From the NCBI GenBank assembly GCA_017962765.1, contig JAGCUP010000113.1, positions 1-36,577 of the forward strand: a stretch of 36,577 nt of DNA, in the 5' to 3' direction. Positions 1-36,577 of the stretch are shown piece by piece. The notes under the pieces were generated by a model. The model made no database searches. It was given only the letters and a program-made list of their open reading frames with translations, and was not told the DNA's origin. Source of the stretch: Muribaculaceae bacterium (GTDB taxonomy: Bacteria > Bacteroidota > Bacteroidia > Bacteroidales > Muribaculaceae). Each line of letters begins with the position of its first letter. The stretch's first letter is position 1. A program made the position numbers and the translations under genes.

Positions 1-306
1 GTAACTGTTGTAATTACCCTCTCAAATGAGGGCTTCCACAACATCTTGCCGCCGCCTCCGCCACCCTTGCAGGTTGTAATTACCCTCTCAAATGAGGGCT
101 TCCACAACTATCAGTTTGGTCGTTGCTTTAATACGGGCGTTGTAATTACCCTCTCAAATGAGGGCTTCCACAACGTTGATGAGGTGCGCCATACCATTAC
201 TTCCGTTGTAATTACCCTCTCAAATGAGGGCTTCCACAACCCATTGACTTTACTTTGCCAATTACGTTGCGTTGTAATTACCCTCTCAAATGAGGGCTTC
301 CACAAC
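1..306 (-). CRISPR. Type VI-B CRISPR array (5 repeats, runs off left edge)
   Basis: Five identical 36-bp repeats lie at 7-42, 73-108, 139-174, 205-240 and 271-306, separated by four unique spacers of exactly 30 bp (43-72, 109-138, 175-204, 241-270). Positions 1-6 are the edge of another spacer, so the array continues leftwards outside the window. Read on the minus strand each repeat begins GTTGTGGAAG and ends TTACAAC, the form known for Cas13b direct repeats, and it contains a short hairpin (CCCTC, loop ATTTGA, GAGGG). The array is therefore expected to be transcribed on the minus strand, in the same direction as the adjacent cas13b, with 241-270 as the leader-proximal spacer. Absence of repeat decay suggests a recent or active array. 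Spacer targets cannot be determined here. Confidence 0.98.
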
Positions 307-388
307 CTAATTGTTTGTAATTTGAATATTTTCAAGATGTTGTAACAAAAGTTTGACATAAAAAATGGTTGATTATTTACCATAGTAG
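307..388 (-). promoter_or_regulatory. Probable CRISPR leader between cas13b and array
   Basis: This is an A/T-rich 82-bp stretch between the cas13b stop codon and the first-transcribed repeat. It has no coding potential. Its position on the upstream side of the array, for minus-strand transcription, makes it the likely leader or a read-through segment from cas13b. There is no strong TAnnTTTG promoter box on the minus strand, so whether the array has its own promoter is unclear. Confidence 0.5.
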
Positions 389-3300
389 TTACTTGTTTTT
401 GCCTATAAGTTTTATCTTTTGTCCCATGACTTCGCTGATAGATGGTGCGATTTCTCCCACGGTGGTAGTGGGAACATTCACTTTTTCGAAACCCTCGCCA
501 ATGTAAGCATTATGTGCAAAAGAATTGCGAATGTTTATAGCTTCGCTTTCTTCTTTCTCCGAAAATAGTTTCGCATAAGCAAGAAGTTGGCTGAAACTGG
601 TCCTCTTGGCTTTGTTTTCACCTTTGTCATCGTAATAATAGTGGGGTGACATTTTGTCATGAAGCTCCTTGTGCCGTTCAAGTATGAGCCTTTCGATTCG
701 ATGGGCGTTCTCGAAGACATCAAACCTGACACGGTCGTATTTTTCAAATTCTTGCTCCAAGTCGTTACGGTCAATGTCAAGCGAAACGGCGTTTTCGTCA
801 TCGACAAGGTAAGGAATAAGTGTCTCGATGCGACTGTCGAACAAGAATCTCAAGAAATCGCCATAGTTTTTCAGTTTGATGGCTTGTTGAGAGATTTTCA
901 CAGGGATGTTGCTGCCCTTGATGTGTAGCGTGATAGAGAAGGGCACACTGATTTCGAGAGCGCTGATTCCTTCTTGTCGCCTGATGGGCTTAATGTTTTT
1001 CAGCTTGAAGTGTGCAAAGCTATTGTCGAGCATATTTTCATTTTTATTGAATAAAATGTGCCGCGCCATCAAGAAAATAATAATATCTTGAACCTTATAA
1101 CGTCTAATGAGTCGTTCGGTTGACTTCATGCAGTGCAGGGCGCGTGAAAGAATTTGTATCTCTTTCTCCTTGTCGGCATTGCTCACCACTTTTTTCAAGT
1201 GCATAGATACCAGTCCGGTAGGCTTGCTGTTACCATTCAGGAGTGCTGTCATCAACTTGTTTTGTTGTGATGCTGTGAGTTTGCGTAGTTTTTGTGATGT
1301 ATTGATGATGTCTTTGATGCGTTGTTGTTTGTCAAGCGCCGGGTTCTTAGCCAGAGATTTTGCAAGTTTCTTGTTGACTTCCTCAATGCCTTCCCCAATA
1401 ATTTTGTTGTCATCGCACGACAAACCTGCTGTCTCGGAAAGCATTTGCAGCGAGGCGTCGTTGCGCAAAATATTGTCAATTTCGCTTATGGTCTTGCCAT
1501 AGTCGTCTTTGTCGTTGGTGCGGTGCTGCAACAACTTGAAGAAGCCGTAATACCGCTTGTAATTATCTTGCGGTTGAGTGTAAAATTCTTGACTGTCGTC
1601 TTGATATAGTCTTTTAAAGTGTTTTGCTATCAAGAAAGAGACATTGGCATCATCTCGCTTGTCGCCTTGGATGAAATTCTTGTCATATTTGTATTCAAGA
1701 ATTTTTTTGATGTGTGGCTCAAATAGCCCACGAGGCAATTCAACGGGCAACTCAAGGTATGCCTGCAAGAGTCGCTCATGGAAGTCGTTGTCGCGCCGTG
1801 CCCATTTGTTCTTACCGCGCGTGAGGAAAGGTAAGTTCTTTAAGTTGTCGAGTGGCAAGGAACGAAGCCATTTGACTTTTACCTCAAGATATTTCTTATA
1901 GAAAGCGGCAGTTGATGAGGGGGCGCTGTTAATCACCTCCATCAAGAATGGATGTGCGTCGTCGTGCATGATAAGATGGGCCGAAACCAAAATCCTTTTT
2001 ATTTGCTCAAGGCTGGTGAACATCGACAGGGCCGATTGAAGTATTTGGAAGTTCAAACCAGTGAGCTTGTTACCAGCCGAGGGGGCGGGCTGCATAGCGA
2101 TGATGTCATGAGCCAGCCAATCGCCTAACTTGCCCGGCTTGATTTCGACAAAGTGGCTTTTTCCGCGCTTATTGCGCTCATCGGCAACTTGTTCAAGGTC
2201 GCGCATGAACCGCTCTAAACGTTTCTCGGTGGCAACGATGTGCTCCTCTAAACGGCTCTGTAGCTTGCTGATAGCCTTGTTTTCATCATAAGACGCGCCC
2301 GATAGATAGTTTTGCAACTTTTTGGGAAGATGGCGGTCATAATCAATTCCCAAGGCAGCTGCTTCGTTACGGGCATTATTGCCGTTGATTTCGCCTGTGA
2401 TAACTTTGTCAATGAACTTTTTAAAGCCAGTTGCGAAATTTTTGATTATTTTTTCTTCACCCGGCAGCGCCAACGATTTTTTAGCATTGTCATCGACTGC
2501 ATTAAAGAGGAGATGATAAAAGATGAGAGCCGGAAGCTCATGCGTGCTCATGAAGCATTTGGGGGGCGTGAGAGAAACGATTTGTTCTCCATTTTTCTTC
2601 CGTTCCCTTAAGTCTTTGGCTTGAGGTGAATCGATGAGTTGGGGCAGTCCTGGCCTGGGGTCATTGGGGCCTGCTTTCCAATATAACCCAATATGGTTGT
2701 TGTTGATTAAATAGGAAGCGTGATGATCGGTGATATAAGGTTCGGAATCGGGGGTGTCGGCTTGGACGTCCTCGAAGTCTCTAATGAGTGGAGCCCATGT
2801 TTCGACACGTTGCTTCTCGATTTCATTAAGTCTCCCAAATCCGTGCAATTCTTTCTGGAGTGAACGCACATGGGATTGTCCTTCGGCAATTTGTCCGTCG
2901 ATGCACTTTTTGTCATAAAAGGCAAATCGATACGTTCCCAATTTGACTTGAAAACGAATGTCGCGAAAGATTTCTTGCTGGTCAATGAATTGTAAAGCTA
3001 ACTGCGGAAAGCGGTCGGAGTGTCGCACCATGAGGGTGGTATTCAAGTCGTCATCACTTTTTTCTTCGCTGCGGAACAACTTTTGGTCATTGGGACATAA
3101 GAGGTCAAATAACTCCAGTGGGCAACGTTGCAATTCGTTCACCATGTCGAGTGCAAGTGCGGTGGAGTTCTGAACACTCTCATATCGCATGCGAGGCAGT
3201 TTTATTCTATAAACTGCTAATGACTCAAAGATGATGCTGCGGCGTTTAGTGGTTTTTAGGTCGCCGTAGGTGTAAAACGCTTTAGTTTTAGCAAGCATTT

Positions 3301-3943
3301 CACCGATGTATTTCTTTTCGAGAAATAATGAAATGAAGCACAAAAGTCCACGCAAAGAGAACACGTTTGAGGGCTTGTCGTCTTTGTTGGAGATGAGTTC
3401 CTTTTTGTAGAGACTGTACTGGGAATTCTCTCTGCCCATTTTGTTGTTCTTAATGAAAGACATTTCGTGTTCGCTATAGTTGAATCGCTGCTGCACAGTG
3501 CGTAAAGCGGCCTTGTGGAGGTCCTTGATACAACTTACAAGACTCCGCTCATTAAGATTGAGGTTGAAGAATTCGTTCTCTTCATCTGAATCGTAATGGG
3601 TGGTATAATTGCGGTAGAAATTTAAAACCTCATTTACCTTGGGTAGGATAAAGCACAAAGCATCAACCTCGTTTGTGGCCTTCCCTGTGGAAATGACGGT
3701 ATCGGTCATCGGAGCTAAGAAAGGGAAGTGGCGCCTAAGTAAAGTGCAAATTTTATCTTTCTTATCGGTATGAGTTTTTTTCGATTTGAGGTTGTCGAGG
3801 ATGGTGTTAAAAGGATTGAAATCATTACTGTCTTTGCCCATCCCCAGGCATTTGCAAATGTACTCAAAAGTCATGAAGAAATTATGCTGGGCCATATTGC
3901 AGTAAGCCGCATAAACGTGTTTGTTTTGATTGATTTGTACCAT
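389..3943 (-). CDS. cas13b: Cas13b, type VI-B CRISPR RNA-guided RNase
   Basis: The product is an RNA-guided RNA-targeting effector that processes its own crRNA and cuts target and collateral RNA with two HEPN domains. The proposed 1184-residue protein starts at the ATG at 3943 (MVQINQNKH); the longer frame back to 4039 starts with TTG and adds a cysteine-rich stretch unlike the family. Both HEPN RxxxxH motifs are visible: RNYTTH at about residues 111-116 and RNSFAH at about 1139-1144, the same layout as characterised Cas13b (R116/H121 and R1177/H1182 in the Bergeyella enzyme). Other family-like segments are the KLPRMR region, the DRFPQLALQFIDQ region and the KLKNYGDF segment near the C-terminus. 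Length fits Cas13b. The gene is clearly less GC-rich than the core genes to its right, suggesting horizontal acquisition. No cas1, cas2, csx27 or csx28 is seen in the window. Confidence 0.96.
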   Translation of the reverse strand: MVQINQNKHVYAAYCNMAQHNFFMTFEYICKCLGMGKDSNDFNPFNTILDNLKSKKTHTDKKDKICTLLRRHFPFLAPMTDTVISTGKATNEVDALCFILPKVNEVLNFYRNYTTHYDSDEENEFFNLNLNERSLVSCIKDLHKAALRTVQQRFNYSEHEMSFIKNNKMGRENSQYSLYKKELISNKDDKPSNVFSLRGLLCFISLFLEKKYIGEMLAKTKAFYTYGDLKTTKRRSIIFESLAVYRIKLPRMRYESVQNSTALALDMVNELQRCPLELFDLLCPNDQKLFRSEEKSDDDLNTTLMVRHSDRFPQLALQFIDQQEIFRDIRFQVKLGTYRFAFYDKKCIDGQIAEGQSHVRSLQKELHGFGRLNEIEKQRVETWAPLIRDFEDVQADTPDSEPYITDHHASYLINNNHIGLYWKAGPNDPRPGLPQLIDSPQAKDLRERKKNGEQIVSLTPPKCFMSTHELPALIFYHLLFNAVDDNAKKSLALPGEEKIIKNFATGFKKFIDKVITGEINGNNARNEAAALGIDYDRHLPKKLQNYLSGASYDENKAISKLQSRLEEHIVATEKRLERFMRDLEQVADERNKRGKSHFVEIKPGKLGDWLAHDIIAMQPAPSAGNKLTGLNFQILQSALSMFTSLEQIKRILVSAHLIMHDDAHPFLMEVINSAPSSTAAFYKKYLEVKVKWLRSLPLDNLKNLPFLTRGKNKWARRDNDFHERLLQAYLELPVELPRGLFEPHIKKILEYKYDKNFIQGDKRDDANVSFLIAKHFKRLYQDDSQEFYTQPQDNYKRYYGFFKLLQHRTNDKDDYGKTISEIDNILRNDASLQMLSETAGLSCDDNKIIGEGIEEVNKKLAKSLAKNPALDKQQRIKDIINTSQKLRKLTASQQNKLMTALLNGNSKPTGLVSMHLKKVVSNADKEKEIQILSRALHCMKSTERLIRRYKVQDIIIFLMARHILFNKNENMLDNSFAHFKLKNIKPIRRQEGISALEISVPFSITLHIKGSNIPVKISQQAIKLKNYGDFLRFLFDSRIETLIPYLVDDENAVSLDIDRNDLEQEFEKYDRVRFDVFENAHRIERLILERHKELHDKMSPHYYYDDKGENKAKRTSFSQLLAYAKLFSEKEESEAINIRNSFAHNAYIGEGFEKVNVPTTTVGEIAPSISEVMGQKIKLIGKNK

Positions 3944-4010
3944 AGCGAAATATTGTTGTGAGATTAATTCAAGACATAAACTGCACGTCTTGTGGGAGCA
4001 AGCAAAGAAA

Positions 4011-4169
4011 TTATATTTCACTTGCAGACAATTTCTCAATGAGGGTTTTCATCAGTGTGGTTTTGCCAGTATCGGCATAACCTTTAAGTATGAATACCTT
4101 CGTTTCTTTGTCGGCAAGGAAATCTTCCATTCTTTTAAATGTCTCTTGTTGCTCAATGCTTAGCCCCAT
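4011..4169 (-). pseudogene. N-terminal stump of a P-loop ATPase/helicase
   Basis: A 52-codon frame begins MGLSIEQQETF and carries a clean Walker A motif, GYADTGKTT, at about residues 30-38. It then stops at TAA 4011-4013. The start resembles the N-terminus of RecD-like or AAA-type ATPases, in which a short helix precedes a GYAGTGKTT P-loop, but no Walker B or later motif follows. It ends 67 bp before the cas13b start, on the same strand. The likeliest reading is the 5-prime end of a larger ATPase gene cut off when the Cas13b module was inserted or rearranged. A short expressed peptide cannot be excluded. Confidence 0.55.
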
Positions 4170-4300
4170 AATCGGATTAGTTTTTAATTACATTACGATT
4201 CAGCAAATCTCATGCCAAACATCCGCAAAGACAACTGAAATACAGCTTTCACGACATTTTCACGGCATTTTTAAGAACTTTTGAAAATAAATGCTGAAAA

Positions 4301-4333
4301 AGTTGCTGGGGTGGGGGAAATGTAGTACTTTTG
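4301..4333 (+). promoter_or_regulatory. Bacteroidetes-type promoter of ssrA
   Basis: TACTTTTG at 4326-4333 matches the TAnnTTTG -7 box of the Bacteroidetes primary sigma factor. A TTG at 4301-4303 lies 22 bp upstream as a -33 element. The box is 25 bp before the mature tmRNA 5-prime end. Confidence 0.7.
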
Positions 4334-4358
4334 CAGCCACTTTCCACTCACCATATAT

Positions 4359-4757
4359 GGGGCTGACTTGGATTTGACAGCGTGTAGAGGTGGTGGGCAA
4401 GCATGCAGAGCGATGATGGCAATGCTCTCGAATCTCAGTCATCGACTAAATTTAACTGGCGAAAATACTTACGCTCTTGCTGCCTGATCGAAGCACAGTA
4501 GATCAGCTTAATCGCTGCCCAAGGCGGTAGCGACAAGACATCACCCGACAGCCCTATCCGCGAGGCTCGTTGAACCGGTGGTGCTCGCAAATCGGGGATA
4601 GATGAAGGCCTGTCTCGAGCCTTAATCGAAGTTTAGAGGCTAAGCCGTTGGTTGGTAGTCCCGAGCCTGCCCGCGGTCGAAAAACAAGTCAGGACTAAGC
4701 ATGTAGAAAACCCATTAGTTCCGCGTTTGGACGAGGGTTCAAACCCCTCCAGCTCCA
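4359..4757 (+). ncRNA. ssrA: tmRNA (transfer-messenger RNA)
   Basis: tmRNA rescues stalled ribosomes and tags the unfinished peptide for degradation. The 5-prime end GGGGCU (4359-4364) pairs with AGCUCC (4751-4756) as the tRNA-like acceptor stem, with A4757 as discriminator; CCA is not encoded. The T-arm sequence GGGTTCAAACCCC precedes the 3-prime end. The tag reading frame starts with the GGC resume codon at 4458 and reads GENTYALAA followed by TGA (4485-4487), a typical Bacteroidetes tag ending in ALAA. It is a single-piece tmRNA with its own promoter and terminator. The accessory cas13b island lies immediately on its 5-prime side, divergently oriented. Confidence 0.97.
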
Positions 4758-4766
4758 CAACCCACA

Positions 4767-4806
4767 ACCGCAAGAGGCTCACCAAGCCCCTTGCGGTTTT
4801 TTTTTG
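4767..4806 (+). terminator. Rho-independent terminator of ssrA
   Basis: ACCGCAAG (4767-4774) pairs with CTTGCGGT (4790-4797). The stem extends inward through GGCT/AGCC with one mismatch and is followed by a run of T residues to 4805. It sits 10 bp after the tmRNA 3-prime end. Confidence 0.9.
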
Positions 4807-4828
4807 ATGAATAATTTTGGTCTTTGGG

Positions 4829-4859
4829 TTGTTTGTTTGTGAAAAATGTTGTATCTTTG
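4829..4859 (+). promoter_or_regulatory. Promoter of rmuC
   Basis: TTG at 4829-4831, a 20-bp spacer and TATCTTTG at 4852-4859 match the Bacteroidetes -33/-7 pattern. It lies 55 bp upstream of the rmuC start. Confidence 0.7.
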
Positions 4860-4914
4860 TTGACGTGAAAAACTAAATAACAACCAACACAAATTAAAAC
4901 AAACTGAGAGCACA

Positions 4915-6738
4915 ATGGAAATGAATCTTGTGATTGCAATCATTGCCATCATCGTGATGGCTATCGTGGGTTACTTCTTGGGCAACCGGGGGAAGAAAGG
5001 GTATGTACTCACTATTGACCAACTGAGAAGCAACATTGCCGAGCTGGGCCGCAAAAACGCCGGGCAGGAAGCGGCGATTGCCGAGAAAACCAATGCCATC
5101 ACGACGCTGACCGCCGAGCGTGATGTACAGAAAACCAATGCTGACAACTATTCGCACCAGTTGGCGGCGCAAAAGGAGGGCTACGAGCAACAAATTGTCG
5201 CGCTGAAGTCGGACTCGGAGCGCGCCTTGCAAAACGAGTTGGAGCGGAGCCAGAAGCTGTTGAACGAACAAAAGGCGGCCTACGAGAAGCAGATGGCCGA
5301 CCAAAAGGCGGCTTTTGAGGCCCAACTCAAGGAACTGAAAGACACCTTCGCCAAACAACTCGAGGAGTTCAAGACTGAGAGTGAAAAGAGCCTAAAAAAG
5401 CAGGAGGAAATCGCCGATGAGTTCAAGCGCACCGAGACGAGGCGCAATGCCGAAGCGATAGCCGAAATGAAGAGGACCTACGAGCAGCAGATTGAAGACT
5501 TGAAAGCATCGTTTGAGCAACAAATAAAGCAAACTAAAGAGGCTAACCTTGGGCAAATTTCCGCTATTAAAGAGATGAACGACAAGCAGGTGAAGAGCCA
5601 GCTCGACCTCATCAAGGAGCAGATGCAGACCACGTCGGAGAAGGTGCTAAAGCTGCGACAGGACGAGCTGGGCATCAAGAACCAGGAGCAAGTGTCGAAA
5701 ATCATCGACCCCCTGCAGAAGAGTCTCAAGGACATGCAAGAGGCCCTGGACAAGACGAAGAAGCAACAGGAAGACGCGCTGATTCGACTCGACGAGAGCA
5801 TCAAAATCAATATGGAGAAGAGCGCGGCTATCGGTGAGACGGCCGACCGACTTACCCGCGCCCTCACCGGCGAGGTGAAGGTGCAGGGAAACTTCGGTGA
5901 GCTTAAACTCAAGCAGTTGCTCGAAGACCTCGAGCTCAAGGAGGGCGAACAATACGACACGCAGGAGACGCTACGAGACCGCGGGGGCAAAGGCGTCAAG
6001 GGCGACGACGGCAAGGGCCTGATTCCCGACTTCATCCTGCACTTCCCCAACAATCGCCATGTGGTTGTTGACTCCAAGATGTCGCTGACCGCCTACGAGC
6101 GCTACATGAATGCCGAGGATGGCTCTCCCGAAACGAGCGAATATCTCAAATCGCACCTCAACAGCATCAGGGCGCAGGTGAAACGCCTCGCCAAGAAAGA
6201 ATACACCAAGTTTCTTCCCGGAGGCTACCACCGCTTGAATTTCGCCATTATGTATGTTCCCATCGAGGGCGCGTTGAACCTCGCGCTGCTCAACGACCAC
6301 GGTTTGTGGAAAGAAGCCTACGACGAGGGCGTGATGATTCTCGGCCCGCAGACCATGTATATGAACCTGCGCGTGCTGGAAATGATGTGGACCCAGGTGA
6401 GCCAGTTGAAGAACCAGCAAGCCATGATGGACGCCGCCAACACTGTGGTTGACCGTGTGCAGGATTTCGGCATCCGTTTTATGGAGGTGGAATCGAGCGT
6501 GAACGACGCGCTCAAGAAAATCAACCGGCTCAAAATCACCACTGCCAACAGCGGGCAGAGCATCATCACGGCGGCACGAAACCTGCTGAAAGCCGGCGCA
6601 AGCGAGAACAAGAAAAAGAAATCGCTCGCCGACATGGACGACACACTGTTCATCGACGCCGACACCACCATGCTCCTCAGCCCCGCCCCCTCAACCGGCC
6701 CCAAGGACATCACCGAAGAAACATCCCCCGAGCAATAA
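4915..6738 (+). CDS. rmuC: DNA recombination protein RmuC
   Basis: RmuC-family proteins are membrane-anchored and carry a predicted nuclease-like domain; in E. coli loss of rmuC raises inversion at short inverted repeats. The 607-residue protein has an N-terminal membrane segment (about residues 4-22, followed by GNRGKKGY) and a long charged coiled coil rich in E, K, Q and A (about 35-290). The RmuC domain follows (about 310-540), with the recognisable GNFGELKLKQLLED segment, the VVVDSKMSL segment and the LPGGYHRLNFAIMYVPIEGA region. The C-terminal tail is low complexity. The coiled coil is long for the family but not abnormal. It appears monocistronic: a promoter lies just upstream and a stem-loop just downstream. 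Confidence 0.95.
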   Translation: MEMNLVIAIIAIIVMAIVGYFLGNRGKKGYVLTIDQLRSNIAELGRKNAGQEAAIAEKTNAITTLTAERDVQKTNADNYSHQLAAQKEGYEQQIVALKSDSERALQNELERSQKLLNEQKAAYEKQMADQKAAFEAQLKELKDTFAKQLEEFKTESEKSLKKQEEIADEFKRTETRRNAEAIAEMKRTYEQQIEDLKASFEQQIKQTKEANLGQISAIKEMNDKQVKSQLDLIKEQMQTTSEKVLKLRQDELGIKNQEQVSKIIDPLQKSLKDMQEALDKTKKQQEDALIRLDESIKINMEKSAAIGETADRLTRALTGEVKVQGNFGELKLKQLLEDLELKEGEQYDTQETLRDRGGKGVKGDDGKGLIPDFILHFPNNRHVVVDSKMSLTAYERYMNAEDGSPETSEYLKSHLNSIRAQVKRLAKKEYTKFLPGGYHRLNFAIMYVPIEGALNLALLNDHGLWKEAYDEGVMILGPQTMYMNLRVLEMMWTQVSQLKNQQAMMDAANTVVDRVQDFGIRFMEVESSVNDALKKINRLKITTANSGQSIITAARNLLKAGASENKKKKSLADMDDTLFIDADTTMLLSPAPSTGPKDITEETSPEQ

Positions 6739-6752
6739 CCCCGATGAAGAAA

Positions 6753-6794
6753 CAGCAACCGCAGGCGCCCACCACGGGCCGCTTGCGGTTGCTG
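6753..6794. terminator. Stem-loop between convergent rmuC and GYF/zinc-ribbon gene
   Basis: An 11-bp perfect stem is formed by CAGCAACCGCA (6753-6763) and TGCGGTTGCTG (6784-6794). It sits between two convergent genes. On the minus strand it is followed by a T-rich stretch (TTTCTT), so it probably serves both directions. Confidence 0.65.
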
Positions 6795-6828
6795 GGTCTT
6801 GTGGAGTGGCCTTGAAAAGGCCTCTGGT

Positions 6829-7851
6829 TTAGTAGTTGTAGCCGTCGTCTTCGACCACTTCGTCGGTTCCGTAGGCGACCCTGTCGTCTTCGGCGGGAGC
6901 TTCTACCACTTCGGCAGCTTCTTCGGCGGGTTTTGCTTCTTCGTCGTCGTAGTAACGGCTATCGTAGTAATCTGCGTCGTCGGCTGCCTCAACGCTTTCG
7001 GTTTCGAAGCCGTAGTCGGTGTCTTCGTAGTTGTTATAACTGGGGGTCGACGTGTTGTTGACGACGAACACGATGACGGCAATGGCGATGGCTACGATAG
7101 CTGCCACAATGATGCCGATGATAATGCCCGTGTTGCTCTTTTTGGGTGGCGGTGCCGATTGCGGGTCGCTGAAGGGCATCGACGGGTCGCTATAAGGCAT
7201 GGACGGGTCGATGGGGTTGCCGTACTGGTCCACCATGGGACCCGTGGCGGGGTAGCCCGTGGCGGGTATCGCATCGTAACCCGTGGGATAAGATACGGGC
7301 GTGCCATCGTAACCCATCGACTGGGGTGCGGACTGATAGCTGCCGGGGGCGGGGATGGGGGGCATCCCGCCAGGTTGCGAGATGGGTGGCATGGTGCCGG
7401 GTTGTGAGATAGGTGGCATCCCGCCGGGTTGTGAAATGGGGGGCATGCCCGGTCCCACCGTGGTGGGTAACCCTGTGGAGGGTTCCGGGATTGCCGTTCC
7501 CGAGAATCCGTCGTTCTGGGCAGGTTGCAGCCATTCACCGCAGAAGCGGCACTTGCGGGCCACGGCAAGTATTTCCTCGCCGCAGTAAGGGCATCGCATG
7601 GTGGCTTGCTGTCCGTCCGCAGGTTGTGCGGCTGGTGTGGGCTGTTGGGCTGGTACTTGCTGTTGCGCTGCTGCTACTTGTTGCAACAGCGGTTGCAGCT
7701 CTGGCACATCGCTGGCTTTCATCCAGTTAGCCGAGCCTTGCCACCAGACGAGCGCGTCGGGCACGAGGCCGTTTTCCACCAGTTGGTTGATGTGGTAGGG
7801 TCCCAGCTCCACGTTGTTGATGTTCATGAAAATTTCGGCGTTCTTGTCCAT
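6829..7851 (-). CDS. GYF_2 domain / zinc-ribbon single-pass membrane protein
   Basis: The function is unknown; the 340-residue architecture is clear. Residues about 5-55 form a GYF_2-type (DUF4339) domain, with GPYHINQLVENGLV and VWWQGSANWMKASDVPEL. A zinc ribbon with Cys87, Cys90, Cys101 and Cys104 (CPYC...CRFC) follows. Residues 135-170 are a repeat of the ten-residue unit GMPPISQPGG, and the Pro/Tyr-rich region runs to about 235. One transmembrane helix lies at about 241-264. The C-terminal tail is strongly acidic (Asp/Glu/Tyr). GYF domains bind proline-rich peptides, so the protein may bind its own or a partner's proline-rich segment; this is inference. It lies 24 bp after the broken substrate-binding gene on the same strand and may be read through from it. 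Confidence 0.8.
   Translation of the reverse strand: MDKNAEIFMNINNVELGPYHINQLVENGLVPDALVWWQGSANWMKASDVPELQPLLQQVAAAQQQVPAQQPTPAAQPADGQQATMRCPYCGEEILAVARKCRFCGEWLQPAQNDGFSGTAIPEPSTGLPTTVGPGMPPISQPGGMPPISQPGTMPPISQPGGMPPIPAPGSYQSAPQSMGYDGTPVSYPTGYDAIPATGYPATGPMVDQYGNPIDPSMPYSDPSMPFSDPQSAPPPKKSNTGIIIGIIVAAIVAIAIAVIVFVVNNTSTPSYNNYEDTDYGFETESVEAADDADYYDSRYYDDEEAKPAEEAAEVVEAPAEDDRVAYGTDEVVEDDGYNY
7355..7446. repeat. 30-bp tandem repeat coding for GMPPISQPGG units
   Basis: About three copies of a 30-bp unit occur in frame and encode the proline-rich GMPPISQPG[G/T] decapeptide of the GYF/zinc-ribbon protein. Copies differ at a few bases. Copy number could vary between strains without a frameshift. 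Confidence 0.7.
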
Positions 7852-7875
7852 AGGGAATAAGTTATTTAGGAGGTT

Positions 7876-8691
7876 TTATTTGAAATAGCGCGAAGTAAGG
7901 GTGTGATAGTAGGGCGAAGCCTTGGCCTCGTCAATCCAGTGGCTCAGCGTGTCGGCCAGCGCCTGTTCGTCGTGGCGCAGCGTGAGGGCTTGGAACTGCG
8001 AAAAGCTCACGCGCGTCGAGATGTCGACCTGGGGGTAGGAGGGGGCGAGGCTGCGCGCGATGTGTTCGTTGACGACTGCGAGCCTCACTTCGCCGGCGGC
8101 CACCATCATCATCAGTTGTTAGGGGCCGTAGTCGGGGTCCTCGGCCACATAGATGGTGTCGCCAATCTCTCGCGAGAGTCCCTCGAGGCGTTCCTTCATG
8201 GGCGAGCCTTTGACGATGGTCACCGTGTCGTGGGCCAGGTCGAGCTGCGAATTGACCCTCAGCGTGACGTCGTCGAGCCGTCGTTGCAGCATCACTTGGT
8301 TGTCAAGGTAACGGGCGCTGGTGAAAGCGTAGTGCTGCTTGTTCTCGCCCGTGACGGGGAACTGGGCCACGACAATGTCATAGCCCCCCGTTTCGAGTCC
8401 TTCCAGCCCCACCTCCAGCGTGGTGATGGGATGGAACTTCATGGGGCGGTGGTGTTGCGCGGCGAGGTGTCGCAGCAGGTCGGAGGTGAAGCCGTCCAGC
8501 GTGTCGCCGTAGCTGTAGTAGTTGAGCGGTGTGAACTCGATGGCCACGTCGAGCGTGTCGCCGCCCGAGGCACCGTGGCGTGCCGTGCCGCCGCACCGTG
8601 CCAGTGCGACCATGGCTGCTACCGTCGCTGCCAGTAGCAGGACGAGTATGGTGAGATTGCCCTTCTTGGGAAGTTGTCGGCGTTGCAGCAT
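7876..8691 (-). pseudogene. Substrate-binding protein (SBP_bac_3-like) gene with in-frame stop
   Basis: A frame starting at 8691 encodes a membrane/lipoprotein-type leader (VLLLAATVAAMVALARC) and then a family 3 periplasmic solute-binding fold, as in amino-acid ABC transporters or the N-terminal part of MltF: ...VAIEFTPLNYYSYGDTLDGFTSDLLRHL and GGYDIVVAQFPVTGENKQHYAFT. At residue 191 a TAA (8119-8121) interrupts the sequence after EDPDYGP. The same frame resumes at once as QLMMMVAAGEVRLAVVNEHIA and ends in the expected C-terminal lobe at 7876. No frameshift is needed: one base change from CAA or GAA to TAA explains the break. It is either a recent nonsense pseudogene, a sequencing error, or, much less likely, a readthrough site. 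A restart at ATG 8112 would give only a 78-residue fragment. Confidence 0.75.
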
Positions 8692-8718
8692 AGTGTCAAG
8701 TTCAAGCTAAATGAAACG

Positions 8719-8726
8719 CAAAGATA
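8719..8726 (-). promoter_or_regulatory. -7 box upstream of the substrate-binding gene
   Basis: The minus strand reads TATCTTTG, a perfect TAnnTTTG box, 27 bp before the start at 8691. The matching -33 element is weak. It suggests the substrate-binding gene has its own promoter, separate from the TIR operon upstream. Confidence 0.55.
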
Positions 8727-8794
8727 ACAATTTTTTCGCTATCTTGCCACTTTCGCCCCCAAAAACCACTTCGGGACATGGCTTAGGAGGGTGC

Positions 8795-10234
8795 TTAGGA
8801 GGGGTTGAGCCAGTTTTTGACCTTATTCACGAGACCCTTGTTGAGGTCTTGGAGGGCTTGCTGCGCGGCGAGGTCGCCTTGGTTGGCGGCACGGGCGTAC
8901 CATCGCTCGGCCACGGTTTTGTTCTGTCTCACGCCGTGGCCGTGGCGGTAACAGTCGCCCAGGCATCGTTGTGCCACGGCGAAACCTTGCTGTGCCGCGA
9001 GGCGGAACCACTTGACGGCTTCTGCCTCGTTGCGTGGCACGCCGCGGCCATTCATAAAGCAGAATCCCAGGGCGATTTGTGCGACAGCGAGTCCTTGTCT
9101 GGCAGCCTGTGCATACCATCGTGCGGCCTCGATGTCTAACTGCGGCACCCCCGTTCCCTGTGAGTAGCAATTAGCCAGGTTGTATTGTGCCTCGGCCAGG
9201 CCTTGATTGGCTGCCATGAGATAATAGCGTGCGGCCAGGGTATAATTCTTCGCTACGCCGTGTCCGCCCATGTGACAGTCTCCCAAATGATTTTGCCCTT
9301 TGGCGTAGCCTTGTTCGGCGGCCTGTGCATACCATCGTGCGGCCTCGACCTTGTTGGTAGGTACGCCCTGTCCGTTGAAGTAGCGGTTTCCTAAGTGGTC
9401 TTGTGCAGCGGCGAGTCCTTGTTCGGCGGCAAGGCGGTACCATTTCACAGCCTTAGCATGGTTGCGTCTCACTCCAATTCCATTGAAGTAGCAGTCACCC
9501 AAATAGTTCTGTGCGCCGACATGGCCTTTCTCGGCAGCCTTGCTGAAAAAGGCGAAAGCTTGAGTGAAATCGCGTTGCCGATAACATTCGCGAGCCTTGC
9601 TCACAATCGCGGGCACCGAAATTGGCGAAGCGGGCATAGCATTGCCTTGTGCTGGCTTCTTTTTGCTTTTCGAGGGTATCGTCTTGGCATGTATTGCTTT
9701 GGTGTTGTCTTGTGCGGGCTTCGTCTTTTCTTGTGCCGGTTTCGTCTTATCTTGCGCCGGTTTCGTCTTATCTTGCGCTGGTTTCTGTTCAACTTGTGTT
9801 TCGGCTTTTCCTTCGCCTTTGACGCCCAACAGTTTGAGGATATGTTTGGGCAGGGTGCTCTCGATGGGGTGCTCGGCGAGGGTGAGGTGGTTGATGTCGG
9901 CGAGTTGGAATAGCAGTTCATCAGGCATGGGGGCGTCGTCGATGAGGTAGGGTAGTATGGCGTCCGACGGCTTCTTACGGATGGCGAAGCTAATCTCTTT
10001 GTTAGTATATTTGGAGCTATAGCTGTTCTTGCTCGCCAAGAATAGTATCAGTTTGCACTCGACGATGGCCTTGGCCAGCACATTGGTGAATTTTTGCCCG
10101 CCACTAATTCCTTTCCGGTCGATGAAATAGGAGATGCCGCGTGCGTCGAGCATTCGGCATATCGCGTCGGCCACCGCCGTGTCTTTGCGCGAATAACTGA
10201 TAAAAACGTCTTTATTGTAGTCTTTTGATTCCAT
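8795..10234 (-). CDS. TIR domain protein with Sel1-like repeats
   Basis: The 479-residue protein starts at the ATG at 10234 (MESKDYNKDVFISYS); an upstream ATG at 10267 would overlap the preceding gene. A TIR_2-type domain spans residues about 8-135: DVFISYSRKD, then GISYFIDRKGISGG, then SKYTNKEISFAI. Glu80 is at the position of the catalytic glutamate of NAD-cleaving TIR domains. Residues 150-195 are a Lys/Pro/Ala/Gln linker built on the heptad KPAQDKT. From about 212 to 465 there are about seven Sel1-like repeats with the GDCYFNGIGV and AVKWYRLAAEQG signatures, a scaffold used for protein contacts. It is last in a three-gene operon, 10 bp after the RyR-domain gene. The family suggests NAD hydrolysis or cyclic ADP-ribose-type signal production triggered through Sel1 contacts; the trigger is unknown. 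Confidence 0.88.
   Translation of the reverse strand: MESKDYNKDVFISYSRKDTAVADAICRMLDARGISYFIDRKGISGGQKFTNVLAKAIVECKLILFLASKNSYSSKYTNKEISFAIRKKPSDAILPYLIDDAPMPDELLFQLADINHLTLAEHPIESTLPKHILKLLGVKGEGKAETQVEQKPAQDKTKPAQDKTKPAQEKTKPAQDNTKAIHAKTIPSKSKKKPAQGNAMPASPISVPAIVSKARECYRQRDFTQAFAFFSKAAEKGHVGAQNYLGDCYFNGIGVRRNHAKAVKWYRLAAEQGLAAAQDHLGNRYFNGQGVPTNKVEAARWYAQAAEQGYAKGQNHLGDCHMGGHGVAKNYTLAARYYLMAANQGLAEAQYNLANCYSQGTGVPQLDIEAARWYAQAARQGLAVAQIALGFCFMNGRGVPRNEAEAVKWFRLAAQQGFAVAQRCLGDCYRHGHGVRQNKTVAERWYARAANQGDLAAQQALQDLNKGLVNKVKNWLNPS
9704..9787. repeat. 21-bp tandem repeat in TIR-Sel1 linker
   Basis: About four copies of a 21-bp unit encode KPAQDKT, KPAQDKT, KPAQEKT and KPAQDNT. The repeat is in frame, so slippage would lengthen or shorten the linker between the TIR and Sel1 regions by seven residues at a time. 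Confidence 0.75.
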
Positions 10235-10244
10235 GTCTACGTAG

Positions 10245-10535
10245 TTATTTCGTGATGGTGAAGCCAAGTTTAAGGATGAGTTTTAGCGTTTCAACACTTG
10301 TGTTGCGGTCGAAGATTTTTTCGGCCTCGGGGAGCTCGTCGTAGGGGACAAGGTCGGGGTGCCGCCGATTGTTGTCGTCGCGTTGTTGCCCGTGGCGCCA
10401 TCCCTGCTCGAGGCGTGTGCGTGCCCACACTTCGTGCACGTTACGCGCCATGTCCTCGACGAGCGGCAGCAGTTCGTCGGGAAGCTTAACATCGCTGGTG
10501 TCGACGGGCGTGGGAATATATTCTTTTTTTCTCAT
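10245..10535 (-). CDS. Small stand-alone RyR-domain protein
   Basis: The 96-residue protein is almost entirely one RyR-type domain (about residues 28-95): VHEVWARTRLEQGW, then DLVPYDELPEAEKIFDRNT and TLKLILKLGF, matching the RyR repeat pattern of a helical W-x-R-x-x-x-x-G-W motif followed by LVPYxxLxxxEKxxDRxT. Bacterial RyR domains have been proposed, from genome-context work by the Aravind group, to sense nucleotides derived from NAD. The gene lies between the Rossmann/RyR membrane protein (37 bp upstream) and the TIR-Sel1 gene (10 bp downstream), so co-transcription is very likely. The inferred role is an adaptor or sensor for a TIR product. Direct ligand evidence is lacking. Confidence 0.82.
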   Translation of the reverse strand: MRKKEYIPTPVDTSDVKLPDELLPLVEDMARNVHEVWARTRLEQGWRHGQQRDDNNRRHPDLVPYDELPEAEKIFDRNTSVETLKLILKLGFTITK

Positions 10536-10572
10536 AAGTTGGCGAGTAAACGAGTGGTTTGTCTTTAGTTAA

Positions 10573-12942
10573 TTAGGAATTAGAAACTATGCCCAAAGTG
10601 ATGTCGACCACGTTATAGTCATAGCTTTGAATATCGGGCGCGAGCTCTTCCCAATCGACGAGGCAGTCGTGCTCGAGGCGGGCTTCGTCGGTGCTCGCCG
10701 CCCATGTGTAACCCAATAGCTCGTGCGAGGCGTTCCAGCGCAGGTGTTCGGTTTGTGCCAGCACGTCGAGCACGCGCGTAATGGCGGTGTCGGGCGTAGT
10801 GCCGTCGGCGTTGTGGTAAGCGATTTCGCTCTCATGCCTCACCAACCCCAGCTGTGGCAGGTTGGCAAACTTTTCATTGCCGAGAGCCTTCTGAGCGAGG
10901 AGCACTTTGGTGCGGGTGTGAAGGCTATTGGCCCTGTTCTGACGCTGGGTGCGCCGCAGTCGCGCCACGGCGGTATAAGTGGGCGCAAATCCTTGCCACG
11001 GGGGGGAGAGCTGCATAAGGTCGTTGAATTCATCGTCCCAGGTCTCCACCTTGTCGGGTGTTTTGCCGTCACGCACTTTCATTGCGTTGAGCGAGGCGTC
11101 GTGACGGGCCTTGAATTGCGCTGCGAGGCGCGTGAGCTTGTCTCCCACGACAATGTCGTAAGTGAAAATGTCCTCGTCGAGCCCGAAAACCACGATGGGG
11201 CTGTCGATTTCGTCATCGACCTTGATGGTGTTCTGGTGGCGCATTCTCTCGCTGGCGATGCCGTGCCGTTCGGCGGCCCACTGGCGGTTGTAATGGGCAG
11301 CGACGCGGCGGGTATGGCACTCGTCGTCGTGGCTCGCGCGCACTAGGATGGTGAAACGGTCCAGATTGTTGCGGTAGCGCACCGCCATCCTGAAGATGGT
11401 GACGGCCAATGAGATGTTGGTTTTGTCATCTTCGGTGGCCAGTACTACATAGTTGAGGGTGGGGAGCTGCGAGCGCAGCCGTTCAAAGAAAGCATCGCTG
11501 TGGCAGTCGTCCTGACGCAGGGTGACGAGCGGCGCGTCGCCATCCTCTGTGTCGCCTGCCAGGGCGGCGTGCATCGCGGGGGCATGTGCCATAAAAGCGC
11601 CCGCCTTGTTCCCCATGTCGATGTCGACCACGTCGCAATGGAATGCCGAGCGCGTCACATGATCGGAGCCACCGCCACTGGCAACAAACGCGCCGTACTC
11701 GTAGAGGAAGCGCACCACTTCCTTGCCATACTCGCCCATGCCCACCACCAGCGAATGGAAGGGTGAGGAAACTGTGGCGTCGGTCTCGACCACGACATGG
11801 TTCACGGGCAGTAGCGCGTCCTGTTGCTTGAGCCATTCGCCGACAAGGCGCGACGAGTCGATGAGCCTCACTTCAATGTGCTCACCGGGCCGCTCGTCTT
11901 CCACTACGCGGTTGAGGCTATTGTATCGAGCGTGGCAGTAGAGTTTGGTGGCTCGGCCCGTGGCGGCGAAAGCTTGCAGGGTGGTGTCGTTCCTAAGGGC
12001 CGAAACGGCATGCAGGTTATATTGCTCGTCGTTGGTGAGAACAAAGAAGTGAAGGTTGCGCGACGTTTTCTTGAGCAGTAGTCGGCTGATGGCCGCGAGC
12101 CGCAAGCGTCCCTTGAGCAGGTCGTTGTCGCCGCTTGAAAGGCTTCCGTCGTCAATCATTGGTAGGCTGGCGAAACAGTTTGCCGTTAGGCATTTGAGTT
12201 CCACAAGGCGCTCAAAGTCCTTGCTTTTGAACGAGAGGAATTTGAGCCACCGCTCCACACCGTTATGCTCTTTGCTGTCATCAATGTCGGCATTGGTCCT
12301 GACCACGACGATTCTATAGTTTTTGTCACCGATGGCATTATGGTGTGCATTGATGTCGGAGGCAAGCCGGTAAGCGGCATTGCTCAGTCCCCAAAATACG
12401 TAGGTCGTAGCGCGGCTGTGCGAAAAACGTGAGGCTTTCAAGAGCCGCAACCCGGCCACGATGCTGTAGCCGAAATACTTGATGACGAAGGCCAAGCTCA
12501 CCAGCGCCGCCAAGAAATGGGCCAGAGCGAAAAACATCATGAACAGCCAGCTGTCGTGAAAACGCTCGTGGATGGCACTCACGTCGCTCTGAAAGAGGAA
12601 CATGAGCGAGGCATGCAGCATAGCCATTGGGGCGTTGCCGTAGAGCGAAGCCCTGTCGCCGGTGTACATGCCCGTGTCGTAAACCATGAAGCCCAGTAGC
12701 CACACGAAGCAGAACGTCCCGAAGAGGTATTTGCTGGCTTTCCTGTCGTGGCTGCGCGCCCATTTTTCCATGCCCCATCTGTTCAGGCCCCACAGGATTC
12801 CAATGCAAATTAGTATCACCAGCATGGCCAGGGCGAAGCTGTATAATCCCATCCACTCAAGGGAATCGGGCAAAATAGCTTTGGAAGCGAATTCCTTGAG
12901 GTAATAGTGGTAATCGAAAAATGCAATGATAATTAATTTCAT
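10573..12942 (-). CDS. Membrane protein with two Rossmann (TrkA-N-like) regions and C-terminal RyR-like domain
   Basis: The proposed 789-residue protein starts at the ATG at 12942 (MKLIIIAFFDYHYY); the longer frame to 13083 adds an unrelated 47-residue leader. Hydrophobic segments lie at about 33-52, 73-90 and 132-158, with a possible short fourth near 105-118, an arrangement that could form a small channel-like module. A first Rossmann-like region begins at about 181 (YVFWGLSNAAYRLASDI). A second starts at about 397 with VVGMGEYGKEVV (a GxGxxG nucleotide-binding loop) and continues with NYVVLATEDDKTN, as in RCK/TrkA-N domains of potassium channels. The last 65 or so residues (EHLRWNASHELLGY to the end) look like a RyR domain. 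It is first of three operon genes with RyR and TIR-Sel1 partners. A nucleotide-gated membrane effector is a reasonable inference; ion conduction is not shown by sequence. Confidence 0.78.
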   Translation of the reverse strand: MKLIIIAFFDYHYYLKEFASKAILPDSLEWMGLYSFALAMLVILICIGILWGLNRWGMEKWARSHDRKASKYLFGTFCFVWLLGFMVYDTGMYTGDRASLYGNAPMAMLHASLMFLFQSDVSAIHERFHDSWLFMMFFALAHFLAALVSLAFVIKYFGYSIVAGLRLLKASRFSHSRATTYVFWGLSNAAYRLASDINAHHNAIGDKNYRIVVVRTNADIDDSKEHNGVERWLKFLSFKSKDFERLVELKCLTANCFASLPMIDDGSLSSGDNDLLKGRLRLAAISRLLLKKTSRNLHFFVLTNDEQYNLHAVSALRNDTTLQAFAATGRATKLYCHARYNSLNRVVEDERPGEHIEVRLIDSSRLVGEWLKQQDALLPVNHVVVETDATVSSPFHSLVVGMGEYGKEVVRFLYEYGAFVASGGGSDHVTRSAFHCDVVDIDMGNKAGAFMAHAPAMHAALAGDTEDGDAPLVTLRQDDCHSDAFFERLRSQLPTLNYVVLATEDDKTNISLAVTIFRMAVRYRNNLDRFTILVRASHDDECHTRRVAAHYNRQWAAERHGIASERMRHQNTIKVDDEIDSPIVVFGLDEDIFTYDIVVGDKLTRLAAQFKARHDASLNAMKVRDGKTPDKVETWDDEFNDLMQLSPPWQGFAPTYTAVARLRRTQRQNRANSLHTRTKVLLAQKALGNEKFANLPQLGLVRHESEIAYHNADGTTPDTAITRVLDVLAQTEHLRWNASHELLGYTWAASTDEARLEHDCLVDWEELAPDIQSYDYNVVDITLGIVSNS

Positions 12943-13028
12943 AAGGTTGTTGTTAATGGCAAGTCTCCGTAATGCGCCACCGTCGCACGAAACCAGCGGA
13001 GGCTTGATGGGGAACTTACTCCAAACTG

Positions 13029-13036
13029 CAAAATTA
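13029..13036 (-). promoter_or_regulatory. -7 box of the RyR/TIR operon
   Basis: The minus strand reads TAATTTTG, a perfect TAnnTTTG box, about 87 bp before the proposed start at 12942. It lies upstream of that start but inside the longer alternative frame (to 13083), which supports the shorter start. No clear -33 element is visible. Confidence 0.5.
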
Positions 13037-13142
13037 CGAAAAAAACAGGAAACATTGGCATTTCGTGGTGCGCTTTTTGCCACTTTTTCCTGGGTGCGCG
13101 ATTTTGGGGCTTTGCGATGACTGGTATGTGGTGAAAAATCAC

Positions 13143-13150
13143 TAACTTTG
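13143..13150 (+). promoter_or_regulatory. -7 box of the flavodiiron gene
   Basis: TAACTTTG matches TAnnTTTG and lies 63 bp before the start codon at 13214. It faces away from the RyR/TIR operon promoter, so 12943-13213 is a divergent promoter region. Confidence 0.55.
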
Positions 13151-13213
13151 CGGGGCCGCTATAGCAGGCGGTGAAGCATAACCCTAAAACAATATTCTAA
13201 CGAAACTACAACT

Positions 13214-14401
13214 ATGGCAAAGAAACTGACCGAACATGTGACCTGGGTGGGAAAAGTGGATTGGGAACTCAAGCATTTCCACGGCGAGGAACTGTCGACC
13301 CATCGCGGCACCAGCTATAACGCTTATCTTGTAAAGGACGAGAAAACGGCGCTCATCGACACCGTGTGGGGACCTTACGACCGCGAGTTCGTGGCTCGCC
13401 TCAAGGAGGTCGTTGACCTGCACGACATCGACTATATTGTCATGAATCACAACGAGGTGGACCACAGCGGGGCGCTCGTGGAACTGCTGCGAGAAATCCC
13501 TGGCACGCCCATCTATTGTACGGCGAAGGGCGAGGCTATCCTGCGCGGCCACTACCACGAGGACTGGAATTTTGTGAAAGTCAAGAGCGGCGACACCCTG
13601 TCGCTGGGAGCGCTCACCCTCACCTTCATCGAGGCGCCCATGCTCCACTGGCCCGACACCATGTTCACCCATCTGAGTGGCGACAACATCTTGTTCAGCA
13701 ATGACGGCTTCGGGCAGCATTTCGCCGCCGAATCGCTTTATGCCGACACCGTGCCCACCGAGGCGCTTCTCTACGAGGCCGAGAAATATTATGCCAACAT
13801 CATCGCTCCCTTCAGCCCCATGGCGGCACGTAAACTTAAAGAGCTGGCCGATAGTCCTTTGGCTATTGATATGATTTGCCCCAGCCACGGCCTGATTTGG
13901 CGCAAGGACCTTAATATCATTCTCGAGAAATATGCCCAATGGAGTAATGCCTACCAGGAGAATCAGGTGACCATCATTTACGACACTATGTGGCAGAGCA
14001 CCCGCCTTATGGCCGAGGCTATTGCGCAGGGACTCACCGAGGCTGCTCCCGATGTCACTGTCAAGCTAATGAACGCGGCACTCGACGACAAGAACGACGT
14101 GCTCACCGAGATGTTTCACTCGCGTGCCTTCCTCATTGGGTCGCCCACCATCAATAATGGCTATTCGCATGCCATCGCTGGCCTTCTTGAGATGGCTAAG
14201 GGATTGAAACTCAAGAATAAGAAGGCGGCAGCCTTCGGATCCTATGGATGGAGCGGGGAGGCCGTCAAACAACTCACGGAGCGACTCGCAGCTTGCGGCT
14301 ACGAACTCCTCGACGACGGAATTCGCACCCCCTGGGTGCCCGACAACGATGCCCTGGTCGCCTGTCGTGCCTACGGTGCCGCCCTCGCCGACAAGCTGTG
14401 A
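13214..14401 (+). CDS. FprA family A-type flavodiiron protein
   Basis: Flavodiiron proteins reduce O2 to water and/or NO to N2O in the cytoplasm of anaerobes, protecting them from oxidative or nitrosative stress. The 395-residue length is that of the two-domain (class A) form. The N-terminal metallo-beta-lactamase-like domain carries the diiron ligands: H79, E81, D83 and H84 in NHNEVDHSG, H145 in MLHWPDT, D164 in FSNDGFG and H225 in PSHGLIW. The C-terminal flavodoxin domain starts at about 253 (VTIIYDTMWQST, the FMN phosphate loop) and includes GSPTINNGY and FGSYGWSGEA. All ligands are present, so the enzyme should be functional. It is monocistronic. The electron donor (rubredoxin or other) is not in the window. 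Confidence 0.95.
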   Translation: MAKKLTEHVTWVGKVDWELKHFHGEELSTHRGTSYNAYLVKDEKTALIDTVWGPYDREFVARLKEVVDLHDIDYIVMNHNEVDHSGALVELLREIPGTPIYCTAKGEAILRGHYHEDWNFVKVKSGDTLSLGALTLTFIEAPMLHWPDTMFTHLSGDNILFSNDGFGQHFAAESLYADTVPTEALLYEAEKYYANIIAPFSPMAARKLKELADSPLAIDMICPSHGLIWRKDLNIILEKYAQWSNAYQENQVTIIYDTMWQSTRLMAEAIAQGLTEAAPDVTVKLMNAALDDKNDVLTEMFHSRAFLIGSPTINNGYSHAIAGLLEMAKGLKLKNKKAAAFGSYGWSGEAVKQLTERLAACGYELLDDGIRTPWVPDNDALVACRAYGAALADKL

Positions 14402-14409
14402 GCTTTAAC

Positions 14410-14589
14410 CCGAATCGGTCATTAGGCCGACGATAGGTTGATTTTTAGGTCTATTAATGCCATAACAGCTTCTTATTGGCATCTTGTTGCCATTGCCATT
14501 TCGCCATAGCCCGCTATGGCTTCAATGCCAATGTTACAATCTGCTCAATAATAATTCTGTTCTGACATAAATCCTAATGACCGATTCGG
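14410..14589. mobile_element. MITE-like 180-bp element with 17-bp terminal inverted repeats
   Basis: The sequence at 14410-14426 (CCGAATCGGTCATTAGG) is repeated perfectly and inverted at 14573-14589. Between them there is no coding sequence but further dyad symmetry: a hairpin at about 14491-14533 centred on CCATAGCCCGCTATGG, and a smaller one around ATGCCATAA/TTATTGGCAT (14456-14482). Size, terminal inverted repeats and internal palindromes fit a miniature inverted-repeat element or a Bacteroidetes intergenic palindromic repeat. No flanking target duplication is obvious. It may also act as a terminator between convergent genes. Confidence 0.5.
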
Positions 14590-14604
14590 ATTTGAGATGC
14601 TTAT

Positions 14605-15264
14605 TTACTGATAATAGGTGATTTCGCGTATGGTAGTGCCGCGACGTGTACCCTCGTCGCTGCGGTGCTCGGCTTGGCGACGTGTCCAGTTGCCGTGACT
14701 GTCGCGTGCCGTGTAGGTGACCGTGGTGGTGATTTCGTCGGCCATGCACGCCTGGTCGTCGACCTCCTTAACCAGGTCGCCACGTGCGTCGTAGGTGAAG
14801 CGTATCAAGGCCTCCTCGACGAGATAATATTTATAGCCGATAAAGCGGATGCGGTCGCCGGGCTTGTCATATTCCAGCACCATGCGTCCACGTTGCTCGT
14901 CGGTGCCGAAGCCCACAATGGTGCCCCATTGCGAGCGGTGTATCTGGTTATAGTCGGTGCTCCACTCCTTTGGGTTGTCGCATTTATATTTCTCGAAGCG
15001 TCCCTCGCACGAGAACGAATAGACGCCCTCGTCGAAACATGTATATTTCTCGCCCGTGACGCGCAAGGTCTTCACTGGCCCGCGCAAGTCAAAGAGCAAT
15101 AGGTCGTTTGACACATAGTCGGCACGGGGCATAGCTTGTGTCACCTCGGTAGTCGTTTCGGCCACGGTGCTCGCAGGCACCTGCTGTCGCCCGGCGCCCT
15201 CTTTCCCCTGTCCACAACTAGTAAGGAGTAGGGTCGTGAGGGCTAAATAAATCATCTTTTTCAT
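14605..15264 (-). CDS. Hypothetical lipoprotein
   Basis: I do not recognise a named family. The 219-residue product starts at the ATG at 15264 (MKKMIYLALTTLLLTSCGQG), giving a clear lipoprotein signal with the lipobox Cys at about residue 17; the longer frame starts far upstream without a sensible leader. The mature part contains repeated short beta-type segments (LFDLRGPVKTLRVTGEKYT, FTYDARGDLVKEVDDQ, TYTARDSHGNWTRRQ) reminiscent of YD/RHS-like or WG-type beta repeats seen in many Bacteroidetes surface lipoproteins. It is probably anchored in the cell envelope. Its own promoter lies upstream, and it is divergent from the nitroreductase gene. Confidence 0.75.
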   Translation of the reverse strand: MKKMIYLALTTLLLTSCGQGKEGAGRQQVPASTVAETTTEVTQAMPRADYVSNDLLLFDLRGPVKTLRVTGEKYTCFDEGVYSFSCEGRFEKYKCDNPKEWSTDYNQIHRSQWGTIVGFGTDEQRGRMVLEYDKPGDRIRFIGYKYYLVEEALIRFTYDARGDLVKEVDDQACMADEITTTVTYTARDSHGNWTRRQAEHRSDEGTRRGTTIREITYYQ

Positions 15265-15286
15265 GTGGTTTTGTTTTAAGACTTGA

Positions 15287-15294
15287 CAAAGATA
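15287..15294 (-). promoter_or_regulatory. -7 box of the lipoprotein gene
   Basis: The minus strand reads TATCTTTG, a perfect TAnnTTTG match, 22 bp before the start at 15264. This also supports the chosen start codon. Confidence 0.65.
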
Positions 15295-15338
15295 CGCAAA
15301 AAAATCCCACAATCACCCACCTTTTTAAGAATTTTTCT

Positions 15339-15346
15339 TACCTTTG
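15339..15346 (+). promoter_or_regulatory. -7 box of the nitroreductase gene
   Basis: TACCTTTG matches TAnnTTTG and ends 24 bp before the ATG at 15371. It lies divergent from the box at 15287-15294. Confidence 0.65.
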
Positions 15347-15370
15347 CAGGATAAACACATTATTAAAAAA

Positions 15371-15967
15371 ATGAAACTGAAAATTATGTTCGCAACAATC
15401 GCGATGGCCGCCGCGCTCGCCTCACAGGGCGAGGTGCTTCCGGCACCGCAGACAACGGGCGGCAAGCCCATGATGCAAATGATGTCCGAGCGCAAGTCAC
15501 AGCGCGACATCGACCCGTCACAACCCGTCACGAAACAAGACTTGAGTAACATCCTGTGGGCCGCATGGGGCATCACCCACGAGGGTAAGCACACCGTGGC
15601 CACCGCCATGAACCGCCAGGAGCTCGTGCTTTACGTCATCACGGCCACCGAGGTGAGCCGTTACAACCCCGAAGCCCACACCCTCACTGTGGTCAACAAG
15701 GGCGACTTCCGCGCTGCTGCCGGTATGCAGGACTTCGCCCAGACGGCACCGTTGAACATTGTGCTGGCTGTTGACACCTCCAAGCAAGACCGCCTCGATT
15801 TTCAGGCTTACACTGCCGGTGCCGCCTCGCAGAACATCTACCTCTATTGCGCGCAGGCGGGCCTTAAGAGTGTGTTGCGCGCCTCGTTCGACTATGAGGC
15901 CCTTTCGGGAGCCCTCAAGCTGCCTCATGGCGAGCGCATACTCTTTGTCCAATCGATAGGGCACTAA
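15371..15967 (+). CDS. SagB/ThcOx-type nitroreductase family protein
   Basis: The family consists of FMN-dependent oxidoreductases related to nitroreductases. The 198-residue protein starts at the ATG at 15371; the TTG upstream is unlikely because it lies within the promoter. Residues 1-19 (MKLKIMFATIAMAAALASQG) look like a signal peptide, so the protein is probably periplasmic or envelope-associated. Family features include ERKSQRDIDPSQPVTKQDLSNILWAAWGI (the S-x-R phosphate contact and first helices), TAMNRQELVLYVI, and the C-terminal AGAASQNIYLYCAQAGL segment, where FMN-binding helices sit. It is followed 22 bp later by the DUF5715 lipoprotein gene. The substrate is unknown; a role in peptide heterocycle formation, as in true SagB, is not suggested by the context. 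Confidence 0.85.
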   Translation: MKLKIMFATIAMAAALASQGEVLPAPQTTGGKPMMQMMSERKSQRDIDPSQPVTKQDLSNILWAAWGITHEGKHTVATAMNRQELVLYVITATEVSRYNPEAHTLTVVNKGDFRAAAGMQDFAQTAPLNIVLAVDTSKQDRLDFQAYTAGAASQNIYLYCAQAGLKSVLRASFDYEALSGALKLPHGERILFVQSIGH

Positions 15968-15989
15968 CCGCATTGAGGGGAAAAGCGAT

Positions 15990-16727
15990 ATGAAACGAAC
16001 CGCATTGCTCTTGCTCTCCCTCATGGCCCTGCTCGTGGCCTGTACGGGACGGCAGCAGGAGCCTCCGGGCCGCATCGTCAAACTCGACATGGATAGTACG
16101 GCCATGCGACCGCCCACGGCCACGCCCGTCGAGCGCAAATATGCGCCCGTCAACGCGGCTGTCAACACCATTCCCACGATGCACTTCTCGGCGCCCTTCA
16201 AGGTGCTTTTCAACGATAGCAACGACGTGCACCTGCAGGCTGCTGCCGTTAACGGCTTCGGGCATCCCATCAGCGACTATCGCAGTGCCTACCACCTGAA
16301 CCAACCCATCGTCAAGGTGGTGACATGCGACGCCTACATGGTTGATACCCTCTCTCATTCCATGCCCTACCTTGTGCCCAAGGCCCAGAAATTGCTTGAA
16401 GAGATAGGATACGCTTTCAGCGACACCATCCGTGCCCGTTGCCGTGGTAACTACCGCATCCGCGTCACGAGCCTCACGCGCAGCGACTACAGTGCCGCAC
16501 AGCTGCAGCGTCGCAACCGCAACGCCAGCGAGAATTCGTGCCACCGATTCGGCACCACTTTCGACATCAGCTGGACTAAGTTCGACAACCGCGACCCCAG
16601 CTACGTGCTGAGCGAGGAGAGCCTCAAGAACGTGCTGGGTGAGGTTGTCTACAAGTTACGCGAACAAGGCCGCTGCTACGTGATGTATGAGCGCAAGCAA
16701 AGTTGTTTCCACATCACCGTGCGATAG
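15990..16727 (+). CDS. DUF5715 family lipoprotein, M15 peptidase-like
   Basis: The 245-residue protein has a lipoprotein leader (MKRTALLLLSLMALLVACTG, lipobox Cys18). The body matches the Bacteroidetes DUF5715 pattern: VVTCDAYMVDTLSHSMPYLVP, NASENSCHRFGTTFDISWTKF and the C-terminal RCYVMYERKQSCFHITVR. The S-x-H-x-x-G-x-x-x-D pattern (SCHRFGTTFD) and the C-terminal H fit the zinc-binding layout of M15 D,D-carboxypeptidases or endolysins, suggesting a cell-wall peptidase fold. The usual catalytic Glu directly before the last His (E-x-x-H) is not present at that spacing, so activity is uncertain. It probably shares a transcript with the nitroreductase gene 22 bp upstream. Confidence 0.8.
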   Translation: MKRTALLLLSLMALLVACTGRQQEPPGRIVKLDMDSTAMRPPTATPVERKYAPVNAAVNTIPTMHFSAPFKVLFNDSNDVHLQAAAVNGFGHPISDYRSAYHLNQPIVKVVTCDAYMVDTLSHSMPYLVPKAQKLLEEIGYAFSDTIRARCRGNYRIRVTSLTRSDYSAAQLQRRNRNASENSCHRFGTTFDISWTKFDNRDPSYVLSEESLKNVLGEVVYKLREQGRCYVMYERKQSCFHITVR

Positions 16728-16765
16728 GGACCAAAACGAAACAAATTTATTTTTCAATCACAATA

Positions 16766-17494
16766 ATGACTATTCAAAACGCTATCGAGAACTATTTCAA
16801 GTTCACAGGAGCAAAAAGCTTCAACCTCACCACAGCCCTCGTTGACATGGACGGAGTGCTCTATGATTCAATGAAAAATCATACCCGGGCCTGGGTGAAA
16901 CTCATGAAAAAGAACGGCATCAAATGCACGCGCGACGAGTTTTACCTCTATGAGGGTATGACTGGCAGCGACATCATTAAGATGAAATTCAAGAACGGTG
17001 CCGGCAAAAACATTACCGACGACGAGGCTGCTGCGCTCTACAAGGTCAAGAGCCGCTACTTCAGCGAACTGGGCGAGCCTGAGCTTATCCAGGGCACCTT
17101 GTCGCTACTGCAGGCTCTGAAACAAGCCGGTGTGCAGTGCGTGCTCGTTACCGGTTCGGGCCAGCAGTCGATTTTCGACCGCATCGACAATGACTATCCC
17201 GAAATTTTCGCGGCTCGCATCACCAGTGCCGACATCAAGCGCGGCAAGCCCAACCCGGAGCCCTACCTCAAAGGTATGGCGGCCGGTGGCGCGCGCGGCA
17301 ATGAGTGCCTCGTCATAGAAAATGCGCCGCTCGGCGTGCAGGCAGGCCATGCCGCCGGATGTTTCACTGTGGGTGTCACCACAGGTCCCATCACCGAGAA
17401 AGAGTTGTACAAGGCTGGTGCCGACCTCGTGTTCAAGTCAATGGACGATTTTACCGCCTCCCTTCCCGAGTTGCTAACTATTCTTAAACCATAA
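16766..17494 (+). CDS. HAD family phosphatase (beta-phosphoglucomutase-like)
   Basis: This is a cytoplasmic hydrolase of the haloacid dehalogenase superfamily. The 242-residue protein starts at the ATG at 16766; the longer frame overlaps the previous gene and starts with TTG. Motif I is DMDGVLYDS with the nucleophile Asp27 and acid Asp29. The helical cap follows (about 40-100, [12 protein letters not shown]). Motif II is LVTGSG at about 130, motif III the Lys in [10 protein letters not shown], and motif [16 protein letters not shown], in which the usual Asp pair (EDSxxG) is replaced by EN, a known variation in the subfamily. The C-terminus is [12 protein letters not shown]. It is followed 22 bp later by valS. 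The substrate is unknown, probably a small sugar phosphate. Confidence 0.88.
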
Positions 17495-17516
17495 CCCACA
17501 GTTTTCTATATTTGAA

Positions 17517-20219
17517 ATGAACAATCTTGCATCGAAATACGACCCTAAGGCGGTCGAAGAGAAATGGTACCAGTATTGGCTCGACCACGACTTGTTTAAG
17601 TCGGTCCCCGATGAGCGCGAACCCTACACCATCGTCATTCCGCCGCCCAACGTCACAGGCGTGCTCCACATGGGGCACATGCTCAACAACACCATCCAGG
17701 ACATTCTCATCAGGCACGCGCGCCAGAAAGGGAAAAATGCCCTCTGGGTGCCAGGCACCGACCACGCCAGCATTGCTACTGAAGCCAAGGTGGTGAAACG
17801 CCTTGCCGAGCAGGGTATCAAAAAGAGCGACCTTACCCGCGACGAGTTCCTCAAACACGCCTGGGCGTGGACCCACGAGCACGGCGGCATCATCCTGCAA
17901 CAGCTGCGCAAATTGGGCGCTTCGTGCGACTGGAGCCGTACCGCCTTCACCATGGACGAGGTGCGCAGCGAGGGCGTGTTGCGTGTTTTTGTTGACCTCT
18001 ACGACAAGGGCCTCATCTATCGCGGCCTACGCATGGTCAACTGGGACCCGAAGGCGCAAACTGCCTTGAGCAATGAGGAAGTCATCTACCGTGAGGAGAA
18101 CAGCAAACTCTATTACCTCAAATATTACGTGGCCGATGACGACTTTACTGGAGAGACCGGCGAAGAAGGAGAAGTCGTGCACCGTGACGAGCAAGGGCGC
18201 CGATATGCCGTGGTGGCCACCACGCGTCCCGAGACCATCATGGGCGATACCGCCATGTGCATCAACCCCAAGGACCCCAAGAATCAGTGGCTGCGCGGCA
18301 AGAAGGTGATTGTGCCTCTCGTGAACCGCGTCATCCCCGTTATTGAGGACCGCTATGTCGATATCGAGTTCGGTACCGGCTGCCTCAAGGTTACCCCGTG
18401 CCACGACCCCAACGACTACATGTTGGGCAAGGTCCACAACCTGGAGAGCATCGACATTTTCAACGCCGACGCCACCGTGAGCGAGCAGTCGCCGCTCTAC
18501 GTGGGCATGGACCGCATGGAGGTGCGCAAGGTTATCTCGCGTGACCTCACCGAGGCCAGCCTCATGGAGAAAGTCGAGGACTACGTCAACAAGGTGGGCT
18601 ACAGCGAGCGCAACAGCGACACCGCCGTCGAGCCGCGTCTGTGCATGCAGTGGTTCCTCAAGATGCGTCATTTCGCTGACTTGGCGTTGCCTCCCGTGAT
18701 GAACGACGAAATCAAATTCTTCCCCCCGAAATATAAACCCACCTACCACAACTGGCTTGAAAACATCCAGGACTGGTGCATCAGTCGACAACTGTGGTGG
18801 GGACACCGCATTCCGGCCTATTTCCTGCCCGCCGCCGAAGGCGAGGAGGAGCGCTATGTGGTGGCCCTCAACGAGGAGGAAGCACTCGAGAAGGCGCACA
18901 AGATTGCCGGCTTTGAACACATTACCGCCGCCGATTTGCGCCACGACGATGATGCCCTTGACACGTGGTTCAGCTCGTGGCTGTGGCCCTTGTCGCTCTT
19001 CGACGGCATCAACAATCCCGGTAACGAGGAAATCAAGTATTACTATCCCACCAATGACCTGGTGACGGCTCCCGACATCATTTTCTTCTGGGTGGCACGT
19101 ATGATTATGGCCGGTTACGAATACGAGGGCAAGATGCCCTTCCGCAACGTCTATTTCACCGGCATCGTGCGCGACAAGCTGGGACGCAAGATGAGCAAGC
19201 AGCTGGGCAACAGCCCCGACCCCTTGATGCTTATCGACAAGTTCGGCGCCGATGGCGTGCGCATGGGCATGATGCTGAGCGCGCCCGCCGGCAACGACAT
19301 CCTCTTCGATGAGGCCCTGTGCGAACAAGGTCGTAACTTTAACAACAAGATTTGGAACGCCTTCCGCCTCGTCAAGGGATGGGAGGTGGACGAAAACCTC
19401 GCCCAGCCTGAGCACAGCCGCTTAGCCATCGACTGGTTCCAAGCCAAGCTCGATGCCACGATGGCCGAGATTGAAGACCTCTATACCAAGTTCCGCATCA
19501 ACGAGGCCCTGATGGCCGTGTACCGCCTCTTCTGGGAGGACTTCTCGGCTTGGTACCTCGAGATTGTAAAACCGGCTTACCAGCAGCCCATCGATGGTGT
19601 CACACTGCGTGCAACCATCGACTTCTTCGATATTCTGTTGCGTCTGTTGCACCCCTTAATGCCCTTCATCACCGAGGAGCTGTGGCAACACATCGCCGAA
19701 CGTGAGCCGGGCGAGAGTATCATGTATGCCCCCCTGCCCACGCCTGCGCCAGCCGATAATGCGAAACTCGCCGCCATGGATGAGGCCAGTGCCATCGTGA
19801 GCAACGTGCGCAGTGTGCGCAGCGCAAAGAACATCGCGCCGCGCGAGACCCTCTCGTTGCAAGTGGTGGGAGCCTGGAGCAACCCCAACGAGCCCATCAT
19901 CGTCAAGCTCGCCGGTCTCGATGCCATCACTTCAGTCGAAGCAAAAGCGCCCATGGCTGCCTCTTTCCTCGTGGGGACCACCGAGTTTGCTGTGCCTCTG
20001 GCCGACAACATCAACGTGGAAGAAGAAATCGCCAAGCTCCAGAAGGAGCTCGACCACGCTCGCGGTTTCCTCGCCAGTGTCGAAAAGAAACTCGCCAACG
20101 AGCGCTTCGTGGCCAACGCGCCGCAGGCCGTTGTCGACATTGAGCGCAAGAAACAGGCCGACGCGCTGAGCAAGATAGCGACCATCGAGGAAAGCCTGAA
20201 AGCATTGAAACAATCTTAA
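17517..20219 (+). CDS. valS: Valine-tRNA ligase
   Basis: The enzyme charges tRNA-Val with valine in the cytoplasm. The 900-residue class I synthetase begins [21 protein letters not shown]. The HIGH-type motif is HMGH at residue 51 in [30 protein letters not shown] follows, the editing (CP1) domain lies at about 200-400 with [13 protein letters not shown], and the KMSKS-type motif is [12 protein letters not shown] at about residue 558. The anticodon-binding domain and the C-terminal coiled-coil arm ([22 protein letters not shown]) complete it. Length is normal for Bacteroidetes ValRS. It lies 22 bp after the HAD gene and 31 bp before the M3 peptidase gene. Confidence 0.98.
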
Positions 20220-20250
20220 CATTAACATAACTCAATAACAACACCGAAAA

Positions 20251-22368
20251 ATGAAACTTAGAACCGCACTTATGATTGGAGCAGCTTGCGTTTCGCTCGC
20301 CACTTTCGGCGCCAAGAAGAACACGGCAGCCAGTGGCAACCCCTTCCTGAGCGAGTACAAAACCAAGTATGAAATTCCACCGTTCGACAAAATCAAGCTC
20401 GAGCATTATCTGCCCGCCATCGAGGCCGGTATCAAAGAGCAGAACGCCGAAATCGCCGCCATCGTCGCCAACCCCGCGAAGCCCGACTTTGACAACACCG
20501 TGCTGGCCCTCGACAACAGCGGCAACACGCTGAGTAAGGTGAGCTACGTGTTTCTCGCCTTGAGCGAGAGCGACGCTACCGACGAGATGCAGGAGCTGGC
20601 GAAGAAAGTGTCGCCCATGCTCACGGCTCAAAACGACGAGATATACATGAACGATGCACTTTTTGCCCGCATTAAGGCCGTGCACGACAACGCCGATGCC
20701 TTGGGCCTCGATGCCATGCAGAAACGATTGACCGAGAAGTACTACAAGCGTTTCGTGCGCAATGGCGCCCTGTTGTCGCCTGCCGATAAGGAAAAGCTCA
20801 AGGAACTCAACCGCCAGGAGGCCGAGCTCGAGCTCTCGTTTGCTAACAACGTGATGCATGAGATGAGCAGCAACGTCATTTATGTCACCGACAAGAAACG
20901 CCTCGCGGGACTCTCGCAGACAACCATTGACGATGCCGCCGCACTCGCCGCTAAGAAAGGGCACGAGGGATGGGCATTCACCCCGACGGGCGCCACGCGC
21001 CTCGCCGTGCTGGGCAGTGCCGACGACCGCGCCCTGCGCGAGGAGATGTACAAGCTCTACACCAATACCGCCAGCCGTGGCGACGAGTGGGACAACAGCA
21101 AGAACATTAACGCCATCATCCAAATCAGGCAACAAAAGGCCAAGATGCTCGGTTTCGAGACTTTTGCCGATTATGCTGTTGATCCCGTCATGGCCCACAA
21201 GGTGGAGGCCGCCGAGGACCTGCTGATGCAAATTTGGCGTCCCGCCATCGCCAAGGTGGCCGAGGAAGTGGCCGACATGCAGGATTATGCCAACCGTCAC
21301 GGCGCTAATATCACCATCGAGCCATGGGACTACTACTATTATGCTGAGAAGGTCAAAGCCGAGAAGTTCAACTTCAGCGAAGACCAGGTGGCTCCCTATT
21401 TCGAGCTCAATAGCGTGGTCAAGAATGGTATTTTCTATGCCGCCAACAAACTTTATGGCATCACTTTCACTGAGATGAAGGACGCGCCCAAGTACAACCC
21501 TGAAGTTACCGTCTATGACGTTAAGGACGAGAAGGGCAACCATGTGGCTGTGTTCATGACCGACTATTACCCGCGCGCCATCAAGGCTCAAGGAGCTTGG
21601 ATGAGCGAGATGAACTCGGAGTATAACTACCAGGGCAAGAGCGTAAGGCCCATCATCTTCAACGTGGCAAGTCTCACGCCGCCCACCAAGGATGCTCCTT
21701 CACTGCTCTCGATGGACGAGGTTGAAACCGTGTTCCACGAGTTCGGACATGCCCTCCACGGAATGCTCACCCGCGCCCCGTTCCACAGCCTGCAGGGCAC
21801 CAATGTGGACCGCGACTTAGTGGAGATGCCTTCGCAAATCAACGAGCACTGGGCACTTGTTCCCGAGGTGCTTAAGAACTATGCACGCCACTACAAGACT
21901 GGTGAGGTCATCCCGCAGGAACTTATCGATAAGCTCATCGACAGCCACAAGTTCAATCAGGGCTTCATGACTACAGAGCTCGTGGGAGCCGCCCTGCTCG
22001 ACATTGAGTGGCACAAGCTCAACTGGTGCAAAGATGTGGATGTGAAAGCCTTTGAACAAAGCGTGAAAAAGCGCCTGCGCATGCCGCGCGAGGTGGAGTT
22101 CCGCTATCGCAGCCCCTATTTCAAGCACATCTTCGACAACGACCAGTATAGCTGTGGATACTATACTTACCTGTGGTCGCAAGTGCTCGAAACCGACGGT
22201 TGGGAGCGCTTTGCCGAAGAAGGTCCGTTTAACAAGGCCGTGGCCAACGACTACCGCAAGTATATCCTCGAAGCCGGCGACGCTGAAGATCCCATGAAGG
22301 CCTATATCCATTTCCGTGGACAAGAGCCCAATGCCGACGCCCTGCTGCGCTATCGCGGACTGAAATAA
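20251..22368 (+). CDS. dcp: M3 family metallopeptidase (peptidyl-dipeptidase Dcp-like)
   Basis: This zinc peptidase removes dipeptides from, or cleaves, short peptides. The 705-residue protein has a signal-peptide-like N-terminus (MKLRTALMIGAACVSLATFG), implying periplasmic location, which is common in Bacteroidetes. The zinc motif HEFGHALHG starts at about residue 496, preceded by VETVF; the third ligand Glu lies downstream in the helix around VEMPSQINEHWAL. The helical N-terminal half (YLPAIEAGIKEQNAEI..., DNTVLALDNSGNTLSKVSYVF) and the C-terminal YRSPYFKHIFDNDQYSCGYYTYLWSQVLETDGW with substrate-binding tyrosines are typical of M3A Dcp/oligopeptidase A. It lies in a tight plus-strand run from valS to the macro-TIR gene. 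Confidence 0.95.
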   Translation: MKLRTALMIGAACVSLATFGAKKNTAASGNPFLSEYKTKYEIPPFDKIKLEHYLPAIEAGIKEQNAEIAAIVANPAKPDFDNTVLALDNSGNTLSKVSYVFLALSESDATDEMQELAKKVSPMLTAQNDEIYMNDALFARIKAVHDNADALGLDAMQKRLTEKYYKRFVRNGALLSPADKEKLKELNRQEAELELSFANNVMHEMSSNVIYVTDKKRLAGLSQTTIDDAAALAAKKGHEGWAFTPTGATRLAVLGSADDRALREEMYKLYTNTASRGDEWDNSKNINAIIQIRQQKAKMLGFETFADYAVDPVMAHKVEAAEDLLMQIWRPAIAKVAEEVADMQDYANRHGANITIEPWDYYYYAEKVKAEKFNFSEDQVAPYFELNSVVKNGIFYAANKLYGITFTEMKDAPKYNPEVTVYDVKDEKGNHVAVFMTDYYPRAIKAQGAWMSEMNSEYNYQGKSVRPIIFNVASLTPPTKDAPSLLSMDEVETVFHEFGHALHGMLTRAPFHSLQGTNVDRDLVEMPSQINEHWALVPEVLKNYARHYKTGEVIPQELIDKLIDSHKFNQGFMTTELVGAALLDIEWHKLNWCKDVDVKAFEQSVKKRLRMPREVEFRYRSPYFKHIFDNDQYSCGYYTYLWSQVLETDGWERFAEEGPFNKAVANDYRKYILEAGDAEDPMKAYIHFRGQEPNADALLRYRGLK

Positions 22369-22389
22369 ACACCCATACACGCCCTTGAA

Positions 22390-23523
22390 ATGAACATCAG
22401 GAGCACTCTTTCGCTTATCACCATAGCGCTCGCCGCACTCGTTCAGGCACAGACCTTTGAGAGCAACGGCGTGCGCTATGCCGTGACGGCACCCGGCGAG
22501 GTCGCCGTGGTGGAACGTCCCATCGACGGTGTCAACGCCTACGAGGGCACCATCATCCTGCCCGAGCAGGTGTTCTTTGACGGCGACAACTATCGTGTGA
22601 CCGCCATCGATGTCGAGGCCTTCGCCCATAGCGCCGTCACCCATGTGGCTATTCCCAATACCGTTGCTTGGCTCGGCGAGGCTGCTTTTGCCGGTGCCGG
22701 CGACTTGGTGGGGGTGACGCTGCCCTTGGGACTGAAAGAGGTGCCTCCCTACTGCTTTGCGGGCACCGGACTTGAAAGCATCGCCATCCCCGATGGCGTA
22801 GAGGCGCTGGGTGATGGGGCTTTCGAGAGCTGCGACCTGCTGCACACGGTGTTCCTGCCGTCGTCGCTTCGCTACATCGACCACGGCACGTTCGACTTTT
22901 GCCACACGCTGGCCGAGATTTATTGCGCGGCTCCCGAGCCGCCCTTGGCCGTTGAGGATGACACGTTCGCAGGGCTCAAGGGCATCGACCTCGTCGTGTT
23001 TGACGATGAAGTGGCCGAGCGCTATAACGACGACGCTGTGTGGGGCAACCGCAACCATTTCACGCTCTATTCGGGGGCGCCATTCGCCACCTCGCTGTTG
23101 CCCAGCGCCGAGGAATATCGGCAAGACTGGCAACAAGTGGAGATGCGCAAGCCGCTAGACGAGTTCCTTGCCTTCAGGATTTATAACGAGGCCGACGAAC
23201 TGGTGGCGGTCACCGCCGCGTCCTCGTTTTACCTGCCTGCCACCGACCACGATGCAGCCTTCACCATCGTGCCCACCACCACAGGCCTCTATGGGCCCGC
23301 CGAGGAGACTATCGAGGACCGCATGGTGTGGGAAACGGCTCGGGTGTGGGCTCGCGACGGCGTTATTCATGTGAGCGGCAACCATTACGGCGAGTGGGTC
23401 AATGTGTTTGACCTCAACGGCACGTTGCGCTACCACCGCCAGAGCTACAACGACGATATCCCAGGCCTGCACGGTGTGTATATCGTGGTTGTGGGACGAT
23501 ATGCCACAAAGGTGAGAGTGTGA
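22390..23523 (+). CDS. BspA-type leucine-rich repeat surface protein
   Basis: The 377-residue protein has a signal peptide (MNIRSTLSLITIALAALVQAQ). Residues about 60-220 contain LRR_5/BspA repeats: YRVTAIDVEAFAHSAVTHVAIPNTV, LVGVTLPLGLKEVPPYCFAGTGLESIAIPDGVEALGDGAFESC. The C-terminal part (from about 240) is a divergent region ending VFDLNGTLRYHRQSYNDDIPGLHGVYIVVVGRYATKVRV, which resembles the type IX secretion or PorSS-like C-terminal tail of Bacteroidetes (G-x-Y-x-V near the end). It is probably exported to the cell surface for adhesion or protein binding. It lies 21 bp after the M3 peptidase gene. Confidence 0.85.
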   Translation: MNIRSTLSLITIALAALVQAQTFESNGVRYAVTAPGEVAVVERPIDGVNAYEGTIILPEQVFFDGDNYRVTAIDVEAFAHSAVTHVAIPNTVAWLGEAAFAGAGDLVGVTLPLGLKEVPPYCFAGTGLESIAIPDGVEALGDGAFESCDLLHTVFLPSSLRYIDHGTFDFCHTLAEIYCAAPEPPLAVEDDTFAGLKGIDLVVFDDEVAERYNDDAVWGNRNHFTLYSGAPFATSLLPSAEEYRQDWQQVEMRKPLDEFLAFRIYNEADELVAVTAASSFYLPATDHDAAFTIVPTTTGLYGPAEETIEDRMVWETARVWARDGVIHVSGNHYGEWVNVFDLNGTLRYHRQSYNDDIPGLHGVYIVVVGRYATKVRV

Positions 23524-23545
23524 GATAGATTATAGTTACTCGACT

Positions 23546-24343
23546 ATGCCACACCACAGCAAAGAAGAGAAGTTGGCGGCTTTCGGACGGCTGCTCGATG
23601 TGCTCGACACGCTCAGGGCCAAATGCCCGTGGGATAGCGTGCAGACTAACGAGAGTCTGCGCCCAAATACCATTGAGGAGGCTATGGAGCTTGCCGAGGC
23701 CATCATCGAAAATGACGACCGCAAGATTGCGAAGGAACTGGGCGACGTATTGCTACACGTCATCTTCTATGCCAAGATAGGTGATGAGAAGGGCCAGTTC
23801 GACATTGCTGACGTGTGTGACAAATTGTGCGACAAACTCATCTTCCGCCACCCGCACATCTACGGCGATGCTACGGCCAGTGATAGCGGCCAAGTGCTGC
23901 AACAGTGGGAGCAAATCAAGATGCGCGAGAAAGACGGCAATAAGACCGTGCTGGGTGGTGTGCCTGCCACGTTGCCAGCGCTTATCAAGGCCGAGCGCAT
24001 CCAAGAAAAGGTGGCAAACGTGGGCTTTGATTGGGAGCGCCGCGAGGACGTGTGGGACAAGGTGCGCGAGGAGCTAAATGAGGTGGAGCGTGAACTTGTT
24101 GATGGCCACGAGGTGGACCGCGAGAAGGAGTTCGGCGACCTGCTCTTCGCCATCGTCAATGCCGCCCGCCTCTACGGCGTGCGCCCCGACAATGCCCTTG
24201 AGCGCACCAACCACAAGTTTATGGCGCGCTTCAACCACATTGAGCGCCGCGCCCGCGAACAGGGCCTCAAGCTCAACGAGATGACCCTCGCCCAAATGGA
24301 CGCTCTCTGGGACGAGGCCAAATCTCTCCACTTGGGCGAGTAA
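23546..24343 (+). CDS. mazG: Nucleoside triphosphate pyrophosphohydrolase MazG
   Basis: MazG hydrolyses NTPs and dNTPs to monophosphates and pyrophosphate, cleaning up abnormal nucleotides and, in E. coli, affecting ppGpp. The 265-residue protein has two MazG domains. The first shows CPWDSVQTNESLRPNTIEEAMELAEAI and KELGDVLLHVIFYAKI; the second shows EELNEVERELVDG with EKEFGDLLFAIVNAARLYG. The E-x-x-E and E-x-x-D metal-binding motifs are intact in both. It lies 22 bp after the BspA-like gene and 20 bp before the macro-TIR gene, so the latter may be cotranscribed. Because the neighbour uses an NAD-processing domain, a nucleotide-metabolism link is possible but unproven. Confidence 0.96.
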   Translation: MPHHSKEEKLAAFGRLLDVLDTLRAKCPWDSVQTNESLRPNTIEEAMELAEAIIENDDRKIAKELGDVLLHVIFYAKIGDEKGQFDIADVCDKLCDKLIFRHPHIYGDATASDSGQVLQQWEQIKMREKDGNKTVLGGVPATLPALIKAERIQEKVANVGFDWERREDVWDKVREELNEVERELVDGHEVDREKEFGDLLFAIVNAARLYGVRPDNALERTNHKFMARFNHIERRAREQGLKLNEMTLAQMDALWDEAKSLHLGE

Positions 24344-24363
24344 TTTACCCCAAATTGATTTTT

Positions 24364-25458
24364 ATGGAAATGTGTCAACAAAGAGAATACCGGTTCAACA
24401 ACTCGACGCTTGTTTTGAAATTCGGCGACATTGTTGAGAGCGATGCCGATGTGCTGGTGAGTAGCGATGACTATTCGTTGCCCATGGAGGACGGGCTTGC
24501 GCTCTATCTCCTTGAGAAGGGTGGTCCCGAGATTAAAGTCGATGCCGACAAAATGAGCGGTGCAGAGCTAGGCGATGTGGTCGTTACCACAGCCGGCCGG
24601 TTGCCGCACAAATACATTTTCCATTGTGTCACGGTAGCCCCCGACGAGCATTTCGGCAACACGGCCGAAGAAGCGCAAGAGGCGATGCGTGGCGACATGG
24701 AGGAATATGTGATTCGCCACGCCATTGCCAAATGCTTCCGCTTGCTTGCCGCGATGGATTTGAATTCCATCGCTATTCCGTGCATCGGCGTTCGTCGTGC
24801 CGGCTTCTCGTTTGAGCGAGAAGGAATAATCATGTCGGAGGTGATTTCCGAGTTCTTGCTCAGGACAAATAAGGTGTTCCGTGTGGAGCTCTGCTTGTGG
24901 AACAAGGAGGATCGTTTCACCATGATGGACTATATCGCTTTCTTCGAGCAGTTCGCCTTGCGTGTTCCCACCCGCGACACAAGAGCCGTAAAGCTCCCTG
25001 CGATAAAGGTTGTGGCTGATGGCGAAAGCGCCCCGCAGGTTGCTCACGATGTGTTTATCAGCTATTCCCATGAGGATCGTGAGACCGTCGAGCATATTTG
25101 TGGTGTGCTCGACAACTACGGTATCTCTTATTGGATTGACCGTGATGGAGTGCGCCACGGCGACAACTTCAAGGAGGACATTGTTAAGGCCATCGCCAGC
25201 TCCATGATTTTGCTGTTCGTCTCTTCGGCCAATTCCAATAAGTCGCCTAATACCATTAAGGAGGTGGGGGTAGCCGAGAATTATAAAAAAATCACGCTTC
25301 CAGTAAAAATAGACAATGAGCCGTTTTGCCAAAGCCTGCAATATGACTTGTGCAACCGCCACTGGGTCCAGTTCGACATCAATGACTTGGAGTCCTTTGG
25401 CCGCGAGTTGAACGATAACATACGTTTCCATCTTAACCGAAAAACCAACAACCCATAG
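24364..25458 (+). CDS. Macro domain-TIR domain fusion protein
   Basis: The 364-residue protein starts at the ATG at 24364; the frame extends to a TTG at 24355. Residues about 12-180 form a macro-like fold: LVLKFGDIVESDADVLVSSDD (the GDIT...DAIVNAAN strand), GAELGDVVVTTAGRLPHKYIFHCV, then AIPCIGVRRAGFS before the last helix. The NAAN loop and GGGVAGAI-type glycine loop are replaced (SSDDYSLPMEDGLALYLLEKGG), so a binding rather than hydrolytic role seems likely. Residues 228-350 form a TIR_2 domain: HDVFISYSHEDRE, GISYWIDRDGVRHGDNF and NTIKEVGVAENYKK, with Glu300 at the catalytic position. Macro domains bind ADP-ribose derivatives, and NADase TIRs make them, so sensor and producer sit in one chain. 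It lies directly behind mazG; a strong stem-loop follows. Confidence 0.82.
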   Translation: MEMCQQREYRFNNSTLVLKFGDIVESDADVLVSSDDYSLPMEDGLALYLLEKGGPEIKVDADKMSGAELGDVVVTTAGRLPHKYIFHCVTVAPDEHFGNTAEEAQEAMRGDMEEYVIRHAIAKCFRLLAAMDLNSIAIPCIGVRRAGFSFEREGIIMSEVISEFLLRTNKVFRVELCLWNKEDRFTMMDYIAFFEQFALRVPTRDTRAVKLPAIKVVADGESAPQVAHDVFISYSHEDRETVEHICGVLDNYGISYWIDRDGVRHGDNFKEDIVKAIASSMILLFVSSANSNKSPNTIKEVGVAENYKKITLPVKIDNEPFCQSLQYDLCNRHWVQFDINDLESFGRELNDNIRFHLNRKTNNP

Positions 25459-25474
25459 TGCACTGGCCTCGTGC

Positions 25475-25488
25475 CTTTAGCGCTAAAG
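25475..25488. other. 14-bp perfect palindrome CTTTAGCGCTAAAG
   Basis: The palindrome lies between the macro-TIR stop and the terminator stem. It could be an operator or the tip of a small hairpin; no protein can be assigned. Confidence 0.3.
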
Positions 25489-25498
25489 CAAAATACGA

Positions 25499-25532
25499 AG
25501 CGGCCCGTCGCAAAGTTCTGCGACGGGCCGCT
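25499..25532. terminator. Bidirectional terminator stem between macro-TIR and TPR genes
   Basis: AGCGGCCCGTCGCA (25499-25512) pairs perfectly with TGCGACGGGCCGCT (25519-25532) around a 6-base loop. The 14-bp GC-rich stem separates convergent genes. No long T-run follows on either strand, but stability and position favour a terminator. Confidence 0.75.
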
Positions 25533-25562
25533 CTGTATCGGTAAGGTGTTTCCCTTAGAGGG

Positions 25563-27215
25563 TTATTTCAAGTTATCGATGAAGTTGCGCAAATCGGCAT
25601 TGTCGGGGTCGTGCTGGAGTTGCTTGAGATAGTATTCCTTAGCGAGCTCCTTGTTGCCTTGCTTGAGGTTGTAGAAGCCCAAGTAGTTGTACGCCAGTTT
25701 GTAGTAGTTGTCATACTTGTTGCCGGTGTCGCCCTTGGCGTCGAGGATGCGGAGCAGGTGCTGGTAGCTATTGAGTGCACCGCCCTTGTTCTCTCCCTCG
25801 GCGAGCTTGTCAAGACGAGCAATGTGGTTAACGATGACATGGCTTTCGGGCTGCAACTCGTCAGCTTTGGTGATGTACTTCCTCGATTCGGCAAGGGCCT
25901 GGGCCTTGGTGGCGTCATCGGTGGCCGTTCCTGCCTTGTAGTAGTAATACATCGACATTGTGAAATAGTCGTTCACGTCGCAATTCTCATTCTCTATGAT
26001 GCGCTTTTGATATTTGATGGCGCTATCGTAGTCCTCTTTCTCGGCGTAGGACTCGGCTAAGCCACGTACCAGGTCCAAATTGTCGGGAACGAGACGGATG
26101 GCCTCCTCATAGGCATCGACAGCCTCGGCAGCGCGTCCGGTTTGTTGGAGAGCGCTTGCATAACGCATGTAGTCGTGCTCGTTATAGGGAGTGCGGTCGT
26201 TCTTGGGCAGTGCAAAGAATTTCTTGCCCTGGGCCACGGCTTCTTCCCATTTTTCGAGAGCCACGAGGTCGTAGAGAGCAATGCGGTTAGCGAAGAAATT
26301 CTCGCTGGTGCCGGGGGTCGAAGCGTCGGCGAGTCGGTTCATGATGTCGAGCGACTCTTGATACTTCTCGGCGGCGAAGAGCAACTGAGCGTAACGCAGC
26401 TCGTCCTGAGCGAAGTGGTTGGGGTGCTCAATGTACTTGCCATAATATTCGGCAGCCTTCTTGCTCTTGTTCACTTCGTAGTATTTCTCGGCCAGCTGGC
26501 GAATCACAAGTGCCGAATTGGGTTGCTTTTGATAGAGTTCCTCAAGCTTTCCCACGGCAAGGTCGCGGTTCACGTAGAAGTAGGTGTTGGCGAACTTAAC
26601 GTAAGCCTCCACGTTGTCGACATCCTTAAGGAGCGCAGTTTCGTATTGTGCTGCCGACTTGCCCCATTCCTCTTCATCGGCGTACTCGTCACCGCGGAAG
26701 ATATAGTAGTTGGGGTCGTTCTGGTTCCACTTGAACGCATTGTTTTTGAGCTTCTCGATGTCCTTGTGATAAGCAGTGGCATCGGCGAAGTAGTAGGCGC
26801 GAGCCATCTCGATGGCCACGGCGGGATTCTTCTTGGCGTTCTTCTCGGCCAGCTTAAAGGCTTCACCGGCGCCCCCCTTGTTGCCTTGTTTGAGGGCTAC
26901 GGCACCCAGGCCTACATAGTTGAAGGGATTCTTGGGATTTGCGGCCACACCCTTGTCGAAGTATTCTTTAGCCTTTGCCAGGTCGGGCTTGGCGTTGCCA
27001 TCGTCATCGGTTTGGTGCAGGGCCACTTGTCCAAGGTAGTAGTAAGCTTCAGCCTTGTCGGTCGAGGCATTGTTCAGGTTGCGCTCGAGCAAGTCTTTAG
27101 CGTTGCTATACTGTCCGATTTTGTAAAATTCGATGCCATCCATATAGCCTTGTGCTTGGCTGGTGATGGCGCATGCCACAACGAGCAGCGATGCGAATAA
27201 AGCTTTGGTTTTCAT
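25563..27215 (-). CDS. Exported tetratricopeptide repeat protein
   Basis: The 550-residue protein starts at the ATG at 27215 (MKTKALFASLLVVACAITSQAQG), a signal peptide with an AQA-type cleavage site; four extra residues upstream are unlikely. The rest is helical TPR repeats: YYYLGQVALHQTDDDGNAKPDLAKAKEYFDKGVAANPKNPFNYVGLGAVAL, AEKYYEVNKSKKAAEYYGKYIEHP, ALQQTGRAAEAVDAYEEAIRLVPDN, and a C-terminal KLAYNYLGFYNLKQGNKELAKEYYLKQLQHDPDN. It is the last gene of the exbB-exbD-exbD-tonB-pstS-like cluster on the minus strand, an order often seen in Bacteroidales. The likely role is a periplasmic scaffold connected to envelope transport or phosphate sensing; a precise function is not known. Confidence 0.85.
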   Translation of the reverse strand: MKTKALFASLLVVACAITSQAQGYMDGIEFYKIGQYSNAKDLLERNLNNASTDKAEAYYYLGQVALHQTDDDGNAKPDLAKAKEYFDKGVAANPKNPFNYVGLGAVALKQGNKGGAGEAFKLAEKNAKKNPAVAIEMARAYYFADATAYHKDIEKLKNNAFKWNQNDPNYYIFRGDEYADEEEWGKSAAQYETALLKDVDNVEAYVKFANTYFYVNRDLAVGKLEELYQKQPNSALVIRQLAEKYYEVNKSKKAAEYYGKYIEHPNHFAQDELRYAQLLFAAEKYQESLDIMNRLADASTPGTSENFFANRIALYDLVALEKWEEAVAQGKKFFALPKNDRTPYNEHDYMRYASALQQTGRAAEAVDAYEEAIRLVPDNLDLVRGLAESYAEKEDYDSAIKYQKRIIENENCDVNDYFTMSMYYYYKAGTATDDATKAQALAESRKYITKADELQPESHVIVNHIARLDKLAEGENKGGALNSYQHLLRILDAKGDTGNKYDNYYKLAYNYLGFYNLKQGNKELAKEYYLKQLQHDPDNADLRNFIDNLK

Positions 27216-27266
27216 TTCTTTAAACATTTATAGTGTTAAACAAAATTTCGTTAGTTTTCTCAAGTT

Positions 27267-28244
27267 TCACTGCAATTCTACCATACGAATGGGTACGCTG
27301 GCCGGAACAATACCGGTTTGCAGGATAATCTTTTGCCCAATTACGCCAGTAAGGAAGGCGAAGAAATCGTGGTATGGCGAGCCTACCGGTGAAGCATCAA
27401 TGGCATAGATGATGCGGAAGAGCGGGTAGCTGCCGTCGTAGAGGTAGGCCTGGTAGGGCTTGTATGCCTCGAGTTTGTCGTCATCGCGAATTTTCATCAC
27501 CTTGATACGGTCGGTGAAGGTGTTTTCGGGGGGCGGCGTGTTTTGGCTGAGAGCCTCTACGCGCTGATCGATGGTGGTAGCCACCGCGTCAAGGTTGGGC
27601 GAGAGCCAACTCACCCCCACGATGCCCAGCGCATTCTTGTGGGATTCAACAGCCTTAAACACATCTTCGGTCGAGCCTTGCGCAAAGTATTTGACGCTAA
27701 GTTGCTTGCCGTCGTTGAATTTGTCTTGGATGTAGTGCAGAGCCCCTGTCCCGTTGCCGTCGAAGATGATTAAGATGGAGTCGTTCTTGAGCTTGGTGGG
27801 ATAGACCTGCCCCCATCGCTGCGACGCACCCGTGAAAATATCTTTCAGGTCGTTCATCGTGAGCTCGTCGATGTCGTTTTCGTTGTTGACGATAATGGCG
27901 AGGCCATCGATGGCGATTTTGCGGCATCGGTAGGCGCGGCTCTTGCTCTTGAGGTATTCGCGTTGCTGGCTCGTTAGCTCACGGTAGGTGATAATCAAGT
28001 CCACGGTGCCGTCCATCAACGAGTCGAAAGCAGCGCTTTCGCCCATATAGCGCGAGAGTACATGACTCTTGGGATATTGATATTCAAAGACCTCTATTTC
28101 GTCGTCCATGATGTTCTGGAACGATTCGTCACAGATCATCTTGGAGAGTCCCGACACTGCTGGCTTGTCGTCGGTGCGGCCACAGGATGCAAGCATGCAA
28201 GCGGCCAGGAACATTGTCATCAATAAAAATTTACCGTTTTTCAT
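27267..28244 (-). CDS. PstS-like phosphate/solute-binding lipoprotein
   Basis: The 325-residue protein starts at the ATG at 28244 (MKNGKFLLMTMFLAACMLASCG), a lipoprotein leader with lipobox Cys21; it overlaps the upstream gene by 14 bp. The mature part is a PstS-type solute-binding fold: GESAAFDSLMDGTVDLIITYRELTSQQ (the first lobe), IDGLAIIVNNENDIDELTMNDLKDIFTG (characteristic of PstS), and IIFDGNGTGALHYIQDKF followed by ALGIVGVSWLS. PstS-like proteins bind phosphate in the periplasm for an ABC importer, but no pstCAB is near. In Bacteroidetes a PstS-like protein is commonly encoded beside TonB-ExbBD, so it may have another ligand or regulatory role. Confidence 0.85.
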   Translation of the reverse strand: MKNGKFLLMTMFLAACMLASCGRTDDKPAVSGLSKMICDESFQNIMDDEIEVFEYQYPKSHVLSRYMGESAAFDSLMDGTVDLIITYRELTSQQREYLKSKSRAYRCRKIAIDGLAIIVNNENDIDELTMNDLKDIFTGASQRWGQVYPTKLKNDSILIIFDGNGTGALHYIQDKFNDGKQLSVKYFAQGSTEDVFKAVESHKNALGIVGVSWLSPNLDAVATTIDQRVEALSQNTPPPENTFTDRIKVMKIRDDDKLEAYKPYQAYLYDGSYPLFRIIYAIDASPVGSPYHDFFAFLTGVIGQKIILQTGIVPASVPIRMVELQ

Positions 28245-28545
28245 CTTGCTCAAGTTTTTGGTCATATTTAAACACTCTCTCTTCTTGTTCATCCTCATCC
28301 TCGTCGTTCAAGTCATTGAGGCGATAGTAGTCAATGCCCTTCACTTGGCGGTAGCATCGATAGAACCCATAGAGTGCCAGCACCATGGCCATTGTGTAAC
28401 GGCCCAAGTTCCATGTCGGGGTCTCATCCCAGTCGAAGTAGTTAATAAAGAGCAGGTAAGCCATGCCCAGATAGACCACGATCATGAAGATGCCGAAGAA
28501 AGCCTTCAACACTGTCAGCACGCTATATCCACTAAACTTTTTCAT
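28231..28545 (-). CDS. Small two-helix membrane protein
   Basis: No named family is recognised. The 104-residue protein has two predicted membrane helices (about 13-33, VLKAFFGIFMIVVYLGMAYLLF, and about 48-62, YTMAMVLALYGFYRCYR), followed by an acidic, charged cytoplasmic tail (LNDEDEDEQEERVFKYDQ). It begins a sub-operon with its own probable promoter and overlaps the PstS-like gene by 14 bp, so translation may be coupled. Equivalent small membrane proteins occur at this position in Bacteroidales tonB clusters. Confidence 0.75.
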   Translation of the reverse strand: MKKFSGYSVLTVLKAFFGIFMIVVYLGMAYLLFINYFDWDETPTWNLGRYTMAMVLALYGFYRCYRQVKGIDYYRLNDLNDEDEDEQEERVFKYDQKLEQDEKR

Positions 28546-28643
28546 CTTTCGTATTTAACACTGAGTTGTTAAATTTCACACTTTGACTTCTGACGTTTCA
28601 AAAGGTTTATTGGCATTTTTACCCTTCACAGATAAAAAACGTG

Positions 28644-28674
28644 TAAAATTAGTCAAAATCCCCGAGATTGTCAA
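28644..28674 (-). promoter_or_regulatory. Probable promoter of the small membrane protein/pstS-like/TPR genes
   Basis: On the minus strand TTG (28672-28674), a 20-bp spacer and TAATTTTA (28644-28651) resemble the Bacteroidetes -33/-7 pattern, with one mismatch (A for the last G). It lies between the tonB terminator and the start at 28545. Confidence 0.45.
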
Positions 28675-28702
28675 CAAATCAGCAAGTTTTTTAATGAAAA
28701 AG

Positions 28703-28741
28703 CGTGGCCGCCATCCTCGTGATGAGGGCTTGGCGGCCACG
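28703..28741 (-). terminator. Rho-independent terminator after tonB
   Basis: CGTGGCCGCCA (28703-28713) pairs with TGGCGGCCACG (28731-28741), an 11-bp stem. On the minus strand it is followed by CTTTTTC. It ends the exbB-exbD-exbD-tonB transcript 53 bp after the tonB stop. Confidence 0.85.
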
Positions 28742-28793
28742 GCTATGGGTGGAAAACATTGTGGCTATGTGCCACGCTGTCGTAAAGAGCGAA

Positions 28794-29654
28794 TTAGTTG
28801 TTCAGCTTGAAGGTCACAGGCAGGGTGTACCATACGTTCACCGGCTGGCCATTCTGGCGACCCGGGGTGAAGTTGGGCAGCATGCGGCACACGCGCAGGG
28901 CCTCTTGGTCAAGAGCCTTGTCGACCGAGCGTGCGATTTGCACCTTGTCCACCTTACCGGTGCTGGTGACGACGAACTTGACGTAAACCTTACCTTGCAC
29001 ATTGTTGTCGGCAGCAGCCTGCGGATACTGAATGTTGTTGCTGATGAACTTGAGCAGAGCGGCCTGTCCACCGGGGAATTCGGGCATTTGCTCGACGGCG
29101 GTAAAGACCTTCTCGGGCTCGTGCTTCACTTCTTCCTTAGGAGTTTCGGTAATCTTCACCTCTTCCTTGACCGTTTTCACAGTCTTGTCGTCGGTACCAT
29201 CCTTCACGTCTTGGGCGCCGGCACTACGGTCGTCTTCCTTACGTTCGTCCTGGTTGACCACTTCTTTCTCCTTGTCAAACTTGCTGTCCTCGACGATGTT
29301 CAGCTCGGTAGCCTTGACGGTGTTCTGCACGTCTTCGGGCTTCATTTCGGGCTTTTGCTCCTCGATTTGTTGAATCTCGGGCTCATCTTCAGGCACCTCA
29401 GTGTCGATAGCGACGGCAACGTTTTCTTGGTTGGCTTTATCTTTGAGCTCTTGCTCAATGATGTATTCGTGGATTTTAAGCGATCCCCAAATAACCAAAC
29501 CGATGATGATGAGGCCGGCAACTGAGAGCAGGATTGCCTTGAGGTGTCGCCAAGGCGAGGTGGCGCGCAATTCGTATGCGCCAAATTCCTTGTTGCGTCC
29601 CTCAAAAATGAGGTTCAACCAATTTTGTGATGTTAAGTTAACATATCTTGCCAT
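28794..29654 (-). CDS. tonB: Energy transducer TonB
   Basis: TonB couples the proton motive force, harvested by ExbB/ExbD, to outer-membrane TonB-dependent transporters. The 286-residue protein starts MARYVNLTSQNWLNLIFEGRNKEFGAYELR, the typical Bacteroidetes N-terminus. One transmembrane helix lies at about 36-57 (ILLSVAGLIIIGLVIWGSLK). A long Glu/Lys/Pro/Val periplasmic linker follows (about 75-190). The C-terminal TonB domain (about 195-286) has MPEFPGGQAALLKFISNNIQYPQAA and GKVYVKFVVTSTGKVDKVQIARSVDKALDQEALRVCRMLPNFTPG. It is fourth in the exbB-exbD-exbD-tonB operon and is followed by a strong terminator. Confidence 0.96.
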   Translation of the reverse strand: MARYVNLTSQNWLNLIFEGRNKEFGAYELRATSPWRHLKAILLSVAGLIIIGLVIWGSLKIHEYIIEQELKDKANQENVAVAIDTEVPEDEPEIQQIEEQKPEMKPEDVQNTVKATELNIVEDSKFDKEKEVVNQDERKEDDRSAGAQDVKDGTDDKTVKTVKEEVKITETPKEEVKHEPEKVFTAVEQMPEFPGGQAALLKFISNNIQYPQAAADNNVQGKVYVKFVVTSTGKVDKVQIARSVDKALDQEALRVCRMLPNFTPGRQNGQPVNVWYTLPVTFKLNN

Positions 29655-29703
29655 AATATAAATCTCCTTTTACATTAAATACCAATTTATATTTCACCGC
29701 ACA

Positions 29704-30375
29704 TCACTCAAGATTGATGCCTTTGTTTTTCAACATCGTCGAATCGTCGGCGCTCAGGCGCTCGAGCTGGTAACGGCTGATGTTGTTGATTTGCATCTCA
29801 TCAAGTACGCTAACCACGTCAGCATAGCTGGCGTTTGCAGTGGCTTTAATCATCACGACGGGGCGCTTGTAGTTCTCATTGTTACGCGCTTTCTCGGCCA
29901 GGGCTTGGTAGGTCGAGTCGTGGATTTCGCCTTTTTTCCATCTTTCTTTCAGCTTTTTGATTTCAGCGAGCACTTCCTTGTTGCGTTCCTGCAACACGGT
30001 GCGGATATAGCCTTCGCCACCGCCGCCGAGCTTAATTTCTTTGAAAGCGTCGGGGTTCTCGGTGTCGGCTTGTCCTTCATAGTAGAACACGCGGCCGTCG
30101 GCAGGCTTGGAGATTTCCATCATTTTGCCGCCCACGTTCACTTCGGTGAGCTTACCGGTGACGATAAAGGTGATGGCCTCACTGGCCTTGGCCTGGTTTT
30201 GTTCTTCTTGCTCAATCTTCTCATTGGTAGGCAATGCAAGTTGCAGGGTCTGCGACTTGATCATAGTCGTACACAGCATGAAGAAGGTAATCAGAAGCAT
30301 GTTCATGTCCACCATCGGCGTAAAGTCGATTCGGGTGTCAAATTTTTTCTGACGACTTTTATCTTTTTTTGCCAT
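29704..30375 (-). CDS. exbD: ExbD/TolR family biopolymer transport protein (second copy)
   Basis: ExbD is the small periplasmic-domain subunit of the proton-driven motor that energises TonB. The 223-residue protein has a basic cytoplasmic N-terminus, then the family motif FTPMVDMNMLLITFFMLCTTM (about residues 18-38), with the functional aspartate in MVDMN inside the single membrane helix. The remainder is a periplasmic TolR/ExbD domain with a charged helical insert (LQERNKEVLAEIKKLKERW). The gene starts 3 bp after the first exbD copy, so the two ExbD proteins are made together. The two copies differ strongly in the periplasmic part, so they probably form a mixed dimer. Confidence 0.94.
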   Translation of the reverse strand: MAKKDKSRQKKFDTRIDFTPMVDMNMLLITFFMLCTTMIKSQTLQLALPTNEKIEQEEQNQAKASEAITFIVTGKLTEVNVGGKMMEISKPADGRVFYYEGQADTENPDAFKEIKLGGGGEGYIRTVLQERNKEVLAEIKKLKERWKKGEIHDSTYQALAEKARNNENYKRPVVMIKATANASYADVVSVLDEMQINNISRYQLERLSADDSTMLKNKGINLE

Positions 30376-30378
30376 GTT

Positions 30379-31071
30379 TTAGTCCTCCACAACTTTTAGG
30401 GCCGTCATCAAGCTAAACTTGGTCATGTTCACCGTCTGCAGGTTGTCCATCACTTGCTGGACGATGTCATAGGGCGTAGTTTGGTCGGCCTTTACTGCAA
30501 TACCTTTTCCGTTAGTCAAGTCCTTTTGGATACCGGCTTCCATCATAGCTTTATAGACGGCGGTAACCCAAATTTGGAACTCGTTGGGTCGGCTGGTGTC
30601 TTTGTTCATGTCGATGGGAATCGAGCTCTCTTTGAGCATGTTGTCGCGTTTCTCCATTTCGAGGTTCAGCCATTCGGAGAGCTTCTCCATGGGTACGCCA
30701 AAGGTTCCCAGTTTCTTAAATGTTTCGACCTGTTCTTGGGTGAGGTTAACCTTCTTTGAGGGGTGCAGTGAGTTCCATTGTCCCACAGCGTTCTTCAAAG
30801 CGGCTTCGCGCAGGTCCTCAGTCTTGAGGGTCTCATCCTTACTACCTGTGAGTGACATGTAGATATGTCCGTCTGGGCTGAGGAGCACCGAGAGCAATTT
30901 CTCATCGGGCACTTTCTCTTCACTCACACTGGGCGGGGTGATGACCTGAACAGGTTCTTTAGACAAGAAAGTAGAAGTCAACATGAAGAAAGTCAACAGA
31001 AGAACGGTAACGTCGCTCATTGCCGTCATGTCAATGCGCGTGTCTTTTTTCTTAATTTTGACTTTTCCCAT
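30379..31071 (-). CDS. exbD: ExbD/TolR family biopolymer transport protein (first copy)
   Basis: The 230-residue ExbD homologue begins MGKVKIKKKDTRIDMTAMSDVTVLLLTFFMLTSTFL; the membrane helix carries Asp19 in AMSDVT, the conserved residue required for proton coupling. The periplasmic part (from about 40) includes PVQVITPPSVSEEKVPDEKLLSVLLSPDGHIYM and a C-terminal segment, GIAVKADQTTPYDIVQQVMDNLQ, typical of ExbD. It follows exbB by 67 bp and precedes the second exbD by 3 bp. Two exbD genes in tandem are usual in Bacteroidales. Confidence 0.94.
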   Translation of the reverse strand: MGKVKIKKKDTRIDMTAMSDVTVLLLTFFMLTSTFLSKEPVQVITPPSVSEEKVPDEKLLSVLLSPDGHIYMSLTGSKDETLKTEDLREAALKNAVGQWNSLHPSKKVNLTQEQVETFKKLGTFGVPMEKLSEWLNLEMEKRDNMLKESSIPIDMNKDTSRPNEFQIWVTAVYKAMMEAGIQKDLTNGKGIAVKADQTTPYDIVQQVMDNLQTVNMTKFSLMTALKVVED

Positions 31072-31138
31072 TGTTTACTTATTTCTTAAAATGGTTTTTA
31101 TTCTACTTGTGTTGGTTGATTGTAGCACGTTGCCAGGA

Positions 31139-32023
31139 TTAGTGAGTGGCAGCGAAGGTCGAGACAATCGAGAAGCCGAGCTCATCGATAGCATAGGTCA
31201 TGTTGTCGATGCGGCCAGTGAAGTAGTTGTAAGAAATAAGTGCAAGGGCTGCGGTGGCGATACCGGTGGCGGTGTTCACAAGTGCCTCAGAGATACCGGT
31301 CGACAGCTCAGTGCTATCGGGGGCACCTGATTGAGACAGGGCTTGGAACGACTTGATCATACCGAGCACGGTTCCGAACAGACCGAGGAGGGTACCCAGC
31401 GTGGTGAGCGTTGCGATGATGGGGAGGTTCTGTTGCAGCGAGGGCATCTCGAGTGCAGTAGCCTCTTCGAGGGTCTGCTGGATGCTGGTGAGCTTTTGCT
31501 CTTTCTCGAGCACGGTGTCCTTGTCCATCTCTTTATATTTTTGCAGGGTGGCATAGACGATAGCGCCCACAGTGCCTTTCTGCTTGCGGCAGAGTTCTTC
31601 TGCCTTGGCAATGTCCTTATTGCGGAGGGCTTCCTTGACGTTAGCCACAAATTTGGTGATGCTACCTTTACCTTTAGCCTTCGAGAGGGCGAAGAAGCGC
31701 TCCACGGTGAGCACGATCACGGTGAAAAGGCAGGTTAACAGGATAGGCACCACGAAACCGCCCTTATAGACGGTACCCAGCAGGTTGATAGGAGCAGTCT
31801 TGCCGTCACCCACTTCCTTGAAGTTACTGGGTGCGCCGAGCACGAACATGTATAAACAAACTGCTACAACTGCACAAACGGCAATCACAGCGAGAGCGTT
31901 CCAGCCTTTCACTTTGCTGGTGACAGGCTTGTTGTCAGCCTTCTTGGGCTGCACCTTAGCCGGTTGGGGCTGCACCTTAGCAGCCTGGGGCTGCTGGGGA
32001 ATGTTAGGAGTTTTAGGATCCAT
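31139..32023 (-). CDS. exbB: MotA/TolQ/ExbB family proton channel
   Basis: ExbB forms the pentameric membrane part of the TonB motor. The 294-residue protein begins with a Pro/Gln/Lys-rich cytoplasmic tail (repeats of AKVQPQPAK) not found in short ExbB proteins. Membrane helices follow at about 43-63 (ALAVIAVCAVVAVCLYMFVL), 88-111 (FVVPILLTCLFTVIVLTVERFFAL), about 190-215 and about 240-265. The MotA_ExbB domain contains LPIIATLTTLGTLLGLFGTVLGMIKSFQAL and ISEALVNTATGIATAALALISYNYF, the classic ExbB signature. It is first in the four-gene operon and is preceded by a long leader with a consensus promoter. Confidence 0.95.
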   Translation of the reverse strand: MDPKTPNIPQQPQAAKVQPQPAKVQPKKADNKPVTSKVKGWNALAVIAVCAVVAVCLYMFVLGAPSNFKEVGDGKTAPINLLGTVYKGGFVVPILLTCLFTVIVLTVERFFALSKAKGKGSITKFVANVKEALRNKDIAKAEELCRKQKGTVGAIVYATLQKYKEMDKDTVLEKEQKLTSIQQTLEEATALEMPSLQQNLPIIATLTTLGTLLGLFGTVLGMIKSFQALSQSGAPDSTELSTGISEALVNTATGIATAALALISYNYFTGRIDNMTYAIDELGFSIVSTFAATH

Positions 32024-32229
32024 AGTTTTTAAAAAATGTTTTGTTAATAAAAAGTTGTTTGTTATAAAAAAAATTAGAAGTTTTCGTTACTCATTATTTA
32101 TAATAACGGCAGCGTGGCCCGCTTATTGCCCGGTCGTTGAAAACGGCGAAAGCCTGCGCGGCACGTTACAATTTTCATTCTCACCCGTTTAGGCACGGCG
32201 CTCCGCACCTAAGCAAGGGAAAATTCACG
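32024..32229 (-). promoter_or_regulatory. Long structured 5-prime leader of exbB
   Basis: The predicted start of transcription near 32223 leaves an untranslated leader of about 200 nt before exbB. A 10-bp hairpin at 32189-32212 (minus strand TTAGGTGCGG / CCGTGCCTAA, loop AGCG) pairs fully only on the minus-strand RNA, using two G-U pairs. Further GC-rich pairing is possible at 32100-32165. No known riboswitch class is recognised. No gene is seen here. Confidence 0.4.
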
Positions 32230-32260
32230 CAAATTTATCACATTATTTTCAAAATGCAAA
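32230..32260 (-). promoter_or_regulatory. Consensus promoter of the exbB operon
   Basis: On the minus strand TTTG (32257-32260), a 19-bp spacer and TAAATTTG (32230-32237) match both elements of the Bacteroidetes primary sigma factor consensus. It is the best promoter match in the window. Confidence 0.75.
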
Positions 32261-32473
32261 GAAACGCCACCTTTTTTTTCAAAAAAAAAGCATTTTTGGG
32301 GCACCAACCATGAGTTGTGAATTCTTCGCATGTTAGGCCTTTCGTTCGCCGACGGAATGTTTCGTACCCGCACGCTCCTCGCTCCTTGTCCTTCGCTCTT
32401 CCTCCCTAAACACCCCCTCTCTTGCTTATTTTGAATTTTTATAGTAAATTTGCGGCAATAATTGAAAACCGAC
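32261..32473 (+). promoter_or_regulatory. Divergent intergenic region with promoter of the phosphatase gene
   Basis: This stretch has no gene. TTG (32422-32424), a 20-bp spacer and TAAATTTG (32445-32452) form a promoter 22 bp before the phosphatase start at 32474. A run of T8-C-A9 (32272-32289) makes a symmetric A/T tract that may bend DNA between the divergent promoters. The pyrimidine-rich block at 32365-32425 has no recognised role. Confidence 0.6.
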
Positions 32474-32950
32474 ATGGACCCGTACCGCATTTTGTTCGTG
32501 TGCCTCGGCAATATCTGCCGCTCGCCGGCCGCCCAGGGCGTGATGCAGCGCCTTGTGGACGAGCGTGGTGTGGCGGGTCGTTTCGACATCGATTCGGCAG
32601 GCACCTATAGCGGTCACCACGGTGAGTTGCCCGACCCGCGAATGCGTCGTCACGCCTCGCTTCGTGGCTACGACCTGCGGCACCGTGCGCGTCCCGTGAC
32701 CCGTGCCGACATGGAGGACTTCGACCTCATTGTGGCCATGGATGCCGGCAACGAGCGCGACCTGCGGCGTCTGGCGGCCACGCTTGATGAGGAGCGCAAG
32801 ATTGTGCTACTGGGCCGCTACATTAGCCGTCACCCGCATTACGACCATGTGCCCGACCCCTACTATGAGGGAAGCGAGGGTTTCGAGCTGGCCCTCGACC
32901 TGCTCGAGGACGCCTGCTCAGGCCTGCTCGATGAAATAATGCTTAATTAA
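32474..32950 (+). CDS. Low molecular weight protein tyrosine phosphatase
   Basis: The cytoplasmic enzyme dephosphorylates phosphotyrosine in proteins, often within capsule or exopolysaccharide control. The 158-residue protein starts at the ATG at 32474 (MDPYRILFVCLGNICRSP); the TTG upstream is unlikely. The active-site loop CLGNICRS has nucleophile Cys10 and Arg16 (C-x5-R). The general-acid motif DPY is in HVPDPYYEG near residue 130. Length is normal for the family. It has its own promoter and is followed 33 bp later by the GH20 gene. No tyrosine kinase is in the window. Confidence 0.95.
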   Translation: MDPYRILFVCLGNICRSPAAQGVMQRLVDERGVAGRFDIDSAGTYSGHHGELPDPRMRRHASLRGYDLRHRARPVTRADMEDFDLIVAMDAGNERDLRRLAATLDEERKIVLLGRYISRHPHYDHVPDPYYEGSEGFELALDLLEDACSGLLDEIMLN

Positions 32951-32983
32951 CTAACAACTTAAAACTATCGACTAAAATCTCTA

Positions 32984-35464
32984 ATGAAATTAAGACAAAT
33001 ATTCACCATGGCTGCTGTTGCTGCAGCCACGTTTGCCACAGCAGCGTCGTCGCCCATTGCCGTGCGATGGGAAATGGGCGCCAATGAGGCGCAGCCTGGG
33101 CAATACAGTTCGCGGTTCATTATAAAGAATGTGGGCGACAGCACGCTGGGACGCAATTGGGAGTTCTTCTTCAACCAGTTCTCGCGAAGTGTCAAGCTGC
33201 CCGCCGATTGTCCCTTGGACATTACCATGGTGCGCACTACCTATTATCGTGTCGTGCCCAACGCGCGCTACAAGCCTTTGGCCAAAGGCGATTCGCTCGT
33301 GGTGGAGCTGCTCATGAGGGGCACCTTCTTCAATCGCTGCTACGGCCCTGCCGGTGGCCACGTGGTGATGGGCGGCGACATGGCTCATCCTATTGGAATT
33401 ACTATCGAGAAAAATCCACTCGACCGCCCCGAGCAATGGGTGAAGAAGAAGAATTTCCCCGATGGGCCGTGGGTATATAACCATAATAGCCTTGTGGGTG
33501 GCACCGAGGGCATCACCTTCTCACCTTACGATATTTTCCCCTCGGTAAAGCGCATTACCACAGGGGGGCGTGAGTTATATCTGCCATCGATGGTGGCGGT
33601 GACGGGTGCCAACGCTTTGTTCAAGCACTCGCTGGCGCGTGATTACTTGGTGCGTGAATTGTCGCAGCGCGGCATCTATGATGCGGGCGGCAGTCATTTC
33701 GCCATTAAGCTGGGTTATGACAAAAAACTCAGTAACAACCTCGAAGCCTACCGCCTCACCATCATCCCCGAGGGCATATCCATCGTGGCGCCCGACGACA
33801 TCGGGCTGATGAACGGCGTGAAAACCCTTATCGCTGTCCTCGACCATGCAGAGAACCGCCACCTCGACGAGGCCGTTATCGAGGATGAGCCCGACCTGCA
33901 CTATCGCGGTTTCATGCTCGATATTGCGCGCAATTTTACACGCCTGCCCCAGCTCAAACGCTTCGTCGATCTTTTGGCTTACTATAAAATCAACACTTTG
34001 CAGTTCCACTTTACCGACGATGAGGCGTGGCGCGTCGAAATCCCCGATATCCCCGAGCTCACCCAAGTGGCTTCGCGACGCGGCTGCACACTCGATGAGA
34101 AAGTGTTTTTGGCACAAATCTTCGATGGCAACGGCAATCCCAACGACTTGAATCAGAGCGCTAATGGGTACCTTACCCGCGATGAGATGGTGGAACTGAT
34201 TAAGTATGCCCACGTGCGTGGCGTGAAGATAATACCTGAGATTGAAACGCCCGGGCACGCGCGCGCGGCCATCGTGGCCATGAAGGTGCGCCACGACCGC
34301 TATGCCGCCACCGACACGGCACGGGCCAACGAATACCGTCTGTGGGACCCCGACGACACTGGAGCCTACGAGAGTACCCAAAACTATAAAAACAACGTGC
34401 TCAATGTGGCGCAAGATGGTGTGTATCGTTTCCTCGACAAGGTAATCCACGAGCTTGAGCTGATGTACCGCGATGCCGGCACCAAGCTCGATGTGGTGCA
34501 CTTGGGCGGTGACGATGTGTCCGCCAACGCATGTGATTATTCGCCCGCCATCAAGCGCATGGGATTCAAAAACAATCACGAGGCTAGCGAATACTATATC
34601 AAGCGCATCAGCGACCTGCTCATCGCGCGCGGCATCAAAATCGAAGGATGGCAAGAGGTAGCCCTCAACCACAGCGAAGAATTTAACCGCGTCATGGCAC
34701 CGCGTATGGCCGGAGTGAACGCTTGGAGCACCATTGGGCGCAACAGTAAGGTGCCTTATACTGTGGCCAACAGCGGATACCCCACCATTATCTCCAACGA
34801 GACCAACTTCTACATTGATTTCGGTTACAACTGGCATCCCGACGAGCCTGGGCTTCACTGGGGCGGCTGCGTCGATGAATTTGCCTCGTGGCGCGCTCAA
34901 CCTTTCAACATCTACTCAACTACTTGGGTCGATATAAACGGAGACAAAATTGACTTCGCGAAGGCTGCACAGGACAAGCCCGCACTGGAAAAACCGCAGA
35001 ACATCATCGGCGTGCAGGGACAGTTGTGGGCCGAGACGTTGCGCAACTTTGATATGGTGCAGCGTTTCTGCCTGCCAAAGATGATGGGATTGGTGGAACG
35101 CGGATGGAACGCAAGGCCGGCGTGGGCCGACCGTCTCGCCGAGGGCGACACGCTCCTCGTTGACTATGCCCAGCGGCGCTACAACCTGCAAATCGGGTTG
35201 TGCGAGTTGCCTATGTTGCAGCGTCGCGGCTTCGTCTTCCACGTGCCCCAGCCGGGCGCTATGGTCGACAAGAAAGGTTTGCTGCAGTGCAACACGCCCT
35301 ATCCCGGCATGACGGTACACTATACCTTTGACGGCAGCGAACCCACTACTGAATCTCCTCTTTGGACGTCCCCGGTGGCCGTGCCACGTGGCGTGAAGAT
35401 GGTGAAAGCGCGTGCCTTCTATTTGGGTCAGGAGAGCGTCACTACTTACCTTATCATAAAATAA
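32984..35464 (+). CDS. Glycoside hydrolase family 20 (beta-N-acetylhexosaminidase-like)
   Basis: GH20 enzymes release terminal GlcNAc or GalNAc from glycans such as mucin. The 826-residue protein has a signal peptide (MKLRQIFTMAAVAAATFATA). An N-terminal CHB_HEX carbohydrate-binding domain follows (about 25-170, IAVRWEMGANEAQPGQYSSRF). Next are a GH20b domain (about 185-300) and the catalytic barrel (about 305-720) with YRGFMLDIARNFTRLPQLKRF, LQFHFTDDEAWRVEIP and IIPEIETPGHARAA. A C-terminal Fn3-like domain ends it (HYTFDGSEPTTESPLW). The catalytic motif H-x-G-G-D-E appears as HLGGDDV: Asp510 is present but the acid/base Glu is Asp511. This may lower or abolish normal hydrolysis. It lies 33 bp after the phosphatase gene and is followed by the M6-like protease. 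Confidence 0.92.
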   Translation: MKLRQIFTMAAVAAATFATAASSPIAVRWEMGANEAQPGQYSSRFIIKNVGDSTLGRNWEFFFNQFSRSVKLPADCPLDITMVRTTYYRVVPNARYKPLAKGDSLVVELLMRGTFFNRCYGPAGGHVVMGGDMAHPIGITIEKNPLDRPEQWVKKKNFPDGPWVYNHNSLVGGTEGITFSPYDIFPSVKRITTGGRELYLPSMVAVTGANALFKHSLARDYLVRELSQRGIYDAGGSHFAIKLGYDKKLSNNLEAYRLTIIPEGISIVAPDDIGLMNGVKTLIAVLDHAENRHLDEAVIEDEPDLHYRGFMLDIARNFTRLPQLKRFVDLLAYYKINTLQFHFTDDEAWRVEIPDIPELTQVASRRGCTLDEKVFLAQIFDGNGNPNDLNQSANGYLTRDEMVELIKYAHVRGVKIIPEIETPGHARAAIVAMKVRHDRYAATDTARANEYRLWDPDDTGAYESTQNYKNNVLNVAQDGVYRFLDKVIHELELMYRDAGTKLDVVHLGGDDVSANACDYSPAIKRMGFKNNHEASEYYIKRISDLLIARGIKIEGWQEVALNHSEEFNRVMAPRMAGVNAWSTIGRNSKVPYTVANSGYPTIISNETNFYIDFGYNWHPDEPGLHWGGCVDEFASWRAQPFNIYSTTWVDINGDKIDFAKAAQDKPALEKPQNIIGVQGQLWAETLRNFDMVQRFCLPKMMGLVERGWNARPAWADRLAEGDTLLVDYAQRRYNLQIGLCELPMLQRRGFVFHVPQPGAMVDKKGLLQCNTPYPGMTVHYTFDGSEPTTESPLWTSPVAVPRGVKMVKARAFYLGQESVTTYLIIK

Positions 35465-35497
35465 AAGCCATTTTATAACCTAAATAACATATAACAA

Positions 35498-36577
35498 ATG
35501 AAGAAACTAATTTTCCTTTCGGCATTCGCCTTGGCAACCGCTTGCGCGGCATGGGCAGTGCCGGCAAAGCCCATTAATTATCAGTTCACGCAAAGCGATG
35601 GCACCACCATTACCGTGTCGAAGGCAGGTGATGAGTGGCATAGCAGCTATGTCACCACCGATCGCCTCACCGTCGAGCGTGATAGTAAGGGCGACTTTTA
35701 CTACTGCGACAAGAGCGGTATTACCGACATCAAGGCACACAACCCTGAGGCGCGTGATGCCGCTGAACAGGCCTTTGTTGATGCCCACGCCAGCGAATGC
35801 TCGCTCATGAACCTCGCCACCGACGACATGCGCCAAAAGGCGCGCGCCAACGCCGAGCGCCGTAAAGCGCGCGACGTGCCTCAGACTGGTTCGCCCCGCA
35901 TACCGGTGGTCTTGGTGCAGTACAAAGACATCAAGTTTAAGGATGCCGACCCGGTACCCACTTTCACGTCGCAGTTCACCGAAGGTTCTACGAGCGCTTA
36001 TCAGTATTTCGCCGACCAGTCGTTTAATAACTACACGCCGCAATTCGACATCATTGGGCCGGTCACTTTGACCAATAATCGCGCCTATTACGGTGCGCAC
36101 AGCGGGAGCAACAACGATGTGCGTGTCGGCACTATGGTTGCTCAGGGCTGCTTGGGCACCAGCAATGTCGATTGGTCGCGATATGACAACGATGGAGACG
36201 GTAACGTCGATGTGGTCGTCGTCCTCTATGCAGGTGTGGGCGAGGCCGACAGCGATGTGCCCGAGTCTATTTGGCCCTGCCAGTGGTACCTTAATTCGAG
36301 TGACTATGGCCGAACTATTACAATTGGCGGCACCACTATCAATAAGTTTGCTGTCTTCAACGAACTTTTGGGTGCCGATCCCACTCGTATCGATGGCATT
36401 GGAACCTTCTGCCACGAGTTCAGTCACTGCTTGGGTCTTCCCGACTTCTATCCAACCGACTATAGCAACCACTTTGGCATGGGGTCATGGAGCCTTATGC
36501 ACTATGGCTGCTACGCCAACTATGGTTACACACCCTGTGGCTACACAGCCTACGAACGCAGCTTCATGGGGTGGTAC
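35498..36577 (+). CDS. M6 family metalloprotease domain protein (truncated by window edge)
   Basis: The frame is open from the ATG at 35498 to the end of the window (360 codons), so the C-terminus is missing. A signal peptide is present (MKKLIFLSAFALATACAAWA). A propeptide-like region runs to about residue 135 (ANAERRKARDVPQTGSPRIPVVLVQYKDIKF, where the mature domain starts). The zinc motif HEFSHCLGLPDFY starts at about residue 306, matching H-E-x-x-H-x-x-G-x-x-D of M6 (immune inhibitor A-like) proteases. SWSLMHYG, with the Met-turn, follows. The DNDGDGNVDVVVVLYAGVGEAD segment is typical of Bacteroidetes M6 proteins. Such secreted proteases often carry C-terminal sorting domains, which cannot be checked here. 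Confidence 0.9.
   Translation, partial: MKKLIFLSAFALATACAAWAVPAKPINYQFTQSDGTTITVSKAGDEWHSSYVTTDRLTVERDSKGDFYYCDKSGITDIKAHNPEARDAAEQAFVDAHASECSLMNLATDDMRQKARANAERRKARDVPQTGSPRIPVVLVQYKDIKFKDADPVPTFTSQFTEGSTSAYQYFADQSFNNYTPQFDIIGPVTLTNNRAYYGAHSGSNNDVRVGTMVAQGCLGTSNVDWSRYDNDGDGNVDVVVVLYAGVGEADSDVPESIWPCQWYLNSSDYGRTITIGGTTINKFAVFNELLGADPTRIDGIGTFCHEFSHCLGLPDFYPTDYSNHFGMGSWSLMHYGCYANYGYTPCGYTAYERSFMGWY

Follow-up and report, generated by a model that had tools for sequence, protein, structure and literature searches.

A recurrent TIR and RyR gene unit from a Muribaculaceae genome suggests a bacterial form of channel opening by an NAD-derived signal

Introduction

In animals, a direct action of cyclic ADP-ribose on ryanodine receptors has been a matter of question for many years. 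Thoeris systems come with a SIR2-SLOG ThsA (type I) or with a Macro-TM ThsA that serves as a membrane effector (type II), each with a TIR protein, ThsB. A 2026 preprint, in which direct cyclic ADP-ribose action on ryanodine receptors is also raised as a question, reported that phage RyR-domain proteins bind 2'/3'cADPR (PMC13232231). Binding was found for the phage protein RyDEP, whose residues H75, W78, H100 and D117 form the pocket that holds cyclic ADP-ribose, and for 6 of 8 homologs; a single-RyR protein of B. thetaiotaomicron is a structural match of RyDEP (PMC13232231).

Here we describe a three-gene unit in a 36,577-nucleotide contig of a Muribaculaceae bacterium; "the window" means this whole stretch. 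A preliminary description had read the unit as closely packed genes for a membrane protein with two TrkA-N-like Rossmann regions and a C-terminal RyR-like domain (here MEM), a stand-alone RyR protein, and a TIR-Sel1 protein with its catalytic Glu, sharing out the roles of producer, sensor and membrane effector in a Thoeris-like logic with different parts. Our analysis suggests that the unit is a bacterial form of "NAD-derived signal opens channel", probably in defence against viruses. No published description of this operon appears among the literature matches listed, a scope that does not extend to the survey of Yirmiya 2025 (bioRxiv 2025.12.03.692087).

Results

Layout of the unit

The genes lie on the minus strand in the order MEM, stand-alone RyR, TIR-Sel1, and their ORFs, strand and gaps of 37 and 10 bp are as first described.

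10573..12942 (-): MEM, 789-aa membrane protein; ATG at 12942, stop ends at 10573; hydrophobic N-terminus, two Rossmann/RCK-like regions, C-terminal RyR
12439..12840 (-): MEM membrane region, aa 35-168 (Kyte-Doolittle scan, sequence, alignment)
11689..12408 (-): span of the starts of the two Rossmann/RCK-like regions of MEM (alignments; homology to the MEM2 subfamily)
10594..10785 (-): C-terminal RyR domain of MEM, pocket H733, W736, H758, D775 (Pfam 6.8e-4; family profile)
10245..10535 (-): stand-alone RyR, 96 aa, pocket H34, W37, H59, D76 (Pfam; alignment with RyDEP)
8795..10234 (-): TIR-Sel1, 479 aa; ATG at 10234, stop ends at 8795 (Pfam TIR_2, Sel1)
9872..10207 (-): TIR domain, catalytic Glu80 codon 9997-9995 (alignment)
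8824..9640 (-): Sel1 repeat region, limits approximate, after a KPAQDKT-type repetitive linker (Pfam Sel1, sequence)

The mechanical ORF of TIR-Sel1 begins at a TTG (10267) rather than at the ATG. Upstream of MEM, TAATTTTG (13029..13036, minus strand) matches what we take to be the Bacteroidales -7 promoter consensus, which is weak evidence for a promoter; the two-part Bacteroides consensus had no match there. The unit sits in a bacterial assembly, flanked by bacterial genes, and since the same arrangement recurs in other genomes (see below) it reflects neither chance nor an assembly artefact. Apart from a Macro-TIR gene 11-14 kb away, no other defence genes were seen in the window, where PADLOC was run on four proteins.

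TIR-Sel1 matched Pfam TIR_2 at 5.7e-19 and Sel1 at 1.5e-62, the latter over seven stretches. The catalytic Glu is in place as Glu80, and its column is Glu in all 15 aligned TIR domains; the window and a set of 36 loci together gave 18 TIR domains accompanying MEM or MEM2, of which these are 15.

Two RyR domains with the RyDEP pocket

The stand-alone RyR matched Pfam PF02026 over its full length (E 2e-35, 121.3 bits). The C-terminus of the window MEM by itself scored 20.3 bits, below the cut-off of 27.4, and relatives in two loci exceeded the cut-off (L080, 28.5; L037, 31.9). The MEM family profile also matched solved RyR structures (RyR chimera) at 1.3e-19. Judged by these sequence comparisons, the MEM C-terminus is a true RyR domain.

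Both window RyR domains carry an H-W-H-D set at spacing 0/3/25/42, which is that of H75/W78/H100/D117 in the GenBank record of RyDEP. This set occurs at identical spacing in 27 of 27 MEM proteins, the window's included, and is invariant in the alignment, but it is complete in 21 of 28 distinct separate RyR proteins and missing as a full set from 7; the small RyR thus looks more like an accessory than like "the sensor". In the best-matching operon (L083) the separate RyR lacks the full pocket, its second His being replaced by Thr. MEM2 proteins have a longer loop between the W and the second His, and in two of the eight (L029 and L031, 86% identical to each other) Gln/Asn replace the His/Asp dyad. 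Human RyR R12 binds AMP-PCP/ADP in the same pocket (PMC12627627), so the pocket residues are no proof of cADPR.

Relation of MEM to RCK-gated channels

Kyte-Doolittle analysis placed hydrophobic segments of MEM near aa 35-53, 69-91 and 136-168, the third of these preceded by a semi-hydrophobic stretch; a TVGYG-type K+ selectivity filter is absent from the sequence. Alignments placed a first Rossmann/RCK-like motif near aa 179-196 and a second, VVGMGEYG, near aa 397-418, of which G401 and G406 are invariant. The TrkA_N match of MEM alone was not significant (Pfam, E 0.12), nor was profile comparison of either MEM or MEM2 with TrkA proteins. Direct RCK/TrkA homology of the window MEM is weak, and the two Rossmann regions of the preliminary description are retained solely through MEM2. 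MEM and MEM2 are homologous subfamilies by profile comparison (probability 99.2, E 1.4e-19). One MEM2 protein (L046) carries Slo-like_RCK above cut-off (2.1e-8), and the MEM2 profile aligns with MthK from TM1 through the pore and TM2 to the start of RCK (4.4e-4) and matches DMI1 at 0.0019; a KCNT1 match at 0.0065 was counted toward the channel reading. In sequence, MEM looks like an RCK-gated channel, with its relation to RCK channels running through the MEM2 sister subfamily.

MEM and RyR as a core pair

MEM homologs were found in 18 of 149 family genomes and, at 1e-10, in 25 of 393 order genomes, the window's own genome included in both counts. The phylum sample gave the window's own genome alone for MEM (1/395) and no genome for the MEM2 profile (0/395, without the positive control). 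MEM was absent from the nine other listed genomes of the same genus, had no match in plasmids or phages, and was confirmed neither in viral contigs (three pattern-based scans) nor in a first scan of genome contigs. The divergent flavodiiron-type gene was present in 15 of the 21 genomes of the genus, counting the window's own; around the 14 other flavodiiron loci the neighbours within about 1.5 kb varied and were unlike the window's, so these gave no empty site for comparison.

The preliminary description had made its case depend on conserved co-occurrence of the three genes, and co-occurrence is indeed conserved. The order MEM, RyR, TIR-Sel1 recurs in L083, from a different family of the order, where MEM is 24% identical, and MEM2, RyR, TIR recurs in L097, from a third family. 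Three further loci (L035, L090, L094) have the same parts on one strand in other arrangements. The recurrent loci are one-stranded, several with overlapping ORFs (ORF starts being mechanical). Within 5 kb of MEM, a RyR gene lay in 19 of the 29 MEM genomes versus 0.14 expected under uniform placement, and a TIR gene in 10 of 29 versus 0.25, an enrichment of about 40-fold under the same assumption. No TIR was seen within 5 kb in the other 19, where some contigs are short, and many loci have RyR adjoining MEM with no TIR seen. MEM and RyR are the core pair, and TIR is a frequent, not universal, third gene. Where no TIR is seen, either the signal comes from a source unseen there or the ligand is not TIR-made.

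These counts rest on 29 strong MEM loci, the window's included. Five weak loci were kept apart. It was mostly the RyR end of the profile that caught them, which biases their RyR proximity. Also excluded were (i) two fragmentary family matches (G004, G112), (ii) six weak order matches (G322, G348, G447, G480, G494, G522), (iii) four TIR rows (two second domains of an already counted ORF and two fragments), and (iv) eight RyR rows inside MEM or MEM2. In the 36-locus set, L029-L031 were found via RyR and are biased, and L042 and L043 are near-identical; outside it are L027, L028, L047, L048, L085 and L093, which are fragments or have no MEM that passes the limits. In L079 the contig edge truncates the RyR, which fell below the ORF length limit but appeared in the RyR search. 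PADLOC on relatives covered chosen neighbours in four loci (L034, L046, L081, L094).

Discussion

We propose that the three genes form a nucleotide-signalling module, which most likely acts against phages; we give this reading an even chance of being right. The Sel1 repeats of TIR-Sel1 would detect infection, and its TIR domain would act as the producer that converts NAD+ to a signal of the ADP-ribose type (2'cADPR, 3'cADPR or a related compound). MEM would be sensor and effector in one chain: its RyR pocket (H733/W736/H758/D775) would bind the signal, its RCK-like regions would pass on the change, and its membrane part, whose gating and conductance we infer, would open as a non-classical channel, with loss of ion gradients and growth arrest. 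The stand-alone RyR may be a second RyR unit that sets the sensor threshold by pairing with the RyR of MEM into a two-repeat clamshell, modelled on the two-repeat form of animal R12 domains and on the phage RyDEP dimer. The division of labour first proposed holds in part: both window RyR domains keep the RyDEP pocket residues, but sensor and effector would be joined in MEM, with the small RyR accessory-like. In its most specific form, TIR-made cyclic ADP-ribose would directly open an RCK-type channel via the RyR domain, the second RyR would complete a two-repeat sensor, and phage RyR proteins would be matching sponges; this version is tentative, and we would sooner expect it to need revision than to hold throughout.

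The small RyR could instead be a brake that sequesters or hydrolyses the TIR signal like phage RyDEP and so prevents self-toxicity of TIR and MEM, leaving the channel as sole effector. It keeps the RyDEP catalytic dyad positions (H34 and D76 for H75 and D117), and its close relatives (49-60% identity) occur in nine viral contigs (L114-L122); with TIR or MEM in none of 80 viral stretches, these relatives are probably phage sponges. Against a brake, hydrolysis of the signals was seen with none of the eight further homologs of RyDEP that were assayed, although the residues were conserved (PMC13232231). The many loci that have RyR beside MEM with no TIR seen are also more in keeping with a subunit than with a brake on a TIR product, and we regard a brake as somewhat unlikely.

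It is unlikely that the unit lies outside defence, with MEM and RyR serving in housekeeping to sense ions or energy state (ATP/ADP read by RyR, gating of RCK type) and TIR genes as frequent neighbours for other reasons. Patchy presence, with none of the nine other listed same-genus genomes positive, and the TIR enrichment speak against it, even though human R12 binds adenine nucleotides (PMC12627627) and MEM or RyR genes elsewhere adjoin PrsW, M48 protease, TPR, ankyrin or MutS-like genes. RyR genes also occur in other conflict-type loci: a Priestia plasmid carries one after a gene with a nucleotide cyclase annotation; a PycTM effector belongs to the same run of genes, and a TIR gene is nearby. 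One locus adjoins a type I restriction-modification set, which, with the patchy distribution, fits defence.

If TIR were the effector, through NAD+ depletion as in SpbK, with MEM and RyR as upstream sensor or damage regulator, the channel-like protein would have no need of a RyR that binds a ligand. The 19 of 29 MEM genomes with no TIR seen within 5 kb also speak against this scheme. The catalytic Glu, and a weak likeness of the window TIR among solved structures to Roq1 (E 0.008) and SpbK (E 0.013), the latter an NADase (PMC12847820), favour this alternative, which we consider unlikely. Chance proximity of genes with no shared function, for which the variety of partner genes alone speaks, has a negligible probability and is ruled out by the recurrence of the order in another family at 24% MEM identity, the overlapping ORFs and the strong enrichment.

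The operon unites a TIR enzyme with a channel-like protein that bears a RyR and with a free RyR, and would thereby encode producer, ligand, sensor and channel next to each other in a small, testable system. The signalling module that we favour would give TIR immunity an effector of channel type, account for the close RyR copies in phages and place the RyR domain in a bacterial context. If its most specific form, as given above, is true, the pairing of cADPR and RyR debated for animal calcium release exists as a self-contained bacterial operon.

As in Thoeris, a TIR gene adjoins a candidate effector bearing a predicted sensor of ADP-ribose signals, and a membrane protein takes this place in type II Thoeris too. 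Unlike Thoeris, the unit lacks SLOG, SIR2 and Macro domains, its effector is RCK-like with a RyR domain, it has an extra stand-alone RyR, and its TIR bears Sel1 repeats. TIR-Sel1 matched ThsB models at 2.3e-9 and weaker (PADLOC) and, in NCBIfam, ThcB4 with 47.5 bits (cut-off 220), and none of the three proteins matched ThsA (PADLOC, NCBIfam) or SLOG, SIR2 or Macro (Pfam up to E 1). The unit therefore has Thoeris-like logic with a different effector, as first described, and is not a Thoeris member. RCK-gated channels (MthK, Slo/KCNT1, DMI1 and GsuK, which we take 4gx0 to be) have a membrane part followed by Rossmann/RCK regions, a layout that MEM seems to share; MEM differs in its C-terminal RyR, its lack of the TVGYG filter and its indirect homology, via MEM2. 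The putative ryanodine receptor proteins 3nrt and 4n05 in the PDB are likewise single RyR domains of about 100 aa but are known as structures, with no function or operon described in the literature covered. RyDEP (PMC13232231) belongs to the same PF02026 family and has identical pocket residues and spacing, but is a phage counter-defence protein directed against Thoeris, whereas the window has its RyR domains in an operon of a bacterium, one as part of the membrane protein MEM and the other as a protein of its own. Animal ryanodine receptors carry in Repeat12 a RyR with the same pocket residues on an ion channel (PMC13232231), where the adenine ligand binds in a two-repeat cleft (PMC12627627); their channel part is unrelated, and MEM instead has a single RyR repeat accompanied by a separate one-repeat protein.

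MEM and a RyR protein form the core of the operon

The three genes of the operon are read from the minus strand. The assembly comprises 210 contigs (83.6% complete), of which the window is one, and holds a single copy of MEM. The operon and its neighbors are as follows:

13214-14401, divergent from MEM, on its upstream side: flavodiiron-type gene with ODP and flavodoxin domains
12942-10573, minus: MEM, membrane protein of 789 aa
10535-10245, minus: stand-alone RyR protein of 96 aa, 37 bp after MEM
10234-8795, minus: TIR-Sel1, 479 aa, 10 bp after the RyR gene
8691-8119, minus: short solute-binding-protein ORF downstream of the operon (SBP_bac_3, 1.1e-10, positions 6-95 of 132), which may be truncated

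The stand-alone protein consists of one complete RyR domain (PF02026, 2e-35), and in Pfam TIR-Sel1 consists of TIR_2 (5.7e-19) followed by seven Sel1 stretches. As a single sequence, MEM gave an RyR match under the Pfam cut-off (6.8e-4), TrkA_N at 0.12 and nothing else. Against solved structures, a 17-protein profile (16 MEM and one member of the sister subfamily MEM2) matched an RyR chimera (1.3e-19) and 3nrt, a single-domain RyR protein (2.8e-9). A 26-MEM profile matched solved RyR at 9.4e-19. Because family profiles match solved RyR structures, we conclude that the RyR domain at the C-terminus of MEM is real. In PADLOC and NCBIfam (E up to 1), the stand-alone RyR protein had no match and MEM matched only KwaA (0.057) and SecDF (0.081 or worse).

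MEM matches were present in 18 of 149 genomes of the family sample (16 convincing) and, at 1e-10, in 25 of 393 of the order sample (14 strong), the window's own genome being counted in both. The phylum sample gave one match in 395 genomes, its own, and none of the nine listed same-genus genomes besides the window's carried MEM. We compared gene order across 36 MEM or MEM2 loci outside the window; without three loci that had been found through RyR, 33 remain. A same-strand RyR gene was present in 25/36 (22/33), a TIR gene in 13/36 (12/33) and all three together in 10/36 (9/33).

Gene orders in compared loci from other genomes
L083: MEM>RyR>TIR-Sel1 (another family, order as in the window)
L097: MEM2>RyR>TIR (third family)
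L035: MEM>RyR>TIR (RyR protein longer)
L090: TIR>MEM>RyR
L094: MEM>TIR>RyR
L033: MEM>TIR-Sel1
L034: MEM>TIR
L046: MEM>MEM2>SIR2-TIR

The ORFs of MEM and RyR overlap in many loci, ORF starts having been set mechanically. Eight of the 36 loci (L032, L038, L040, L045, L079, L089, L091 and L092) had no RyR or TIR neighbor in the stretch; some of these lie at the end of a contig, and in L079 an RyR gene is truncated by the contig edge. Among 29 MEM genomes (window's counted), RyR lay within 5 kb of MEM in 19, where uniform placement would give 0.14, and TIR in 10, where it would give 0.25. From these frequencies and the locus counts, the core of the system is the pair of MEM and RyR, to which TIR is frequently added as a third gene.

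The pocket residues are kept in all 27 MEM sequences examined

According to a preprint (PMC13232231), phage RyR-domain proteins bind 2'cADPR and 3'cADPR and one of them cleaves these molecules. The residues it names for RyDEP, a phage anti-Thoeris protein, are Q54, H75, W78, H100 and D117, and the RyDEP sequence in the DyoEdafos record has them at the stated positions. The spacing of the last four (0/3/25/42) recurs in the stand-alone RyR protein (H34, W37, H59, D76) and in MEM (H733, W736, H758, D775).

All four residues are kept in 27/27 MEM sequences (window's counted), despite identity to the window's protein down to 21%. The full set is present in 21 of 28 distinct separate RyR proteins from MEM/MEM2 loci; in the incomplete ones, the RyR of L083 among them, Thr or Asn replaces the second His where the stretch was read. 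Six of eight MEM2 proteins have the four residues, with a longer loop ahead of the second His, and those of L029 and L031 carry Gln and Asn instead of the His/Asp dyad, possibly making them binding-only or altered-ligand sensors. Among viral RyR ORFs, the residues are kept in 75 of 80 (the best 80 of 215 confirmed). Conservation is thus strictest in MEM, which fits a role as sensor. As described in PMC12627627, AMP-PCP and ADP occupy the human R12 pocket between two repeats; we therefore caution that the pocket residues speak for an adenine nucleotide and not for cADPR alone.

The RyR proteins of viral contigs L114-L122 are 49-60% identical to bacterial ones, and the viral stretches examined held neither MEM nor TIR. 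Phages probably use these proteins as sponges to counter systems of this type.

MEM aligns with MEM2, a subfamily with matches to RCK channels

Three clear hydrophobic segments and one semi-hydrophobic stretch precede the first Rossmann region of MEM. The MEM profile aligned with that of MEM2 (probability 99.2, E 1.4e-19; MEM 130-737 on MEM2 90-682), starting at the last membrane helix and reaching the RyR domain. In Pfam, the MEM2 of L046 matched Slo-like_RCK over cut-off (2.1e-8), those of L095, L096 and L098 fell just below or below it, and those of L097, L030 and L031 had no RCK match at the limits used. An eight-protein MEM2 profile matched the MthK channel at 4.4e-4, spanning TM1, pore, TM2 and the RCK start, and DMI1 at 0.0019; 4gx0, at 0.092, was not significant. 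A profile of four of these eight proteins gave DMI1 at 0.0055 and KCNT1 at 0.0065. MEM profiles matched no channel in the PDB, and profile comparison of TrkA proteins with MEM or MEM2 was not significant. Since the TVGYG filter is absent from MEM, any pore it forms would not be a classical K+ pore.

RyR genes in other contexts

At L034, genes that match the modification, specificity and restriction subunits of type I systems lie ~1.2 kb from the MEM-TIR pair, and at other loci PrsW and M48 proteases adjoin MEM or RyR genes. On a Priestia plasmid (Bacillota; L214, 656-5282), in a Pycsar-like locus, a PycTM effector gene, two unknown genes, an annotated cyclase and RyR occur together with a TIR gene near. 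The gene annotated as adenylate/guanylate cyclase, which RyR follows, has TPR-S as its sole Pfam match. A Methylobacterium protein of 910 aa has RyR at its C-terminal end and matches AAA weakly; past a transposase gene there is a SIR2-family gene of great length. Two further plasmid neighborhoods of RyR had no annotated TIR or cyclase gene. Judging from these few cases, RyR may serve conflict systems in general as a module that handles nucleotides.

Two other variants were seen. (i) At L096 (5849-10168), a MutS-like gene (MutS_V, 8.2e-27) comes immediately after RyR and a membrane gene of RCK-RyR type, and at L098 (6245-10654) a gene alike in size and start takes its place. (ii) At L036, L035, L082 and L095, the RyR domain lies toward the C-terminus of proteins of 320-380 aa, and a 185-213 aa ORF, sigma-factor-like by eye (DUF1492 under cut-off in L036), lies between the RyR protein and MEM/MEM2, perhaps giving some variants a transcriptional output.

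Elsewhere in the window are:

24355-25458, plus: Macro-TIR fusion protein (Macro 2.7e-13, TIR_2 2.6e-20), with a MazG gene immediately 5'
6829-7851, minus: GYF_2 and zinc-ribbon protein with an internal hydrophobic segment
4359-4758: tmRNA gene, adjoining the 1216-aa ORF
389-4039, minus: 1216-aa ORF with no significant Pfam match

The Macro-TIR protein may combine, in one chain, a TIR enzyme and a reader of ADP-ribose. Zinc-ribbon-like sequences were also seen by eye near RyR genes at L033. The stretch with the 1216-aa ORF has lower GC (about 42-47%) and, beside the tmRNA gene, is possibly foreign DNA.

Proposed mechanism and comparison with known systems

From the genes, their order, residues and family relations, which were observed, we infer the signaling and gating steps. 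TIR-Sel1 would sense infection and make an ADP-ribose signal, the RyR domain of MEM would bind it, and the RCK-like regions would gate the membrane part, whereupon ion gradients would collapse. As animal R12 carries both of its repeats on a single chain and RyDEP forms a homodimer (PMC13232231 and PMC12627627), we propose that the stand-alone RyR protein may join MEM to make up a two-repeat clamshell. If so, this would account both for the pairing of MEM with RyR where TIR is absent and for the tolerated loss of a pocket residue in the free RyR protein.

The available part of the RyDEP preprint (PMC13232231) mentions no host RyR effector. A non-exhaustive literature search found no description of a bacterial TIR/RyR/membrane operon, and Burroughs 2015 or the Yirmiya TIR survey, whose group shares an author with the RyDEP preprint, could contain one. 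The operon is classed as a variant of the known pairing of a TIR signal with a sensor-effector, and not as Thoeris.
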